From positions 868,001 to 932,000 of the forward strand of contig NZ_CP018617.1 in assembly GCF_002849855.1 (NCBI RefSeq): a stretch of DNA of 64,000 bases, written 5' to 3'. Source of the DNA: Vibrio azureus. GTDB taxonomy: Bacteria; Pseudomonadota; Gammaproteobacteria; Enterobacterales; Vibrionaceae. This document shows positions 1 through 64,000 of this stretch, piece after piece (the first letter of the stretch is position 1; each line of letters begins with the position of its first letter). A model generated the notes under the pieces. That model saw only the letters and a program-made list of their open reading frames with translations, was not told the DNA's origin and did not search any database. Position numbers and translations under genes: made by a program.

Positions 1-647
1 TGAATAAGGCGTTTATTTCGGTCCAGCCCAATAATGCGTCTTTGATTGAAGAGGCCTTGGAGTATGGCTGGGCGCAGCTTCTCCACTCGCTGCCTTGCCC
101 GTATCCCAATCTCAAACAGCCTTTATTGACCGCGCCACCCTTTGTGGCCTTGCTGGCGGGTGAGCGGGGCGTGCGCGATTGGCAACCCAAAGATACGCCA
201 CAGAGCCAACGCAAAACCGTCGATAAGGCTTTTGAGATCCACCGTAAAGCGGGCACGCGGCTCGGTTTGTCGATTGCCCTCGATGCAATTGATTGTGATG
301 TGGACGTGATCCCTTGGCATCAAATGACCCCAAGAGCGCCTCCGTACCACATTGAATGCATCGCAACGCAGCGGAGCCAAGCGCTTGATAAGGCGGCCAC
401 CACCCGAGTGTTAAGCCGCATTGAGAGCACCAAATCAGAGCGAGACACGGTGCATTTGATCATGGCACTCAGTGTCGATTCTGGGTTTACCTTGTCTGCC
501 GTGACGCACCCCATCGTCATGGTAAGCGATGAATCTGCACTTTTGTGTGCGCTTCCTGATATTTCCCCTGGCGTTGCGCCGCTGTACTGGGGCGCTGCCA
601 CACGCCTTATTTTTACCACCGAACATCAATTTGGAGCCATCGCATGA
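1..647 (+). CDS. I: P2-like phage tail protein I (baseplate), 5' end at window edge
   Basis: The frame is open from the first bases; positions 1-2 are TG, so an ATG probably starts one base before the window. About 215 residues are visible. Residues around PFVALLAGERGVRDW followed by a KRxxVDKAFEIHRKAGT-like segment match the layout of P2 gpI-type tail proteins, which are baseplate components next to the fibre genes in contractile tails. The stop overlaps the next ATG (ATGA at 644-647), so translation is probably coupled to the fibre gene. The family call rests on motif and position; the first residue is inferred because it lies outside the window. Confidence 0.75.
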   Translation, partial: NKAFISVQPNNASLIEEALEYGWAQLLHSLPCPYPNLKQPLLTAPPFVALLAGERGVRDWQPKDTPQSQRKTVDKAFEIHRKAGTRLGLSIALDAIDCDVDVIPWHQMTPRAPPYHIECIATQRSQALDKAATTRVLSRIESTKSERDTVHLIMALSVDSGFTLSAVTHPIVMVSDESALLCALPDISPGVAPLYWGAATRLIFTTEHQFGAIA

Positions 648-1180
648 GTTATGTCGTGCAATACACCGATGCCGGGCTGGCGGAACTTATCAGCGCCCAA
701 CATCAAGGACTCAAGGCAGCGATCAAAACCATTGCCGTGGGGGATCGCAGTTATACACCAACGACCGACCAGCAGGCGTTACACAACGAGCGGCAACGTG
801 AAGTGATTGTCGATTGGGAGGAGCTCAGCCCAACACAATTGAGAATGAGCGCCGTATTCAAAGGCAATCAAGAATATGAAGTGCGAGAAGTCGGGTTCTT
901 TTTAGCGTCCGGTACCTTGCTCGCACTGTATTCCGCTCCGAATACCTTGCTGACCTACAAGTCAGCGAACTCGAGTTGGTTACAAAAGTTCACCTTGGAT
1001 GTGTCTCCACTGCCAAGTGACAGCATTACGGTCGAAGTAGGGACCGAGAATTTGAATTTACTGATGTTTGAAGAGGTGCTCACTGCGGCCATCGCCACGA
1101 TCTCTTTAGGCACCACACAAATTAAAATCGCGCACCAGCAATGGTTGCTGAGTGAGCGACTCAGAGCGGAGTTGGATTAA
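644..1180 (+). CDS. Phage tail-collar fibre protein (DUF3751-like)
   Basis: A 178-residue protein opening with MSYVVQYTDAGLAEL, followed by AIKTIAVGDRSYTPT and a YEVREVGFFLASGTLLALYS segment. This is the pattern of the N-terminal tail-collar fibre domain (DUF3751) that joins P2-type fibres to the baseplate. It is short for a whole fibre; the receptor-binding part is probably encoded by the next gene, so this may be the proximal piece of a split fibre. Its start overlaps the stop of gene I, and its stop overlaps the next start (TAATG), so the three are one translational unit. Confidence 0.75.
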   Translation: MSYVVQYTDAGLAELISAQHQGLKAAIKTIAVGDRSYTPTTDQQALHNERQREVIVDWEELSPTQLRMSAVFKGNQEYEVREVGFFLASGTLLALYSAPNTLLTYKSANSSWLQKFTLDVSPLPSDSITVEVGTENLNLLMFEEVLTAAIATISLGTTQIKIAHQQWLLSERLRAELD

Positions 1181-1977
1181 TGAGTATCGAGCAAAAGATC
1201 ACCGATTTACAGACGGCCTCGGCAGAGCAGACGGCCGCTTCACAAGCCTTGTCCCAAGAGGTGATAGAGAAACTGGGCGAGATTGATCAAAAATTTATTG
1301 AAGCCAAGGACAGCTTTGAGCGTTGGCGGGGGCAAGTACAAGCCAAAGACATCCATGGCCAAAGTATGTATCAGTCGATGATTGATTTAACCGGGTTGAG
1401 TACTGACAATTACTATCCGGTGTGGTGGCAATTTCCCAGTAATAAAGGGGGTGACTCACGGCTCACCATTTCAAGAGAGTGGGCGCAAGACCAAGAGCTG
1501 GATCCGTTCGGCGAAAGGTTGTCTGTCGCGGGGTTAAATCTGCAAATAGAAGGCGCCGGACACCCAACTCTTGGCGACGCCGATTACATGACCATCAAAC
1601 GATTTTGGCAAACCTACCGAAAAACGGTCCGAGGCCTTGCGTTTGGCATGCAGTGCATTGCTCGCCCCATTAATGGCCTTAGACCTATGTATCTTGGGTA
1701 TACGGACGGGCAAATCGTTAACCATTCAAGTCGAAGTGGTTGCTACCTGAGAGGCGGGCTGACTTACCATGTCACCAAAAGCTTCCAGCATCAGCTGTGG
1801 TACAGCCGGGAAGGTGGGGAGGTGTCGGCCGGGACCTATTCCAATGAAGCTTTTGAAATCGATTGGCGAGTGAAAGCTTATCATAAGGACGATCCCTTTC
1901 TGGGCCCCGATTATGACGATCAAATTCGCTTTCTTTATGCGATGGAGTTAGACAAACGTTATGTAAAAGCACAGTGA
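1180..1977 (+). CDS. Putative distal tail fibre protein
   Basis: A 265-residue protein. The first 50 residues are a polar alpha-helical, probably coiled-coil stretch rich in Q, A and E, as seen at trimerisation stems. The remainder is rich in W, Y and G (for example NYYPVWWQFPS and FWQTYRKTVRGLAFGMQ), which suits a beta-rich receptor-binding domain. I do not recognise a specific family. Position between the collar fibre and a fibre chaperone, with overlapping start and stop codons, supports a host-recognition role. Fibre tips diverge fast, so absence of a named domain is expected. Confidence 0.6.
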   Translation: MSIEQKITDLQTASAEQTAASQALSQEVIEKLGEIDQKFIEAKDSFERWRGQVQAKDIHGQSMYQSMIDLTGLSTDNYYPVWWQFPSNKGGDSRLTISREWAQDQELDPFGERLSVAGLNLQIEGAGHPTLGDADYMTIKRFWQTYRKTVRGLAFGMQCIARPINGLRPMYLGYTDGQIVNHSSRSGCYLRGGLTYHVTKSFQHQLWYSREGGEVSAGTYSNEAFEIDWRVKAYHKDDPFLGPDYDDQIRFLYAMELDKRYVKAQ

Positions 1978-1984
1978 GGACAGC

Positions 1985-2314
1985 ATGACCTATACAATTA
2001 AGACGTTGACGGATGCCCATGGTGAGACACTGTACAATGTGCCTGCCGAGCCCGAAATATTGATGAAAATGGGCTTTAATGCGCAGCAAGCGGTAGAGAT
2101 GTGCCATGCGGCTGAGCAGGAAGCGCGATGGGCACACATTCGAGCCGAGCGTGACTCAACCCTGTCACAGACCGATTTTACTCAGGTGGGGGATGCGCCG
2201 ATGACCGAAGACAAGCAGCGTGAGTTTGCCACTTACCGCCAAGCGCTTCGTGATTTACCCCAACAGTTTTCTAATCCCAATGAGGTCATTTGGCCACCAA
2301 GGCCCACCCTATAA
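1985..2314 (+). CDS. Tail fibre assembly chaperone-like protein (Phage_TAC/APC type)
   Basis: A 109-residue protein. The central and C-terminal pattern (WAHIRAERDSTLSQTDFTQ, DAPMT, then YRQALRDLPQ and a terminal WPPRP) is typical of small phage proteins annotated as tail fibre assembly chaperones (Phage_tail_APC). These are encoded directly after fibre genes and are thought to help fold or attach the fibre. A good Shine-Dalgarno GAGGA lies 6-7 bases before the ATG. A rho-independent terminator follows, so this looks like the last gene of the baseplate/fibre transcript. Confidence 0.75.
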   Translation: MTYTIKTLTDAHGETLYNVPAEPEILMKMGFNAQQAVEMCHAAEQEARWAHIRAERDSTLSQTDFTQVGDAPMTEDKQREFATYRQALRDLPQQFSNPNEVIWPPRPTL

Positions 2315-2344
2315 ACGGCGCCGAATGCGTTTTTCTCTTTAACC

Positions 2345-2379
2345 CAAGCCCTTTGCCACCGCGTGAAGGGCTTTTTTAT
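2345..2379 (+). terminator. Rho-independent terminator after the fibre genes
   Basis: AGCCCTT and AAGGGCT form a hairpin around a GCCACCGCGTG-type loop, followed by TTTTTTATT. It separates the fibre block from the sheath/tube block and argues that the next gene starts after it, at the GTG at 2392. Confidence 0.8.
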
Positions 2380-2391
2380 TGGAGCGTCTCT

Positions 2392-2589
2392 GTGCAGAAA
2401 TCCACACTCACCCCACTGGAATACCCGATCCTCCAAGCGTTTCGATTGCAAGGTCGTTGGGTATCGCCCAGTGAAAAAACGATCCACCTTTTGCCTCAAC
2501 AAACGGCCTTCCTGATCCAAAACGGGAAATTAGGGGCCGCGATGGACGCCAAGGTATCGTCTAAACCCACGCAAAAAGAGGGCAAGTAA
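2392..2589 (+). CDS. Small phage protein upstream of the tail sheath
   Basis: 65 residues from the GTG at 2392, which is preceded by TTGGAG and lies just after a terminator. The frame is open further upstream to 2290, but that would place the terminator inside the gene. A hydrophobic core (PLEYPILQAFRLQGRW) is followed by a lysine-rich tail. No family recognised. It holds the position where Mu/P2-like phages often carry a small DUF2635-type protein before the sheath gene. The TAATG overlap with the sheath gene supports co-translation. Confidence 0.55.
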   Translation: MQKSTLTPLEYPILQAFRLQGRWVSPSEKTIHLLPQQTAFLIQNGKLGAAMDAKVSSKPTQKEGK

Positions 2590-3758
2590 TGCTCACACCA
2601 ATCCAAGATTTTGAACTCAATGGGGTAGAAGTCAATACCATTGAGCCTCAACCCAGCATGGGGCCACTTGCCTTGCAGGTGGTGCACTTAATTGGGACCG
2701 CGCCCAATAAGAGTCCAAGTTTGAATTATAACGAGCCCACGCGTGTATGGAATTTCACTCATGCGATGGTATCGCTCGATAGTGTTGGGACCCGGCAAGG
2801 CACGTTACCAAACGTGGTGCGCTACTTACTCGAATTCGTTCAGTGTATTGTTTACGTTACGATTGTCGAAGCCGATACCGATCCTACCGTGACCGAAGCC
2901 CATATCATCGGTGGCGTTAATCCTTCTACCGGCGCAATCACCGGCCTTGAAACCGTGAAAGCGTGCGCAGAAACGCCCACCATCATCGCCGCGCCAGGGT
3001 TTCATTCCCTCGCCGTGGGGCAAAAGCTGGCGCTTATCGGGCGCGATGTGCGCTGCCGACCAGTTCTGGATGGTCCGAACACCAATGATAAGGACGCGGC
3101 CGAGTTTGCCGCTCAATTTGGCTCGGAGGGGACCGGGCAAGATAAGTTGTCAATCATCGACCCGTGGTTTTTGAAAACCTATGACGGCGTGCAATCACTG
3201 ATGCCAGCTTCCATTGCTTTGGTGGCCGCGATGGCCTCGGTTGAAGGTTGGGAGAGTCCACAAAATCAAGGGGTTTTGTGTGACGAAGCGGCGCGGCCTG
3301 TGTCGTACAAAATCAACGATAAAACCACCCAAGCCAATTTCTTAAATAAGCATGGCGTGGTGACCATCGCCCGTACACGAATGGGCGGCATGTCTATCAT
3401 TGGCAATCGGACCAATACCGGACGTTTTATTGCTCATGTCGGCTTGGAAGATTTAATGGCGCGTAAGCTCGAAGAAACCAGCCAACCGCTGCTGGGACAA
3501 CCATTGACCGAAGCGTTTATGGAGCAAGTGGTTGATCGCTTAACAAACTGGGGGCAAAACTTGGTGGCGCAGGGCGTGATCCCAATCTTTAACGCCTTCC
3601 TGCACCCGAGTAAAAATAACCTAGAAAATTACACCTCTGGGCGTTGGTACTTGTGTGTTAACTATGGCCGCTACAGCCCAAATGAACACATGGTGTATGA
3701 AATGAGTGTGGATAATGGCCTGATTGAGGCATGGTTAGAGGAGGTCATCAATGGCTGA
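2589..3758 (+). CDS. FI: Contractile tail sheath protein (P2 FI-like)
   Basis: 389 residues, the usual size for P2-type sheath proteins. The C-terminus SGRWYLCVNYGRYSPNEHM..IEAWLEEV matches the conserved end of sheath subunits, the part that packs against the tube. The N-terminal VVHLIGTAPN segment and the central EGWESPQNQGVLCDEAARPV are also typical. Sheath subunits form the outer contractile cylinder. The stop overlaps the tube gene by 8 bases; the tube's GGAGG lies inside the sheath's last codons, so expression is coupled. Confidence 0.92.
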   Translation: MLTPIQDFELNGVEVNTIEPQPSMGPLALQVVHLIGTAPNKSPSLNYNEPTRVWNFTHAMVSLDSVGTRQGTLPNVVRYLLEFVQCIVYVTIVEADTDPTVTEAHIIGGVNPSTGAITGLETVKACAETPTIIAAPGFHSLAVGQKLALIGRDVRCRPVLDGPNTNDKDAAEFAAQFGSEGTGQDKLSIIDPWFLKTYDGVQSLMPASIALVAAMASVEGWESPQNQGVLCDEAARPVSYKINDKTTQANFLNKHGVVTIARTRMGGMSIIGNRTNTGRFIAHVGLEDLMARKLEETSQPLLGQPLTEAFMEQVVDRLTNWGQNLVAQGVIPIFNAFLHPSKNNLENYTSGRWYLCVNYGRYSPNEHMVYEMSVDNGLIEAWLEEVING

Positions 3759-4239
3759 TCGTATTCGCATGCGGATTTCGGCGCAGGTAGAGTCTGTGCC
3801 GCTGATGAACGAAATCGTCGAATTCACTCCGGTTGATATCAAAACCAAGACCGTCTCAAACGAGGGCTCGTTTGTGCAATCGGAAGATGTGGTGGGCTTT
3901 GAGCCGCTGAAATGGACCCTGAAAGTGCGGGGGGATCACCAAAAAATCCAAAACGCGCTGGGCCGCTTCTTTATGGATAACGCCCAAGTGAACGTGACGG
4001 AAAAAGGCAAAGGCACCGATCAGTCGAAATACCATGAGGTGTATTCGATGTATGGGCTTATTACCAACATCAAAAAAGAGGCGGTGAAGATGGGAGAAAA
4101 GCCCACCGTCACCATTGAGGGAACGTGTAAAGCCTACAAGCTCACCGATACGGGTACCGTCATTCACGATATTAACGTTGAAACGGGCAAGACTATCGTG
4201 GGTGGTGTGGATCTGATGGGGACGGCGGGGATCCGTTAA
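3751..4239 (+). CDS. FII: Major tail tube protein (P2 FII-like)
   Basis: 162 residues, the size of P2 FII-type tube proteins. A beta-rich pattern (EFTPVDIKTKTVSNEGS, EPLKWTLKVRG) and a C-terminal INVETGKTIVGGVDLM segment match the tube family, whose hexameric rings line the tail. It is encoded immediately after the sheath gene, as in all P2-type tails. In P2 the next genes would be E/E'; here a reversed repressor gene and an antirepressor intervene. Confidence 0.88.
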   Translation: MADRIRMRISAQVESVPLMNEIVEFTPVDIKTKTVSNEGSFVQSEDVVGFEPLKWTLKVRGDHQKIQNALGRFFMDNAQVNVTEKGKGTDQSKYHEVYSMYGLITNIKKEAVKMGEKPTVTIEGTCKAYKLTDTGTVIHDINVETGKTIVGGVDLMGTAGIR

Positions 4240-4329
4240 GATAGAGAGTAAGTCCACATTGTTAACATTGTTATTAGTGGCGACTGTCCACACGCCCCTT
4301 ATCACCCGGCAATATTCGCGTGACCGCAT

Positions 4330-4758
4330 TTATTCCCAGGCTATCGTGAAACCTTCAATACTCCAGTCGCAGGGGAGTGTATACCCACAATCCACCAAAG
4401 ATGAGATGACGGGTTTGATGACCGTCTCAATAACAGGCTCAGCATCGGAGGCCAGCTCAAACTCTCTGAGACAAATATAAGCGTTAAAAAGACCCAGCGC
4501 CGAGCGGCGGTGAACTTCATTGCTGATCCGGTTCATTAGGTTCAAATGAAGGAAAGCTCTGCTTGCAATGGTCTTCTGTTTTGCTTCATTGGCGTTGGGG
4601 AGTTTGACGGGTATCGGCGTCTCTTTTATAAATGATGAACTGAGGCGACTGACTATCTCGGCGTTGACGGAGATGTTGTGTTCTTTTGCTGCTAAGTGAA
4701 GGTTTTTCTTAAGATCTTCTGGCATTCGCACGTTAATTTGTGGAGGACGTTGAGTCAT
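4330..4758 (-). CDS. Arc/Mnt-type ribbon-helix-helix repressor
   Basis: 142 residues from the ATG at 4758, which has GGAA 7 bases upstream; a further in-frame ATG at 4797 has no good ribosome site. The N-terminus (MTQRPPQINVRMPEDLKKNL, then AAKEHNISVNAEIVSRL) is a clear Arc-like ribbon-helix-helix: a beta strand that reads DNA, followed by two helices. The C-terminal 85 residues are an extra domain I do not recognise; phage P22 Arc is only 53 residues. It is opposed to the tail genes and divergent from an antirepressor, as Mnt is from arc-ant in P22. Likely represses the antirepressor transcript. Confidence 0.8.
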   Translation of the reverse strand: MTQRPPQINVRMPEDLKKNLHLAAKEHNISVNAEIVSRLSSSFIKETPIPVKLPNANEAKQKTIASRAFLHLNLMNRISNEVHRRSALGLFNAYICLREFELASDAEPVIETVIKPVISSLVDCGYTLPCDWSIEGFTIAWE

Positions 4759-4780
4759 ATAAAATTCCATAGGACAGTCT

Positions 4781-4821
4781 TTGACAATAATAGCCATATA
4801 CTACTATTCTTCCAATGGTAG
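4781..4821 (+). promoter_or_regulatory. Candidate antirepressor promoter with Arc-type operator
   Basis: A consensus TTGACA lies at 4781-4786 and TACTAT at 4802-4807 (spacing 15). Overlapping the -10 is a 21-bp imperfect palindrome, CTACTATT-N5-AATGGTAG (4801-4821), the same length as P22 Arc and Mnt operators. An outer ATAGCCA/TGGCTAT pair (4790-4796, 4826-4832) encloses it. Autorepression by the neighbouring Arc-like protein is an inference. Confidence 0.45.
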
Positions 4822-4853
4822 CAACTGGCTATCACTGGTTGAAGGAGGTCATT

Positions 4854-4913
4854 TTGAAGGGAAAACATCGTGATCAACAAGCCAAAATGGAGCATGAAAA
4901 ACAGGGTGGATGA
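4854..4913 (+). CDS. Mini-ORF 1 upstream of antirepressor (19 codons)
   Basis: A TTG-started ORF encoding a short basic peptide (MKGKHRDQQAKMEHEKQGG). It is preceded by a strong ribosome site AAGGAGGT at 4842-4849, which has no other gene to serve. Its TGA overlaps the ATG of the next mini-ORF (ATGA at 4910-4913). The coupling geometry suggests real translation, as leader peptide or small regulator, but no homologue is known to me. Confidence 0.4.
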   Translation: MKGKHRDQQAKMEHEKQGG

Positions 4914-4996
4914 TCAACGGTGTAGAAATGACAAAACCCCAGTGCGTGAACACTGAGGTTTCAGTCCAATTCACTATTCCGTGGAGGGGAATATGA
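4910..4996 (+). CDS. Mini-ORF 2 overlapping the antirepressor start (28 codons)
   Basis: ATG at 4910; stop TGA at 4994-4996 overlaps the antirepressor ATG (ATGA). The peptide reads MINGVEMTKPQC... and ends FTIPWRGI. With the preceding mini-ORF it forms a chain of two ATGA junctions leading into the antirepressor, the arrangement used for translational coupling. A hairpin (4934-4961) lies within it. Function unknown; it may gate translation of the antirepressor as arc does for ant in P22. Confidence 0.4.
   Translation: MINGVEMTKPQCVNTEVSVQFTIPWRGI
4934..4961. other. Stem-loop inside mini-ORF 2
   Basis: AAACCCCAGTG (4934-4944) pairs with CACTGAGGTTT (4951-4961) with one mismatch and a CGTGAA loop. 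On the minus strand it is followed by TTTTGTC, so it could terminate leftward transcription; on the plus strand it sits 30 bases before the antirepressor start and could affect its translation. Confidence 0.45.
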
Positions 4997-5811
4997 GAAA
5001 TGAACATGGTTTAATCTTAACACCAGATCCGATCCCTGTCATTGCGGGTATCGAAATACGTGTCGATGAGATGGGCCGTTATAACTTAAATGATTTGCAC
5101 AAAGCCAGTGCGCTTGGAAAAAGTAAGGCGCCCAACAAGTGGTTAGACAACGCGTCGACCCAAGCTTTGGTGACCGAATTGGACCTAACCCCGAATTTGG
5201 GGTTAGCCTCGGTCAACTGTGTAAAAGGGGGCATTCACCCTGGTACCTATGCCCACGAACTGCTCGCCATTTCCTATGCCGGTTGGATAAGCCCACGCTT
5301 TCAATTGACGGTGAATCAAGCCTTTTTAGATTCCAAACAAGCACAGCGCCCAGAACTGACCACAACCGAGATATTGGAGATTGCGTTAGAAGCGGCAAGA
5401 GAGCGTGATGTGCTGAGAGTTGAAAACCAACAACAAGCGCAAAAAATTGAGGGACTGGAAAATCTATTTAAAGGTGGATTGACCGCGCCGCAGTTTGGTC
5501 GCATGCTCAATGGTATTAACGTCCAACAAATCAACGCGTTTTTGGTTGAGTTAGGCTGGATGTACAAAGAGCGCAGCAAAAGGTCGGGTTATCGGGTCGC
5601 CAGTTATGCAAGAGATAACTACATGACCGAAAAAGAGAACCTGATCTCAATGCATGGTTACGACTCGTTTGTCACGGCCACGCCCATTTTACTGCAAAAA
5701 GGCGCCATCAAATTATATGAGCTGTATTTGCAGGGTAAGTTACCGATGAAGAAGAGCTGGGACAGTGCCTACACCCACCTAAAGCTGAGCAAGGATCGGG
5801 TGGCCGCATGA
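4993..5811 (+). CDS. KilA-N / ANT-domain phage antirepressor
   Basis: 272 residues from the ATG at 4993, with GGAGG just upstream; an in-frame GTG at 4981 overlaps that ribosome site. Residues about 10-125 form a KilA-N domain (DEMGRYNLNDLHKAS, APNKWLDN, a YAHELLAISYAGWISP core). A coiled segment follows, then an ANT C-terminal domain at about 150-265 (LTAPQFGRMLNGINVQQIN, LGWMYK). Such proteins antagonise prophage repressors. Its location between tube and tail-chaperone genes, far from an immunity region, is unusual; together with the opposed Arc-like gene it resembles a P22 immI-type cassette inserted into the tail operon. Confidence 0.85.
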   Translation: MRNEHGLILTPDPIPVIAGIEIRVDEMGRYNLNDLHKASALGKSKAPNKWLDNASTQALVTELDLTPNLGLASVNCVKGGIHPGTYAHELLAISYAGWISPRFQLTVNQAFLDSKQAQRPELTTTEILEIALEAARERDVLRVENQQQAQKIEGLENLFKGGLTAPQFGRMLNGINVQQINAFLVELGWMYKERSKRSGYRVASYARDNYMTEKENLISMHGYDSFVTATPILLQKGAIKLYELYLQGKLPMKKSWDSAYTHLKLSKDRVAA

Positions 5812-6005
5812 GTGACACTGACCCCATCGACGCGGAATCTCTTGAGCACGCCCTGGTCTCACTTCGCAGCATTTCTTCCATACTCTCTCTTGCGCTGGAA
5901 GGCGAAAATCGAAAAACGGAACAATACGCAGCGATTGAGGGCGCGATCCAGCTCGCGGACTTTCAAGAGCGTAAGCTGAGCAAATTGCTCCGTAATCCCT
6001 ATTAA
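5808..6005 (+). CDS. Small hypothetical phage protein
   Basis: 65 residues, acidic N-terminus followed by two predicted helices (LEHALVSLRSISSILSLALEG; EGAIQLADFQERKLSKLL). The ATG overlaps the antirepressor stop (ATGA), so it belongs to that cassette. A terminator follows 19 bases after its stop. No family recognised. Confidence 0.55.
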   Translation: MSDTDPIDAESLEHALVSLRSISSILSLALEGENRKTEQYAAIEGAIQLADFQERKLSKLLRNPY

Positions 6006-6023
6006 CCACGATGCATTCAAGCC

Positions 6024-6051
6024 AAAGCCATCCACTCGGGTGGCTTTTTTA
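6024..6051 (+). terminator. Rho-independent terminator closing the antirepressor cassette
   Basis: AAAGCCATCC pairs with GGGTGGCTTT around an ACTC loop (one G-T pair), followed by a T run. It would end transcription from the antirepressor before the tail chaperone gene. Confidence 0.8.
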
Positions 6052-6062
6052 TGGAAAAACGC

Positions 6063-6626
6063 ATGAAAAATCAAAGTAAACTGACGTTCTTTTGCCGTGA
6101 GAACGTGGTATTGAACACCCTTCCTGTTGCCCAATTTCGTCAGCTGCCACACATCGAAACCGAAGATGAACTGACCGCCAAACAGTTATTCGAGCAACGC
6201 AAAGCGCTGATCTTGGCGTGCAGTGATGTGAGCAAAACAGAGTTTGATACCTTATCGGTCCCCGATTTTAATCAGCTCTATGACGATATCTGCGATATGA
6301 TCCTCCAACCTTCCGATGCCTTGCAGGGCGCACCGCTGAATGGGGCCTCAGCCGAGTTTACCTTGCTGTATCCTTTCGACAATGAGGTCGGTGAAACCAT
6401 CCATAAAGTGACGTTTGCGATACCGAAAGTGGCGCACTCTGAAGCGTTGGCCGACATCAACGAAGCGCAAGCGCGTGAAGATTTCATGTTTGAGGTCATC
6501 ACCGGTTTGCAGCCTAGTGATCTTCACTTTCTGTCCATTAATGATTACCTGGCGCTCAAACCGCAGGTGGGCGCTTTTTTTCAACAATCGGCGGCGTACT
6601 TTCGCCCGATGACGTCGAAAGCCTGA
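6063..6626 (+). CDS. Tail assembly chaperone (E-like), unshifted product
   Basis: 187 residues from the ATG at 6063 (GGA 8 bases upstream); an earlier in-frame ATG at 6051 sits in the terminator's T run. Two halves resemble each other: KLTFFCRENVVLNTLP..DVSKTEFDTLSVPDFNQLYDD, and a second part ending LQPSDLHFLSINDYLALKP. This suggests a duplicated tail-assembly domain. It lies just upstream of the tape measure gene, the universal place for E/E' or G/GT chaperones. The heptamer T-TTT-TTT at 6575-6581 in the correct phase allows a -1 frameshift into an open frame (see next entry). Confidence 0.75.
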   Translation: MKNQSKLTFFCRENVVLNTLPVAQFRQLPHIETEDELTAKQLFEQRKALILACSDVSKTEFDTLSVPDFNQLYDDICDMILQPSDALQGAPLNGASAEFTLLYPFDNEVGETIHKVTFAIPKVAHSEALADINEAQAREDFMFEVITGLQPSDLHFLSINDYLALKPQVGAFFQQSAAYFRPMTSKA

Positions 6627-6739
6627 TTGACCTCATCCCGATGCACCGTAATACCTCTGAATCTGAGCTGAGGCGATGGCCACAAGATGTGGCGGTGCGC
6701 CGTTATGAGCTTATTCTGGCCAAACTTGGGGTGAACTAA
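6063..6739 (+). CDS. Tail assembly chaperone E-E' type -1 frameshift fusion
   Basis: If ribosomes slip back one base on the seven-T run 6575-6581, translation continues through TCA ACA ATC... to TAA at 6737-6739, adding about 52 residues (SPDDVESLIDLIPMH..RRYELILAKLGVN). The extension is open with no stop and its TAA overlaps the tape measure ATG (TAATG), so it fills what would otherwise be a 112-base gap. Extended chaperones made by frameshifting are known in P2 (E+E') and lambda (G+T). The extension's short helical, polar make-up is similar. The slip itself is inferred. Confidence 0.75.
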
Positions 6740-9459
6740 TGTCCGAAAAAATTAACCTCATCCTTAATACTGCGGTAAAGGGTCTTGAGGCGATAACCTC
6801 CACGACCACGGCGACAGAGCGCTTAACCGCGGCATTGGAAAGCCAACGTGGTGAAGTGATTTCACTCAATGGCAAACTCAAGCAGCTCAACGGATTTGAG
6901 TCGGCAAGCAAGCGGGCGGCAAAGTTGGCAGGCCAGCTGGATGAGGCCAAAGACAAGCTGAGTCGCCTTGGCCAAGCGCTGGCCGATAACAAACAGCGAA
7001 CGTCGAGTCTTCGCGGTGAATACAGCAAGACACAAGCGCAGATAAACCAGCTCAACGCGCAAATGAAAAAGGCCTCAGGCGAAGGGGCGAAGGATCTCAA
7101 GCGCCAGCTATTGGAGGCGCAACAGCGGTTAGAGGCGTTAAACGATGAGATCCACCACGGTAAGGTAAAAACCCAAGACTTGAATGCGGCCTACAAAGCG
7201 GCCACCAAACGAGTCACTCAGCTCACAGAGCGCCAACACCAGCAGCGAGACAAACTCAAACGGTTAGGCGCGGCCTTAAAAGAGTCGGGGATCCATACTG
7301 GCCGCTTGAGTGATGAGCAAAAAAGGCTCGAAGCGCAGGCAGAAAAAGCCACCGCAGCGCTTGCCAAGCAAACTCGGCACTTGAAAGAGCGCCAATCGAT
7401 CCAATCTCGCATCGACAGACGTAATGCAACATTGAGTGAGATGGGTGGGCAAGCCACCTCGCTGACCATGGCTGCAGCCCCCATTGCGGCCACGGTGTGG
7501 TCGGCCGTTAAGAACGAAAGTGCCTTCGCGGATGTAAAAAAAGTGGTCGATATGACCCCTGAAGAAGCCGAAGCGATGCGCAGCTGGTCGTTAAAAACCT
7601 CGACGCAAACCCCGATGAGCGCCAATGACATCAACGCGATGTTAGCCGCCGGTGGCCAAAGCGGCATCAAAGACCCAACGCAATTAAAACAGTACGTGCT
7701 CGACGCCGCGCAAATGGGGGTCGCGTTCGATATGGAAGCGAGTCAAGCGGGTGAGACCCTCGCGGTCTTTAAAGCCGCATTAGGCTTAGATCAAAAGGGG
7801 GCCATGGGCTTGGCGGGGCTGGCTAACCATCTATCGAATCACTCGAATGCCAAAGCGAAAGACATTGCCGGCGTAATGGCAAGGCAAGGGGCGTCGGCCA
7901 AGATGGCAGGGTTCTCCGCCAATGAAGCCGCGGCGCTGTCGGCCTCAATGCTCTCTGCGGGGATGGGCGAAGAACGCTCAGCGACCGCATTAAAGAACAT
8001 CTCCGGCCGCCTGACCCTCGGCGACGCTGCGACCAAAGCGCAGCAAAACGCGCTCTCTAGCGTAGGTTTCGATCCCACTCAGCTTGCTGCCTCAATGCAA
8101 AGCGATGCGTCAGGCACCTTATTGCAGGTGCTTGAAGCCATCAAAGACGCGCCATTGGAAGAGCAAAGTGCCTTGATCACGAAAATCTTTGGTGAAGAGG
8201 CGAAAGGCGCGGTGGCGTCGCTGGCCGCGAACACCGGGCTTTTTCGTCAAACCCTTATGTTAGCAAGCCAAGGGCAAGACTTGCATATTCAGTCATTACA
8301 AGACGAATATCAGGCGCGGATCAACACCAGTGAAAACGGCATTGCTCAGTTCATCAACAAGGTGAATCGGCTCAGCGTGATCATTGGGACCGCACTTTTG
8401 CCGGCGCTCAATTGGGTGCTGGAGCCACTAGGTGATGGCATCAACCTCTTGGCCGATTTTGCCGAAGCCAATCAGGGCGTGACCGCTGCCGTCGGGATCG
8501 GCATTGCCGGCTTACTGGCCTTTAAAGGTGCGCTGTTAGCAGGAAAAGCCGCCTCGCTTATCTTTGGCAATACCCTGGATAAAGGGCGCTTATTTCGCAA
8601 AGGATTAAACCAAGAAACGCAGCAAAGTGGCCGGGCTGCGGCCTTTGCCACCAAGCAATTGAGTCGATTGAATCACACCCTGATGCGCATGGGCTCCGGT
8701 CGTGGCGGTATGGGGGCGAACAGGCGCTCACCCTCTCAGAGATCTTCAAACCGGCCGCGATCACGTAACCCATTAGGGCGCGCTTACTCGATGGCCAGCA
8801 CCATGATGACCGCGAACAGAGGGGCATTACCGCTGGCTTTGGGAGGCGGCGCCTTAGCCATGACGCCAGCGGTGGCGATGGCCCAAGACGGCATCGGGTT
8901 GGCAGGCGATCTGGCCCAAGGCGTTGGGAAAACGGGGGTGGGCAAGTTACTTAGACCATTGGATATGGCCATCAGTGCCGGCAACATTGCTACGGCGGTG
9001 TCCGAAGGCGATACCAAAACGGCTTTAGTCGAAAGTGGCGGCCTGCTTGGCAGCATGGGAGGCGCCGGGATCGGGGCAACGATTGGTACCATGATTTTCC
9101 CTGGCGTCGGTACCGTGATAGGTGGCCTCGCTGGGTCGCTATTAGGGGATTTGGGTGGTGAGTTTTTAGGGGGCTGGTTTGGCGATAAGCTTGATACACC
9201 CAGCGATAAGCTGATGGCCTCACAAGCGGTGTCTGAAAAAGTCGTAGAAAAAGAAAAAGCCGGTTCCGCCGTTCGACAGCCCTCCAATGTCAACTTTGAA
9301 ACTCATGTCGCGATCCAAGCGGCGCCGGGTATGGACGAGCAGGCCATTGCGGCCCAGGTCAGCGCTCAAATTGATCAACAACTCAAGGCTCAATATCACT
9401 CGCTCACGGGGCTGACCATCGACGAATCCATTCAGGTATCGGCCATTGATAGAGGTTAA
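6739..9459 (+). CDS. T: Phage tail tape measure protein
   Basis: 906 residues, the longest tail gene, as expected for a length-determining tape measure. Residues about 1-230 are coiled coil (repeats of RLEALNDE, TERQHQQRDKLKRL). The central segment (SAVKNESAFADVKKVVDM.., SANDINAMLAAGGQSG) is the TP901-type core, with motifs such as GLANHLSNHSNAKAKDIAG. Hydrophobic, glycine-rich stretches near residues 580-610, 690-715 and 770-815 could insert into the membrane during DNA entry. The tail assembly chaperone precedes it and U, X, D follow without gaps. Confidence 0.92.
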   Translation: MSEKINLILNTAVKGLEAITSTTTATERLTAALESQRGEVISLNGKLKQLNGFESASKRAAKLAGQLDEAKDKLSRLGQALADNKQRTSSLRGEYSKTQAQINQLNAQMKKASGEGAKDLKRQLLEAQQRLEALNDEIHHGKVKTQDLNAAYKAATKRVTQLTERQHQQRDKLKRLGAALKESGIHTGRLSDEQKRLEAQAEKATAALAKQTRHLKERQSIQSRIDRRNATLSEMGGQATSLTMAAAPIAATVWSAVKNESAFADVKKVVDMTPEEAEAMRSWSLKTSTQTPMSANDINAMLAAGGQSGIKDPTQLKQYVLDAAQMGVAFDMEASQAGETLAVFKAALGLDQKGAMGLAGLANHLSNHSNAKAKDIAGVMARQGASAKMAGFSANEAAALSASMLSAGMGEERSATALKNISGRLTLGDAATKAQQNALSSVGFDPTQLAASMQSDASGTLLQVLEAIKDAPLEEQSALITKIFGEEAKGAVASLAANTGLFRQTLMLASQGQDLHIQSLQDEYQARINTSENGIAQFINKVNRLSVIIGTALLPALNWVLEPLGDGINLLADFAEANQGVTAAVGIGIAGLLAFKGALLAGKAASLIFGNTLDKGRLFRKGLNQETQQSGRAAAFATKQLSRLNHTLMRMGSGRGGMGANRRSPSQRSSNRPRSRNPLGRAYSMASTMMTANRGALPLALGGGALAMTPAVAMAQDGIGLAGDLAQGVGKTGVGKLLRPLDMAISAGNIATAVSEGDTKTALVESGGLLGSMGGAGIGATIGTMIFPGVGTVIGGLAGSLLGDLGGEFLGGWFGDKLDTPSDKLMASQAVSEKVVEKEKAGSAVRQPSNVNFETHVAIQAAPGMDEQAIAAQVSAQIDQQLKAQYHSLTGLTIDESIQVSAIDRG

Positions 9460-9461
9460 CC

Positions 9462-9830
9462 ATGCATCATTTAGTGATTGGAGAGTGTGTGTTTTCGGTG
9501 GGCGATAAAACGCCCATCACCCAGTTTGATAGAACCACGGCCGGCGCTTATTCTGAAGTGGGCCTGATTGATAACGCCCGTTCAGAGCGAACGGGCCGAC
9601 CACTGGAAACGATAGACATCCGTGCCAAATGGCTTCAATACAGCGCAGCGCAATCGGTGGATGCGATCCGTGCTTTGATTGATGAGCCGCAACAAGTCAG
9701 TGATGGTCAAGGGTTTAACCTTGGCCGCTGGACCATCAAGCAGATCAAAGAAGGGCGCAGTGAGCTCATCCATGATGGCCGCGCCATGGTCACCGAGGTG
9801 TCGTTGCAATTGTTGGAGTTTCGAGAATGA
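9462..9830 (+). CDS. U: P2 gpU-like tail terminator protein
   Basis: 122 residues with the gpU layout: LVIGECVFSV at the start, a central RPLETIDIRAKW, and GRWTIKQIKEGRSELIHDG near the C-terminus. GpU-family proteins cap the tail tube and bind the head-proximal end. Three bases separate it from the tape measure stop, and its stop overlaps the X start by 4 bases. Confidence 0.85.
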   Translation: MHHLVIGECVFSVGDKTPITQFDRTTAGAYSEVGLIDNARSERTGRPLETIDIRAKWLQYSAAQSVDAIRALIDEPQQVSDGQGFNLGRWTIKQIKEGRSELIHDGRAMVTEVSLQLLEFRE

Positions 9831-10030
9831 AAGTATGGGCCCGTAAAGGGGAATTAATCACTGATTTGTTGTTTAAACACGCCAGGCAAGACAGCGACCC
9901 ATTAGAGGTCGAGTTTTATCGCCTGAATCCACATGTCCGTGGGGATATCTTCACGGCCGATACCGAGGTTCAACTGCCTGAGTTACTCACGGTCGAACCC
10001 ACTCAATCTGTAACGAGGTCTTGGGACTGA
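9827..10030 (+). CDS. X: P2 gpX-like tail protein (LysM-like)
   Basis: 67 residues, exactly the size of P2 gpX. The sequence pattern (GELITDLLFKH, EFYRLNPHVRG, LPELLTVEP) is the short Phage_tail_X motif, which is LysM-like and found near baseplate hub proteins. It overlaps U by ATGA and D by TGATG, as in P2. Confidence 0.85.
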   Translation: MKVWARKGELITDLLFKHARQDSDPLEVEFYRLNPHVRGDIFTADTEVQLPELLTVEPTQSVTRSWD

Positions 10031-11004
10031 TGCTCAAACTTATTGGTAAACACAGCGAATGGATATTGGCTCGCCTTAAATCTTGGCGCCTCTCTGATGG
10101 CAACGGCATCGAGGGGGATAGCCTGACATTAACCATTAACTCGGATGATATCGACGGCATTCCCCCGAAAGGAGAAAAGTACTCGGTCTATTTAGGGGAG
10201 GTGCTGCGCGATGAGTTTCAAATATCGAAACGCTCCATTTGCTTACACCCCCGAGAAGTGACGTTGGTGCTCTCTGTTGCCCCGTTCCACATTAAAGACC
10301 AAACCGGTTATCGAGAGCGTCAATCGATGAGCTGGGACAAGACCACCTTAGCGCAAGTCGTCGCCGATACGGTCACCCCACATGGCTTTCAAGCTTTTGT
10401 CCATCCGAGATTACAAAAAATTGAAATCGCACATCTTGATCGCACCGATGAAAGCACCCCGGCGTTTTTGCACCGATTGGCCAAGCACTATGATGCGGTT
10501 GCCAAACCCGTCGATGGCCGTTTTATTTTTGCGCCCAAAGGGGAAGCGAGAAGTGCCAGTGGTAAAGCGATTGAAACGGTGACGTTGTCACAACCTGACG
10601 ATAACCAACCCCAGCGACCGAACGTCATTAATGTCAGCATTGATCTCGATGGCCGAACCGAGGTGACCGGTGTGAAGGCGTTTTATCTTTCGACCGAGAA
10701 TGGCACGCGTCAGGAAGTGAAAAAGGGCAAGGCGCCATTTAAAGTGATCGGCAAAGACAAAAACAGTCAACAAGAAGCCGAGCAAGCCTGCGCGAGTGAA
10801 CTGAGAAAAATGCAGCGAGAGGGACGAAAGCTCACTATCGACGCGCCGCCAAACCCTGCTGCCTTTGCCGAAGGGCTCTTGATCCTAGACAGCACCTTCC
10901 CCAAAGCCTTTCAAGGGACGTGTTCCATTGATAGCGTGTCATTCTCAGGCCAAGGGCTACAGCCAAGAAGAATGAACATTACCGCTACGTTAACAGGAGA
11001 GTAG
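10030..11004 (+). CDS. D: Phage late control protein D / baseplate hub (gpD)
   Basis: 324 residues from the ATG at 10030, which overlaps the X stop (TGATG); an in-frame TTG at 10021 is possible but less likely. The gpD pattern is clear: DGNGIEGDSLTLTI near the N-terminus, then YSVYLGEVLRDEFQIS, and a middle HLDRTDESTPAFLHRLAKHYDAVAKPVDGRFIF. In P2 gpD is the hub, related to T4 gp27 and VgrG, that holds the spike. This is the last tail gene; the integrase begins after 1 base. Confidence 0.88.
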   Translation: MLKLIGKHSEWILARLKSWRLSDGNGIEGDSLTLTINSDDIDGIPPKGEKYSVYLGEVLRDEFQISKRSICLHPREVTLVLSVAPFHIKDQTGYRERQSMSWDKTTLAQVVADTVTPHGFQAFVHPRLQKIEIAHLDRTDESTPAFLHRLAKHYDAVAKPVDGRFIFAPKGEARSASGKAIETVTLSQPDDNQPQRPNVINVSIDLDGRTEVTGVKAFYLSTENGTRQEVKKGKAPFKVIGKDKNSQQEAEQACASELRKMQREGRKLTIDAPPNPAAFAEGLLILDSTFPKAFQGTCSIDSVSFSGQGLQPRRMNITATLTGE

Positions 11005-11005
11005 G

Positions 11006-12280
11006 ATGTTAACGTCAAATGCTGCCGTGCATCTGCCTGCGACCGTGCGTTGTAAGATCTCAGAGGCGCAGATCAAGCGATATGCCAGACGCCTTCATGT
11101 CAGACAGCTGAAAGATGACCGATATTCGGTGTACTTTCGCTATAAGAAAAACCGAGTGCAAGGCTCTTGGGTCTTTTATGAGTACAAAGATGGCAAGCAA
11201 AGCGCCCATGTGTTTGGCAAATACCCCAACTTAAGCGCGAAAGACGTCCCCGAGGTGGTTGAGCACATCGCCAAGCAGCGCTCAGTGGGGATCACAACAC
11301 GCGCGAATGAATTTACCACCGTCGATGAGCTGCTGATTTGGTATTTAGATATGGAGACGCGAAATCGACACTTATCGAGAGATCGACTGAATTCGCTTAA
11401 GCCCATGGTGGATGCCCACCTGATTTCTCGTCTGCATGGTGTAAAGATAGCGGGCCTGTCCCACCGTGAAATTGAACAGCAATTGATGAAGCCGTTACGC
11501 GAACAGCAGTATTCCATCAGTTATATTCGCTCGATATTTCAGGTGTTAAAGGTGGCCTTCAACCGGGCAAGAAAAATCAACAAAATCGGCCATAATCCGC
11601 TCAATGACATGATCTTCACTGACTTTGTCAAAGCCAGAATCCAGCCAAAGGGATGCAGTTTGCTGGTTGGGCAGACAGCAGAGTTATTGGTGCAGTTTGG
11701 GCAAGCTGAGCCTTTAACGCGCATGTTATGTTTGATGATGCTCAGCCATGGCACACGCATTGGGGAAACGCGCAAATCAAAATGGTGCAACATTTGTTTT
11801 ATCACCAAGCAGTGGAAAATTCCGATGCGGGACACCAAGACCAGAAAAGAGATCGTCTATCCATTAACCGATGAATGGGTGTGTTTGCTTAAGGCCTACA
11901 AAGCCTGGCAATTGGCGCATCATTATAAAGGCAACCATCTCTTTCCCGCCTCACCGCGAGATCGAAGCCCAATCTCAAGCACGGTGGCCAATCAGATGAT
12001 CAGAGCCATCGCGCATGGCCACTGGACCGCACACGATTTAAGAAAGTTAGCACGCACCGTGTGGGCCGATATAGGCATTGATTATCTGGTTGCAGAGACT
12101 CTACTGAATCATGCCAAAAACAAAATGGATCAAACGTATATCCACACGCATATAGAGCTGCAGAAATCAGAAGCACTCAAAGCCTATCATTTGTGGTTAA
12201 AAAATTGCTGGCGAACCTGTTTTATACCTGATTTTCAAAAAACGTTCCTCTTAATAAACGCAAATGAAATCAGTGATTAA
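11006..12280 (+). CDS. int: Prophage tyrosine recombinase (integrase)
   Basis: 424 residues. An arm-binding-type N-terminus (YSVYFRYKKNRVQGSW, HVFGKYPNLSAKDV) and a SAM-like core-binding domain precede the catalytic domain, which has R251 (HGTRIGE), H343-x-x-R346 (HDLRKL), H369 (LLNHAKN) and Y378 (QTYIHTH). These are the full set for a tyrosine recombinase that catalyses integration at att. It starts one base after gene D and shares the late operon's direction, with AGGAG just upstream. In P2 int lies on the opposite strand beyond ogr, so this layout is different. No excisionase-like gene is obvious beside it. Confidence 0.93.
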   Translation: MLTSNAAVHLPATVRCKISEAQIKRYARRLHVRQLKDDRYSVYFRYKKNRVQGSWVFYEYKDGKQSAHVFGKYPNLSAKDVPEVVEHIAKQRSVGITTRANEFTTVDELLIWYLDMETRNRHLSRDRLNSLKPMVDAHLISRLHGVKIAGLSHREIEQQLMKPLREQQYSISYIRSIFQVLKVAFNRARKINKIGHNPLNDMIFTDFVKARIQPKGCSLLVGQTAELLVQFGQAEPLTRMLCLMMLSHGTRIGETRKSKWCNICFITKQWKIPMRDTKTRKEIVYPLTDEWVCLLKAYKAWQLAHHYKGNHLFPASPRDRSPISSTVANQMIRAIAHGHWTAHDLRKLARTVWADIGIDYLVAETLLNHAKNKMDQTYIHTHIELQKSEALKAYHLWLKNCWRTCFIPDFQKTFLLINANEISD

Positions 12281-12318
12281 CCTCCACTCAAAATATAATC
12301 GCTGCGGACAGTATTACT

Positions 12319-12615
12319 ATGGGTAAATTTGGGGTAAAAGGTGACCTGAATCACAATTTAGTGGCCGAGGCGCAACGTGATCCTCACCAAGTGAAATGGT
12401 TGAAGCTGAGCAAGACACAATTACGCGTCTTGGATTCGATAGAGCAGGGTGAAGAAGTTACAGCGCAACTTATTTCTAAACGATGCGATTTGTCACCAAG
12501 TTGGGCAAGTTCGAATTTGAGAAGTTTAAATGAGAGATGTTACCTAACAAGAAGACATATTGGTTTAGATTGTGGGGGCATGGAGTTTCACTATCGTCGT
12601 TTAATGCCCCTGTGA
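12319..12615 (+). CDS. Winged-helix DNA-binding protein
   Basis: 98 residues. A winged-helix pattern runs from residue 28 (LSKTQLRVLDSIEQGEEVTAQLISKRC, then SWASSNLRSLNERCYLTRRHIG), resembling MarR-like or phage regulator folds. The C-terminus FHYRRLMPL is short, so there is little besides the DNA-binding module. It lies 39 bases after the integrase. It could regulate int, the nearby antirepressor, or act as a directionality factor; none of these can be settled here. Confidence 0.55.
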   Translation: MGKFGVKGDLNHNLVAEAQRDPHQVKWLKLSKTQLRVLDSIEQGEEVTAQLISKRCDLSPSWASSNLRSLNERCYLTRRHIGLDCGGMEFHYRRLMPL

Positions 12616-12953
12616 TGATGAAAGCTTAAAAAGGATCTTAAAAGTATCTATATAAAACAATTACATAGGTTCTTCTGGATCCTTCAAGTTAGCAAACGAG
12701 GCAACTGCTCGTGAAATAAAAATTTTTCGGGACGTATGGCCACCACCACCTCTAAAGAGATTTATGTGGTATTCAGTCGAACTTTTATTGAGCGTGATGC
12801 ATAACGCTCTATCAAGACAAGCTTTTGGTGCAAAGTTTAGTTGAGTGTTATGCTAAACTGATCTTCTCTCTAAATGATTCTCCATAAAATGTATTTAATT
12901 GAAAAAAATTTTTGTATAAAATTATCTACATTATTGTTTTTAATAATCTTTTT
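12616..12953. other. AT-rich gap at the prophage right end
   Basis: 338 bases with no convincing gene. A 22-codon ORF (12736-12804) without a good ribosome site reads MATTTSKEIYVVFSRT... and may be a decayed fragment. A run of A/T (12895-12960) precedes the secreted protein gene. No tRNA or terminator seen. Confidence 0.5.
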
Positions 12954-13340
12954 ATGCTAAAAATCATTTTAATCGTTGTGTCAATAATATTTACTTTTTG
13001 CGTTCAGGCTAACACGCTGGTTACAACCCATTTATTATGTGCGAATGATAAGGGTACAGAGTGGGATTGGGCCAATTGGAGTAACGGGGATTATATAGAG
13101 TTAAAAGGATACTGGGGGTCTCTACAGTATAAAGGAAAGTGGATTGGTTATTTTACTGTAGATAACAAACAATATGAGCTTTTGAGTGAATGTTCTTGTT
13201 TTACTGAGCAGTGTCTTAATTATTTCCCTCATCCCGCCGATGCTCTCAATAATTATTGGTATTTAATTAGAAATGCTGACACAAAGAAATTTTCAGGGGG
13301 CTATTACACTAAGTTCAATTATAACCCTTTCCCAACATAA
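12954..13340 (+). CDS. Small secreted cysteine-containing protein (unknown)
   Basis: 128 residues from the ATG at 12954; an in-frame TTG at 12912 would put extra hydrophobic residues before the signal. MLKIILIVVSIIFTFCVQA is a signal peptide. The mature part (about 108 residues) has four cysteines (LLCAND, ECSCFTEQC) and many aromatic residues (TEWDWANWSNGDYIEL), suggesting a small disulphide-bonded beta protein. The surroundings are strongly AT-rich compared with the tail genes, so it is probably a prophage cargo (moron) gene. No family recognised. Confidence 0.55.
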   Translation: MLKIILIVVSIIFTFCVQANTLVTTHLLCANDKGTEWDWANWSNGDYIELKGYWGSLQYKGKWIGYFTVDNKQYELLSECSCFTEQCLNYFPHPADALNNYWYLIRNADTKKFSGGYYTKFNYNPFPT

Positions 13341-13364
13341 TTATGCAAATATACCTCATCGGTC

Positions 13365-13399
13365 AAAAAAGGCGCTCCAATAATTTGAGCGCCTCTTTT
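13365..13399. terminator. Bidirectional terminator, copy 1 of a duplicated phnA-type terminator
   Basis: GGCGCTC (13371-13377) pairs with GAGCGCC (13387-13393), with A6 on the left and TCTTTT on the right, so it can act on both strands. It closes both the secreted protein gene (plus) and the antirepressor gene (minus). The same hairpin and flanks recur at 14645-14680. Confidence 0.8.
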
Positions 13400-13428
13400 A
13401 AATCTTCACGAAAAACAACAACGACTTC

Positions 13429-13442
13429 TTACGGCAATATTC
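13429..13442. repeat. Direct repeat, candidate attachment core (left copy)
   Basis: TTACGGCAATATTC here is identical to 14707-14720, where it forms the 3' end of a phnA-like gene. The homology extends through the neighbouring terminator (13365-13428 versus 14645-14706). Here the bases overlap the stop codon of the antirepressor. Confidence 0.6.
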
Positions 13443-14034
13443 ACCAACTTTTTCCCTTTGCCGATAATAATTCAGCCAATCTACAATTTGCAGTTTCGGC
13501 AATTCTTGCATAGTCCTCAATAGAAAAGTATCCAGGCTCATTCAGCAGCTCATGAAGCTTTGAACGCTCAAAGACCGTTACGTCATTGCCAACTGGAATA
13601 ACACCGATCACACGGCCGTTTTCTAATGTCATTAAAAGTTTGGTAGTAGTGGAGATAGGACTTGAGGGAGGGAGTTGGTTGGTTTCTTGATTCCAGTGTC
13701 GCCAGAGAACATCGTCACATTCGGTTTGGTATTGGATGACTTTATCGCGAATTTCTCTACGTATTCGACTAGGTTGCAGTGTTTGGAGCCAACCAAAGAG
13801 TTTTCGAAGTGGGATGCAGATACGTTCACGAGGTTTGTTATCAGAAGCAACCATGGTCATTATGACCATGGTCCAGCGTTCGGAGTTCCCAGTTAACTTT
13901 CTATACTGTGTTTTCCAATTTAAACCAATGCCTTCGACAATGGGTTTCATTGGTATGTAAGGTTCGTTGTTGTACTCAACGACCAATAGATTAGAACCGT
14001 AGAAAGGGACAATGACTTGATGATTGTTCGGCAT
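13441..14034 (-). CDS. Phage antirepressor with P22_AR_N domain
   Basis: 197 residues from the ATG at 14034, which follows GGAGG by 5 bases. The N-terminal ~110 residues are a P22_AR_N domain: VIVPFYGSNLLVVEYNNEPY, PMKPIVEGIGLNWKTQYRKL, then ICIPLRKLFGWLQTLQPSR and YQTECDDVLWRHW. The C-terminal part (LENGRVIGVIPVGNDV..) is unassigned. Such proteins inactivate prophage repressors. The frame is open upstream to 14232 through a sequence resembling Ash/Icd-like phage ORFs, but that stretch is better explained as a C4-type RNA. Its Shine-Dalgarno is part of a complementary set, so translation is probably antisense-controlled. Confidence 0.82.
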   Translation of the reverse strand: MPNNHQVIVPFYGSNLLVVEYNNEPYIPMKPIVEGIGLNWKTQYRKLTGNSERWTMVIMTMVASDNKPRERICIPLRKLFGWLQTLQPSRIRREIRDKVIQYQTECDDVLWRHWNQETNQLPPSSPISTTTKLLMTLENGRVIGVIPVGNDVTVFERSKLHELLNEPGYFSIEDYARIAETANCRLAELLSAKGKSW

Positions 14035-14089
14035 AAATGCCTCCGATGCAATGAGATTGAACATTGACCACTCAAAGGGACCAAACTTT

Positions 14090-14200
14090 GGTGGCGGACT
14101 GAACTGGGTTGGTCCTACCGCTGCATCGGAAGCGGCCAGCCTAAGCTGCCCAATCCAGCCCACCATAATACAGATGTGCGGATTCTGTGCGTAAAAAAAC
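14090..14200 (-). ncRNA. c4: C4-type antisense RNA (P1/P4 immunity RNA family)
   Basis: On the minus strand this segment holds CCGATGCA (b', 14129-14122) and GGACCAA (a', 14115-14109). Targets lie upstream: TTGGTCC (a1, 14260-14254) and TGCATCGG (b1, 14231-14224). They recur downstream: TTGGTCC (a2, 14084-14078) and TGCATCGG (b2, 14050-14043). The order a1-b1-b'-a'-a2-b2 is that of phage P1 c4. b' pairs with b2 over 12 bases (one G-U), covering the GGAGG of the antirepressor. In P1 the processed C4 RNA blocks translation of icd and so ant expression. Exact RNA ends are estimated. Confidence 0.72.
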
Positions 14201-14213
14201 CAGCAAGAGCTGG
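14193..14213 (-). terminator. Intrinsic terminator or processing hairpin in the C4 leader
   Basis: On the minus strand CCAGC-TCTT-GCTGG (14213-14200) is followed by TTTTTTT (14199-14193). It lies between target b1 and the C4 core. It could stop the leader transcript early or mark the C4 5' end. Confidence 0.6.
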
Positions 14214-14284
14214 CGTATACACACCGATGCAAGAGATTTAACTCTAAAGCGGGGGACCAATCCCGTCACTGGATTTTGCCAGTG

Positions 14285-14352
14285 AACTCAAATTATGAGC
14301 CTAGAGATACATTAAATCAAGATATGCTTTTGGGGCGATTGGTAAGACCAAT
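14285..14352 (-). promoter_or_regulatory. Leader promoter with PdhR/LldR-like palindrome
   Basis: On the minus strand TTGATT (14320-14315) and CATAAT (14297-14292) are spaced 17 bases, suitable for a sigma-70 promoter of the C4-antirepressor transcript. Just upstream lies ATTGGT-AAG-ACCAAT (14352-14338), a perfect palindrome matching the GntR-family PdhR/LldR consensus. A 5' stem-loop TCACTGG/CCAGTGA follows at 14284-14266. Regulator identity is inferred. Confidence 0.5.
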
Positions 14353-14393
14353 TTTAGTCTTTGGGGCGTTTTTGGGGCTTTTGGGGCTTTTTG
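14328..14393. repeat. GGGG-rich direct repeat, copy 1
   Basis: Contains 42 bases identical to the copy at 14551-14609, starting GGTAAGACCAATTTTAG and ending in iterated TTTGGGGC units. Four GGGG tracts could form a G-quadruplex. Overlaps the palindromic operator candidate. Confidence 0.75.
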
Positions 14394-14550
14394 ATTACAA
14401 GCACATGGGACAATTGAATAAATTTGCTCACTTTATTAGCAGGATTTAGGACAAATTTACGTGCATTCATCTGAACCTTTGTTCTTTTTTAATTTAATAT
14501 TATCAGACATTTAGACGTAATGACCCACAGAAAAAAAATTATCACGATTC

Positions 14551-14609
14551 TTTGGGGCAGTCGGTAAGACCAATTTTAGTCTTTGGGGCGTTTTTGGGGC
14601 TTTTTGGGG
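14551..14609. repeat. GGGG-rich direct repeat, copy 2
   Basis: Second copy of the unit at 14328-14393, 220 bases away. Here the palindrome is damaged on one side (GTCGGT-AAG-ACCAAT). The 160 bases between copies hold no gene that I can support. Confidence 0.75.
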
Positions 14610-14644
14610 TCAAACTGGCCAAATTCAGCCCATTTTTTCGATAA

Positions 14645-14680
14645 AAAAAAGGCGCTCTAACAATCTGAGCGCCTCTCTTA
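14645..14680 (-). terminator. Terminator of the phnA-like gene (copy 2)
   Basis: GGCGCTC (14651-14657) and GAGCGCC (14667-14673), with eight A on the left (U run on the minus strand). Same unit as 13365-13399. Confidence 0.85.
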
Positions 14681-14699
14681 AATCTCACTAAAACAATGA

Positions 14700-15257
14700 C
14701 TATTTTTTACGGCAATATTCCGCGATAACGTACATTGATTGACCGCCATTTGCCTTACCAGAAACCAGCTTCGGATCGTCGCCAAGGCTTATGCCACGTA
14801 TGACCGTGCCTTGTTTGATGACTTGGTTTGTACCTCGAACGGGTAGGTCTTTGATGACCGTTACGTCGTCACCTTTTTTCAATTCAGTGCCGTTACAATC
14901 AAGCGTTTTATCGTCATCTGACATGCCTTTCATCGCCCAATTCATCTGCTCTTCTTCCATATACATCATATCGAGCGCATCCTGAGCCCAGCTTTCTGTG
15001 TTTAGGCGAGTCAATTGACGCCAAGCTGTAACTTGTACTGCTGGAACTTGGCTCCACATGCTATCGTTCAAGCAGCGCCAGTGATTAATGTCTTTAGGGT
15101 CTTCGATTTCACTATGACACTTATCACAAATCATGATAGCAGTATCAACTGTGACATTGCTGTGTGGTGGCACAGCGTAAGCCGTGAGTTGAGAATCTGA
15201 TGCACACAATTCACATTTTGAATCGCAGCGTGAAAGAAGAGTCGTTTCGATAGACAT
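14700..15257 (-). CDS. PhnA/YjdM-like zinc-ribbon protein
   Basis: 185 residues. The N-terminal zinc ribbon has CELCAS near residue 16 and ICDKCHSEIED near 48. The C-terminal SH3-like part carries ELKKGDDVTVIKDLPVRG and GTVIRGISLGDDP, the PhnA domain. Despite the name, PhnA-family proteins are not shown to cleave phosphonates in general; the role in this organism is unknown. The gene is intact and ends at the proposed att core with its terminator just beyond. RBS and start are ordinary. Confidence 0.85.
   Translation of the reverse strand: MSIETTLLSRCDSKCELCASDSQLTAYAVPPHSNVTVDTAIMICDKCHSEIEDPKDINHWRCLNDSMWSQVPAVQVTAWRQLTRLNTESWAQDALDMMYMEEEQMNWAMKGMSDDDKTLDCNGTELKKGDDVTVIKDLPVRGTNQVIKQGTVIRGISLGDDPKLVSGKANGGQSMYVIAEYCRKK
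14707..14720. repeat. Direct repeat, candidate attachment core (right copy)
   Basis: TTACGGCAATATTC, identical to 13429-13442; here it encodes the last codons of the phnA-like protein (EYCRKK). Tyrosine integrases often use gene 3' ends, so this could be an att core. Confidence 0.55.
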
Positions 15258-15404
15258 AAGAGCATACCTGAGTAATTTTGAATGGCGGTATTATCCACTT
15301 TATCTCGAGAAAAAAAAGGGGGGGAAGTCATTAATGACTCAATTCTGAGCAAATAGAACAGAGAAGTGTAGGGTAGTGAAGCCATGTGTGTGAGGAAAAA
15401 ATAA

Positions 15405-15440
15405 ACAATAAAAAAAGGCCCTGAAAAACAGAGCCTTAAA
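15405..15440 (-). terminator. Terminator of fadL-volA operon
   Basis: AAGGCCCTG (15415-15423) pairs with CAGAGCCTT (15429-15437), one mismatch, followed on the minus strand by a run of U. It lies 20 bases after the volA stop. Confidence 0.8.
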
Positions 15441-15457
15441 TTAATCGGAAGCTAACT

Positions 15458-17968
15458 TTAATTGATGTCTGTATTTATCGTGTTATCTAACAAATCATCA
15501 TCATTTTTCACATTAAAGTTACCGTCTTTGTTGCCTTTTGAAAGAGTAAACTTAACTATTTCGGAAGCCATTTCTTTATGTGCAGCCGGATCTTTTTCAG
15601 AAGTAACATCTGGCGCTATAACTGTTGAATGCTTAGCATGTTTGAAGTAGGAAGCTAACTTTGTTTTACCCTGTGTTCCAAGCATTGTGTTGGATAACTG
15701 CAATTTGGCAAGAAGCGGTTGCCCCCCAGCTGTAGGCATCGTTTTTACAGTGTTGGGAATGGTAGTATCTTGATTTGACTGAATAGCAAACACAGGAGCA
15801 TCCTTATCGACTAAAGAAGCTACGTTGTATGGGTCAACGGGATCAAGCACGGTTTGGGCTGCGAATGCAAACATATCGAGTGTGTAATCAATCATTTGCT
15901 TGTTCTGCTCAGATTGATTGTAAAAATCGTCAAAACACTTAACATCAGAGATCTTGTCATCGTTGGCACAGTTTTGCTGATAGTAAGTTCTATAATCAGG
16001 AACACCATTATAACTGACAGAATGTTTAATTTGACCGGAAAATGCTTGAGATTCCAGCAAGAATGGCGCGATAACGGCACCCGGATTAGCTAAAGTCGCA
16101 CTGGTATAGTGGAAATCTTCGCCATTATTAACGTCTGCAGCGGCATAAGAACTGATGCCTGTGATGGCTCCAATAGAATGGCCCATTAGCGAGATGTTGC
16201 TTGTATCTATAGTACTAAACGCAGACAAGTCTTCAGGAGAATGTTGTACAGCATAAGCCAGACCAAGGCCATCAATAGCACCTTGACGGATATTATCTCG
16301 AGCAACTGGCAAGTATTCCAAATTCATAAAGGGTGTTGGGTTACTTGGGGTTGTCACTACTTCTTTGGATAGAGCTCGTTGACCATGCAAAGGTTGATCG
16401 ATAGCAATAAGTGCATATGGTTTGTTATAGTTTGGGTTCTGGATGGCAGATGCAATATGCTCCAAAGCAAACAGGTAAGAAGTCTCTTTAATACCAGTAA
16501 TACCATGTTGATATTGTAGAAGAGGAAGGTTATCGTTGAAGTCCTCTCCATTATCTCCATCCTTGACTTCAGGAACAAACATCAGGAATGGTACGTCTTG
16601 TACAGAGCGAATTTGTGGTAATGTACTGTACTTAGTTAAAATACGCTCGGGATCCAATTGTTCGCCATTTGCAAGGAATAACTTAGCGCCAAATAGCTTA
16701 GCCTGATTCGCAGGGTTGGCTAACTGCTCCGAAAGGTTTTCAGGAGAAAAACCCAATTTTACCAGTTGCGTGACCAAATACGCTTGGTCTTGCTTAGACC
16801 CAGACGACAGCACTGAAAGTATCTTTAAGGCACTTGGCATAGCACTACGCCAAGGTTGTGTCTTCCATTGGTCGTTTTCTAAATTATTACTCAGAAAGTA
16901 AGGAAGCTTTACCGTTCCACGATAAACAGTGATCCCTTTTAATTTAGTCAATGCTTTTGCCAAAAGATAGAGATTTTTCATTTGTTCTGCTACGGCTAAG
17001 CCTTCTTGTGCATTTGGAAAAAGGCTTAGAAATAATTGATCAGAAAGTAACGCTTCACCAAAATCAATCTGAGTAACATTATTAAATGTGTAAAGTTCTT
17101 TGAGTTGTTCGGCAGGAATGTTATTTGGGTTAGCAGTATGACCCGGTTCCCAAGTTTTACTCGGGTCGGCTTTAGTCATTTCCTGTGCCACAGCTTTTAT
17201 TGATTGACCAACAGAAGCGGTGGTAAACATTGAGGAGTAAATAATGTCGTCTTTTTCGACACCATTAGCTCCAAATGTATTCTCAATCATCCAAACCATT
17301 TTTTGCGGTGCACTGAGGTCTCCACCTTGTGGCTTGGCAGATTTTAGCATTGCGTAAGATGGGGAAGTGCCTAGGTTATCTCCGTTGCTGTCTTTAATGC
17401 TTTGTTTTAGGGCATAGATATAAGTTGCATTTGGCTCTAAACCTTTAACTGGTAATACTTTAATATTTTTAAGATCGCTAGAAACAGCAATAAAGTCTTT
17501 TCCAGGGAACAAAGGGGTATAAACTTTATCTTGTGACTGTGGGTCATTGCTAATTTTAGCAACCAAAATACCGTCAGTCACGTTTTGACTATAACCTGAC
17601 TCAACAAGGTCATTGAGGAGAGTTACGCCTTGCTTAAAGTTTAGGTCGATAGAAAATGGCATGACGGTACTCCAGCCATCCGCTTCACCCATCGCGACTG
17701 ATGGGTTATTTAATCCCGTTGGTTCGCCAGGAGAAACAGGGATGTTTAAAGTATGATCCGTTGGGTCTAGAAGCAAAGATGATGGTACTGGAACGTTCGC
17801 GTTTGTACCTGATAATACAAAGTCGATAGAACCGTCACGGCCAAGAAGATCTTGGATGCTATCTTCAAATTGTGGGGTATCAGAAGTGCCTGAGCTTGAA
17901 CTGTTATCACCACACCCTGCTAATAATACAGCAGCACAAAGTAAAGATAGTTTAAATTTATGATTCAT
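15458..17968 (-). CDS. volA: Surface lipoprotein lysophospholipase VolA (Pla-1/cef lipase family)
   Basis: 836 residues. MNHKFKLSLLCAAVLLAGC is a lipoprotein signal with the lipidated Cys at 19. The lipase domain is in the C-terminal half with nucleophile motif GHSIG (Ser about 598). The N-terminal half is the long domain typical of Pla-1/cef extracellular lipases. In V. cholerae, VolA sits on the outer surface, cleaves lysophosphatidylcholine and releases fatty acid that the co-expressed FadL imports. Here too fadL is 23 bases upstream in the same direction. The match in length, lipobox and operon makes the orthology strong. Confidence 0.9.
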   Translation of the reverse strand: MNHKFKLSLLCAAVLLAGCGDNSSSSGTSDTPQFEDSIQDLLGRDGSIDFVLSGTNANVPVPSSLLLDPTDHTLNIPVSPGEPTGLNNPSVAMGEADGWSTVMPFSIDLNFKQGVTLLNDLVESGYSQNVTDGILVAKISNDPQSQDKVYTPLFPGKDFIAVSSDLKNIKVLPVKGLEPNATYIYALKQSIKDSNGDNLGTSPSYAMLKSAKPQGGDLSAPQKMVWMIENTFGANGVEKDDIIYSSMFTTASVGQSIKAVAQEMTKADPSKTWEPGHTANPNNIPAEQLKELYTFNNVTQIDFGEALLSDQLFLSLFPNAQEGLAVAEQMKNLYLLAKALTKLKGITVYRGTVKLPYFLSNNLENDQWKTQPWRSAMPSALKILSVLSSGSKQDQAYLVTQLVKLGFSPENLSEQLANPANQAKLFGAKLFLANGEQLDPERILTKYSTLPQIRSVQDVPFLMFVPEVKDGDNGEDFNDNLPLLQYQHGITGIKETSYLFALEHIASAIQNPNYNKPYALIAIDQPLHGQRALSKEVVTTPSNPTPFMNLEYLPVARDNIRQGAIDGLGLAYAVQHSPEDLSAFSTIDTSNISLMGHSIGAITGISSYAAADVNNGEDFHYTSATLANPGAVIAPFLLESQAFSGQIKHSVSYNGVPDYRTYYQQNCANDDKISDVKCFDDFYNQSEQNKQMIDYTLDMFAFAAQTVLDPVDPYNVASLVDKDAPVFAIQSNQDTTIPNTVKTMPTAGGQPLLAKLQLSNTMLGTQGKTKLASYFKHAKHSTVIAPDVTSEKDPAAHKEMASEIVKFTLSKGNKDGNFNVKNDDDLLDNTINTDIN

Positions 17969-17991
17969 TCTGGTTTACTCCGATAATACCG

Positions 17992-19230
17992 TTATTTGAA
18001 GGTGTAGTTCATTTGAATTGCACTAATGTATGCAACACCTTTGGAGTCAAAGCTGAGCTCTTTATTGATGTTGTTCGTTTCTTTGAATGAGCCAGACTTA
18101 CTTTTAACCAGCGCAAATCCAGCATCTAAAGACAGGTTTTCCTGTACTTTATAAGTAAAGCCTGCGGTGTACCACATACGGTCACTGTCAGGGATGCTAA
18201 GCGTTGCTTCGCCTGCTTGTTCGTCATAGGCGATACCGGCTCTTAGGGTCCAATCTTGGTTAAGAGTGTAAGCACCACCGACTGAATAACGGTTATTACC
18301 TTTGTAATGCTCTGGCTTTTGAAAACAAACACCGCCTAAACAATCACTACTGGTTGCTTTTAGCTCAGTGAACTCACTCCAGTCAGTATGTTGCCAGCCA
18401 TAGTGGACTGCCCATTGGTCATTCAATTGGTGGAAACCAGAAAGTTCAATAATGGCAGGCAAGGAGATTTTAAGGCGACCTTTAACCTTTTTTGGACTCG
18501 AAAGGCCAGAATCGTAGCTATTAAATTCACCATCGTCAAAATCAAGATCGATTTTAGAACGGTAGCCAAAACCAAAACGATGATTTTCATTTAACTCAAA
18601 TAGTGCACCTACGTTCCAACCAAATGCGACGGTATCACCATCCATGCTAATAAGCTTTTTCGATTTTTGAGCCTCACCGGCTGCTGAAGTCAGATTACCT
18701 TGGTGGCGAGTAAGTTCAGCTTGAGCATAAACAAGGTTTACACCTCCACCAAGGCTAAATTGTTCATTAATTCGGTAAGCGACATTAGGATTAAAATTTA
18801 CAGATACAAGGGAGGTGTCGCCTGCTAAATCTCCAGCGGAAATATCATCAGGGTAATCGGTTGCTACACCATAGTTGGTAAACATACCGAAGCCCCAAGC
18901 CCACTGATCATTAATTGGACTGATATAATAAGCAGCAGGAACAAACTGCATCGGTGCGACATCTTTTGAGTGCTCATTATTTGTAACGTCGTAGACATCA
19001 ATTTCAGGGTCAACAATAGAAAAAGCACCTGAAAATTGAGCTTCTTTAAAGCGTGTCATGGCTGCTGGGTTACGTGCTAATACACTCGCATTATCAGCTA
19101 CAGCACCTTCACCAGAAAATGCTCTACCTAGGCCCGATGCTGAATGTTCGTTCACTTGAAAACCCGCAGAATGGGCATTAAACGCCATCAATACGGATAT
19201 TGAAAGCAGAGAGCAGCGCGTTTTATTCAT
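17992..19230 (-). CDS. fadL: Outer-membrane long-chain fatty acid transporter FadL
   Basis: 412 residues from the ATG at 19230 (AAGGAAAG upstream); the frame is open to 19290 but those residues precede a clear signal peptide (MNKTRCSLLSISVLMAFNAH, cleaved before AGFQV). The mature N-terminus AGFQVNEHSASGLGRAFSG is the hatch signature of the FadL beta barrel, with the conserved NPAAM segment nearby. The barrel ends in aromatic residue F-K. FadL imports long-chain fatty acids; with VolA downstream this is a lysophospholipid-scavenging unit. The promoter lies in the 500-base divergent region. Confidence 0.92.
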   Translation of the reverse strand: MNKTRCSLLSISVLMAFNAHSAGFQVNEHSASGLGRAFSGEGAVADNASVLARNPAAMTRFKEAQFSGAFSIVDPEIDVYDVTNNEHSKDVAPMQFVPAAYYISPINDQWAWGFGMFTNYGVATDYPDDISAGDLAGDTSLVSVNFNPNVAYRINEQFSLGGGVNLVYAQAELTRHQGNLTSAAGEAQKSKKLISMDGDTVAFGWNVGALFELNENHRFGFGYRSKIDLDFDDGEFNSYDSGLSSPKKVKGRLKISLPAIIELSGFHQLNDQWAVHYGWQHTDWSEFTELKATSSDCLGGVCFQKPEHYKGNNRYSVGGAYTLNQDWTLRAGIAYDEQAGEATLSIPDSDRMWYTAGFTYKVQENLSLDAGFALVKSKSGSFKETNNINKELSFDSKGVAYISAIQMNYTFK

Positions 19231-19796
19231 TCTTTCCTTCCTAAAGGTCGTTATATTAGGCTTGAGCCCAAAAGTTAAATTCAGTAACAAAAAAGTCAGG
19301 CTATAGTTCTAAAAATAACACCTAGAGCTATTGATTCTGTTATTACTTAAATACGTCACTAAATTTAAATTTAACATAATGTTTACTTAATGCTAACTTT
19401 TATTCTTCGCCATTGTCAAAGAAACGACGAATTTCAATTAGTAAAACTGATGCATAAATCAAAATAAAAGATTTCAGCTTTGCATTATGCCGAGATAATT
19501 TCATCAAATGGTATTACCAGATTAAATCTTTGATAAATATTGAACAGAAATCGTTTAATTATTGAACGGTTGAGCGTTTCTATACAGTTTGTTTATAGGT
19601 TGATAAACAAAATCTAAAGTAGGGACATTCATGAGTAAAAACTCTAAAATTGTTAGCAAGCTCGATTATACGCAAGTAAGTTCATTCGATTTATTAAGCT
19701 TTCATCATAATTTTTGCTGACATTTTGTGGTTAAATAAACAACGTAATAGCATATGCACGGTTATATTTTTAACTCATAGCGAAAAAGGATGGAAA
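19231..19796. other. Divergent region between fadL and the thioesterase gene
   Basis: 566 AT-rich bases carrying promoters for both sides. No clear FadR or CRP site was found by eye. A 29-codon ORF is listed separately. Otherwise I see no gene. Confidence 0.5.
19631..19720 (+). CDS. Possible 29-residue small protein
   Basis: ATG with GTAGGG 7-10 bases upstream; codes for a polar N-terminus MSKNSKIVSKLDY and a C-terminus FHHNFC. No transmembrane helix. Kept at low confidence because only the ribosome site and frame support it. Confidence 0.25.
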   Translation: MSKNSKIVSKLDYTQVSSFDLLSFHHNFC

Positions 19797-20231
19797 ATGA
19801 GCATTTGGACTGAAACACTTTCATTAGAACTTCTCAATGCAACGTCGAAGAACACCATGATGGAGCACTTGCAGATTAAGTACACCGAATTTACTTCAGA
19901 TACGATCAGTGCAACGATGCCCGTTTGTCACTATACGCACCAACCTTTCGGCTTACTTCATGGTGGAGCTTCCGTCGTTCTTGCTGAAACCTTGGGCTCT
20001 CTAGCGGCAAATTGTTGTGTCAAGGAGGGGCATTACTGCGTTGGTCTGGAGATCAATGCAAATCATATTCGCTCGGTAAAAAGTGGCATTGTAACGGGTC
20101 AGGCGAAACCGATTCATCTAGGCTCAACAACACAAGTTTGGCAAATTGATATTAAAAACGAAGACGATCAATTAGTATGTACGAGTCGTTTGACGGTCGC
20201 GGTTAAACAACGCACTGCTACGCCCAAGTAA
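19797..20231 (+). CDS. menI: Hotdog-fold acyl-CoA thioesterase (MenI/YbdB type)
   Basis: 144 residues from the ATG at 19797 (AAGGA 7 bases upstream). The hotdog signature is clear: PFGLLHGGASVVLAETLGS, with the catalytic Glu in VVLAETLGS and the substrate-side GLEINANHIRSVKSG. This subgroup includes 1,4-dihydroxy-2-naphthoyl-CoA thioesterase (menaquinone synthesis) and EntH/YbdB; sequence alone does not choose, so the symbol is tentative. The last codons and stop (CCCAAGTAA) come from a dispersed palindromic repeat. Confidence 0.75.
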   Translation: MSIWTETLSLELLNATSKNTMMEHLQIKYTEFTSDTISATMPVCHYTHQPFGLLHGGASVVLAETLGSLAANCCVKEGHYCVGLEINANHIRSVKSGIVTGQAKPIHLGSTTQVWQIDIKNEDDQLVCTSRLTVAVKQRTATPK

Positions 20232-20250
20232 CCTCAAGAATCTTGGGTAT
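20221..20250. repeat. Palindromic Vibrio repeat, minimal copy
   Basis: CCCAAGTAACCTC...TCTTGGGTAT: the two ends of the repeat family face each other over about 30 bases. It forms the stop of the upstream thioesterase gene. A more decayed copy follows near 20525-20580. Confidence 0.65.
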
Positions 20251-20285
20251 CATTAATATTAAAACGAAGATATAGTAAAATACAC

Positions 20286-20519
20286 ATGGTTATTGATTTC
20301 TCACTAGGCAAAATTGTTGCTACTCCTCATGAAGTTGTCATCAAACTTATTGGCGATAATATGGTCACTTTGCAAGCTCATACTGATGCTTTACAACTGC
20401 TAGGCCGCGGAGCGAATGTTATTTTAGCGCATGGAGCAGAAACGAAATGGTCGATCAAATTGGATGATGAGCAGCAGTTGCAAGCGTTAGCCAGCGCCAT
20501 TGGAATTGATGTTCGATAG
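20286..20519 (+). CDS. Small conserved vibrio protein (DUF3389-like)
   Basis: 77 residues beginning MVIDFSLGKIVATPHEVVIKL, with a middle TLQAHTDALQLLGRGANVILA. I recognise this as the DUF3389 family found in vibrios. Predicted all-beta start and helical end; no catalytic motif. Function unknown. It stands alone between a thioesterase and a regulator. Confidence 0.7.
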   Translation: MVIDFSLGKIVATPHEVVIKLIGDNMVTLQAHTDALQLLGRGANVILAHGAETKWSIKLDDEQQLQALASAIGIDVR

Positions 20520-20660
20520 CCATTCTACCCAAGCCGCCTTTAGAAGCTTAATTCAGTAAGAGAACCTTAGGTATCTTTGGCTCAAAGAGTGAAAAATTTG
20601 CACTTTTCATTAAAAATGAGGAAACTGAAGATATCAATCGAATGAAACCATTTCCTCTTT

Positions 20661-22367
20661 ATGACTAGTACACGATTACGTCTTCAATTCGAGACCCTGT
20701 TCAAGAAATTTTCTGGTCAAAATTCAGAAGCCCAGTTGGACGATATTACGGACGCGTTATTTTGTACTCGTCGTAATGCTCGTATCGTCCTCAACAAGCT
20801 AGAGCAAGAAGGCTGGATCGAATGGCATCCTTCGGCTGGACGAGGCAAGCTGTCCAAGCTGATTTTCAAACGCAGCCGAAATGACGTCAGTGAAAAATTA
20901 GCCAGACATTATCTCGAAGAGGGCAAAATTGGCCAAGCGCTTGAAGCGTTGGATAATGATGCCACCAAGCTTGCCCAAGTCATTCAAGGTTACCTTGGGC
21001 TACAACACCAACAAGGTGAGCAGGTGATTCGCTTACCTTATTATCGCCCATTGTTGATGCTTAATCCTCAGAAACTGATGCGTCGTTCAGAATTGCACAT
21101 TGCTCAGCAAGTTTTTAGTGGCTTAACCAGATTAGATGACGAAGAGTGCCTTCAGCCCGATTTAGCGCATCATTGGGAAGCACTATCAGACAAACATTGG
21201 CGTTTTTATTTAAGGCGTGGGGTTCGTTTTCATAATGGTCAACGTCTCACCACCGCTTGTGTGATTGAGAGCATAAAAGAATTATGTGATTTTAACCTTT
21301 TTTCACATATCGAAAGTGTCAGCTCACCTGAACCGTGGACGATAGATATCCTTTTATGTCGTCCTGATAAATACTTACCTCAATCACTCAGTGAGCCACA
21401 AGCCAAAATATTGCTGCCATCATCAATGCGCTCTGAAGAATTTGATACCAAGCCAATCGGTACCGGACCATTTCAAATCAAAATTAATGACGAAAAACGC
21501 CTCATTTTGACTGCATTTGATGGCTATTTTGGTCTGCGCCCACTTCTCGATCAGGTGGAAATATGGGTTATTGATGAAGCATATTCTTCAATTGTCTATC
21601 CTAGTTTGTCCAAACCTCAGATGGATAAAACCTCTTCTGCTGATGACGTTGAACTTGATCCGGGTTGCACACTTTTGCTGCTCAATAAACGCTCTGGTTT
21701 AGCCAAAGATCCTCGATGGGCAGAATTTTTGAGCCAAGCGTTAAACAGTTATCAAATTTATGCACACCTGCCTCAAGATAAAGTTGTTGAGTTTGGTATT
21801 TTACCTGCTTTCGGTTTGAAGCCAGGATGGTTGGATCTCGTTCCTTCGTCAATCGGTGCCGCACCACAGCAAGGTAAGCCGATCTGTGTGGCGTATCAAA
21901 AGAACCATCCGGTATACCCAAGTATTGCCCAAGCGATTAAACAACAATTGCTTCCTTATGATATCAACATCACTTTTTTAACTTATGAGTATGAACTCCC
22001 GAGCGTCGATGATATCGATATATGGATCAAACCAATGGGGATTACTACCCGTCGTGACGATGTTTTTGCTGGCTGGTTATTAGACTACAGTAATATTGAG
22101 CAAGCCAGTAATAACAATGATTTTTCAAGTTGGGTCACATTGGTTGATGGCTGGCGAGCTGGGAAATACAACGATTTTCCAGCTCGTGAATTGGGCCGTC
22201 AGCTGGTAAAAAGTTGCCAAGTGATTCCCATGTTCCATTGTTGGCTTGGAGTCAACAAAGACCATAGTGGTGCATTACAAAATGCAAAATGTAATGCGTT
22301 AGGGTGGTTTGATTTTAGTCGAGTATGGGTTAAACCGGAAATAGAGAATTATGGCAAAACCAAATAA
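20661..22367 (+). CDS. SgrR-family transcriptional regulator
   Basis: 568 residues. N-terminal winged helix (TSTRLRLQFETLFKKFSG, LDDITDALFCTRRNARIVLNKLEQEGWIEW) followed by a periplasmic-binding-protein-like domain from about residue 130 (YYRPLLMLNPQKLMRRSELHI, VRFHNGQRLTT) without a signal peptide. This is the SgrR architecture; SgrR in E. coli senses sugar-phosphate stress, but family members in vibrios have varied ligands. No SgrS-like RNA is seen beside it. It overlaps the next gene by 17 bases. Confidence 0.85.
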   Translation: MTSTRLRLQFETLFKKFSGQNSEAQLDDITDALFCTRRNARIVLNKLEQEGWIEWHPSAGRGKLSKLIFKRSRNDVSEKLARHYLEEGKIGQALEALDNDATKLAQVIQGYLGLQHQQGEQVIRLPYYRPLLMLNPQKLMRRSELHIAQQVFSGLTRLDDEECLQPDLAHHWEALSDKHWRFYLRRGVRFHNGQRLTTACVIESIKELCDFNLFSHIESVSSPEPWTIDILLCRPDKYLPQSLSEPQAKILLPSSMRSEEFDTKPIGTGPFQIKINDEKRLILTAFDGYFGLRPLLDQVEIWVIDEAYSSIVYPSLSKPQMDKTSSADDVELDPGCTLLLLNKRSGLAKDPRWAEFLSQALNSYQIYAHLPQDKVVEFGILPAFGLKPGWLDLVPSSIGAAPQQGKPICVAYQKNHPVYPSIAQAIKQQLLPYDINITFLTYEYELPSVDDIDIWIKPMGITTRRDDVFAGWLLDYSNIEQASNNNDFSSWVTLVDGWRAGKYNDFPARELGRQLVKSCQVIPMFHCWLGVNKDHSGALQNAKCNALGWFDFSRVWVKPEIENYGKTK

Positions 22368-22602
22368 GAAACAGCCTTCCAAAACTGTGGTCATTTCTTG
22401 CTCTAAATGTAAAGCAGTGTTATTCAAGTACCGAAAAGGGGGTAAAGGGGCGTTAGTTAAATGTTTCAAGGAGCGTATCACACAAGACTTTACTCTTACC
22501 GCTTGCTTTTGTCCCAACTGTAGCCAAGAATTTGCAAGAGAGACCCTAATCCGTGGCACGCCTGCCTATAAAATTATTGGCGGTAAGGTAACAATGAAAT
22601 GA
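22351..22602 (+). CDS. Small zinc-ribbon protein
   Basis: 83 residues with two CxxC knuckles (SCSKCKAVLF; CFCPNCSQEF) separated by about 40 residues, so a single zinc ribbon is likely. It overlaps the regulator upstream and the cutA start downstream (ATGA-type, 4 bases), giving a three-gene operon. Not assigned to a known family. Confidence 0.65.
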   Translation: MAKPNKKQPSKTVVISCSKCKAVLFKYRKGGKGALVKCFKERITQDFTLTACFCPNCSQEFARETLIRGTPAYKIIGGKVTMK

Positions 22603-22937
22603 CAATAAACGAACGATATGAATACTGCATGGTTCTCAGTACAGTAGGCTCGGCAGAAAATCGCGATATTATCATCAAAAACTTACTTGATGACCAACTT
22701 GCTGCTTGCATTCAAACTCTGTCTATCGACAGTCATTATGTATGGCAAGGCGAGGTATGTAGTGACCCAGAATGGCTATTAATTATCAAGACAAGAAGAG
22801 ACTTATACGCCTTGGTCGAAGAGAAAATCAAGAACTTGCACGAATATGAGATTGCTCAGATTGTACAAGTTCCCATTGTCGATGGTTTTAACCCATATTT
22901 AACTTGGCTTAACCAGTCTACGCTGCGTGGCCAATAA
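22599..22937 (+). CDS. cutA: Divalent-cation tolerance protein CutA
   Basis: 112 residues, the family length. STVGSAENRDIIIKNLLDDQLAACIQ near the N-terminus, YVWQGEV in the centre and IKTRRDLYALVEEKIKNLHEYEIAQIVQVPI with the YLTWL end are characteristic. CutA is a trimeric ferredoxin-like protein, linked to copper tolerance in E. coli. Its 3' end overlaps the opposing DUF2238 gene by 39 bases. Confidence 0.93.
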   Translation: MTINERYEYCMVLSTVGSAENRDIIIKNLLDDQLAACIQTLSIDSHYVWQGEVCSDPEWLLIIKTRRDLYALVEEKIKNLHEYEIAQIVQVPIVDGFNPYLTWLNQSTLRGQ

Positions 22938-23495
22938 CAGTAAAGCTGTCACGGCACCGAGTGTGTCACACAACATATCTTTTTGTGCATCCCAAACATC
23001 CCCTTGAGAGCCCAAAAAAGCGATCCCTTCATCACCACCGGCTAGTGCGGCATACCACCATTCTATAATTTCATAGCTCGCCGCCAGAGACATAATGGCA
23101 AATAAAGCAAATAGCGTTGAAAACGTCATGCTTAATTTTTTTTGTCTTATCAAGTATTCGGCAATAGGGTAGGCATAAAGGCCGATTGAAAAGTGCGCGA
23201 CGCGATCAAAGTTATTACGCTCTGAACCGATCAATTGATTAAACCAGTCAAAAGGAACGTTGGCAAAAGTATATTTGGCACCAATTGTATGTAAACAAAG
23301 CCAAATGAACATTAAAATATAAGCAGTTTTGCTAAAAGTAAACCGGAGTGATATCACCCATATAATGGTAAGTATGGCAAGTGCAGGAATAATTTCTGCA
23401 AGCCAGACAGCAAATGAACTTGGTTCGACGACAGAAAATAAAAAGATAAAAGTATATAGCAAAGTTAATAAGCGTAATGTCGTACTACTTTTCAT
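22899..23495 (-). CDS. DUF2238 inner-membrane protein (YjdF-like)
   Basis: 198 residues from the ATG at 23495; the frame is open to 23561. About six membrane helices are visible. The signature of the family lies in GSERNNFDRVAHFSIGLYAYP and the later SYEIIEWW and GDVWDAQKDMLCDTLGA segments, where charged residues are embedded near helices. Function unknown. Convergent with and overlapping cutA. Confidence 0.8.
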   Translation of the reverse strand: MKSSTTLRLLTLLYTFIFLFSVVEPSSFAVWLAEIIPALAILTIIWVISLRFTFSKTAYILMFIWLCLHTIGAKYTFANVPFDWFNQLIGSERNNFDRVAHFSIGLYAYPIAEYLIRQKKLSMTFSTLFALFAIMSLAASYEIIEWWYAALAGGDEGIAFLGSQGDVWDAQKDMLCDTLGAVTALLLLATQRRLVKPS

Positions 23496-23751
23496 AGGGT
23501 GATATGTCCTTAAATGGCATGTTAGCCGCATTATGATTACATATAAATGAACGGCGTTCAATAAACTAGGAACTTTTCCATAAGCTCCATCAATACAGTG
23601 CAGTGACGAATCACAAAGCTTGCGAATAGGTGTAATAATTCTGCGCTCAGGGCTAATTTTTTACTTAATAAAATAATAATTAGGTTTGCGTTCAAGCATA
23701 GTCACTCATAAAATTCACTTTATTATATTTACATTACAAAGAAGTAAAGTC

Positions 23752-24591
23752 ATGAAACTAGAAACTGTCGATTACCTTGCTGACGATGCTGCTCAACAGT
23801 TCGTTGCATCGCTCCGTGAAACAGGATTTGGGGTTCTTAAGAATCACCCGATACCACAGGAGTTGGTTGAGTCTATCTATAACAATTGGTACCAATTCTT
23901 TAACTCTGAGCAGAAGAACGACTTCCATTTTAATGTCGAAACTCAAGATGGCTACTTCCCACCATCCGTTTCGGAAGTGGCAAAGGGGCACTCAGTCAAA
24001 GACATTAAAGAGTATTTTCACGTTTACCCTTGGGGACAGATTCCTGATCAGCTGAAAGCTGAAATTTTGGAATACTACGAACGCGCTAATGCCTTCGCGC
24101 AAGAGCTGTTAGGTTGGGTTGAGGCATGCGCACCAACAGACGTTCAAGAAAAGTTCTCCGTTGCGCTTTCTGAAATGATAAATAACAGTGACAAGACATT
24201 ACTTCGTGTTTTGCATTACCCACCAATGACAGGTGAGGAAGAACCAGGTGCTATTCGTGCTGCCGCTCATGAAGATATCAACTTACTTACTGTTTTGCCT
24301 GCAGCCAACGAACCAGGTTTGCAAGTAAAGAGTAAAGAGGGTGACTGGTTAGATGTGCCTTGTGATTTTGGTAGCCTGATCATTAATATTGGTGACATGC
24401 TGCAAGAGGCATCGGGTGGTTACTTCCCATCTACGACTCACCGCGTCATCAATCCGACTGGCGGTCGTCAAGAAAAGTCTCGTATCTCTCTACCGCTTTT
24501 CTTGCACCCAAAACCAGAAGTTGTTTTGTCTGAACGTTACACTGCAGATAGCTATTTAATGGAAAGACTGAGAGAACTTGGTGTGATTTAA
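23752..24591 (+). CDS. 2-oxoglutarate/Fe(II)-type dioxygenase (isopenicillin N synthase family)
   Basis: 279 residues from the ATG at 23752; the upstream extension is AT-rich noncoding. The C-terminal jelly-roll has the iron ligands H-x-D (AAHEDINLLTVL) and distal H (STTHRVINP), and the cosubstrate R-x-S (KSRISLPLF). The N-terminal FGVLKNHPIP segment is also typical. Substrate is unknown; in vibrios such proteins are annotated generically. Monocistronic, closed by a strong terminator. Confidence 0.85.
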   Translation: MKLETVDYLADDAAQQFVASLRETGFGVLKNHPIPQELVESIYNNWYQFFNSEQKNDFHFNVETQDGYFPPSVSEVAKGHSVKDIKEYFHVYPWGQIPDQLKAEILEYYERANAFAQELLGWVEACAPTDVQEKFSVALSEMINNSDKTLLRVLHYPPMTGEEEPGAIRAAAHEDINLLTVLPAANEPGLQVKSKEGDWLDVPCDFGSLIINIGDMLQEASGGYFPSTTHRVINPTGGRQEKSRISLPLFLHPKPEVVLSERYTADSYLMERLRELGVI

Positions 24592-24644
24592 CCTGAAGCT
24601 CTTTGGTAACCATTCTTCTATAATATGGTTATTACAACAGATAG

Positions 24645-24684
24645 AAAAAAGAGCCAGCTGTTTAACTCAGCTGGCTCTTTTTTT
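24645..24684. terminator. Bidirectional terminator between the oxygenase and ABC-ATPase genes
   Basis: GAGCCAGCTG (24651-24660) and CAGCTGGCTC (24668-24677) are a perfect 10-bp stem, with A6 before and T7 after. Confidence 0.9.
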
Positions 24685-24739
24685 GAACGCTTTCTAATCA
24701 CTTTTAAGCACTAAGGAGCTGAGAACAATGGTGTTTTGC

Positions 24740-26392
24740 TCAGTTTTGCTTAAACTGTGACTTTCTCATTCTATTCAACGCTGCCATCACATCGAGAGTG
24801 CGTGGCTTGGCAAGATCACCTTGTTGAGGAAGTGTTTTATGCCAGCCGTCTGAGAGCATGATTTCGATTTCTTTGGCTGGATTCTGTGACCAACCAGGTT
24901 GCTGAGCCAATTGAAACCACAGCCAGCCGATAGTATTGACTTCATCTGCCGATTCAAGCTGTTCCAATGCACTCAAGTCTGTAAACTCTTTTCCGAAACG
25001 CAAAGAAGTTTTACCTTTTGCACTCACACGGAATTTGCCATCGGTTAAAATAGCCATCAGAGCTTGTCGGCTCAAAGAACGTGGACGGAATGTGTGAAGA
25101 TTATCTTCCGATTCATTGTGACGTTGAGTTGGGTGTTGTTCGATAACTTGACGTGCTTTTTCTGTGACATCGACGGCTTGGTAATCGTGCATTTGAATCA
25201 CAGTATCGGCAACGTCTAAATAGTCTCCCGAGCCACCCATAACAATAAGGGTAGACACGTCCAGTTCATCGCGAATTTGTGCAATGCGGTCCACTAAAGG
25301 CGTTATGGGTTCATCACCTTTAGCAACGAGAGCTTGCATGCGCTCATCACGAATCATAAAGTTAGTGGCTGAGGTATCTTCGTCAATAAGTAATGAAGAA
25401 GCACCAGCCTCAAGAGACTCCTGTAGCCATGCGGCTTGAGACGTTGAGCCAGATGCATCTTGAGTTGAAAAGTCCGCGGTGTCTTTACCCATTGGTAAGT
25501 GGTTAATGTAATTCGATAAGTTTAAGTGATGAACGCAGCGACCATCTTCAGCTCTTATCTTCATTGCATTTGCATCTGTCACAATATACTCACGGCCATC
25601 ACCGGGAATATGATCATAAATTGATCGTTCGATAGCATTGAGTAAGGTAGATTTACCGTGAAAACCACCACCGACAATAAGCGTAATGCCCTTAGGAATA
25701 CCAAGTCCTGTAATGTAGCCTTTATTAGGCGCATGCAATGTAACTTGCAGTGAGTCTGGAGCTTGGAATGGAACCGCATCTTTCATCGGTAAATCACAGT
25801 TACCTGCAAGGCGAGGTAAGATACTGCCATTTGCGACGAAAGCGACCAGATTATGCGCCTCTAATTGTTCACGAATCGCAGCCTGATCTTCGATTACTTT
25901 ACAGTGCTCAACCAGCGCATCATGATTTAATTCTCTTGCCAAGGTAGCACGTCGAATGAATTTTGGAAGATAAAACGTCAGGATGTTGTTGGCTTTTTTC
26001 CCAAGGACAGAACGACCTTCGGCAGGTAAGTTCACTCTGAAACGCAACTCAATGCCTTCTTCAGTAAAAAGAACGGCGGTATTATCTAAAACGGTTTGTC
26101 CGCTAAGAGCAATAGAAACGGCATTTTCTTGTTTGGCAAATTGATCAAAGCTACGGGCAATAAAATCACGAGCAGCGCGCTGGAAAGAAGGGGATTCTTC
26201 TTTTAGCCACTCAAGACCGGTAAGAGACCACGCTCTTGTAGCACGTAAGCGTGAGGCTGAAGCATAGGGATCACCTTGAATGTAGTCGATGTGCAAAGTG
26301 AAATCACCGAAGTCATATTGACCTTTGATTTGCTGGTACGCACGGTAGTTTTGCTTTTCGATCTTCTTGAGCGTCGCTGTCAACTGATCCAT
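24740..26392 (-). CDS. ABC-class ATPase (PF09818 type)
   Basis: 550 residues. A Walker A variant GGGFHGKST lies near residue 246 and the Walker B-like SSLLIDEDTSATNFM near 335; the conserved FSTQDASGSTSQAAW sits where the ABC signature would be. This is the stand-alone bacterial ABC_ATPase family with an N-terminal RNA/ligand domain (DPYASASRLR). It has no transporter partner. Biological role unknown; older annotations as isopentenyl-diphosphate isomerase have no support in these motifs. Confidence 0.85.
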   Translation of the reverse strand: MDQLTATLKKIEKQNYRAYQQIKGQYDFGDFTLHIDYIQGDPYASASRLRATRAWSLTGLEWLKEESPSFQRAARDFIARSFDQFAKQENAVSIALSGQTVLDNTAVLFTEEGIELRFRVNLPAEGRSVLGKKANNILTFYLPKFIRRATLARELNHDALVEHCKVIEDQAAIREQLEAHNLVAFVANGSILPRLAGNCDLPMKDAVPFQAPDSLQVTLHAPNKGYITGLGIPKGITLIVGGGFHGKSTLLNAIERSIYDHIPGDGREYIVTDANAMKIRAEDGRCVHHLNLSNYINHLPMGKDTADFSTQDASGSTSQAAWLQESLEAGASSLLIDEDTSATNFMIRDERMQALVAKGDEPITPLVDRIAQIRDELDVSTLIVMGGSGDYLDVADTVIQMHDYQAVDVTEKARQVIEQHPTQRHNESEDNLHTFRPRSLSRQALMAILTDGKFRVSAKGKTSLRFGKEFTDLSALEQLESADEVNTIGWLWFQLAQQPGWSQNPAKEIEIMLSDGWHKTLPQQGDLAKPRTLDVMAALNRMRKSQFKQN

Positions 26393-26510
26393 GAAAGTTA
26401 GCCTTATATTTTTAGCGGGATGGCGATTATAGGAATCAAGAGTAGGATAGTAAAGGAGAGATAACTGAGATGGTTACGTTATCAACGAGGATAGTTGGTT
26501 ATCAGTATTT

Positions 26511-28406
26511 CTAAATACCCGATGTCCCTTGCTGAGTGTAGAGTACTTGTTCAAACTTATGGCAGGGCATTGGCTTGGCGTAGAAAAGTCCTTGGCCGAT
26601 ATCACACCCTTCTTGAAGCAAAAACTGTACTTGTTCTGCAGATTCAATCCCATCGGTCATGACATTCAAATTAAGTTTCTTGGCGATATGAATGATAGAG
26701 CGCACAATGGTTTTGTCCTCTTCTGAATAGTTCATTTGTTGAATAAAGCTTTTATCTATTTTAATCGCCTTAAAAGGGCAATTTTTAAGGTAATTAAACG
26801 AATAGTCACTGGTACCAAAGCCATCAAGTGACAGTGTCACACCAAGTCTATTGAGTGTTTTCAAGGCATTGAATGTGATATTCCCATTTTCTTGCAGAGC
26901 AGATTCAGAGATTTCTAATTCAAGGCAATGTGGAGGCAAATGGTAAAAAGCGAGAAAGTATTCGATTTTTTCTAAGAAATGTCTGTTGAGTAATTGGGAT
27001 TGAGAGACATTAATCGCAACCTTAAAATCCTTTACTGTATCAGACCATTGCTTGGCCTTTTCAATCACGATACGCAAAGCAAACGTACTTATTTCATGAG
27101 TTAAGTTATTTTGTTCAGCCATCTGCATTAACGCATCATTAGACACATCACCCAAAACCGGATGCAGCCAGCGAAGCGAGCTTTCTGCACCAATCCATTC
27201 TCCCGTATTGGAGCACACTTTTGGTTGGAAATAGATCATGACATCGTCATTACGAATCGCTTCAAGTAAGTAATTTTCTAATTGATTATGTTGGTTGAGA
27301 ACTTTTGTGTTTTCTTCACTGCAGTATCGATACGATTTACCCGATTCTTTACACAAAGTCATGGCATGGCAGGCATTTTGAAGCAATTGTTTTGCATTGA
27401 ATCCGATGTTGCCTTGGACAATGCCTGTGTAGGTTTGTAAGTGCACGGTTTGATCATCGATGTTGTAACTATCACATTTGATGTGGGCAATATTCTCAAG
27501 TAGCCGGTGGGTGACATTTTTGGGCTCAGGGCCTGAAATAATCACCACCATATCACTAGAACTGAGCCGACCCGTGACGAAGTGTTTTGACTCAGCGAAA
27601 TCAAGTTTGCTTCGAAACTGTTGCAGTATTTCGTCTAAACGTTCAAAACCATATTTGGTTTGAATGGCTCTTGCATTGGCAAAACCAATATTTAATACGG
27701 TCAAAGAACTCATTTCACCGTTGAGCTCAGCTAACGCTCTTTCTAAGTACTCTTCTGTGGCCGATGTATTTAAAAAGCCGGTGCCCAAATCGTGAGTATT
27801 CTGGTAATTAATCTGCTCCTCTGCTGCTTTCCGGCGCGTGATCTCCTGCGTAAGAGAATAGCTTAGCTTAGCAAGATCGGTTGTTCTGGCTGCAACTCTG
27901 TTTTTCAATTCGTGATTTAAACGGGCCAGTCTATGTTGGTCAAAGACAATGGCCAACTGTGTTTCTATCGACTTCTTAAATGTATACAGCAATTGTCGAT
28001 AAGCTTTATGGTATTGATTTGCTTTGGAATCGAGTAAACATAAGGTGCCAAACGTTTTACCATTTGGCCAATGTAACGGTAATCCACAATAAGAAATCAT
28101 GCCCAATTTTTTGTTTGCCATATGAGGCAATTTTTTAGATTCTAAAGCATTAGGTATCACAAGCTCCTGTTTATTTAGAATCACTTGTTCACAATAAAGG
28201 CTTTGTTCTGGGTAACCTTTGTCACCAACTTGGAATGGATTTCCTTCAATCTGACTGGAGGTATTGACCTCAATATGCTCCGGGTAGATACGCATAATGA
28301 GGGTAGTAGGGATGTTTGTTGTTTTGGCTAATAGGTCAACAATGCTTTGCCAATTCTTTTCTACTGACTCTGGGATAGTGTAATTTAAGGTATGAAATGT
28401 GCTCAT
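26511..28406 (-). CDS. GAF-GGDEF-EAL protein with degenerate active sites
   Basis: 631 residues. GAF domain about 15-165 (MISYCGLPLHWPNGKTFGTLCLLD), coiled linker, GGDEF-like domain about 205-350, EAL-like domain about 375-625. The GG[DE]EF loop reads RLSSSDMV, so diguanylate cyclase activity is not expected. The EAL motif reads GAESSLRW instead of E-A-L, DDFGTG reads DGFGTS, and the AEGVE motif reads TDGIE, so phosphodiesterase activity is doubtful. The fold residues are otherwise well kept. Most likely a c-di-GMP-independent or c-di-GMP-binding signalling adaptor, as seen for YcgF/CsrD-like proteins. Confidence 0.85.
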   Translation of the reverse strand: MSTFHTLNYTIPESVEKNWQSIVDLLAKTTNIPTTLIMRIYPEHIEVNTSSQIEGNPFQVGDKGYPEQSLYCEQVILNKQELVIPNALESKKLPHMANKKLGMISYCGLPLHWPNGKTFGTLCLLDSKANQYHKAYRQLLYTFKKSIETQLAIVFDQHRLARLNHELKNRVAARTTDLAKLSYSLTQEITRRKAAEEQINYQNTHDLGTGFLNTSATEEYLERALAELNGEMSSLTVLNIGFANARAIQTKYGFERLDEILQQFRSKLDFAESKHFVTGRLSSSDMVVIISGPEPKNVTHRLLENIAHIKCDSYNIDDQTVHLQTYTGIVQGNIGFNAKQLLQNACHAMTLCKESGKSYRYCSEENTKVLNQHNQLENYLLEAIRNDDVMIYFQPKVCSNTGEWIGAESSLRWLHPVLGDVSNDALMQMAEQNNLTHEISTFALRIVIEKAKQWSDTVKDFKVAINVSQSQLLNRHFLEKIEYFLAFYHLPPHCLELEISESALQENGNITFNALKTLNRLGVTLSLDGFGTSDYSFNYLKNCPFKAIKIDKSFIQQMNYSEEDKTIVRSIIHIAKKLNLNVMTDGIESAEQVQFLLQEGCDIGQGLFYAKPMPCHKFEQVLYTQQGTSGI

Positions 28407-28519
28407 GGTGGTAATCCATCTCCTGATTCACTTCCTGTATTCTTACCGCATACGAGTTAAGCCTTAAAATGTGATCTATGCCACTTAATGAAGTTTATGT
28501 ATAGAAAGCTGGAAATTAA

Positions 28520-28560
28520 ATAAAATCCGCCCTGAAAATTCATCAGGGCGTAAAATAAGC
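28520..28560. terminator. Terminator downstream of fabV
   Basis: CGCCCTGA (28528-28535) pairs with TCAGGGCG (28543-28550), flanked on the minus strand by GGATTTTATTT. A wider TAAAATCCGC/GCGGATTTTA pair is nested around it. Confidence 0.75.
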
Positions 28561-28602
28561 GGATTTTATCTCAGCAGTGAGACAGATTTGAGAAAAGCTC
28601 TG

Positions 28603-29802
28603 TTAAGGTTTCAGTGCTTTGAGATATGCAAACGAGATATCTTGGGTATAATCGATATCAGCAAAGTTAAATCCATTTTGTTTCATAAATTCCTCTTTAA
28701 AACCTGCGTAGTCGCCTAGCTCCATGAAATTATCCTCATTCATCTGTTGTAGGCATTGCTTCACAGCTTCCTGTACCTCAGAATCAAGTTCCCACTCATC
28801 CAGTCTTATCAAACGTTCACCATCGACTACTGTGTTATCTTGGTGGTACATTTTGGTTGTGAAAAGACGCTGCATTTGTTGTATACAGTTTTCATGAGTC
28901 CCTTTGTTTTTCATTACCTGATACAGGGCAATAAGGTAGGGGCTCAGAGTAGGAATAAACACACTGGCTTTAGTGACTAAAGCCTTACATACCGTGGCAT
29001 AGGCACCGCCATTGAAATTGGCAAGCTTCAAGTTGAGTGAGTGACTGGTTTGATGTAAGTCGACTTTGGCTCGTCCTAATGTGCCATCTAAATAGATCGG
29101 ATGAGTGCTTTCAGGCCCAACATAAGAAAAAGCAATGGTCTTGCAGCCTTCTGCCAACGACTCGGAGTTAATCAAAGTATCGATCCAGCTCTCCCAATCT
29201 TCTCCCCCCATAACTTTAACCGTTGCATAAGCTTCATCTTCACTGGCAGGCTCAAGGATAGACTCTCGCCATTTATCCTGTTCAATGTCAATGGTTGCAC
29301 CGCTGATCGATTCCCCTATGGGTTTAATCACGCTCCGCCAAGTGTGACTGGTTTTATCATCCAACCTCATACCAGAAGCTAAGCTGTAGATCACTAAGTC
29401 TACTTCACCCTCGAAGTACGTTTCGATCGCTTCAATCACTTGGTCTCGGACTCGTTGCGAGAAAGCATCGCCAACAATATTCACTGCTTTACAGCCATGT
29501 TTGAGCGCCGCTTGTTTAAAAAAGACATTATTATACCAGCCGGCACTGCCCGTTTTGTCCTCTGATGGGCCGTGTTCAAATGAGACTCCAATGGTATCTG
29601 CATTGGCTCCACCAAAAGTTAACGCGATTCGAGCCGCTAGACCAAATCCAGAAGAGGCACCAATGATCAAGACTCGTTTAGGGCCTCGCTGAATTTGGGG
29701 TGCTTGCTTAACGTAATTAATTTGCTCATTAATATTTGATTGGCATCCAAAAGGATGAGCAGAACGTGCGATAACACCTTGAATAACAGGTTTTATTTGC
29801 AT
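28603..29802 (-). CDS. fabV: Enoyl-ACP reductase FabV
   Basis: 399 residues. Rossmann motif IIGASSGFGLAARIA near residue 50; catalytic Tyr-x8-Lys in PIYLDGTLGRAK near residue 230; the conserved VMGGEDWESWI and DEWELDSEVQ are present. FabV reduces enoyl-ACP in fatty acid synthesis and is triclosan-insensitive. This copy departs from the usual V. cholerae-type protein at many positions (for example SYVGPESTHPIY), so it may be a second, diverged FabV paralogue. Confidence 0.9.
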   Translation of the reverse strand: MQIKPVIQGVIARSAHPFGCQSNINEQINYVKQAPQIQRGPKRVLIIGASSGFGLAARIALTFGGANADTIGVSFEHGPSEDKTGSAGWYNNVFFKQAALKHGCKAVNIVGDAFSQRVRDQVIEAIETYFEGEVDLVIYSLASGMRLDDKTSHTWRSVIKPIGESISGATIDIEQDKWRESILEPASEDEAYATVKVMGGEDWESWIDTLINSESLAEGCKTIAFSYVGPESTHPIYLDGTLGRAKVDLHQTSHSLNLKLANFNGGAYATVCKALVTKASVFIPTLSPYLIALYQVMKNKGTHENCIQQMQRLFTTKMYHQDNTVVDGERLIRLDEWELDSEVQEAVKQCLQQMNEDNFMELGDYAGFKEEFMKQNGFNFADIDYTQDISFAYLKALKP

Positions 29803-29885
29803 TTTTATTACCTAACCTTTGTGACTGTATGTAGGGTTAGACTAACGCAAACTATCCGGTGACTTATTGAGCTAGGCCATTAAAA

Positions 29886-30488
29886 TTAGAGATGTTTCAG
29901 TAATTCTTGTGCAACGAAGTTAGCAATGAACGGCTGAGCTTCAGGTTTGGGGTGCAATCCATCCGACATCATCCACTCTGGCTTGGTTATCACTTGTTCT
30001 AAGAAAAATGGCATTAAAATCACGTTTTTTTTATCAGCTATTGCTGGGTAAATGCCGTAAAACATCTCACCATAGCGTTTACCATAATTGGGCGGTACAC
30101 GAATCTGCATCAAGACCACATTTGCACCAGAAGTTTTGCTTATATCAATGATTTCCGATAAATTCGAAGAGATCAGTTTTGGCGGGAAACCTCGTAAACC
30201 ATCATTCGCGCCAAGCTCGACAATCACCCAAGAGGGTTGATGCTGTTTTAAAAGTTGTGGTAATCGAGCTAAACCATTGCCAGTTGTATCACCGGAGATA
30301 CTGCCGTTGATAACAGAAATAGCTTGGCCTTGCTGACTGAAAATACTTGGCAACAAACTGGGCCAACTCTGTTCAATAGCCATCTGATAGCCAGCACTTA
30401 AGCTATCTCCTAAAACTAATATCTTTTGGTTAGCTTGAACCGCAACGGAAAGAAATAAAGATAATACTATGGAAAGTAAACGAATCAT
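29886..30488 (-). CDS. tesA: Multifunctional acyl-CoA thioesterase I / lysophospholipase (GDSL)
   Basis: 200 residues from the ATG at 30488 (AGGTG upstream). Signal peptide [19 protein letters not shown], then block I LGDSLSAGYQM with the catalytic Ser, GANDG in block III, and the Ser-His-Asp partner DGLHPKPEAQ near the C-terminus. Periplasmic SGNH hydrolase. Divergent from ybbA, as in E. coli; here the two start codons overlap (CATG). Confidence 0.93.
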   Translation of the reverse strand: MIRLLSIVLSLFLSVAVQANQKILVLGDSLSAGYQMAIEQSWPSLLPSIFSQQGQAISVINGSISGDTTGNGLARLPQLLKQHQPSWVIVELGANDGLRGFPPKLISSNLSEIIDISKTSGANVVLMQIRVPPNYGKRYGEMFYGIYPAIADKKNVILMPFFLEQVITKPEWMMSDGLHPKPEAQPFIANFVAQELLKHL

Positions 30489-31182
30489 GACGACACCTGT
30501 ATCTAATGAGCTGATCATAAAAGCGACGGAAGTGAGTAAACAAGTTTCTACTAATCAAAGTCAATTAACAATCTTAGATGGTATAAATCTTGAGATAAAA
30601 CGTGGTGAGAAGGTGGCTATTGTTGGGGCATCTGGAGCAGGTAAATCAACATTAATGACATTATTAGCAGGTTTAGACACCGTTACGTCAGGTGAAATTT
30701 GTTTACTGGGTCATTCTTTGTCGGGTATGGATGATGAGGCTAGAGCAAAACTTAGAGCAAACTCACTTGGATTTGTTTTCCAAAGTTTTCTGCTGATTCC
30801 GAGTTTAAGTGCAATACGTAATGTCACTCTGCCTTGTTTACTCAAAGGTGAACGAGAAGATTTTACCAGAGCACGTGCATTGTTAGCCGCGGTAGGTTTA
30901 GATCAGCGAACTGAACATTTGCCCAGTCAGCTTTCTGGAGGTGAACAGCAAAGGGTCGCATTGGCTCGCGCTTTTATGACGCAACCCGAACTGCTGTTTG
31001 CCGATGAGCCAACCGGTAACCTAGATCATCATACGGCCGAGAAAGTGACCGAGTTGCTGTTTTCTTTGAATCAACAGCATGGCACCACGTTGGTACTGGT
31101 GACACATGACCTTCATTTAGCGCAACAATGTGACCGAATATTCACCATGGAAGCCGGAAGATTTGCTGAGGAAACACTATGA
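30487..31182 (+). CDS. ybbA: ABC transporter ATP-binding protein YbbA
   Basis: 231 residues from the ATG at 30487; an in-frame ATG at 30469 is an alternative. Walker [10 protein letters not shown], signature LSGGEQQR, Walker [10 protein letters not shown] and the H-loop VTHDLHLA are all intact. LolD/MacB-type ATPase. Partner permease YbbP overlaps by ATGA (31179-31182). In E. coli ybbA-ybbP also neighbour tesA. Confidence 0.92.
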
Positions 31183-33593
31183 AATCAGCAAGTCTCAACG
31201 TAAACAAAAGCCTAGCAAGGTGGGGGATGAGCGAAATTTTCCAAGGTAAGCTCTGGCCTGTAGGTTTTGCTCTGGTTTTAATTATTGCCAGTATTTTCGC
31301 TTTGTCTGCGCTGGCCATGAGAATGGAGCTTGTGGTCGTAAAGCAGGGGAAAGAAGCACTCACCGCTGATGCTGTTTTCGCTTCAGCCAACCCTCTTCCT
31401 CATACTTTATTGTCCGCTTCAACAACACTTGAACGCTCGATGATGACTCAATTTAATACCATGTTATTCAGTGATACGGGTATGCAGCTTATCTCCGTAC
31501 GTGCTGTGGATGAGTATTATCCCTTGATTGGTGATTTGGTTCTCGATGACAGTCAAGTTCATCATGTTGGGGAAAGCCAATTGTGGCTTGATAAACGCAT
31601 CATGACACAACTTGAACTTTCCCATGGTGACGTTGTCACATTAGGTGATGCCGATTTTAAGGTTTCAGGTATTGTGCTTGAGGAACCTGGATTAAGCTTT
31701 AATCCTTTCCAACAAATGCCTTCTGCTTATATCCATTCCAGTGATATTAAAAAAACAGGTGTAATCCAATTGGGTAGCCGCGTTCAATATCGGATGTTTC
31801 TAAATGGAGAACCAGAAAAGCTGATACAACTTCAGGAATCGGTGGAGTTATCACCCAGTGATAAATGGCAAACGCAAGAGACAACGAACCGTAGCAGTGA
31901 GTTTTTTGAACGAACGATTCAATATTTATCGCTGACCGTCATCATGGTGATCATCATGTCGGCAACGACTTTAGTATTAACATGCCAAAGTTATGTAAAC
32001 AGTCGTTCTCAGACTATTGCAATGCTCAAGAGTTTAGGGGCCAGTACAGGTTGGGTTTGTCGGTGGCTTCTTATTCAAATCAGTCTTCTTTTCTTGTCCT
32101 CGATACTCATTGGGCTTATTGTGGGCATTGGCTTAGAATATTTATTACGCATTCCCTTAAGCGAACTGCTGCCAAATCCACTTCCAAGTTACGGGATTAC
32201 GCCGTTTGCCGTTTCAGTTCTATCCGTGGTGTTGATTAGCCTACCGGCCTTAGGCATTCCTTTGAGTCACCTAGTGAATACGCCTGCTATCGACGTACTT
32301 CAGCAAAGTCAGTGGAGGTTTAATAAGCAATTGTTATGGTTGATTTTAATACCTCTGATTCCTTTGTTGGCCTTTTATTCGAAAAATGCCCTGATATTAC
32401 TGATTTTGCTCAGTATCTTGGTTTTGTTTATTGTTTTAGCCCTAATCAGTGTAGGACTGACTCGTGTACTCAGTAGACTCTCACTGTCTTCTTCTTTGGC
32501 TCTCGCTTTCAGCAGAATTAATCGTACTCCCGTAAGTAGTGGTCTTCAGTTATCGGCATTAGCGTTATCTTTAATGTTGTTAGCCACTATCGGATTGTTA
32601 AGACATGATTTAATCGAGGATTGGCAGCAAGTCTTACCTGAGCATGCTCCTAACGTGTTCGCCTTAAATATCTCAGAGCAAGAACTAAATGACTATTTAA
32701 CGCAGCTGGATAGCAATCAAGTCATCCGCTCGGAGGCTTTTCCCATCATTCGCGGTCGACTTCAGTTCATAAATCAACAAGACGTCAAGGAATTGTCTTA
32801 CCCTAATGGCAAACCGAATGCAATTCAGCGAGAACTCAACTTCACTTGGGGGAATGATATTCCTGACTATAACCAAATAGTTTTAGGCGAATGGTCCAAT
32901 TATTCCCATGTTTCAGTAGAGGAAAAGCTTGCCAATGAGCTGGGTATTCAGGTTGGGGACAAATTAGGCTTTGTGATCAACAGTCAGTTTATCGAAGCGA
33001 CAGTAGGCAGCCTGAGACATGTTGAATGGCGAGATATGAAGCCTAATTTTTACTTTATTTTCTCGTCAGATATTATGCAAGAAGTCAAAGGTTCTTATTT
33101 ACTCAGTTATCGTATTGAGGAAGATCAGCAAAGCTTACTCCAACAACTGTCACGGCAATATCCGACGGTTACAGTCTTGGATATTCAGACGATGGGTAAC
33201 AAAATCCAGGCTTTACTGCAGCAGGTTATGTCTGCTGTCACCATTCTTGCTACACTGGGTTTGCTTGCAGGACTCTTGCTTATCTTTACATTACTCCAGC
33301 TCAGTATTTCACAACGCCAAAGTGAGGTTCGTTTGTACCGTACCTTAGGCGCAAGTAAAAAGCGGATTGCATCGACGCTTTGGGTAGAGTTTGGCATCAT
33401 TGCTTTTGTCGCGAGTTTTATTGCTGTCTTGTCTGCAGAAACCATGGTCGCCATTGTTGTTAAACAGGTGTTTGAAATATCCCCTCAGTTGCACCCTTTT
33501 TTGTGGCTAGTGCTGCCCATTGCGACAAGTTTAGTGCTGGCAGTCGTGGTCATGAATGCTCTGGCGAATTTATTAAAACCACACAAGCCGTAA
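31179..33593 (+). CDS. ybbP: ABC transporter permease YbbP (FtsX-type)
   Basis: 804 residues with about ten membrane helices: one at 28-50, a group at 240-430, one near 475, and three at the C-terminus around a SEVRLYRTLGASKKRIAS segment, the FtsX-domain coupling motif. Two FtsX domains are present, each with a preceding periplasmic domain. Together with YbbA this is a type VII mechanotransmission-type ABC system; the substrate is unknown, though the tesA neighbourhood suggests lipid or lipoprotein work. Confidence 0.9.
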   Translation: MKSASLNVNKSLARWGMSEIFQGKLWPVGFALVLIIASIFALSALAMRMELVVVKQGKEALTADAVFASANPLPHTLLSASTTLERSMMTQFNTMLFSDTGMQLISVRAVDEYYPLIGDLVLDDSQVHHVGESQLWLDKRIMTQLELSHGDVVTLGDADFKVSGIVLEEPGLSFNPFQQMPSAYIHSSDIKKTGVIQLGSRVQYRMFLNGEPEKLIQLQESVELSPSDKWQTQETTNRSSEFFERTIQYLSLTVIMVIIMSATTLVLTCQSYVNSRSQTIAMLKSLGASTGWVCRWLLIQISLLFLSSILIGLIVGIGLEYLLRIPLSELLPNPLPSYGITPFAVSVLSVVLISLPALGIPLSHLVNTPAIDVLQQSQWRFNKQLLWLILIPLIPLLAFYSKNALILLILLSILVLFIVLALISVGLTRVLSRLSLSSSLALAFSRINRTPVSSGLQLSALALSLMLLATIGLLRHDLIEDWQQVLPEHAPNVFALNISEQELNDYLTQLDSNQVIRSEAFPIIRGRLQFINQQDVKELSYPNGKPNAIQRELNFTWGNDIPDYNQIVLGEWSNYSHVSVEEKLANELGIQVGDKLGFVINSQFIEATVGSLRHVEWRDMKPNFYFIFSSDIMQEVKGSYLLSYRIEEDQQSLLQQLSRQYPTVTVLDIQTMGNKIQALLQQVMSAVTILATLGLLAGLLLIFTLLQLSISQRQSEVRLYRTLGASKKRIASTLWVEFGIIAFVASFIAVLSAETMVAIVVKQVFEISPQLHPFLWLVLPIATSLVLAVVVMNALANLLKPHKP

Positions 33594-33630
33594 TCGGTTT
33601 ACTTTTACCCACATCGGGCTAGATGAACTT

Positions 33631-33661
33631 AGTTATCCACAAAAACAGTGGATAACTTTTT
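33631..33661 (+). terminator. Terminator of ybbAP built from two DnaA-box-like arms
   Basis: AGTTATCCAC (33631-33640) and GTGGATAACT (33648-33657) form a perfect 10-bp stem with an AAAAACA loop and a T run. The left arm contains a perfect DnaA box, TTATCCACA. Confidence 0.85.
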
Positions 33662-33985
33662 GGATAACTAAATCAATAAAGGATAGGAAGTTTTCCCTAG
33701 GCTTTATATTTTGGGAAGTTGCGAAACAGCGGTTTTACAAGTTACCGCTCAAGGTGTTTTTCACCGAAATGCGTCAAGTATTTTATTTGCTTTTTTTCAT
33801 ATTATTTTTGATCTGAGTCGTCTTGCTTAACGTAGTGTCTTGAGGTCATTTGGCATGGCATTGCACGTTCTTTGCTGATTCCTGTCGATGTCAATATTGA
33901 TATCACACAAAACCATGAGTTTTTTGTGATTTTAATCGTATTAAAAGGCGAGTAGAATCTATGTCCAGTCTAGAATATTTGTTAT
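33662..33985. other. Intergenic region before the FAD oxidoreductase
   Basis: 324 bases with a half copy of the palindromic repeat (33825-33858, TCTTGAGGTCATTTGG) and a possible operator, TCACACAAAA-N-TTTTTTGTGA (33903-33929). TAGAAT at about 33952 could serve as -10 for the downstream gene. No gene seen. Confidence 0.5.
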
Positions 33986-35449
33986 ATGTCTGATAATAAA
34001 ATGAAGCCGAAAACTTCCGATAAAAAACAGAAACACATTGCGGTCATTGGTGGTGGAGTTGCAGGTGCTACCGCTGCTATTCACTTTGCTGAGCTAGGAT
34101 TTCATGTCTCAGTGCTTGAGCAAGGCCCCTCATTAGTCAATGGCCCGCCAATTTGTCATTTGCATGCTGGTGGAAACCTTTACCGCGAAATTTCTGAACA
34201 ACAATGTCTAGATCTTCTTTCACAGTCGATCGAAACCATTCGACTGTATCCGCATTCACTTAATATCAGACCGACAATCATCGCGGTACCAGAGACGGAT
34301 GGCGGAGATCCTAACACTCTGATCCCTCGCCTTAAAATCATTAAAACGGCTTATCAAAAGCTAGTTTTATCCGATGAACGAAATCAAGTTTTGGGCGACC
34401 CAGAAGCTTATTTTAAGCTTTACACCAAGCAAGAACTTCAGGCATTAGCAGAGAAAACTCAGCCCAAAGAGCCCAAAACGATTGATGAGTGGTGTATCCC
34501 TTTTGCCCAAAATGCCAACTTAGAAGTACTGAAATACCCAGTTGTTGCAGTGCAAGAATACGGCTGGAGTGTTTTTCGCCTTGCCGCTATCGCCAATTTG
34601 ACATTATCCGAAACCAATAATGCAGACGTTTACCTTAATGCTAAGCTAACAAGTGCGCAATGGAACGGTACACAGTGGCAACTCACTTACCAACAGAATG
34701 CTCTTGACCAACATTTAGCGTGTGATTATTTAGTCAATGCGTGCGGTTTTGAAACGGGGACAGTTGATGACTCAATTGGGCTTAAGCGTAAACGCTTAGT
34801 CGAGTTTAAAGCCGCTTATGTGACACACTGGCAAGCGTGCCATCAACTTTGGCCTGAAGTCATCTTTCATGGCCCTCGTGGTACAGATAAGGGCATGGCA
34901 CAACTCACACCTTATGGTAATGGCTATTTTCAATTGCATGGAATGACGAAAGGCATCACCTTATTCAAAGGTGGCCTTGTTGAAAGTTCTGACCAATCTG
35001 CCCAGCCTAAATTACCAAATCAATACCTTGCTAAAATTCGTCATGGCTGGCAACAGGACGTTCTCACGCAAAGAACGGATAATGCAATTCAACACATGGC
35101 ACAATTTATTCCAGATTATCAATCGGCCAAACTGGGGGGTAAAGCCCTATTTGGTGCTCAGCAAATCCCTGGGCAAGATCCAATACTTCGTGCTGCTGAT
35201 GTTACGTTTGAAGAAAACAATTATGCTCGAATCGAAGTCGTTAAAGCATCATCAACACTGTTGGCAGCACAAAAGATTGCTCAGCACTGGTTTAATTTAG
35301 CTAAATCAGAAGATGTAGAACAACAACATCCTATTACCGTCCATTGGCACCCGCAGCAAATAGAGCAATACGCGATTCAACTTTGTCATGATCGAGGTTA
35401 TCCAGTAGAACTAGCGCAATATTATGGTGTAAGTCAAAACATGGTGTGA
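33986..35449 (+). CDS. FAD-dependent oxidoreductase (DAO-like)
   Basis: 487 residues. FAD-binding Rossmann motif GGGVAGATAAIHFAELGFHV near residue 21 followed by VLEQGP, then CHLHAGGNLYREIS and, further on, NACGFETG and a C-terminal substrate-side domain. It resembles D-amino-acid-oxidase-like proteins but the substrate is not clear. In vibrios a similar protein is conserved and annotated only as FAD-dependent oxidoreductase. Monocistronic. Confidence 0.75.
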   Translation: MSDNKMKPKTSDKKQKHIAVIGGGVAGATAAIHFAELGFHVSVLEQGPSLVNGPPICHLHAGGNLYREISEQQCLDLLSQSIETIRLYPHSLNIRPTIIAVPETDGGDPNTLIPRLKIIKTAYQKLVLSDERNQVLGDPEAYFKLYTKQELQALAEKTQPKEPKTIDEWCIPFAQNANLEVLKYPVVAVQEYGWSVFRLAAIANLTLSETNNADVYLNAKLTSAQWNGTQWQLTYQQNALDQHLACDYLVNACGFETGTVDDSIGLKRKRLVEFKAAYVTHWQACHQLWPEVIFHGPRGTDKGMAQLTPYGNGYFQLHGMTKGITLFKGGLVESSDQSAQPKLPNQYLAKIRHGWQQDVLTQRTDNAIQHMAQFIPDYQSAKLGGKALFGAQQIPGQDPILRAADVTFEENNYARIEVVKASSTLLAAQKIAQHWFNLAKSEDVEQQHPITVHWHPQQIEQYAIQLCHDRGYPVELAQYYGVSQNMV

Positions 35450-35484
35450 GCCAAAACGCCCGGTTGATGTCCGAGTAACGTTTT

Positions 35485-35535
35485 ATTCCCAAGTAACCTC
35501 GCTCTTAATCAAGTATCTTAAGGTCACTTGGGCAA
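35485..35535. repeat. Palindromic Vibrio repeat, short copy
   Basis: CCCAAGTAACCTCGCTC...TAAGGTCACTTGGG. It sits between the oxidoreductase and pxpC 3' ends and could form a hairpin at the end of both transcripts. Confidence 0.7.
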
Positions 35536-35576
35536 TACGTTCAACTTGAGTATTAAATTTAACTTGAGCATAAAGT

Positions 35577-36512
35577 TCAATAGCCAAAAAATCGGGCCCA
35601 TTGACACCATAAATTCTGTAACTCTTCACGGTTCCCTTTGACAAAGTGCACATGTTGCCCTGCCTTAGCTTGAGCAAGGCGGGGCAAATCTATTCTCGCA
35701 ACACAACCGAGCTTCGGATACCCACCAATGGTTTGATGGTCGTTCAGCAAAATAATGGGCTTACCATCTGCTGGAACCTGAATTGCTCCCAGAGTGATGC
35801 CTTCTGAGAGAATTCCGCTCACCGGTGGTGTGATGGTCTCTCCCGTCACCTTGTAGCCCATGCGGTTTGATTGGTTAGAAACGGTGAAAGATCCTGAATA
35901 TATTTTTTGCCGCGCTTCAGAACTGAAATATTCGATTTGATAGCCTTCAATCACTCTAAGAGTCAGCGGGAGGTTGTAATCAGGTTTAAAACGGAAAGTC
36001 ACTTGGCGTGAATTGGACTGGGGTAAATCATGTCTTTGAAATGGAATAATATCGCCTGATTTCAACTTGCTACCACGCTGGTCAAGGCCACCTAATGACT
36101 CCCTCATGACGGTAGCCGTACTGCCAAAGTGAGGGGACACGGAAAAGCCACCTTGAATGGCCAAATAAGCACGCAGGCCATTTTTAGCGTGACCAAATTT
36201 GAGAGTCTGGTTCTTTCTCAAGTAGAAATCCGTCCAATTATTCAGCGGGGTCCCATCGATGCTTGCACTAAGGTCTCCTCCACAAATGGCGAGGTGGCAG
36301 TCTTCCGTAGCGGTAAAAGCGCAGTGACCAAACGTAATCTCAATCACTGAGCTGTTAATTGAATTCTTTAGCAAGTGATTAGCCCAACAATACGCATAGT
36401 CATCGACAGGACCACCTTGGGTAATACCAATATGAGCGAAACCATAACGACCATAATCCTGTATTAACGATAGTGGGCCAGCTTGTTTGACCAAAAGAGC
36501 AGCGCAACTCAT
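35577..36512 (-). CDS. pxpC: 5-oxoprolinase subunit C (KipA-type)
   Basis: 311 residues. GPLSLIQDYGRYGFAHIGI, GGPVDDYAYCWANHLL, a QIPVDG-like AIQVPADGKPIILLNDHQTIGGYPKLGCV segment: the biotin-dependent carboxyltransferase/AHS2 signature of PxpC (KipA). With PxpA and PxpB it cleaves 5-oxoproline to glutamate using ATP. Its start overlaps the pxpB stop by 4 bases. Confidence 0.92.
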   Translation of the reverse strand: MSCAALLVKQAGPLSLIQDYGRYGFAHIGITQGGPVDDYAYCWANHLLKNSINSSVIEITFGHCAFTATEDCHLAICGGDLSASIDGTPLNNWTDFYLRKNQTLKFGHAKNGLRAYLAIQGGFSVSPHFGSTATVMRESLGGLDQRGSKLKSGDIIPFQRHDLPQSNSRQVTFRFKPDYNLPLTLRVIEGYQIEYFSSEARQKIYSGSFTVSNQSNRMGYKVTGETITPPVSGILSEGITLGAIQVPADGKPIILLNDHQTIGGYPKLGCVARIDLPRLAQAKAGQHVHFVKGNREELQNLWCQWARFFGY

Positions 36513-37195
36513 AACTTTCCCCCTAATTGAATAAATTCATCGCGTGATATGGAGGTAAAGGTAATGTTATTGCCGACTTCAAAAGGAATAAATGGTGCGT
36601 GGTCAGAGAACAGACCAAGAGGGGTTCTTCCAATCACATTCCAACCTCCAGGACTATCCGACGGGTAAACTGCGGTTTTACTATCGGCGATGGCAACACT
36701 ACCAGCAGGTACATTAAGACGTGGAGATGCATGCCTTGGAATGCTAATAGAATTAGGCACATCAGAAAGATACGCAAATCCGGGCGTAAACCCTATCGCT
36801 GACACGGTATAAATCGGCTGAGTATGGACTTCAATCAACTGCTCTAAATGTATGCCTTTATCCTCAAAACGCTTAAGATCCAAGGCGGTCTCTTTTCCAT
36901 AATATACTGGTATCGTTAGCGTTTTAGCATCCTCACTTGATAAGGTGATTTGCTCAAAGCTTAAAATTATCGACTGAATGTATTTATAGATTTCGGACTC
37001 ACTGACTCTAAAGGGCAAATACTGGACTAAGATCGTCCGATATGAGGGGACGACATTGATAATAGAACTTGACGATACATTTTCACGCATCTGTTGAGCA
37101 AGATACCCAACAGACTCAATCGAAACAGTCTTGTCAAACTCGAGCATTAAACTGCTTTCCGAAACAGGAAAGAGGGAATATCGATCACTGTTCAT
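36509..37195 (-). CDS. pxpB: 5-oxoprolinase subunit B (KipI-type)
   Basis: 228 residues from the ATG at 37195 (AAGGACC upstream). AHS1 signature: SAIGFTPGFAYLSDVP, then RLNVPAGSVAIADSKTAVYPSDSPGGWNVIGRT. PxpB works with PxpC. Between pxpA and pxpB a copy of the palindromic repeat (37232-37283) occupies the gap. Confidence 0.92.
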   Translation of the reverse strand: MNSDRYSLFPVSESSLMLEFDKTVSIESVGYLAQQMRENVSSSSIINVVPSYRTILVQYLPFRVSESEIYKYIQSIILSFEQITLSSEDAKTLTIPVYYGKETALDLKRFEDKGIHLEQLIEVHTQPIYTVSAIGFTPGFAYLSDVPNSISIPRHASPRLNVPAGSVAIADSKTAVYPSDSPGGWNVIGRTPLGLFSDHAPFIPFEVGNNITFTSISRDEFIQLGGKL

Positions 37196-37231
37196 TGAGG
37201 TCCTTCTCTTTGAGTGATTAAAGATGTTTGC

Positions 37232-37283
37232 TACCCAAGTGACCTTGCTCTGAATCAAGTACCTTTAAGGTCATTTAGGTATA
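37232..37283. repeat. Palindromic Vibrio repeat inside the pxp operon
   Basis: TACCCAAGTGACCTTGCTC...AAGGTCATTTAGGTATA, shares its middle (TTGCTCTGAAT) with the copy at 42365-42445. It lies between pxpA and pxpB in the transcribed spacer. Confidence 0.7.
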
Positions 37284-37293
37284 GATAGTGTGA

Positions 37294-38037
37294 TTACAAA
37301 CAATGGCGAATTTTTTGAATTAAAGCGATGGCCTCCGCATTATCACCATGGACACAAATAGTATCTGCCTCCAAACGGATATATTGACCTGATTCTGTCT
37401 TTACTCTTCCTGAGTTAGCCAACATTTGCACTTGCTGTAATATTGCAAACTCACTGTTTAGTACAGCATTAGACTGAGTCCTCGGTGTTAACTTGCCATC
37501 ATCTTGATAAAGTCTATCTGCAAAAGCTTCGAACAACAAAGGAACATCAAAGTTATCCGCAATTTCTAGATATTTCTCATTTTGTTGTGATGCCAGAATC
37601 ATCAAGGGCAATTGAAAAAGGGCAGCCGCTTTAACCACTGCGAGAAAGATCCTGTCATCACACATCATGTCATTATAAAGTGCACCGTGTGGTTTGATAT
37701 AGTTAATATCGTTGAATTGAGCTCGACATAAAGCTTGTAATGCTCCAATTTGATAAATCAACATGTTGGTTATCTCTTCGCCACTCATTGCCATACTTCG
37801 TCGGCCAAAACCTTGGAGATCGGGATAACTTGGATGAGCGCCAATTTCCACATCGTGCTGATTTGCCAATACGATAGTGTTGTTCATGATGGTAGGGTCG
37901 GAAGCGTGAAAGCCACAGGCAATATTGGCCATATCAATGTGAGGCATGACATTCTCATCATTGCCCATCTTCCACGAACCAAAGCTCTCTCCCATATCAC
38001 AATTGAGACTGAGTTGTTGCCTATTCACTAATGTCAT
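37294..38037 (-). CDS. pxpA: 5-oxoprolinase subunit A (LamB/YcsF)
   Basis: 247 residues. LNCDMGESFGSWKMGNDE at the N-terminus, NIACGFHASDP, HPSYPDLQGFGRR and YIKPHGALYN are family hallmarks. First gene of the pxpABC operon for recycling 5-oxoproline, a by-product of glutathione and protein turnover. Upstream lies a 285-bp palindromic element. Confidence 0.95.
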   Translation of the reverse strand: MTLVNRQQLSLNCDMGESFGSWKMGNDENVMPHIDMANIACGFHASDPTIMNNTIVLANQHDVEIGAHPSYPDLQGFGRRSMAMSGEEITNMLIYQIGALQALCRAQFNDINYIKPHGALYNDMMCDDRIFLAVVKAAALFQLPLMILASQQNEKYLEIADNFDVPLLFEAFADRLYQDDGKLTPRTQSNAVLNSEFAILQQVQMLANSGRVKTESGQYIRLEADTICVHGDNAEAIALIQKIRHCL

Positions 38038-38478
38038 CGGTCATTGTTTATATTAAATGTTGTGGATTAATTTTAGTGGATCGTCAATACAACTGACAAG
38101 CAGGCTAAGGTATATATACCCAAGTGACCTCAAGATGCTTGATTCAGAGCGAAGTCACTGAGCTGAATTCAAGGAAGACAACGAAGCGGAATAGTATTCT
38201 ATTTCTTATTTTTGTAAGAAGAACGGTTTTCTGACGCAAGAAATCGGCTCAGTGACTCGCTCCCAAAGGGCGAGTGACCTTAACTCTCAGACTTTGTTAA
38301 CGATTCTCAATGTAGAGCCACTATATTTTCGAATCGTTGCCGCGCCTGAGAGCTAAGGTCATCTCGCTGAACGCAGCATCTAGAGGTTACTTGGGTATAC
38401 AAGTACTTGAGGGTATAAACATTTAAATATGATGGATAAGGCGTTAAACTAGAAAGATAATGTCATAAGGAATGAAAA
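38038..38478. other. Intergenic region between pxpA and galE
   Basis: 441 bases mostly filled by the long palindromic element (38115-38399). The last 80 bases (from 38400) carry the galE promoter region: TTGAGG, TATAAA and AAGGAA before the ATG. No gene seen. Confidence 0.55.
38115..38399. repeat. Long palindromic Vibrio element (MITE-like)
   Basis: 285 bases with terminal inverted repeats of about 24 (TATACCCAAGTGACCTCAAG at the left; right end complementary with 3 mismatches). Nested inverted repeats inside: CGAGTGACCTTAACTCTCAG against the CTGAGAGCTAAGGTCATCTCG segment. No ORF, so a non-autonomous element. Confidence 0.7.
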
Positions 38479-39495
38479 ATGAAAGTACTTGTTACTGGTG
38501 GTATGGGTTACATAGGCAGTCATACTTGTATTCAGATGATTGAAGCAGGCATGACACCCGTCATCATTGATAACTTATATAACAGCAAATCAACAGTATT
38601 AGAACGAATTGAGAAAGTGTGTGGCCAGAAACCCACTTTTATCCAAGGCGATATTCGTGATAAAGCATTACTGGTTGAAATCATGAACCAACATGATATT
38701 GAAGCAGTTATTCATTTTGCTGGCTTAAAAGCCGTCGGAGAGTCTGTCGCAAAACCTTTGGAGTACTACGACAATAACGTTAATGGGACGTTAGTTCTTG
38801 TCGATGCCATGCGTGCAGCGGGTGTGAAGTCAATTGTTTTTAGCTCTTCAGCAACCGTTTATGGGGACCCGGCTACTGTACCAATTACAGAAGATTTTCC
38901 TACCAGTGCGACCAACCCTTATGGCCGCAGCAAACTCATGGTAGAAGAGTGTCTGACTGACTTTCAAAAGGCCAACCCAGATTGGAGCATTACTTTATTG
39001 CGCTACTTTAATCCGGTCGGTTCACACCCATCGGGAGAGCTTGGCGAAGATCCTCAAGGTATTCCAAATAATTTGATGCCATTTGTTTCTCAAGTTGCGG
39101 TAGGGCGACGTGAGTTTTTATCTGTCTTCGGTAGTGATTATCCAACCAAAGATGGTACTGGTGTTCGCGATTACATCCACGTAATGGACTTGTCCGACGG
39201 ACATATTGCTGCGTTAAATAAGGTAGGTCAGAAACCAGGTCTACACGTTTACAACCTTGGCACAGGCAATGGTTTTAGTGTTCTAGAAATGGTTCACGCC
39301 TTTGAAAAAGCATCTGGTCAAGCGGTTCCATATCAATTAGTTGACCGTCGTCCAGGCGATATTGCCGAATGCTGGGCAGATCCGGCAAAAGCGGCAGCAG
39401 AACTCGAATGGAAAGCAGAACGCACATTGGATGAAATGACCGCTGACACTTGGCGTTGGCAATCTAATAACCCTCAAGGCTATCCAGATGCCTAA
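38479..39495 (+). CDS. galE: UDP-glucose 4-epimerase GalE
   Basis: 338 residues, standard length. NAD-binding GGMGYIGSHTCIQM at residue 7, SSSATVYG near 125, YGRSKLMVE (catalytic Y-x3-K), and the substrate-binding NPVGSHPSGELGEDP. Interconverts UDP-glucose and UDP-galactose for surface polysaccharide or galactose use. No gal operon partners nearby. A G/C-rich hairpin follows the gene. Confidence 0.95.
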   Translation: MKVLVTGGMGYIGSHTCIQMIEAGMTPVIIDNLYNSKSTVLERIEKVCGQKPTFIQGDIRDKALLVEIMNQHDIEAVIHFAGLKAVGESVAKPLEYYDNNVNGTLVLVDAMRAAGVKSIVFSSSATVYGDPATVPITEDFPTSATNPYGRSKLMVEECLTDFQKANPDWSITLLRYFNPVGSHPSGELGEDPQGIPNNLMPFVSQVAVGRREFLSVFGSDYPTKDGTGVRDYIHVMDLSDGHIAALNKVGQKPGLHVYNLGTGNGFSVLEMVHAFEKASGQAVPYQLVDRRPGDIAECWADPAKAAAELEWKAERTLDEMTADTWRWQSNNPQGYPDA

Positions 39496-39523
39496 CCAAT
39501 AGGCGCCTTAATAATATTAGGCT

Positions 39524-39557
39524 CCCCCCCAAACCTATTTCACACTTTTGGGGGGAC
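39524..39557 (+). terminator. Probable terminator after galE
   Basis: CCCCCCAAA (39525-39533) pairs with TTTGGGGGG (39547-39555). The U tail is weak (ACAAGTTT), so efficiency is uncertain. Confidence 0.5.
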
Positions 39558-39709
39558 AAGTTTCTGATTATACACATACATTATTTGATCTAAATCGAGA
39601 TCTTTGTGATGCATTAGTTAAATTGTGGTTTAAAAACCTCAAAGTGTTAAACTGCTGTTGTTTTTCAAGTGTTAAATCGTAATTTCGTCTAAATCAATTG
39701 GGGTAGTCA

Positions 39710-39781
39710 ATGGAACTTGGTCTGATCATCGCCTTTATCGTTACAGCAGCAGTGATGGTAAAGAAAGAGATGACAAAGTAA
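39710..39781 (+). CDS. Very small membrane protein (23 residues)
   Basis: Starts at ATG with GGGG 6 bases upstream; peptide MELGLIIAFIVTAAVMVKK followed by a short charged tail EMTK. It is one hydrophobic helix with a basic C-terminus, the usual make-up of bacterial small membrane proteins. A strong terminator follows 60 bases downstream. It has no known homologue that I can cite. A similar design occurs at 53768. Confidence 0.55.
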   Translation: MELGLIIAFIVTAAVMVKKEMTK

Positions 39782-39837
39782 ACTTTCACTTTTATTCCTT
39801 TCATAACATTTTAATGTGAAAGTTGAATTACCATGAT

Positions 39838-39866
39838 AAAAGCCAGCAATTTAGCTGGCTTTTTTG
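39838..39866. terminator. Terminator after the 23-residue protein
   Basis: AAAAGCCAGC/GCTGGCTTTTTT stem with an AATTTA-type loop (39841-39860). Works in both directions; also closes the receptor gene on the minus strand. Confidence 0.9.
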
Positions 39867-39897
39867 TCGATAATTTAAAGGTACAAATCAAACAGCA

Positions 39898-42063
39898 TTA
39901 GAACTCATACTTAACACTCAAGCTATAGTTTCTCTCTGCTTGAGTAAGATCGCTCGTTAGCGCTGACTTTCCTCGAACATCGTTCCACAGATAGTATTTT
40001 TCATCCGTTAAATTCATCACGCCAGCACGAATCGTTATATTATTGATTGGTTTGTAGTAAGCGGTTAAGTCAGCAACGGTTGCTGAGGGGGTAGCCACTT
40101 GTTTATCTGTGCCACCATTATCTTTATCATAGTTGATGTCTGATTTAGACTTATTCGCTGTGTATCTCACTTTTAAACTGGTCCCCCAAGTTTTATTCGG
40201 TGAGTCGTAATTGACTTCTGTTACTGCATTCCATGGGTTGACGCTATTAAGAGGTCTACCTTGGCCATCTTCACCTTGCGTATATTCTGCTGCAATTCGA
40301 GTGGTAAGCCCCTGAGGTGCATTGGCGATCTTGTGAAGGTCGAGTTTGTTAGAGATTTCTATTCCTTTGATTGTAGCTTCATCTAAATTTTCATTTGTAT
40401 ATATCGTTGGACTGCTGTTGTTAGTACCGCTTGAGGAAACTTGCGCAATAAAATCGTCATAATCACTGTAATACAATGAAATTTCACTGGCTGAAAATGC
40501 ATTAATGTGACGATAACCGACTTCATAAGAGATACTTTTTTCAGATTTCAGATCCGGATTTGGCTCATTTACGTAGCCATGGATTGGGTTATCATAGGTA
40601 TAGTAAAGCTCATCAAATGAAGGAGCTCGAAACCCTTGGCTGACTAGGCCAAAAATTGTCCCCGACGGTGACAGTTGATAAGTCGCTCCCAAGCGGCCAG
40701 TTAAAGCAGCATCATCAAACTTTTTAAATGATTCCCCATCAATGTTAGCTGGGTCGGTCACGAAGCGGTCGTAGCGTACACCCGGAGTTAAAGTGAGACG
40801 CTCATTTAGAAGAGAGATTTCATCTTGAACAAATAGACCAAGGCTGCTTTCTTTTGCATTTGGGCTATAGACATACAGTTTATCATCGATATCTGGTGCA
40901 GAATTATATTCTTGGTTCGTATTTTTGATTTTACTTTTTTTATAAGATAGGCCGTAATTCAAGTAATGATTATTGATCTCTTTATCGAGTTGAGTTTCTA
41001 TCTCAATTCTTTTTTCAGAATAGTGGTAATCTTTCTTCTGGTTGTTATCTGAATGCCTTTGACTTGCTGGTTGAAAACGATGAGTTTCCGCGTGTTCTTT
41101 TTTATCTATCCAATTTGCACGTGTAGTGACACTATCAGCAACCGCTGAGTCCGCAAACCATTGATGTTTCAGGCCAAAACGATTTTGCTTTGTGTTATCG
41201 CTAGAGGTATCGTTATCAGAATATGAACTGGCAAGATCAGCATCACTCTGATTTGAGATCATTTCACCCAATAAGGATATTTGGTGTTGATCGTTCAATT
41301 GCGACTGTAACTTGACTAATAGATCATTTTTGCTGTAATCCTGAGATGTGACGGCGTTTTTCACATAAGGTGCTTTAGCGAAGTTTTGTAATTTGTCACC
41401 GTCACGTCGAGTAAAAGCAATCAGGGATTCGACCTCTCCAAAACGATTCGCTAGAGCAACGTGTTCATTAAATGATTTGTCTGCCGACGAATACCCCAGT
41501 TTAACTTGTCCACCTTGTTTACGGTTTTTACCCAGAAAGTCCTTAGGGTCTTTGGTATCAAAAGCAACGACACCTCCAATTGCATCGCTGCCATGAAGAC
41601 TAGAAGCTGCGCCTTTTACGACTTCAACAGTTTTCAGCATGTCTGGATCAATCGATACCGCACTAGAGTTGATAAAAGAGTAGGGACCACCATCAAATGC
41701 GCCAGGTTGTGATGCACCATCAACTAAAATCTGAATCCGCTTTCCCTCAATACCACGGATATTGATGCTCTGAACGCCTTGGCGCTGAGTCGTGTTTACA
41801 GTAACTCCCGGAGTCTCTTTAAATAACTCGCTGATGTTTTCGACCATATTTTCATCGATCTCTTTTGCAGTAATCACACTGACAGAAGCTGCAACAGACT
41901 CCAGATTTTGGCTATTTCTTGTGGCAGTTACTAAAACTTCATTAAATTGTGACTGCCCTTGTTCATCAGAGGCTTCTTTTATAGTAAGAGACTCTTGCTG
42001 TGCATTTACGGAATGACAAAAAGTAAAAAGAATAGAAGCAGACAATAAAGATCGTTTGAACAT
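39898..42063 (-). CDS. TonB-dependent haem/haemoglobin-type receptor
   Basis: 721 residues. Signal peptide MFKRSLLSASILFTFCHSVNA; plug domain from about 40 (EVLVTATRNSQNLESVAASV, VNTTQRQGVQSINIRGIEGKRI, EVVKGAASSLHGSDAIGG); 22-strand barrel to a C-terminal aromatic (SLSVKYEF). The FRAP-like segment VSQGFRAPSFDELYY and length fit the HutA/haemoglobin-lactoferrin receptor class; the substrate (haem rather than a siderophore) is inferred. A Fur box lies upstream, so iron repression is expected. Stands alone; TonB is elsewhere. Confidence 0.85.
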   Translation of the reverse strand: MFKRSLLSASILFTFCHSVNAQQESLTIKEASDEQGQSQFNEVLVTATRNSQNLESVAASVSVITAKEIDENMVENISELFKETPGVTVNTTQRQGVQSINIRGIEGKRIQILVDGASQPGAFDGGPYSFINSSAVSIDPDMLKTVEVVKGAASSLHGSDAIGGVVAFDTKDPKDFLGKNRKQGGQVKLGYSSADKSFNEHVALANRFGEVESLIAFTRRDGDKLQNFAKAPYVKNAVTSQDYSKNDLLVKLQSQLNDQHQISLLGEMISNQSDADLASSYSDNDTSSDNTKQNRFGLKHQWFADSAVADSVTTRANWIDKKEHAETHRFQPASQRHSDNNQKKDYHYSEKRIEIETQLDKEINNHYLNYGLSYKKSKIKNTNQEYNSAPDIDDKLYVYSPNAKESSLGLFVQDEISLLNERLTLTPGVRYDRFVTDPANIDGESFKKFDDAALTGRLGATYQLSPSGTIFGLVSQGFRAPSFDELYYTYDNPIHGYVNEPNPDLKSEKSISYEVGYRHINAFSASEISLYYSDYDDFIAQVSSSGTNNSSPTIYTNENLDEATIKGIEISNKLDLHKIANAPQGLTTRIAAEYTQGEDGQGRPLNSVNPWNAVTEVNYDSPNKTWGTSLKVRYTANKSKSDINYDKDNGGTDKQVATPSATVADLTAYYKPINNITIRAGVMNLTDEKYYLWNDVRGKSALTSDLTQAERNYSLSVKYEF

Positions 42064-42108
42064 TTTTCCAACTCCATGATACTAAACGGGAGGGGAATGT
42101 TAATTCAT

Positions 42109-42135
42109 GATAATGAGAATTACTATCGTTATCAT
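42109..42135 (-). promoter_or_regulatory. Fur box upstream of the TonB-dependent receptor
   Basis: GATAATGAGAATTACTATCG and the following TTATC match overlapping Fur 7-1-7 sites (compare GATAATGATAATCATTATC). About 45 bases before the receptor's ATG. Confidence 0.8.
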
Positions 42136-42364
42136 TCAGATTTAATTTTGGTAACTCGTAACCCAAATGTGCTAACTTAATTTTTACATGTTAAAATCAG
42201 AAGGTTAGAGAGTTTATTTTGCCGAGAATAATTATTCTTTAATTAGCATTATTGTGACAAAAATCACAATATCACTAATTGGCAAATCAGATCAAAAGCG
42301 TAATAAAACCTTATTATTTAGAAGAGAATATTGATTTAGAAGAGGATAGTGATTTAGAAGGATA
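42136..42364. other. Intergenic region between the receptor and pat
   Basis: 229 AT-rich bases, holding the receptor's -35 region; a near-tandem GATTTAGAAGA motif at 42320-42360. No gene or hairpin seen except the repeat that follows. Confidence 0.4.
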
Positions 42365-42445
42365 TATACTCAAGTGACCTCAAAATGCGGCGTTCAGCAA
42401 GATGACCTTGCTCTGAATTAAGCATCTTGAGGTTACTTGGGTATA
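42365..42445. repeat. Palindromic Vibrio repeat that ends the pat gene
   Basis: TATACTCAAGTGACCTCAAA...GCATCTTGAGGTTACTTGGG with TATA after it: an 81-bp element with inverted ends. Its right end encodes the last residues (I-P-K) and stop codon of pat on the minus strand. Confidence 0.75.
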
Positions 42446-45075
42446 AGAGTTAATGTCATATCCGCAGTGCCGTCAGCAAATTGAATATCTAACTCAAACC
42501 CTAAGCTTTGAGCCAAACAAAGCATCCCTCGGTTGGTTGGCATCGTCATTCCTGAAATTTGTCGAGTCTCCTTCACTTGACAATAATTAATGATTTTCTG
42601 CATGAGTAGTTTGCCAAGACCTATTCCTTTTAAGTCAGACTGAACTAAGATTGCAAATTCAGCATTACTATTATCGGGATTAATTAATGCTCGAGATACC
42701 CCGATAATTGAAGGGCCATTTTCGTCAAATGCCACAGCCACAAAGGCCATTTCTCGGTCATAATCGATCTGAGTTAAATGAGCAAGTGCTTCATGATTTA
42801 ATTCACCAACATCAGAGAAAAAGCGGTTATAAAGATCTTCTTTGGAAACACGCTTTATGAAAGCGACGTAGTCAGGTTCATCTTCAGGCAAAATAGGACG
42901 TAATAAAATTGGCTGTCCATCTTTAAGCGTTACCGTTTCGACAAATTCGGCAGGAAAGGGTCTAATGGCAAGACGTTGTTGTGCATCGCCTTGATAAGGT
43001 TTTAAAGTAAGATCCGCATCAATAATCGTCATGTCACTATCTGCAACGAGAAGAGGATGAATATTGAGCGTCTCTATTTCAGGCAGCTCGACCGCCATTT
43101 GAGAAATCCTCACTAAAAATTTAGATAGCTCATTTATATTAATGGTCTTTTGATGTTTTTGACTACGTATTTTCCCCGTTTTCAATGCAATAACAATCAA
43201 GTAACGGGCTAATGCCATATTCAAGGGAGGTAGGGCAGCAACAGCATCTTGATTCAAATTCCACTCTGTTCCTCCTTGACCTAGTAAGATTACTGGCCCA
43301 AACACTTCATCAGAAACAATACTGATACGTAATTCTTCTGCATTCCCCAGTTTTGCCATACCTTGGATTAACAATCCTTGTAACCGAGCTGAGGGTTCAT
43401 GGTTTCTAATATCGGCAAGAATAGATTGAGCAGCAGTTTCGACTTCCTGTTGATTACGCAGGTTTAAAGCAACACCATGAACATCTGATTTATGTTTAAT
43501 ATCAGGAGACCGGAGCTTTACAGCAACAGGATAACCAATTTTATCGGCCATGAGCATGGACTCATTGACATCATGTGCAATATAGGTGGGTAATAACTGA
43601 AAGCCTAACTGCTCAAATAATGGGAATACTTGATGTGTATCTAATTGGGTCTCGTGTTTTGTATTCAGTTGGTCTTGTATCCATTTTCTAGCAGAATCAA
43701 CACGACTTGAGTGCAAAGGTTCAGCCGTGGTTGGAGTTTCCATGAGCTGTTTTTGGTTTCGTCGAAATTCAACCAGATGCATGTAAGCAGATACCGCGCT
43801 CTCAGGTGTGCGGTAGCTAGGAATGCCCGCTTGAGTGAAAGCTAGACGAGCTTCGCGGGACATATGCTCGCCAGCCCAGTTTGTCAAAAAGTTAAAGTGC
43901 CTATAACGAGGGTGACTTTTAATACATTCAATAACAGCATGAGCAGTATCTAATGAGTCAGAAACAGCAGATGGGCAATACATAATGAGAATAGCGTCAG
44001 TACAGTCATTATTCATTAACGCATTGAGGGATTGTATATAATGATGCTTTGTTGCGTCCCCTTTTAAATCGATAGGGTTCGTTCCTTGCCAATGGTTGGA
44101 GAGAACATTAGCTAATTCTGACTTAGTATCTTCATCTAATACCGCCAATTTTCCACCACGATTTAACAACTCATCAATTGCCATCACAGCGGGTCCGCCA
44201 CCATTAGTAATAACAGCAAATCGCTCTCCACGTAATGGTACTGAATGCGTCAATGTTTCAACCGCGGCAAAAAGCTCTGCGGTATTTTTTACCCGAAGCA
44301 TGCCTGTTCTGCGAATTGCAGAATCATAAATGATGTCTAGAGAATCTGTTGGTTTATTATTTAAAGAGCGAGCTTCGGAATATTTGCCGGCTTTAAGTAC
44401 CAAGATCCGGCAATTGCGCGATGCGGCTCGAGCTGCAGAAATAAAACGTCTTGCATCATGAATTGAGTCGACGTACAGCAAAATCGCATCTGTTTTTCCA
44501 TCCATAGCAAGATAATCAAGCAGTTCAGCAAAACCGATGTCCCGACCTTGACCAATTGAAATAAAGGCTGAAAATCCGATATTTTTCTCATACGCCCAAT
44601 CAAGAATCGTTGTACATACTGCTGCCGATTGTGACACAAAGGCGATTTTTCCGGGTTTTGCTGCAACGGGAGAGAAAGAACAATTAAAATTATGCCAAGG
44701 TAGAATCATCCCTAGGCTGTTGGGGCCCAGAACTCGAATATTCAAATGGGCTGTATCAAGTTGTTGCTGGTCATCCGAGATAACGATAGCAAACTCAGTA
44801 CCTCGCTGGTCTAGTTCTTCAAGTAGCGCTAGGTTTCGTGAAGCATGGGTACATAAGATAGCTACATCAGGGGTAAAAGGGAGAGAGTTGACGCTCGGAT
44901 AAACAATCACACCTGATACGGTTTGATACTTGGGGGTCACTGGCATAATTGCCCCTTTAAATCCACTTTGGAGTAAGTTGCGCATGACGATGTTGCCTGC
45001 GCTTAACTCTTTTTGAGATGCGCCAATCACCGCAACGGACTGAGGTTTAAATAACTTCTGTAACGTATTCATCAT
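42433..45075 (-). CDS. pat: Protein lysine acetyltransferase Pat (CoA-binding/ATP-grasp/GNAT)
   Basis: 880 residues with the Pat/YfiQ layout: CoA-binding Rossmann domain (VAVIGASQKELSAG) and succinyl-CoA-ligase-like domains to about 450, ATP-grasp-like region to about 690, and a C-terminal GNAT domain at 715-875 (PILPEDEPDYVAFIKRVSKEDLY, QSDLKGIGLGKLLMQKII). The enzyme acetylates and inactivates acetyl-CoA synthetase and other proteins; in this family the ADP-forming ligase part usually acts as regulator. The final codons come from a palindromic repeat. Confidence 0.92.
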   Translation of the reverse strand: MMNTLQKLFKPQSVAVIGASQKELSAGNIVMRNLLQSGFKGAIMPVTPKYQTVSGVIVYPSVNSLPFTPDVAILCTHASRNLALLEELDQRGTEFAIVISDDQQQLDTAHLNIRVLGPNSLGMILPWHNFNCSFSPVAAKPGKIAFVSQSAAVCTTILDWAYEKNIGFSAFISIGQGRDIGFAELLDYLAMDGKTDAILLYVDSIHDARRFISAARAASRNCRILVLKAGKYSEARSLNNKPTDSLDIIYDSAIRRTGMLRVKNTAELFAAVETLTHSVPLRGERFAVITNGGGPAVMAIDELLNRGGKLAVLDEDTKSELANVLSNHWQGTNPIDLKGDATKHHYIQSLNALMNNDCTDAILIMYCPSAVSDSLDTAHAVIECIKSHPRYRHFNFLTNWAGEHMSREARLAFTQAGIPSYRTPESAVSAYMHLVEFRRNQKQLMETPTTAEPLHSSRVDSARKWIQDQLNTKHETQLDTHQVFPLFEQLGFQLLPTYIAHDVNESMLMADKIGYPVAVKLRSPDIKHKSDVHGVALNLRNQQEVETAAQSILADIRNHEPSARLQGLLIQGMAKLGNAEELRISIVSDEVFGPVILLGQGGTEWNLNQDAVAALPPLNMALARYLIVIALKTGKIRSQKHQKTININELSKFLVRISQMAVELPEIETLNIHPLLVADSDMTIIDADLTLKPYQGDAQQRLAIRPFPAEFVETVTLKDGQPILLRPILPEDEPDYVAFIKRVSKEDLYNRFFSDVGELNHEALAHLTQIDYDREMAFVAVAFDENGPSIIGVSRALINPDNSNAEFAILVQSDLKGIGLGKLLMQKIINYCQVKETRQISGMTMPTNRGMLCLAQSLGFELDIQFADGTADMTLTLIPK

Positions 45076-45117
45076 GGCTCCTTGGCGTAAAATGCAAAAA
45101 CCGTATCAAAAATTCAA

Positions 45118-45187
45118 TTGACCCAACTGACATTGCTACTGTGGGAAAAATCACTGAATCGAAAAGCTTGAGAGCACTAGGGTATAC
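45118..45187. repeat. Decayed palindromic repeat upstream of pat
   Basis: ACCCAACTGACATTGCTAC...AGCTTGAGAGCACTAGGGTATA preserves both ends of the repeat family with several mismatches. Confidence 0.5.
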
Positions 45188-45360
45188 AATAACATTGGTT
45201 TAAAACGTGAATAAGCTAGATATTGCTGCAATTTTGAGCCATGCTTACCATGTTAATGTCATTGATCTAATCAAAATCACAAATTATTGTGTTTTGTACT
45301 TGATAATGTGCCCGGCTATCGGCATGATTTATAGTAAAATTTTAGAGCGTTTGTTATTCC

Positions 45361-45930
45361 ATGAAAAAAATCTCAATTTTAGCTTTGTCAGTGCTGTTAT
45401 CTGCATGTGCATCTGAAACCTACATTTCTGATGTAACGACCGAAAGCTACCGTGAAGACTACACAACACCAACATCATCACAATCTATCACAACGACTGA
45501 AACGACGGATGTTGAGCAAGGAAACTCTCAAGCCTTCACTCGAAAGCCTGCAAAACCGATAGAGAAGAATTACGCTCGACTGACGCCTAAAAATCAGGTT
45601 AAACCTGTTGAAATTACTCCTCCAAGTAGGCAGCAAGCAAGTATCCAACGTTTTGGTTATACCATTCAGGTAGTTGCAGTAGGGAGCCCTTCGAAGGTTA
45701 CTCAATTTGCCAATCAACTGCCTCAGAATGGCCAACCAATTTGGCAAAATTACAAAGTAGTCAATGGTACTAAATGGTACTCGGTCCTTTATGGTGACTA
45801 TGCAACAAAAGCTGAAGCCAAACGTGCGATTTCATCTTTACCGAGCTATTTCCGTCAGCTTAGCCCATTTGTTAAAAGTATTGACTCGATTAAAAACTCA
45901 GCTTATCCAGGTTTAAACAAATTAAACTGA
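45361..45930 (+). CDS. SPOR-domain lipoprotein
   Basis: 189 residues. MKKISILALSVLLSAC is a lipoprotein signal (Cys16, next residue Ala, so outer membrane). A Thr/Ser-rich linker runs to about 110; a SPOR domain follows at about 95-175 (FGYTIQVVAVGSPSKVTQFANQLP, YSVLYGDYATKAEAKRAISSLP). SPOR domains bind septal peptidoglycan lacking stem peptides, so a cell-division or envelope role is likely. Followed by a terminator and then ddl. Confidence 0.85.
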   Translation: MKKISILALSVLLSACASETYISDVTTESYREDYTTPTSSQSITTTETTDVEQGNSQAFTRKPAKPIEKNYARLTPKNQVKPVEITPPSRQQASIQRFGYTIQVVAVGSPSKVTQFANQLPQNGQPIWQNYKVVNGTKWYSVLYGDYATKAEAKRAISSLPSYFRQLSPFVKSIDSIKNSAYPGLNKLN

Positions 45931-45937
45931 TACCGAA

Positions 45938-45962
45938 TAGGGGGCCTCGGCTCCCTTTTTAC
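45938..45962 (+). terminator. Terminator of the SPOR lipoprotein gene
   Basis: AGGGGGCC-TCG-GCTCCCT-like stem with a T run, 8 bases after the stop. Confidence 0.75.
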
Positions 45963-46096
45963 TTTTACATTAAGAGCCTAGCTAGGTTATGTCTGCATAA
46001 CCCCTACCCAAACAGTATGTACCCCACTAAAATAACTGTACGTCCACATTCAATTGTTTATCATATCTAGTTTAGCGATCACGGAAAGATGAATTC

Positions 46097-47086
46097 ATGA
46101 TTAAAAATGTCCTCCTTTTATGCGGCGGTGGTTCGTCAGAGCACGAAGTATCAATCATGTCCGCCAATTTTGTCGAACAACAACTTAACTTAATCGAAGA
46201 TATTCAAGTTGTTCGTGTAGAAATCAAGAAAAATGAGTGGCTGACAAGCCAAGGCGAGTCAGTTTACCTGAATATCAACACAAAACAGTTGTGCTCAAAG
46301 ACCTCTGAGCTTCAGATTGATTTCATTGTACCTTGTATTCACGGCTTCCCGGGTGAGACTGGTGATATTCAATCCATGTTTGAAATGGCAGGCATCCCTT
46401 ACTTAGGATGTGGACCGGAAGCCAGTAGTAACAGCTTCAATAAGATCACCTCAAAGCTCTGGTATGATGCGATTGGAATCCCCAATACGCCATATTTATT
46501 TCTGACGCGCAATGATCAGCAGTCTCATCAGCAAGCTTTAGCCGCTTTCGATAAGTGGGGTAAGGTATTTGTCAAAGCTGCAAGACAAGGCTCATCGGTT
46601 GGCTGTTACAGTGTAACTGAAAAGCAGGATGTCACTCGTGCTGTTAATGATGCATTTGATTATTCAGAACAAGTTTTAATAGAGAAAGCGGTTAAACCCC
46701 GTGAGCTAGAAGTCGCTGCTTATGAGATAAATGGTAAGCTCTACATTACTAAACCTGGTGAGATCATCGCCCCAGACGATAGTTTCTATTCATATGATGA
46801 GAAATACAGCTCTAGCAGCCATTCTTTAACAGAAGTTGAGGCTAAAAACCTGACTGATGAGCAAACGGAAACGATTCGAATCATGTCAGAAAGAGTCTTC
46901 AAGCAAATGCATCTTCGCCATCTGTCAAGAATCGACTTTTTCTTAACCGAAGATGGCGAGATATATTTAAATGAAGTAAATACATTCCCTGGCATGACAC
47001 CAATATCGATGTTCCCAAAAATGTTACAGAACAATGGTCACTTGTTTCATGAATTTTTAGCCAGTTGCATCGAGATTGAGAGCTAG
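46097..47086 (+). CDS. ddl: D-alanine--D-alanine ligase
   Basis: 329 residues. GGGSSEHEVSIMSA at residue 10 is the Ddl signature; ATP-grasp motifs GSSVGCYSV and FLTEDGEIYLNEVNTFPGMTP are intact. Makes D-Ala-D-Ala for peptidoglycan. It lies outside the dcw cluster, so it is the stand-alone Ddl (DdlA-like); whether another ddlB exists cannot be told here. Confidence 0.93.
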   Translation: MIKNVLLLCGGGSSEHEVSIMSANFVEQQLNLIEDIQVVRVEIKKNEWLTSQGESVYLNINTKQLCSKTSELQIDFIVPCIHGFPGETGDIQSMFEMAGIPYLGCGPEASSNSFNKITSKLWYDAIGIPNTPYLFLTRNDQQSHQQALAAFDKWGKVFVKAARQGSSVGCYSVTEKQDVTRAVNDAFDYSEQVLIEKAVKPRELEVAAYEINGKLYITKPGEIIAPDDSFYSYDEKYSSSSHSLTEVEAKNLTDEQTETIRIMSERVFKQMHLRHLSRIDFFLTEDGEIYLNEVNTFPGMTPISMFPKMLQNNGHLFHEFLASCIEIES

Positions 47087-47204
47087 GAAACATCATCACC
47101 GAGCATTTTGTAGTGAAATATACGAATGTTGAGAAGAGATTATTTGAATAATACTCAATAACCATTATCATAGAAATAACGCACTAAGTGGATGACTCGG
47201 TGAT

Positions 47205-47588
47205 ATGGCGATTTCAAATTACAGAGGATTTAACCTCAAAGCAGGCGGTCCAGATGGCAGAGTCTGGAAAGTTAAAATTAAAAACCATGTTTTACAAGGC
47301 AGTTTATCTGCAGTAAAAAAAAGCATTGATTGGTGGTGTGACACTGCATCGATTGTTGATCCCAAAGAATTTGATAACCTTGATCAACGTTCGAAAAATA
47401 CCGCAAATGCTCAGTCAGAGGCTTTTAATGGTTATACGCTAAGAAATGATACTGGAGAGCCTAATGCTTGGTATTGTATGTTCAATGGCAAGCTAATTAA
47501 AGGTGCGAAACCTGCGATCCAACGTCATATCCAAGCTTATTTGGTCGCTAAGGAAAAAGCGTTACAATCACAACAACAAAAGAAATAA
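47205..47588 (+). CDS. DUF3319-like conserved protein
   Basis: 127 residues: MAISNYRGFNLKAGGPDGRVW, then LQGSLSAVKKSIDWWCD and a C-terminal AKPAIQRHIQAYLVAKEKA helix. I assign it to the DUF3319 family, common in vibrios; function unknown. Four bases separate it from yciH, so they are probably co-transcribed. Confidence 0.6.
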   Translation: MAISNYRGFNLKAGGPDGRVWKVKIKNHVLQGSLSAVKKSIDWWCDTASIVDPKEFDNLDQRSKNTANAQSEAFNGYTLRNDTGEPNAWYCMFNGKLIKGAKPAIQRHIQAYLVAKEKALQSQQQKK

Positions 47589-47592
47589 TGTT

Positions 47593-47904
47593 ATGACACT
47601 TGTATATTCCACGGAAACTGGCCGCATTAAACCAGAAGAACCTAAAATAGAACGCCCTCAAGGTGATGGTATCGTCAGGATACAGCGTCAGACAAAAGGT
47701 CGAAAGGGGAAGGGGGTCTGTATCATCTCTGGTTTAGACCTTGATGATACCCCGCTTAAATTATTAGCTGCCGAGTTGAAAAAAATCTGTGGCTGTGGTG
47801 GCTCTGTCAAGGATGGGACGATAGAAATTCAAGGTGATGCTCGTGATAAAATCAAAGCTCACCTTGAGAAAAAAGGCATGGTGGTCAAACTTGCCGGTGG
47901 ATAA
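47593..47904 (+). CDS. yciH: SUI1-domain translation initiation factor-like YciH
   Basis: 103 residues from the ATG at 47593; an upstream in-frame extension overlaps the previous gene. SUI1 signature: RIQRQTKGRKGKGVCIISG, AAELKKICGCGGSVKDGTIEIQGD, IKAHLEKKGMVVKLAGG. Bacterial YciH can affect initiation fidelity in vitro; role here unknown. Confidence 0.92.
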   Translation: MTLVYSTETGRIKPEEPKIERPQGDGIVRIQRQTKGRKGKGVCIISGLDLDDTPLKLLAAELKKICGCGGSVKDGTIEIQGDARDKIKAHLEKKGMVVKLAGG

Positions 47905-47966
47905 TCACATAGATTGATTGCAAAAGCCTACACTAACTTCTTTAGCCTAAAAGTTTATAGGAATCT

Positions 47967-47996
47967 AAAAGAGCGCTGATTGAAAGCGCTCTTTTT
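47967..47996 (+). terminator. Terminator after yciH
   Basis: GAGCGCT (47971-47977) pairs with AGCGCTC (47985-47991), T5 follows. The A run before it allows use by the opposing metallophosphoesterase gene. Confidence 0.85.
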
Positions 47997-48024
47997 ATTA
48001 TTTAAATTTTCGTTAAACTAGGAT

Positions 48025-50079
48025 CTACCAAGCAATACAAGGCCTTTCTTCCACGAAATTATGTTCTTTTAGTAAACTCCAATAGTTAGTATTACTAAAA
48101 TCATATTGATAAGAGTTATCTGACTTAGCTTTGTAATATTGAATCAAAGCTCTTGGCTGTTGTGACCATCCGTCTGTGATTTGAAAAACTTTGCTGTCAT
48201 CAAAAACATCATATCCAGGGTAGGCTTGAGGCTTACCACCATACATTCTAAGGAAGCGGCCTGTTGCTCTATTTCTCAATAATAACTGATTACCTTGTAC
48301 AGGCATTACCCACCATTGTTGATAAGCATTGCCTGCATTTGGGTATTTTGTATAAACCTTACCATTAGAGTCACTGTCTAACACTCGGCCAGTTTTCATT
48401 TGTTTAATGTTGTACCAAGAGTTGTTTTCTGGCCAATAGTCCCCGTAGGCTTTTTCAAAAGACCATAATTGATATGGATTTCCTGCATTTTGTGAATGCC
48501 CGTATACATTACCTTTTGAATCTCCATCAAGTACCCAATCTTTATTGTTTGACAGAGAAAGATTAATATAATGACCAGAAGGGGGTAAAAAATCACCTCT
48601 ATAAATAGCACCAGCTGCACCGACTTGACCTTTAGTTAGACACATTGATTTTTGGTCTTTCTTTTGTTCAGTATACGTTTCTAAAGTGGTAATATTCTGA
48701 GCACCTTCTGGTGCGCTATATTCTTTAATTTCTATTTCGCCTGTTGCAGCCTTATAGTTGACGATATGAAATTCACCCTTAAATGCGGCACTCGTAACAT
48801 ATACTGGTGTATTACCATATACCGAATGATTGTAGTGCTTATGTTGGTAAAAAGCGTGGTTGTGTCCTACAAATATCGCTATAGGATTATAAGTATCGAG
48901 TAAACTTCTAAATAGTTTCTTTTCGCTCTCTGTTGCCTCATTCCAATAATCATAGGCGTGGAAATTGATAATGATATCTTTAACACCTCTAATTTTTGCT
49001 AGCCTTAAGTCTTCTGCAAGCCAAGTTAAAGAAGATTTATAATCATAAGTACGCCCACCATGCCAAGTGCCATATGTGTATTTATAATAAGGTTTAAATT
49101 GAAGTTGAGTAAAGTGAACCCCTTTGTAATCCCAAGAGTAAGAAAGGCTGCCGACCTTATGTCCATCAGAAATACCCCCCCAGTCTTTACTGAAGTGTTC
49201 TAAAATAGGAGAGCGAGCATAATTATATTTAATTTTATCTTCCATTCTATTCATGCTGTACATCGCACAGCTATTCTCTGATGTACCATCTAGAGCTGCT
49301 TCAATACAATCATTTCGATTATTGGCAATATCATGATTACCAAGACCAACAAGAAGGGGACCTTTCACATTAGAATATACTTCTTCAAATGAATTCCACT
49401 GGCTTTTACGTCCATATTCAGTGAGATCACCGTTCATGATAGTAAAATCAACAGGAGTTTGATCGTACATTGCATTTAGAGCAGAAACCGTATTTCTGTT
49501 TATTTTATACCATGCGTCTTTATTTTTTCCGTCACCAGAAACTCTCCATGGCTGTGGATCGGCTGTCAAAGCAAATCGAATATCTTCATTCGTATCAACT
49601 TTATAGACAGCTTTCATCTCTTTATTCACGTCAAGATCCACACGACCACATGAAATATCTGAGCCTTTTTTAAGGAATACACCTTCTTTATACGGTGGGT
49701 TTGCACCGCAATTACCATTTTCATTCAGGTCCCATGAGTTATAAGAGCCTTTTGGAACAACACTGGTCGCAGTTTTGAATGAAGCGACAATATTTCCCTG
49801 TAGATCGGCTAATTGCCACTCATGATCAAAACGACCATTACTATTAACATTATATGTCAATGGAGAATGGCAAAATACTCCTGTACTTCCTTTCGGAATA
49901 GTGGATGATTCGCTGGTTGATGCATGTGTATTTGCAAAGCTTTGAGTTGTTCCAAATTGAAAATCTCGAGCCGTGTTGGTCACATCAATGCAAAGTGATT
50001 GCGCTGCGGTTCCAGCGTATGAGGCTGCACTCGCCATCATACTTGTGGAAGCTAATATATATATAAGTTGCTTATTCAA
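48025..50079 (-). CDS. Secreted metallophosphoesterase with ricin-type lectin domain
   Basis: 684 residues. Signal peptide MNKQLIYILASTSMMASAAS. An N-terminal cysteine-bearing beta domain (about 25-165) is unassigned. The calcineurin-like phosphoesterase (about 170-450) shows ADPQPW in place of D-x-H, GDLTEYG, GLGNHD, NFHAYD and VGHNHAF. A C-terminal beta-trefoil (about 490-620) has repeated Q-x-W units (NAGNPYQLWSFE, NAGNAYQQWWV, RVLDSDSNGK). Enzyme plus carbohydrate-binding module points to a secreted enzyme or toxin; substrate unknown. No close operon partner. Confidence 0.75.
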   Translation of the reverse strand: MNKQLIYILASTSMMASAASYAGTAAQSLCIDVTNTARDFQFGTTQSFANTHASTSESSTIPKGSTGVFCHSPLTYNVNSNGRFDHEWQLADLQGNIVASFKTATSVVPKGSYNSWDLNENGNCGANPPYKEGVFLKKGSDISCGRVDLDVNKEMKAVYKVDTNEDIRFALTADPQPWRVSGDGKNKDAWYKINRNTVSALNAMYDQTPVDFTIMNGDLTEYGRKSQWNSFEEVYSNVKGPLLVGLGNHDIANNRNDCIEAALDGTSENSCAMYSMNRMEDKIKYNYARSPILEHFSKDWGGISDGHKVGSLSYSWDYKGVHFTQLQFKPYYKYTYGTWHGGRTYDYKSSLTWLAEDLRLAKIRGVKDIIINFHAYDYWNEATESEKKLFRSLLDTYNPIAIFVGHNHAFYQHKHYNHSVYGNTPVYVTSAAFKGEFHIVNYKAATGEIEIKEYSAPEGAQNITTLETYTEQKKDQKSMCLTKGQVGAAGAIYRGDFLPPSGHYINLSLSNNKDWVLDGDSKGNVYGHSQNAGNPYQLWSFEKAYGDYWPENNSWYNIKQMKTGRVLDSDSNGKVYTKYPNAGNAYQQWWVMPVQGNQLLLRNRATGRFLRMYGGKPQAYPGYDVFDDSKVFQITDGWSQQPRALIQYYKAKSDNSYQYDFSNTNYWSLLKEHNFVEERPCIAW

Positions 50080-50517
50080 GGTATCACCAATGAATGGTTA
50101 GTGGTTGATATAGATTTTGAATTCTAGTTTTATAAAAAACACTAACCAAGTGATTTATCATTACCCTTTATTTTTCATAAATTTTCAAATTTGATATTTT
50201 TTTGACATTTATTTAATTAGAGGAATAAGCCCATAAGTAACAGATTTTTCAATGTATTAATTGATATCTAACGTCAGTTTAGATAATTTTTTTAGATAAA
50301 ATTTAATAAAAATGTGATTCAATTAATCAGGAGCTAACCAATCGTGATTGGTTAGCTCCTGATTATATACTTTATGTTAAATGGACATTATGTTTAATTG
50401 AATTTCTACTTTATTGTATAAGTTATAAAAGGGGGTAGTGCCCATTCAAAATGAGGCAAGGAAAGAATCTTTCCCATGAACTCAATTTAACATAATACAT
50501 ATAATACGCACCGGGCT
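50080..50517. other. AT-rich region upstream of the metallophosphoesterase
   Basis: 438 bases with no supported gene. It contains the metallophosphoesterase promoter region and a 42-bp perfect palindrome. The stretch CCCATTCAAAATGA at about 50441 resembles an IS end fragment. Confidence 0.5.
50324..50365. repeat. 42-bp perfect palindrome
   Basis: A 20-bp arm (TAATCAGGAGCTAACCAATC) and its exact complement are separated by only GT. No T run follows, so it is not a standard terminator; it could extrude as a cruciform or bind a dimeric protein. Confidence 0.85.
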
Positions 50518-52030
50518 TGTTATAACAAAGCGAAAATGTCTTAATATTACCAAGTGAAAATGTCCTACATTTCCTTGGAGGTTTGAGGATGCTAATCACT
50601 ATGAATGATCGTGAATTACAAAGACTGACGATAATCCAAGATGTCTTACACCATAACCTAAGCCGACGTGATGCCTTAAAGTTATTGGGTTTAAGTTATA
50701 GGCAACTCCAGCGGCTCATTACTCGCTTCATTCAACAAGGCGCAGCTTCTCTTGCGCATGGTAATCGAGGCAAACCTTCCTCAAATCGTGTCAAAGAAAG
50801 CGTCAAGCTGCAGGCATTAGAACTCATTCATCAGCACTATTCTGATTTTGGACCAACGCTAGCCCACGAAAAAATTCAGGAAATCCATGGCGTCTCGGTA
50901 TCTCTTGAGACTCTACGACAATGGATGATTGCTGACGGTTTATGGGTTCCTCATAACAAGCGCAAACCTCGAGTATATCAACCTCGTTATCGACGCGATT
51001 GTCTAGGTGAACTCATTCAGATTGATGGCTCACACCATGATTGGTTCGAAGGACGCAGCGATAAGTGTTGCCTACTGGTCTTTATAGATGACGCCACGGG
51101 TCAATTAATGAATTTAAGGTTCAGTGAGACTGAATCCGCATTCGATTATATGTTGGCAACCCGAGAATATCTCAATGAGCACGGCAAACCGGTCGCATTT
51201 TACAGCGATAAGCATTCCATATTTAGAGTTAACCAAGAAAAGCACAAACTGGTAGGACAAACGCAATATGCGCGTATCTTGAATGAACTCGGTATTGAGC
51301 TTATCTGCGCCAATAGCTCCCAAGCTAAAGGACGCGTTGAACGAGCGAACAAAACGTTACAGGATCGCTTAGTGAAAGAGATGCGATTGCAAGGCATTAA
51401 CACTATTGAAGATGCGAATGCGTGGCTCCCTGATTTCATTCATGATTTCAATCGTCGTTTTGCAAAACCTGCTAAATACCCAAAAGATTCACATCGAAAA
51501 GTAAGAGAATCGGACCAGGATCTCCACGATATCTTTAGCTGGCAAGAAGTTCGCAAGTTGTCTAAAGCACTGACTATCCAATACGACAAAGTCATTTATC
51601 TTATTGAACCTTCGGATGAAAATAGCCGATTAGTCCATGAAAGTGTGAAAGTACTCGATTATCCAAATGGAGAGATTGCGATTGTTTATGGTCATCGAAA
51701 ACTTAGTTTCAAAACCTTCGACAAGCTCGAGGAAGTTCACCAAGCTCAAGTTGTCGACAACAAACGTCTGGGTCAGTACTGAAGTTTGCTCAGCAAAAAC
51801 AAGAAGAATTCGAGCAACAACAAAAACGGGCTCGGAGCAAAAATGCGCCAAAACGTCGAGCTCAACAACGAGCATTGCAAGAACAGTTGCGAACGATTAA
51901 TCCAGTACTGGCCAACCCCGAGCAATTCAAAACTTCAGGCAGAAAAACATAGCTTCCCTACTCTTTTTCTTCTGAGTTTTAGGACATTTTAACTTGGTAA
52001 GAAATGAGTCATTTTAAAATGGGATAAACA
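50518..52030 (+). mobile_element. IS1202/ISNCY-type insertion sequence
   Basis: 1513 bases. Left end 50518-50567 and right end 51980-52030 are imperfect inverted repeats of about 50 bases (inner part ACCAAGTGAAAATGTCCTA versus ACCAAGTTAAAATGTCCTA). It carries one transposase. No direct target duplication is obvious. Confidence 0.75.
50583..51952 (+). pseudogene. IS1202/ISNCY-type transposase, frameshifted near the 3' end
   Basis: An intact part of 399 residues (50583-51782; likely true start MNDRELQRL) holds helix-turn-helix segments (LSRRDALKLLGLSYRQLQRL), and a DDE domain with QIDGSHHDWF, YSDKHSIF and KGRVERANK. After NKRLGQ the frame meets TAC TGA. One base earlier, the other frame continues as VLKFAQQKQEEFEQQQKRAR and a basic tail to TAG at 51952, so one G seems lost near 51776. 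The tail is typical of the family. Whether the shortened protein works is unknown. Confidence 0.7.
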
Positions 52031-52065
52031 GAATCGTGGATTCAACTGTAGGCCCCAGATAGTAA

Positions 52066-52245
52066 TGTCCGGTTTGACCCATTTAAAAATGTCCCCCTAA
52101 GATTAACGACATTGTTTGCTTTTGAGGCTTTAACCGATGTTGATTACGATGAGTGAAAAAGACATTTATCGATTTAAGGTTCTGTCTGACATCCGTGAAA
52201 AGCGATTACGTCAAGTTGATGCTGCAGTTATTCTAAATGTGTCTG
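52066..52245 (+). pseudogene. Truncated second IS1202-type element (left end and transposase start)
   Basis: A left terminal repeat (TGTCCGGTTTGACCCATTTA...) at 52066 and a transposase start at 52137 (MLITMSEKDIYRFKVLSDIR, then LRQVDAAVILNVS) resemble the first element's protein start. Similarity stops near 52240, where another sequence begins. Two related elements thus lie side by side. Confidence 0.65.
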
Positions 52246-52331
52246 GTCTGACCTTCAAAAGGATAATTATTGACATGATTAATTATATGGGTAATATCTC
52301 TACCATATTTTTGTTTGACATTTAATTTTTT

Positions 52332-53360
52332 ATGAAGATTTCATCTTTCGTTAAAAGTCATTTTAGTACTGTAAACATTTCATCTTCTGATGCTAAAATG
52401 TTTAAGAATGACATAAAAAGAATTTATAACTGTAAGAATGTAGACCGTGCAATAAATACGGTTTTAAAATCATCGAGAAAGCACGATAATTTAAAAATAG
52501 ACAAAATAGCGACTCTTACATCAGCGTTACTCTCCGAAAAAGAAACAAAGAACAAATTACTTCAAAGTATTGACAACAAGAGTCCAGATAAAGCAGCGAC
52601 AGTCATAGGTAACCTACCTAAAGGTCTATCTAAAGATGTTCTAGAGAGTATTTCTCCGGGGAAAGCTGCAAGAATCCTGATGAATCTGCCATTAGGTAAG
52701 CAACTAGATATCCTAACAGAAATGAGTCCCACTCGTGCTGTCAATGCTCTTTTCCAAATGCCCCCTTCAAGTGCGGACAAAATAATTGATAAACTAAGTA
52801 TAGATATTAAAACCTCAGCTGATAAAGATTTTATTCATGAGGTTATGGAGAAATACCATCCGCTATCAGGCCTTGAACGAATTGGGATGATTAACATCCA
52901 ATATGTTGAAAAAACAAATATTATCAGGGGAGGAGCTCCATATCCTCCGGGCCATAAAAGAGAGGGAAAGGTCGACTATAATAGTGATGTCGTTAGTGCT
53001 CTTTTGAGAGCGGAAGTAAGGCATGTGATTAGTTTTAATGAGTTTTTATCTCCTGAAATTAGTGAACTTGACCATGCTGGTATTACATTTACACACTTCC
53101 CTACCGAAGACTTCACTCCTCCCCAAATGACTGATATTCAGCGAGCCTCGGAAATATGCTCAAATATGACAGACGGTAATGTATTCATTCACTGTGGAGC
53201 TGGATTTGGTCGTACAGGCACAGTTATTAGTGGTATAGAGATAATCCAAGATGGTACTAAAAAGTACAAGCATGAAAGAACTAGGGCCTATAAAAACAAC
53301 GGTGTTGAGACTATAGAACAAGTTAAATTGCTAGATAAACTTTATGAAACTGTTTCATAG
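52332..53360 (+). CDS. Dual-specificity/tyrosine phosphatase with helical repeats, possible effector
   Basis: 342 residues in an AT-rich gene next to IS remnants. Residues 84-155 are three 24-residue repeats (SPDKAATVIGNLPKG, SPGKAARILMNLPLG, SPTRAVNALFQMPP starts) resembling MgtE-N/FliG-type alpha solenoids. Residues about 185-340 are a phosphatase domain with the P-loop HCGAGFGRTG (Cys288, Arg294) and acid Asp260 in TEDFTPP. No signal peptide or membrane helix. The Ser/Lys-rich N-terminus suits a secreted effector, but no secretion system or chaperone is visible here. Ribosome site weak. Confidence 0.72.
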   Translation: MKISSFVKSHFSTVNISSSDAKMFKNDIKRIYNCKNVDRAINTVLKSSRKHDNLKIDKIATLTSALLSEKETKNKLLQSIDNKSPDKAATVIGNLPKGLSKDVLESISPGKAARILMNLPLGKQLDILTEMSPTRAVNALFQMPPSSADKIIDKLSIDIKTSADKDFIHEVMEKYHPLSGLERIGMINIQYVEKTNIIRGGAPYPPGHKREGKVDYNSDVVSALLRAEVRHVISFNEFLSPEISELDHAGITFTHFPTEDFTPPQMTDIQRASEICSNMTDGNVFIHCGAGFGRTGTVISGIEIIQDGTKKYKHERTRAYKNNGVETIEQVKLLDKLYETVS

Positions 53361-53767
53361 ACACACTTTCAACCATACTGGGTGCCTATGGACTTTTCAC
53401 CTGACTAACCTCTCAGGCACGACAGGGATAAGCGAAGCGTGACATGCCAGAACTCAAAGACATTGAGTCTACTTAAGAGACTAGTATGAAGAGTTGTTTA
53501 GCAGCCGTTGTTGTTCTTATTGAATAGATACACTTAACCAGTTATTCGTTGCTTTTTTGCAATCAAAAATGAAATTTACTAACTATTCGCACCGCACACT
53601 TTGCAATCATAGCAAGAACTATGTTCGGGTAAAAACCACAAAAGATTGCATTTTAAGATAATCACGTTTAAAGAGTTAAACACACAAGCCTTCATGCCTT
53701 GGCTATGACCTTTTTCTATCCTAATCTTATATTGAGTTATGTATCATTTTAGTAAAGGGAAGAGCCA
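53361..53767. other. Intergenic region after the phosphatase gene
   Basis: 407 bases without a gene. GTGCCT/AGGCAC (53381-53435) is a long-looped inverted repeat, possibly the edge of the inserted segment. Base composition returns toward that of the host beyond 53680. Confidence 0.45.
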
Positions 53768-53866
53768 ATGGATTGGATACACGATGTTTATGAATTTATT
53801 CTTGGGGTTTACCTTGTCGTGCTCTTCGCTGGGCTTTTTAGTTTACGTAAAGCACGGCGTAAGTAA
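53768..53866 (+). CDS. Small membrane protein (32 residues)
   Basis: ATG at 53768 with AGGGAAG 7 bases upstream. Peptide MDWIHDVYEFILGVYLVV.. then a hydrophobic stretch and a basic end SLRKARRK: one helix with positive tail inside. An inverted repeat (ACTAAGCTGG/CCAGCTTAGT) follows at 53869-53908. Resembles the 23-residue protein at 39710 in design. Function unknown. Confidence 0.6.
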   Translation: MDWIHDVYEFILGVYLVVLFAGLFSLRKARRK

Positions 53867-53989
53867 AAACTAAGCTGGCTTAGGATGGATGATGTAAACC
53901 AGCTTAGTAATACGAACAATACCAATAAACTTTGAAAACTAAGATCCATTAGTTTTGCTCAGGATTAGTCAGTACCTTTTCAACAGCGC

Positions 53990-54682
53990 TTATTTTTTAC
54001 TTAGATCAGATACCTTTTTACCGTCTTTAATGGTAATAATTCTTCTTGTTCGTTGAGCTAAGGCATTATCGTGAGTCACCATGATTAACGTTCTTCCTTG
54101 TTCGTGAAGTTGATGAAACAAGGCTTCGATTTCAGCACCTGACTTTGAGTCTAAAGCTCCTGTTGGCTCATCAGCAAAGATAATCTGTGGATCATTAACG
54201 AGTGCTCTTGCGATGGCTACCCTTTGCTTTTGCCCTCCAGACAGTTGATTAGGCTTATGCTCGAGTCTGTCCCCTAGCCCAACTTGGTTTAATGCTTCAG
54301 CCGCCTTTTGTCGTCGAATATTGGCTTTAATACCGGAATAAACCAAAGGTAAGGCGACATTATCTAGTGCTGACGCGTAATCCAATAAATTGAAACTTTG
54401 AAAAACAAAACCAATTTGTTGATTACGGATTCGAGCAAGTTCATTTGAGTCAAGCTTTGCTACATTTTGACCATCCAATAAATAATCACCTTGCGTCGGG
54501 TTGTCCAAGCAGCCAAGCATATTCATTAAGGTTGATTTACCTGAACCTGACGGGCCTAAAATGGACACAAACTCACCATGTTGAATTGTCAGGTCGACCC
54601 CATCCAGCGCTCGGACTTCAGTCTCACCACTCGAATAATATTTACAAATATTGGTCATTTTAACCAATGGACGTGATGTCAT
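53990..54682 (-). CDS. MacB-like ABC exporter ATPase
   Basis: 230 residues from the ATG at 54682 (GGAG upstream). GPSGSGKST, QLSGGQKQRVAIARA, IIFADEPTGALD and VTHDNALA are intact. LolD/MacB class. Last gene of a five-gene operon (adaptor, TolC-like, two permeases, ATPase). No terminator as clear as elsewhere follows. Confidence 0.9.
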   Translation of the reverse strand: MTSRPLVKMTNICKYYSSGETEVRALDGVDLTIQHGEFVSILGPSGSGKSTLMNMLGCLDNPTQGDYLLDGQNVAKLDSNELARIRNQQIGFVFQSFNLLDYASALDNVALPLVYSGIKANIRRQKAAEALNQVGLGDRLEHKPNQLSGGQKQRVAIARALVNDPQIIFADEPTGALDSKSGAEIEALFHQLHEQGRTLIMVTHDNALAQRTRRIITIKDGKKVSDLSKK

Positions 54683-54699
54683 ATGTGTCTCCAATGTGG

Positions 54700-55983
54700 T
54701 TAATCACTTTGTAATGCATCTAAAGGACTCACTTTCGCCGCCCGATTTGCTGGAAGCCATGCTGAAACAATACCAATAAGTGTCAGAGTAATGATGACGA
54801 TAAAGACCACGAACCACGATAATTCGGGTACCGGTTTTCCTATCCGCTCGTAAAGCATGTTGCCATCTAGATTGACTGACTGAATAGCGGACACAAGAAA
54901 GTAAGTGATGCCGAGGCCAATTAAGCCTCCCAGTGCCATTGTCATAATAGATTGGAGTAAATAATGCAGCCGAATGGCCGTTGGTGTCGCACCTACAGCC
55001 ATTCTTAATCCAATATCACGCGTGGCTCTTTTAACCGTTGCGTACATCACGTTCGCAATACCTATCCCTGCAACCGCTAATGTAATAAAACCTATAATCC
55101 CAAGGAAACCTTGTAAACCAACCAAGAATGACCGCATACTTTCTTGCTTTAATAGCATATCTTCAACTTGAACTACCCGTCGGTCCAAAACACTTGCTCC
55201 ATTCTTACGTGCTATGGTTTGGCGTATTTTCTTTGCCAATTCAAGACGATTCGTATCCTCTGTAGGATTGATATTTATTGCAGAAAGATCGCCATTAATA
55301 TGAAAACGTTGCCATGTGGTGAGTGGGACAAAACTCGAATAGTTAATATCATACCCTTGCTCAATTTTGCCGCTATTCTTCTGCAAAATACCAATTATCG
55401 TGAATTCTTCATCACCAATTTTCACTTTTTTGCCTACAGGATCAGTCTGCAAGGATTCTGTTTTAAACCAGTTAAAGTCGCTTTCTGAATTAAATAAGCT
55501 CGTCGCTAATAAATAGCCAATCACCATGACTTTCCGTTTTTGTTTCATGTCATGTGGATTAAACCAGCGGCTGCCAGCTAATAATTTTAGGTGCGTCATC
55601 TCTTGGTAATTTATTGGCACAGCGAGCGGCGTTTTCCATGTTGTTCTATCGCCGAATGTGATGCGTTCTTCCCAGTTAGCTGAAGGCGCGACTTGGGCAA
55701 TGCCTGGTAACTCACTCAGAACCTTTACATCACTCATTAACAATTTAATTTTTTTTCCTTGATGTGCAGACCCATGATTAATACTGACCATACCGCTTGT
55801 TAGGTGCATAAGATTACCATTACCGTTTTTTACGGTGGTTAATACTCCTTGCCGAATACCTTCCCCAACCGCTAACATTACGGAAATGCTTACCGTGGCC
55901 CAAGCAACCGCCAAAATGGTCAATCCCAAGCGTAGTTTCTCTGCGGCCATTTCTTGAAAAATTTGTCTCATTGGGAGCAACAT
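54700..55983 (-). CDS. MacB-like permease (second)
   Basis: 427 residues: helix at about 20-40, MacB periplasmic core domain (40-270), then three helices with the FtsX coupling motif TRDIGLRMAVGATPTAIRL. No fused ATPase. Works with the neighbouring permease, probably as a heterodimer. Spacing to both neighbours is 6-17 bases. Confidence 0.88.
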   Translation of the reverse strand: MLLPMRQIFQEMAAEKLRLGLTILAVAWATVSISVMLAVGEGIRQGVLTTVKNGNGNLMHLTSGMVSINHGSAHQGKKIKLLMSDVKVLSELPGIAQVAPSANWEERITFGDRTTWKTPLAVPINYQEMTHLKLLAGSRWFNPHDMKQKRKVMVIGYLLATSLFNSESDFNWFKTESLQTDPVGKKVKIGDEEFTIIGILQKNSGKIEQGYDINYSSFVPLTTWQRFHINGDLSAININPTEDTNRLELAKKIRQTIARKNGASVLDRRVVQVEDMLLKQESMRSFLVGLQGFLGIIGFITLAVAGIGIANVMYATVKRATRDIGLRMAVGATPTAIRLHYLLQSIMTMALGGLIGLGITYFLVSAIQSVNLDGNMLYERIGKPVPELSWFVVFIVIITLTLIGIVSAWLPANRAAKVSPLDALQSD

Positions 55984-55989
55984 AACGAT

Positions 55990-57207
55990 TTATCCTCTTG
56001 CGCCTAATGCAATGACAGGGGTAAGACGCGAAGCTCTTCGAGCAGGAAAATACGCGGCCAGCAAAGCCAGTAATGATGTTAAAATCAAAGATTGTGCAAT
56101 CGCCCCAAATGTAATGACTGGTGTTCCAGACCACTCTGGTAGACTTATCTGCGTCAATAATAAGACCGCAGCGTAAGCCAGTAATAATCCCGTTAATGCC
56201 CCAACAGCAACCAAAATCAGCCCTTCGAGTAAAAATTGAGCGAGAATCAGTCTTGGTGTAGCCCCTATCGCGAGCCTTACTCCAACTTCTCGTGTTCTGT
56301 CAGTGACAGACAAAAACATAATATTCGCCACGCCCAGTGCACCGACGGCTAAAGTCATCGCACCGCTTACTCCAAGGAAAAGTTGAATACCCCGCAAAAT
56401 ACTTTTGAAAATCGCAGAACTTCCGGCCAAGTCTGGCTGACGAATCGCTTCTCGATCACTGGGGTCAAAATGAAGTATCTTTGCTAAAAACTGCACTATA
56501 TTTTTCTGAAAAAGAGGGATATTACTGGGGTTGTAAGGCACGAGTAATAACATCCAAGGTGGATTATCCCACATACTAAGATAGGTAGTGTTAGGAATAA
56601 ATACCGCCCGGCTGGCCCCAAATGAATAGCCTGTATTTTTATTGCTTATGATACCAATCACACGAAATGGGACATGGTTAATGTGTATTTGATCGTTTAT
56701 CTCAACTTGTCCCATAGCTGCAATTTGATTCCCTAATATTGCAACTCGAGTACGATTTAATATATCCGTCGGTGAAATATTACGCGAACCGGCTTTTAAT
56801 TGACTTTGCATCAAGGGGAAGTAATTAGAATCGATACCACTTATACGTCGAGCAAACTTTAGCCCTTTCTTGTTTGTAATCTGACTGTCTGTTTGGCTAT
56901 AAACCGCCGATACCTGTTGGACAAGTCCCGATTGTTCGAGTTGGTTTAAATGTTGTTGAGAAAAATTGATACGGCGCTTCTCAGGTAGGCCTTGCCACGT
57001 TTTACTGGTCGTTGAAGGAAAAACAAGTTGGGCATCACTTATCATGACAGAAAACGCTTTGCTTTGATGACGATAAAAACCTTCACCAATAGCCAGTAGC
57101 ACCAATACTGATAAAACACCCCAGGTAATCGCAATAATAGCTAGTACGCTTTTGACACGATATGCAAACAATGTTTTCAGCGTTTGTTGCAACAAAGCGT
57201 TCATCAT
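55990..57207 (-). CDS. MacB-like permease (first)
   Basis: 405 residues. N-terminal helix (SVLAIIAITWGVLSVLVLLAIG), periplasmic domain, and C-terminal FtsX part with TREVGVRLAIGATPRLILA. Overlaps the TolC-like gene by 4 bases. Paired with the following permease; such two-permease tripartite pumps occur beside NRPS genes. Confidence 0.88.
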   Translation of the reverse strand: MMNALLQQTLKTLFAYRVKSVLAIIAITWGVLSVLVLLAIGEGFYRHQSKAFSVMISDAQLVFPSTTSKTWQGLPEKRRINFSQQHLNQLEQSGLVQQVSAVYSQTDSQITNKKGLKFARRISGIDSNYFPLMQSQLKAGSRNISPTDILNRTRVAILGNQIAAMGQVEINDQIHINHVPFRVIGIISNKNTGYSFGASRAVFIPNTTYLSMWDNPPWMLLLVPYNPSNIPLFQKNIVQFLAKILHFDPSDREAIRQPDLAGSSAIFKSILRGIQLFLGVSGAMTLAVGALGVANIMFLSVTDRTREVGVRLAIGATPRLILAQFLLEGLILVAVGALTGLLLAYAAVLLLTQISLPEWSGTPVITFGAIAQSLILTSLLALLAAYFPARRASRLTPVIALGARG

Positions 57208-58478
57208 TGGAAAGCCATTGTAAGCAACTGGATAGCTTGTTCATCGAGCTTACCCACTGTATTGAGTAGATTAACTCTTTCACGCCAGTAACGGTTCAAG
57301 TTTATTTGTAAGCTATTTTTTGCTTCATAGAAACGATCATGTGCATTAATCACATCAGAAAGTTCAAGACGCCCAGCTTTGTATAACGTATTTTTACTGT
57401 TCAGCACCTTCTCTCGCGATTTTACAAGTTCATAGGCAACCAATACCTGACTCCAGTTTAGGCCTACCTGAGAATAAGCCTGCATAACACGCTTTTTGAT
57501 GTTAATTTCCACTTCTCGTAAACTTTGCTTAGCTATTAATAGGTTCAATGATGCTTCATCAACTCGTGCAGCCATGGAGCCATTTAAATCGAGGGGTAAA
57601 TTTAAACTGACCCCCGCATTCAATTCTCCATGATCTTGAAGAGCGCTGTCATTATACCCAAGGTTACCTGTAACTTTAGGGTAGTACCCACTCTCTGCTG
57701 ATTCTTTGGCGATTTTACTGGCTTTTACTTTTTGTATTGCGACCAAAAGCTCTGGGCTGTTGTCTTTAGCAAGTTTCAACCAAGCTTCTTGTTTTTCAAC
57801 CATCATAGCAGGTGGCTTATCAATATTGGTTCGTATCAGATTTACTTTTTCAAAGTCCTGATTCATTAAAGAAGAAAGCTCTGTATGTTTGATTATTAAA
57901 TCCGCTTCTGCTGTAAGCACATTATTCTGACTCGCAAGGAGCGTTGCATTACTTTCTTCTACATCCACCGATTTTATTTTACCAGCAAGAAAGCGGGCTT
58001 TGATAATCTCGTGTAATTTCTTGCCATCTCGCAGTTTGGTTTTTGCTAATTCCAAACTACTTTGTGCACTTGCAACATCCAGATAAGCCTGAATCACCTT
58101 CAAAGCTAAATTATTTTGAGCCTGTACTAATTCTAATTTAGATTGCAAATATTGAGCTTTGGCATGGTCCAGCTCTGACCACAGATTACTATCCCAAATA
58201 TTTTGGCTAAGAGAAATACCATAACGATTAGAGTCACCACCTGATTCACTCCAATTTTCAGATGCCGACACTTGAACGTTAGGTAACAGATTACTTTGGT
58301 ACTGTTGAACAACCACTTCACCCCGTTTAACACCGAGCAATGATTTTTGATATGAAGGATCCGTTACCTCCGCACCCTTCCATGCCTCTTCAAGCGATAA
58401 GGCAAAGCTAGAAGTACTCAATGACACCATCATTATCACTAAGAAACTGTACAAAGCTAAGATAGACTGTTTAATCAT
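57204..58478 (-). CDS. TolC-family outer-membrane efflux protein
   Basis: 424 residues. Signal peptide ending SLSTSSFA, then SLEEAWKGAEVTDPSYQKSL and long amphipathic helices with the repeated structure of TolC (SEVQLYQSNLLPNVQVSAS-like, NKRVMQAYSQVGLNW). Outer channel of the pump. Overlaps the adaptor by 8 bases. Confidence 0.88.
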   Translation of the reverse strand: MIKQSILALYSFLVIMMVSLSTSSFALSLEEAWKGAEVTDPSYQKSLLGVKRGEVVVQQYQSNLLPNVQVSASENWSESGGDSNRYGISLSQNIWDSNLWSELDHAKAQYLQSKLELVQAQNNLALKVIQAYLDVASAQSSLELAKTKLRDGKKLHEIIKARFLAGKIKSVDVEESNATLLASQNNVLTAEADLIIKHTELSSLMNQDFEKVNLIRTNIDKPPAMMVEKQEAWLKLAKDNSPELLVAIQKVKASKIAKESAESGYYPKVTGNLGYNDSALQDHGELNAGVSLNLPLDLNGSMAARVDEASLNLLIAKQSLREVEINIKKRVMQAYSQVGLNWSQVLVAYELVKSREKVLNSKNTLYKAGRLELSDVINAHDRFYEAKNSLQINLNRYWRERVNLLNTVGKLDEQAIQLLTMAFQ

Positions 58479-59607
58479 TGGTATGAGTACCCGTCATGCT
58501 GCTATCAATAATGGTTTCATTGAGTTCCAAACCTGATATCACTTCTACTTTGATGCCATCAGACAAGCCTAATTGCACCTCTTTCTTATAAAAACCTGAT
58601 TGTGAGTTGTCCGGAATCAGCACATATGAGGTCTCACCATCAAATTGGAGTGCTCTCTCTGGAACCGTTAAGACATCAATAGACTGCTGCAGAGTAATTT
58701 CGGCAGTAGAGGAGAAACCAGAGCGTAATTTAATCCCTTCAGGGATGGTTAATTGTTCGACTTCCACCTCAAAACCATTTTCAAAACTTTTTGCTGAGCT
58801 CGCATCCTCTGGTGAATTGAGGGTCTCCGACTGGATGGCGACTTTACTTAACACGCCAGTGAGCTTCTGATCAGGATAAGGCGCAACGGACAGTAAAACA
58901 GGCATGTCTGGAGATAGAAGTGCGACATCTTGCTCACTCACACTCCCTTTAAAAATCAAATGATTCATATTCGCTAACGACATCATCTCTGTTGCGGCTT
59001 GACTAGATTGAGTCGAAATAATGGGCTCACCGACTTCCACTTTTTGATTGAGAACCGTACCATCGATTGGAGCATAAATGGTTGAAGTTAAGTGAGCTTC
59101 TCCCACAGATGCTTCACCACTACGAATCAGCGCTAAGTTCTGTTTCTTTTGTAAAACATTCGCCTTTTCTGATTTGACTCGAGCCAGAGCAGTGACATAT
59201 TCATCGTAGTTGGCAGGAATGATCCCCTGCTGTACTAGGCCTTCTAGGTTGTGGAGTTTTTGCTTTGCAGACTCAAGTTCCGCTTCACTCCTCATTAAAT
59301 CCGTTGAAGCATCAGTCAGTGATTGAGGTGTAGGATTTGGACGTACCTTAATTAAAGCTTGCCCTTGCTCGACTTTCTGACCGACTTCGACATAAACATC
59401 ACCGACAATACCATCAATTTGAGATTTAATTGAAACGGAGTGTGCGGGAACGATAAAACCAACTGCAATAGCCTGTCTCTCGATTGTGCCCTTTTGAACT
59501 TTAATAGTTTTAAATACACTTTCTTCATGAGGCGAGGAAAGATAAGTATAAGATCCCATACCAACTAGGCTGACAGTTAAAGCTAAAATAATCCAAAATT
59601 TAGGCAT
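58471..59607 (-). CDS. MacA/HlyD-like periplasmic adaptor
   Basis: 378 residues starting at MPKFWIILALTVSLVG (GGAA 6 bases upstream); alternative starts at 59619 and 59637 are in frame. One N-terminal membrane helix, two lipoyl halves (IKSQIDGIVGDVYVEVGQKVEQG, and IYAPIDGTVLNQKVEVGEP), and an alpha-helical hairpin between them; beta-barrel and MP domains follow. Links the permeases to the TolC-like channel. Confidence 0.88.
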   Translation of the reverse strand: MPKFWIILALTVSLVGMGSYTYLSSPHEESVFKTIKVQKGTIERQAIAVGFIVPAHSVSIKSQIDGIVGDVYVEVGQKVEQGQALIKVRPNPTPQSLTDASTDLMRSEAELESAKQKLHNLEGLVQQGIIPANYDEYVTALARVKSEKANVLQKKQNLALIRSGEASVGEAHLTSTIYAPIDGTVLNQKVEVGEPIISTQSSQAATEMMSLANMNHLIFKGSVSEQDVALLSPDMPVLLSVAPYPDQKLTGVLSKVAIQSETLNSPEDASSAKSFENGFEVEVEQLTIPEGIKLRSGFSSTAEITLQQSIDVLTVPERALQFDGETSYVLIPDNSQSGFYKKEVQLGLSDGIKVEVISGLELNETIIDSSMTGTHTND

Positions 59608-59687
59608 GAGTGGTTCCATTAGTAATGACTTAAACAAGAAGTTATACCCAATAGAAAAATTATCTGTGAATTTACGAAGGGGTAAAG

Positions 59688-59721
59688 CATCTCTTTTGTG
59701 ATAATAATATCAAAAGAGATG
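59688..59721. promoter_or_regulatory. Inverted repeat upstream of the pump operon
   Basis: CATCTCTTTTG (59688-59698) and CAAAAGAGATG (59711-59721) are perfect 11-bp arms with a 12-base spacer, about 80 bases before the adaptor start. Operator or attenuator; unproven. Confidence 0.5.
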
Positions 59722-59742
59722 AGAAATGAAAATTTGAAAAAA

Positions 59743-59782
59743 ATAGGCCGTAAAGTCATTACCAATAAACTTTACGGCCTAT
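59743..59782 (-). terminator. Terminator of the NRPS gene
   Basis: ATAGGCCGTAAAGT (59743-59756) and ACTTTACGGCCTAT (59769-59782) are a perfect 14-bp stem; on the minus strand TTTTTTC follows. It separates the NRPS transcript from the pump operon. Confidence 0.92.
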
Positions 59783-59842
59783 ATCATTTCAATCTATAGA
59801 AATATTATTTTTCTTACACGCGCACGTTGAAGAATGAATAAA

Positions 59843-62800
59843 TTAGTCTGCATAATTTTTCAAAGTATGTTCTATTACTAAAGCGATTTCAGCTGCTCCT
59901 TGATCAAGCAACATGGTATTGTGATCGCCGAAGGCTGTGTAAGTATATGCCTCTCCAGTCGTTAATAAGTGTCTATTTTCCCTTTCTTTTCTTTTATCAA
60001 TTTCGTCAGCCGCATAAATCATAACAACATCATTGATGGAAGAAGCACTGGGCTGATACGCATCTGACATCGCGTCATGACGACGACCAATATCAATGAA
60101 ACGCTGTGTCATGGCTTTATCGTCAAAGAATTGTTTTAACAGTTCATCAGTCGTTGTATCACCCACTTTTGAACTTTTTCCACGATTTAAGAAAAGCTCA
60201 ACAATTTCAGCGATATCGTCTTTATCACTTGATGTTACGCTGTCACCATGGGTTACACCGTCACTTACCTCTGAGTAATCTTCACCTATAGGACGAATAA
60301 AACTATCGAGGAGAATGGTGATCGCCTGCTGCCCTTGATTTTGTAGTGCAATTGCGACTTCATAGGCAATTTGTCCACCTGAAGAATGACCAAGGATAAA
60401 ATATGGACCACATCCTTGTTCCTTACGTATTTCAGCTGTAAATGCCACGACCATTTCTTCAATAGAGTTATGAGGTATTTCTTCAGTAAGAATGCCTTTA
60501 TGATCAAACGCATTAACGTCAAATTTTGAACCTGCACATTGAGCGAGATCTAAATAAGCAACGGCTAGTCCCCCGGCTGCTGGTACACAAAATACCTTAG
60601 GTGCATCCTTGCTTGCAGCAGAGTTCAATTTCACCATCAGCTGATGATTATTTTCATTCGGTGTCGACTCTAACCTTGCTGCTAAATCTGTAAGTGTATC
60701 CGCTTCAAAAATATCTTTGATTTGAAGGTTACAATTAAAGTGGCGTTTAATATGAGTCAGCAATTTTACCGTCAAAATAGAATGGCCACCGCTAGTGAAG
60801 AAATTAGCATGCTTACTGACTCTCTCCAGTCCAAGGAGTTCACACCAAATATTAGCCAGGCGCTTTTCAGTGCCACTTTCTGGTGCGAGATATTCACTCT
60901 CTGCTTGCCAGTTAGGCTCTGGTAAAGCACGGCGATCAATTTTATCCGCCGCGTTTAAAGGCATCTTATCTAAAACGGTAAAACTATTTGGCACCATATA
61001 ATCGGGCAACGAACGTTGCAGTCCTTGACGCAGCTCTGCCGTTGTCGGATAAGGTTGTTGTTTCGCCACCAAATAAGCCGCGAGCGCATTTTGGCCTTGT
61101 TGATCACGGCGTATGACAACCGCACATTCCCCGACATTATCCAGTTTAGCCAGACTGGCCTCGACTTCACCGAGTTCAACCCTGAACCCTCGGACTTTGA
61201 CTTGGTTATCAATCCTGCCCATAAACTCTAGCGTGCCATCAGGTAACCAGCGCCCTAAGTCTCCAGTGCGATATAAGGTATCACCATGCACTTGATTATC
61301 CGGCTCATCATAATAAGGGTTAACGACAAAACTGCTTGCGGTCCGCTCCGGCTTATTCCAATACCCTTTACCGACACCAACACCAGATACACACAGCTCA
61401 CCTGGCACACCAATCGGCTGTAGCTGAAGCCCTTTGTCCAATACGTACATGGTTAAATTAGGGATCGGCCGCCCAATCGGTACACTCGGTGTGTTTGCGG
61501 GTAATGGCGTACGGATAACGTACTCTGTAATGTCATCAGATGCTTCACTTGGCCCATAACCGTTCATGATCGGGATTTGAGGGTTCAACGCTAACCATTG
61601 GTTTAATAATGGCACTGGCGCAGCCTCTGCGATGGCCATCATCCACTCTAAATCTGGTAAGGCTCTCTCACTCGGTGGCAATGTTTCTAAATGGTCGACA
61701 AGTAACTGCAACACCACAGGAGCAGCTTGCATCAAATGCACTTGATGCTGTTGTAGTAATCGCACTAATTTAGGTATATCAGTCATATCATCCAGAATGA
61801 CCGTCTGCCCGCCACACATCAATGGTGCGAGGAACTGCCACACCGAGACATCCGATGAAGAAGCAGCGCTTTGCAAGAAGTTCTTCGCCATCAATTGGTG
61901 GTTTTCATCGATAAAGTCCAACACATCAAACTCGGCATCAATATGATTGAGCGCGCCCGCATGATGAACAAGTGCGCCTTTAGGTTGCCCGGTGGAACCG
62001 GAGGTATAAATCATGTAGGCCAAATCATCAGATTCATTACACCAAACCGGGTTCTCTGTACTGTAGGTTTCTAAAGAAGATAAATCACAATCCAATCGCA
62101 ATGCTTTACAAGCCAATGGCGTTTCTAGATTATCTTTCAAATGTTCAAGCAACTCGTTTTCCGTCAACAGCACCGAGACACCCGAGTCTGTGAGCATGTA
62201 ATCAATGCGCGAAATTGGGTTCACGGGATCAAACGGAATATACGCCCCTCCGGCTTTCATTATCGCTAGAATAGCGACCAAAAACTCAGGTGAACGCTGA
62301 GCATAAATACCCACCAAGTCTCCTCTTGCCACGCCAGACTCGCGTAAATAGTGCGCTAACTGGTTAGCTTTGGCATTTAATTCGGCGTAGCTCAGACTGT
62401 GATTGTCCCCGATAACCGCCATCGCATCTGGGCAGCGTTGCACCTGAGATTCAAATCGATAATGAACGCAAGGCTCACCATGATAAGTGACGGTCTTACC
62501 ATTGAAATCATTGAGGATCTTGGTTCTTTCATCCGATGATAAAATGGAGATATCGCTCATTTTATCGTTTGGACGATGAACAATTTGATGAAGCAGTTGA
62601 TCAAAATGTTCAGCCATTCTCTCAATCGTTATTCGATCAAACAAATCCGCAGCATAATCCCAGACCAACGTCAGACCGTTCTGGTTCTCACTGATGTCCA
62701 AGCTAAGATCAAACTGAGTCGTAGTGAATTCTTGCTCAACCGGTGTCAAATTAAGATCAGAGAATGACAAAGTGCTATCTGAATTATTATCTAAGGAAAG

Positions 62801-64000
62801 CATGACCTGAAACAGCGGGTTATAGTTAAAACTGCGTTCTGGTTGAAGTTTATCGACCAATAACTCAAACGGCAGTTGTTGATGTTCAAAAGCAGCGAGG
62901 ACCCGTTCACGACTTTGTTGTAACAACTCAGTAAAGCTCAAGTCTTCAGACAAATCCGCACGCAATACCACCGTATTGATAAAGCATCCGATCAGTGGTG
63001 CGATTTCATTTTGCTCTCTATTCGCGATTGGGGAACCTATAACAATATCACTCTCTCCACTGTAACGATTGAGCAGTGCAGAAAATGCCGCATTAAGCAC
63101 CATAAATAATGTAGCTTGATTGCTTCGGGCCAATTGGTTGAGCTCTGACGTCAAGTTTTTATCAATCTGACAAGTAAACTGCGCGCCTTTAAAGCTCGAA
63201 TTATTTGGGCGTTGGTGATCCAAAGGTAAACTGTGCGTAGGCGGTAAATCCGCCAACTGAGTCATCCAATATTCGAGATGACGATCAAGGTTGTTAGCCA
63301 GCCAGTTTCTTTGCCAGTGCGCATAATCACTATATTGAATCGCTAGCGGTGCGAGTCCATTAGGCTCACCTCTTACTGTACTCGCATATATCTCCGACAG
63401 CTCATTGACCATCACACCTTCTGACCATCCATCAGAAGCAATATGATGTAGCGTGAGCAATAGAACATGGCGCGTTTCTGCCAAATGCAGTACCTGTGCG
63501 CGCAGCATTAAGTCCTGACTCAAATCAAAAGCTTGTGACATTTCTTGATGGACTAACGCTTGGACTTGTAATGACTGCTCGGGTTCTGATAACTCGCTCA
63601 AATCAATGACAGGAAGAGTAAACTTAATATCTTGTCGTCGCTGAGCCTTTGCTTCTCCATCGTCCAACTCAAAACAAGTATGCAACACATGATGTCGTGC
63701 AATTATCGTTGAAAATGCTTGTTCAAGAGCTTGAATATTTAAGGCGCCCTCCACTCTGTATGCTGCGGGCATATTATACTCACAACCTTCTGGATCTGAT
63801 TGGTGAATAAACCACATTCTTTGTTGAGCAAACGATAAAGGCACCTGAGCATCGCTTACGACGGATACAATTTCAGGTGTCTGTGTCTTAAATGCAGCAG
63901 ATTGAGTTGAAGCAGATTGAGTTGAAGCAGATTTAATTGAAGCAGAGAGAATTAACGCAAGTTGCGCTAATGTTGGTGCTTCAAAAACCGCTTTTACGGG
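59843..64000 (-). CDS. Nonribosomal peptide synthetase, terminal module (C-A-PCP-TE), 5' incomplete
   Basis: The frame is open to the window edge. From the N-terminus: the tail of an upstream carrier domain (VFEAPTLAQLALIL), a linker with a tandem STQSA repeat, a condensation domain (HHIASDGWS), an adenylation domain (MIYTSGSTGQPKGALV; DVSVWQ at the binding pocket; NGYGPSEASDD; YRTGDLGRW; NAADKIDRRA), a PCP (GGHSIL), and a thioesterase (LGHSSGGQ, later FGDHNTM). The pocket residues D-V-W ... G-D-D do not match a code I can name. The TE releases the product. Peptide identity is unknown; the pump downstream probably exports it. Confidence 0.92.
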   Translation of the reverse strand, partial: PVKAVFEAPTLAQLALILSASIKSASTQSASTQSAAFKTQTPEIVSVVSDAQVPLSFAQQRMWFIHQSDPEGCEYNMPAAYRVEGALNIQALEQAFSTIIARHHVLHTCFELDDGEAKAQRRQDIKFTLPVIDLSELSEPEQSLQVQALVHQEMSQAFDLSQDLMLRAQVLHLAETRHVLLLTLHHIASDGWSEGVMVNELSEIYASTVRGEPNGLAPLAIQYSDYAHWQRNWLANNLDRHLEYWMTQLADLPPTHSLPLDHQRPNNSSFKGAQFTCQIDKNLTSELNQLARSNQATLFMVLNAAFSALLNRYSGESDIVIGSPIANREQNEIAPLIGCFINTVVLRADLSEDLSFTELLQQSRERVLAAFEHQQLPFELLVDKLQPERSFNYNPLFQVMLSLDNNSDSTLSFSDLNLTPVEQEFTTTQFDLSLDISENQNGLTLVWDYAADLFDRITIERMAEHFDQLLHQIVHRPNDKMSDISILSSDERTKILNDFNGKTVTYHGEPCVHYRFESQVQRCPDAMAVIGDNHSLSYAELNAKANQLAHYLRESGVARGDLVGIYAQRSPEFLVAILAIMKAGGAYIPFDPVNPISRIDYMLTDSGVSVLLTENELLEHLKDNLETPLACKALRLDCDLSSLETYSTENPVWCNESDDLAYMIYTSGSTGQPKGALVHHAGALNHIDAEFDVLDFIDENHQLMAKNFLQSAASSSDVSVWQFLAPLMCGGQTVILDDMTDIPKLVRLLQQHQVHLMQAAPVVLQLLVDHLETLPPSERALPDLEWMMAIAEAAPVPLLNQWLALNPQIPIMNGYGPSEASDDITEYVIRTPLPANTPSVPIGRPIPNLTMYVLDKGLQLQPIGVPGELCVSGVGVGKGYWNKPERTASSFVVNPYYDEPDNQVHGDTLYRTGDLGRWLPDGTLEFMGRIDNQVKVRGFRVELGEVEASLAKLDNVGECAVVIRRDQQGQNALAAYLVAKQQPYPTTAELRQGLQRSLPDYMVPNSFTVLDKMPLNAADKIDRRALPEPNWQAESEYLAPESGTEKRLANIWCELLGLERVSKHANFFTSGGHSILTVKLLTHIKRHFNCNLQIKDIFEADTLTDLAARLESTPNENNHQLMVKLNSAASKDAPKVFCVPAAGGLAVAYLDLAQCAGSKFDVNAFDHKGILTEEIPHNSIEEMVVAFTAEIRKEQGCGPYFILGHSSGGQIAYEVAIALQNQGQQAITILLDSFIRPIGEDYSEVSDGVTHGDSVTSSDKDDIAEIVELFLNRGKSSKVGDTTTDELLKQFFDDKAMTQRFIDIGRRHDAMSDAYQPSASSINDVVMIYAADEIDKRKERENRHLLTTGEAYTYTAFGDHNTMLLDQGAAEIALVIEHTLKNYAD
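63894..63946. repeat. In-frame 15-bp tandem repeat in the NRPS linker
   Basis: GATTGAGTTGAAGCA-type units occur about three times (last one degenerate), encoding S-T-Q-S-A units between the PCP tail and the condensation domain. Confidence 0.7.

Follow-up and report, generated by a model that had tools for sequence, protein, structure and literature searches.

A probable complete C4-type antisense RNA switch at the ribosome site of an antirepressor gene in a Vibrio prophage

Introduction

The leader of an antirepressor gene located in the 64-kb stretch of Vibrio azureus DNA analysed here (the window) raises the question of what it encodes: an antisense RNA switch of the phage P1 c4 type, as proposed in a sequence-only reading of the locus, or the beginning of a protein, as an open reading frame running across it would have it. 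C4 RNAs have been described in Proteobacteria and phages, and the c4-a1b1 motif in gammaproteobacteria (excerpts of PMC2864571), with predictions that include the Vibrionales according to excerpts of PMC5320573. The P1 c4 system is also treated in excerpts of PMC8546580 and PMC12197685, and 21 C4-like sRNAs (Group 1) have been reported in Acinetobacter baumannii AB5075 (excerpts of PMC5320573). Titles and abstract openings naming 'C4 antisense' together with Vibrio, a scope that leaves most subscription journals outside, gave no further pointer to Vibrio C4 loci.

Results and Discussion

The leader carries a C4 RNA and six exactly matching boxes

The sequence-only reading had proposed as checks a search with the Rfam C4 covariance model and the folding of the leader. 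The C4 model (RF01695) matched positions 14170-14087 of the minus strand with 67.6 bits (cut-off 45), C4 being the only Rfam family over its cut-off in the whole window, and both the C4 fold and a terminator hairpin were more stable than those of shuffled sequences. The features of the leader, in the order of reading of the minus strand, are the following:

14329..14386, minus strand: 58-bp repeat with the palindrome ATTGGTCTTACCAAT, upstream of the promoter (second copy at 14551-14608), possible operator
14292..14320, minus strand: candidate sigma-70 promoter TTGATT-17-CATAAT, 9 of 12 consensus positions, not significant alone
14194..14285, minus strand: isrK-like 5' leader RNA with the intrinsic terminator as its expected end (Rfam isrK 48.4 bits, cut-off 50)
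14260-14254, minus strand: box a1, TTGGTCC, exact complement of a', covarying across loci
14231-14224, minus strand: box b1, TGCATCGG, exact complement of b', covarying across loci
14192..14214, minus strand: intrinsic terminator between b1 and C4, hairpin z -3.1
14087..14170, minus strand: C4 antisense RNA, RF01695 67.6 bits, fold z -4.9
14129-14122, minus strand: b', CCGATGCA, in the second loop of C4, exact
14115-14109, minus strand: a', GGACCAA, exact
14084-14078, minus strand: box a2, TTGGTCC, exact
14050-14043, minus strand: box b2, TGCATCGG, exact, running into GGAGG
14039..14050, minus strand: b2 with the antirepressor Shine-Dalgarno (SD) sequence, TGCATCGGAGGC, 12-bp duplex with C4
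13441..14034, minus strand: antirepressor of 197 aa with a P22_AR_N domain (Pfam PF10547, PHROG anti-repressor Ant)

All six boxes are exact, with two motifs upstream, their complements in reverse order in the middle of the leader and both motifs again downstream, and the a1-b1-b'-a'-a2-b2 order that had been likened to phage P1 c4 agrees with the annotation of the P1 record. The complementarity of a' and b' to upstream and downstream boxes in a fixed order, and the overlap of b2 with the ribosome-binding site of the next gene, both of them traits by which C4 systems are recognized, were found. The proposed merging of the last motif with GGAGG into a 12-bp duplex was recovered with one qualification, since b2 and the following AGGC pair with C4 over 12 nt by 11 Watson-Crick pairs and one G-U pair (-20.7 kcal/mol). 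The claim that the antirepressor is the target was also supported, as b2 lies on its own SD sequence and the P22_AR_N domain was confirmed with 133.5 bits against a curated cut-off of 30.7.

When the flanks were shuffled 20,000 times keeping their dinucleotides, the single-box P values were 0.011 for b1, 0.044 for a1, 0.038 for a2 and 0.002 for b2; two or more targets were obtained in 0.28% of the shuffles and all four at the observed lengths in none of the 20,000. The a2 box starts 6 nt behind the likely end of C4 (14090, at CCACC, where P1 C4 also ends), and the starts of a2 and b2 are 34 nt apart. From the end of b2 (14043) it is 9 nt to the antirepressor ATG (14034), which leaves no room for an intervening gene, so that an icd-like gene is absent from this position.

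The RNase P-processed form of C4 likely extends from about 14164 to 14090; its GGU start, present in the sequence, is shared with P1, and the processing itself is proposed by analogy with the P1 annotation and with excerpts of PMC5320573, in which RNase P processing is reported for P1/P7 C4 and suggested for A. baumannii. Candidates for the promoter and the terminator-like hairpin that had been claimed to complete the leader are both present, although neither is significant in the scans alone (4 promoters found vs 3.2 expected, and 1 terminator found vs 1.3 expected). By eye, a like terminator hairpin occurs at the same place in related loci, and like promoter hexamers are found at the same place in L012 and L014 and partly in G040. 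The two copies of the 58-bp repeat are 93% alike and contain the palindrome and GCCCCAAA repeats; elsewhere in the genome the repeat was found in the other copy of the unit (see below) and as one short match on C1 only.

With permissive limits, the isrK model (RF01394) scored 48.4 bits in the window and the c4-a1b1 model (RF03163) 25.8 bits (cut-off 46.7), both below their cut-offs. Among 12 related loci fetched by protein search with the antirepressor unit, the isrK stretch exceeded its cut-off in nine, and c4-a1b1 was under its cut-off in all 12. As yardsticks, phage P1 gave 68.8 bits for C4, 51 for c4-a1b1 (over the cut-off) and 35.1 for isrK, and the P4 immunity region gave 74.9, 44.1 (under the cut-off) and 60.8 bits, respectively. 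Set alongside P1 and P4, these scores indicate that the window leader has the same architecture and combines the leader features in its own way.

Boxes change together with the C4 words across genomes

A genus survey was carried out with the C4 model in 227 Vibrio genomes, with at most 18 candidates scored per genome, and C4 was found at E 0.001 or better in 55 of them and over the cut-off in 54. A set of 119 sites from 46 genomes, best matches first and with one further chosen site left out because it fell beyond the fetched regions, comprised 113 distinct C4 sequences, in which the stems are conserved and a' and b' are very variable. Once repeated pairs had been removed, together with a site whose flank was short, 98 code pairs were compared with 10,000 permutations of the same words and flanks; the sites share ancestry and are not independent. 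The mean longest own complement was 7.56 nt for b2 (permuted mean 4.61, maximum 5.04), 6.97 for b1 (5.12, maximum 5.47), 6.82 for a2 (4.66, maximum 5.05) and 7.04 for a1 (5.17, maximum 5.55), and the own word tied or led all 98 words in 63, 42, 65 and 59 of the 98 flanks, respectively.

In a wider draw of the class, C4 was present in 24 of 369 genomes. In 19 loci from 19 other genera, with the genome of the window left out, own and permuted means were 8.21 vs 4.74 for b2, 7.21 vs 5.08 for b1, 6.95 vs 4.84 for a2 and 7.21 vs 5.52 for a1, and none of 20,000 permutations reached the observed mean at any target. Outside the genus, a tandem array of four C4 matches within 1.4 kb was observed in G487 (C9:1700-3092).

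Among the 96 distinct-code Vibrio sites with a called start, b2 had at least 6 nt in 78, and it overlapped the SD sequence in 69 of these; 18 sites were without a 6-nt b2 and 18 without a 6-nt b1. An SD tetramer was contained in 33 of the 78 b2 words vs only one of the 78 b1 words. Therefore, b2 is the ribosome site and b1 is not.

C4 was over the cut-off in 10 of the 12 antirepressor-unit relatives, weak in L010 (35.8 bits) and not found in L008, whose match leaves the N-terminus unmatched. Boxes were compared in 11 loci, that is, the 12 without L008 and L016 (which repeats L006) and with G040, whose antirepressor is 83% identical to that of the window. Ten of the 11 keep four targets of 6 to 11 bp in the expected places while the words change, with energies of -8.6 kcal/mol or better for a1 and a2, -7.9 for b1 and -9.9 for b2, whereas in L010 the best duplexes are interrupted, weak or misplaced. 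The weak duplexes of L010 and the lack of C4 in L008 suggest that some related copies may be dead. In L012, an extra C4 (positions 557-639, 53.5 bits) precedes the complete switch, and by eye a further C4-like stretch lies upstream; this extra C4 is possibly an orphan antisense RNA able to silence other codes.

Proposed mechanism and alternative modes of action

The observed RNA family, boxes, covariation and SD overlap make it very probable that the Vibrio prophage carries in the window a complete antisense RNA switch of the C4 type, for which the following course of transcription, processing, repression and competition is proposed. A single transcript would start near 14286. Part of the transcripts would stop at the terminator near 14192, yielding a short RNA with a1 and b1, and the remaining ones would run through C4 into the antirepressor gene. 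RNase P would presumably excise C4, which would pair with a2 and b2 of the antirepressor mRNA; because b' would cover the antirepressor GGAGG, the antirepressor would not be translated and the prophage repressor would stay active. In the absence of a resident C4, as in a phage entering a new cell, the antirepressor would be made first. The short a1-b1 RNA could compete for C4 and would thereby release the antirepressor, a competition that would join the P1 c4 and Gifsy-1 IsrK observations in one scheme. This reading is weakened by the c4-a1b1 and isrK scores below cut-off at the window, by the Vibrio sites whose b1 or b2 falls short of 6 nt, and by the limited share of flanks, 42 to 65 of 98 depending on the target, for which the own word ranks first.

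Activation of the IsrK type could instead dominate, with the terminated a1-b1 RNA opening in trans a closed long mRNA and free C4 playing a minor part. In Gifsy-1, IsrK supplied in trans raised anrP translation more than 100-fold by pairing with the downstream leader (excerpts of PMC4825925), and in the window cis pairing of a1/b1 with a'/b' is predicted for the full leader, whose 5' part scores just under the isrK cut-off that most relatives exceed. This alternative is possible, although unlikely, given that b2 is a stronger partner of b' than b1 at the window (-18.7 vs -13.9 kcal/mol) and is placed on the SD sequence; the two roles can coexist.

Rather unlikely is a control of the P4 CI type, in which C4 would pair with a1-b1 on the nascent transcript to cause early termination and SD occlusion would be secondary. 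The terminator between b1 and C4 and the matching of the P4 CI region to the same three Rfam models agree with it, and in P4 the CI RNA is described as causing termination through pairing with sites on either side of it (excerpts of PMC4825925), but termination alone would not require the overlap of b2 with the SD sequence, which was found in most scored loci (above), and by eye also in P4 and partly in P1.

Comparison with known systems

The immI region of P1 (c4-icd-ant) shares with the window the a1-b1-C4-a2-b2 order and an antirepressor downstream; in the P1 record a1 is annotated at 48255-48261, b1 at 48269-48276, C4 at 48343-48419, a2 at 48423-48429 and b2 at 48452-48459, and icd and ant1 start at 48470 and 48688. 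The C4 scores are similar (68.8 bits in P1 and 67.6 in the window), as are the distances from the end of the C4 match to the start codon (47 and 52 nt, respectively). However, in P1 icd (73 aa) is directly behind b2 and is followed by ant1/ant2, whereas in the window the antirepressor comes first and there is no icd. The P1 record places a C1 operator at the c4 promoter, and at the window leader the 58-bp repeats are found instead. BLASTP of P1 Ant1 and the window antirepressor gave short weak matches, the best with E 0.018.

The P4 CI region carries its three Rfam models on one strand, as the window does. By eye, the first gene, which encodes 65 aa and follows C4 at 54 nt, has as its SD sequence TTCACAGGAGG, complementary to the C4 loop, and the P4 record has an ORF 'cI' running across the RNA, like the ORF of the window. 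That first gene, kil, encodes a small toxic protein and not an antirepressor. Control in P4 is described as termination (excerpts of PMC4825925). The Gifsy-1 isrK-orf45-anrP region of Salmonella is built likewise, its terminated leader RNA being followed by a complementary stretch and an antirepressor-like gene (excerpts of PMC4825925), but there a 45-codon ORF couples translation and none was seen at the window.

In A. baumannii the C4-like sRNAs are multi-copy, with variable specificity loops and an RNase P site GGW, and host transcripts or incoming phages are suggested as targets by the authors (excerpts of PMC5320573). Unlike this suggestion, most of the Vibrio copies examined are accompanied by an a2/b2 pair and a directly following gene of their own. 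The window switch adds a complete new member to the C4 family, one whose direct target is the antirepressor.

The open reading frame across the RNA

13441..14232, minus strand: 263-aa ORF crossing C4 and entering the antirepressor gene (ant), not regarded as a protein, its frame not being conserved

The sequence-only reading had taken the 'Ash/Icd-like' ORF across the leader as probably not a protein. An ORF does lie across the RNA, but the label merges it with P1 Icd, which is a separate gene downstream of C4. The judgement that it is no protein was supported by its lack of a conserved frame and of a C4 ATG with an SD sequence. At the 109 distinct C4 sites compared in Vibrio, the three frames across the RNA were open in 41, 20 and 63, the downstream gene was in frame 0, 1 or 2 relative to C4 in 42, 36 and 31, and an SD sequence was found before the downstream start in 102 sites and before a C4 ATG in none. 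In the 11 relatives, the frame of the window was never open into ant, and the frame entering ant was open through C4 in two (not the frame of the window) and stopped in nine. Pfam searches of the ORF up to E 0.1 gave nothing beyond P22_AR_N and a sub-cut-off HTH, NCBIfam gave no match, and no Ash or Icd match appeared in either; a conserved coding frame with a translation start, as would be expected of an Ash/Icd-like gene, was not found for this ORF. Since no single frame is kept, the downstream gene occurs in all frames and the C4 ATGs are without SD sequences, the ORF is best read as a by-product of the structured RNA.

Prophage context of the switch

A prophage of about 46 kb, with inferred ends at about 836.5 and 883.0 kb of G000 C2, carries the C4-ant unit at one of its ends and contains genes for an integrase, a CI/LexA-like repressor (L003:11480-12145), CII, an O-like replication protein, terminase, portal and a gpD-like tail protein; the antirepressor could act on this CI/LexA-like repressor. 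A reverse transcriptase gene is also present in this prophage (L004 6210-7733), its best PADLOC match being Drt8 (502 bits).

13365..13442, no strand assigned: copy of the phnA 3' end with terminator, att-like (partner 14645-14720, 84.6% identity over 78 nt)

The ant-C4 unit lies between the two copies of the terminator-bearing phnA 3' end, which suggests integration at the phnA end. A 3.0-kb segment (window 11978-14979), comprising the end of a second integrase, a wHTH ORF, a 142-aa ORF, ant-C4 and the 3' part of phnA, is directly repeated at the left end of the prophage (G000 C2:833557-836545) with 95% identity, or 98.4% over 13001-14979, and different integrase genes lie near its two ends. 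This duplication accounts for the two C4 copies in the genome. One or both copies inside the repeat could be relics, but a unit that has lost its function is improbable, since no damage is visible in the boxes, the SD sequence, the C4 fold or the 197-aa frame, the two C4 copies score equally, and the second antirepressor is 98% identical over residues 1-194 with no internal stop.

Weaker still is the reading of the ORF across the leader as a real Ash/Icd-like protein or as an N-terminal extension of the antirepressor to 263 aa, which is highly improbable despite a frame open from 14232 to 13441, given the mixed frames, the missing SD sequences, the 11 relatives and the domain searches described above.

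Antirepressor relatives at E 1e-10 or better were found in eight of 226 genomes of the genus, including that of the window. L012-L014 share the neighbours C4-ant, variable accessory gene, wHTH ORF and integrase, and phage-end synteny rests on these loci because an integrase scan of viral contigs yielded one relative, identical to the query. C4 and isrK were over their cut-offs in all three Vibrio phage records tested, out of five found by DNA similarity, and C4 is unannotated in the three. In phage O395 (AY147036.1, L127 2828-2912) C4 (72.7 bits) precedes ORF14c, and in the other two (L128 3017-3100 and L129 3004-3087; 69.2 and 67.2 bits) it precedes noted YoqD-like antirepressors, with isrK in front in each case. 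C4-ant was also observed beside defence-like genes (L013 36-2653 and 3746-5062; L128 1408-2678), namely IetA/IetS-like genes, a weak PD-Lambda-4_B match and a trio noted as PD-T4-9 (Vibrio phage record).

A multi-copy C4 repertoire in Vibrio

Ten genomes were searched again with up to 150 candidates per genome, and at least 27, 23, 22, 21, 18, 16, 14, 13, 13 and 7 C4 matches were obtained, these counts being lower bounds; nine Vibrio genomes (including G060, G170, G133, G201 and G001) thus contain at least 13-27 matches each. The ten genomes contributed 66 of the fetched sites; of these, 62 are followed by a gene of 40-100 aa, two by one of 101-170 aa and none by a longer gene, with no called start in two. 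The 53 sites from the other 36 genomes precede genes of 40-100 aa (10 sites), 101-170 aa (8), more than 170 aa (31, some of these proteins being possibly cut by the fetched stretch) or less than 40 aa (1), with three sites lacking a called start, and by eye many of the long first genes resemble KilA-N, Rha or Ant antirepressors. Few-copy C4 therefore tends to guard an antirepressor and many-copy C4 a small protein.

Inspection by eye of 20 of the 27 copies in G060 revealed mostly a leader hairpin followed by C4, then an SD box and a small ORF, in many cases with another hairpin at the end. The neighbours of ten many-copy loci, also viewed by eye, were ordinary genes on both sides in several cases and phage-like genes in others. 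At L154 and L155 (G060 C1:360001-396000), five C4 units were observed by eye within 25 kb among Rhs-like genes, the repeated units being 84-98% alike.

The codes of each genome were tested against each other with fetched sites only, repeats removed, and cross pairs were defined as those within 2 kcal/mol of the own pair:

G060: own target best 17/17; own C4 best for 17 targets; cross pairs 9/272; 15 distinct codes
G170: own target best 17/17; own C4 best for 13 targets; cross pairs 8/272
G001: own target best 11/13; own C4 best for 9 targets; cross pairs 13/156
G127: own target best 8/8; own C4 best for 7 targets; cross pairs 1/56
G186: own target best 6/6; own C4 best for 6 targets; cross pairs 1/30
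G201: own target best 6/6; own C4 best for 6 targets; cross pairs 1/30
G133: own target best 4/5; own C4 best for 4 targets; cross pairs 4/20

These counts show that the codes are largely but not wholly orthogonal. Selection for orthogonality within a genome was not apparent; identical codes occur in 3 of 507 within-genome pairs vs 25 of 8,666 between-genome pairs; orthogonality may simply come from drift. A general reading of the solitary C4 units as mobile elements was discarded: direct repeats scoring at least 18 are in excess around C4 units (14 of 112 vs 1 of 632 mismatched flank pairs), but these repeats vary in length and position, and the window's own unit accounts for two of the 14, so that no common element ends were established.

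Six first-gene proteins, some from other kinds of sites, had no Pfam match under E 0.03 and one PHROG match, of unknown function (4.2e-9). One small-protein family has 16 homologues named hypothetical or uncharacterized, and its AlphaFold model is one long helix (pLDDT 83.9, pTM 0.50). No Vibrio first gene was matched in BLASTP searches with P1 Icd and the P4 small protein, and profile comparison of this family with P1 Icd gave a probability of 0.6%, which makes the likeness of the small proteins to Icd positional only.

In a tentative reading, the window switch would belong to a large repertoire, C4 having become in several Vibrio lineages a modular address-coded lock that has spread through the genome to as many as 27 or more sites, frequently in the form of isolated units about 0.65 kb long, with a separate protein of 40-100 aa guarded by every copy; such units may form RNA-antitoxin/toxin modules with mutually orthogonal codes and not be prophage remnants. 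The possible toxin function is suggested by the equivalent first genes, Icd in P1 (annotated as inhibitor of cell division) and the toxic Kil in P4.

Conclusions

The window offers a clear case of a C4 whose target box lies directly on the ribosome site of an antirepressor, and P1 c4, P4 CI and Gifsy-1 IsrK can be viewed as one six-box device. The comparison reveals a code-bearing C4 repertoire within a genus and answers firmly the question of the ORF over the leader. The case also argues against annotating ORFs that overlap C4 as proteins. For multi-copy C4 RNAs, known from A. baumannii, it suggests that targets in cis are possible, and the genus-wide comparison makes the code testable, as the a'/b' words predict the message silenced by each RNA. 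If the tentative reading of the many-copy units is true, C4 would represent a type I-like antitoxin of a new class, addressed by two words.
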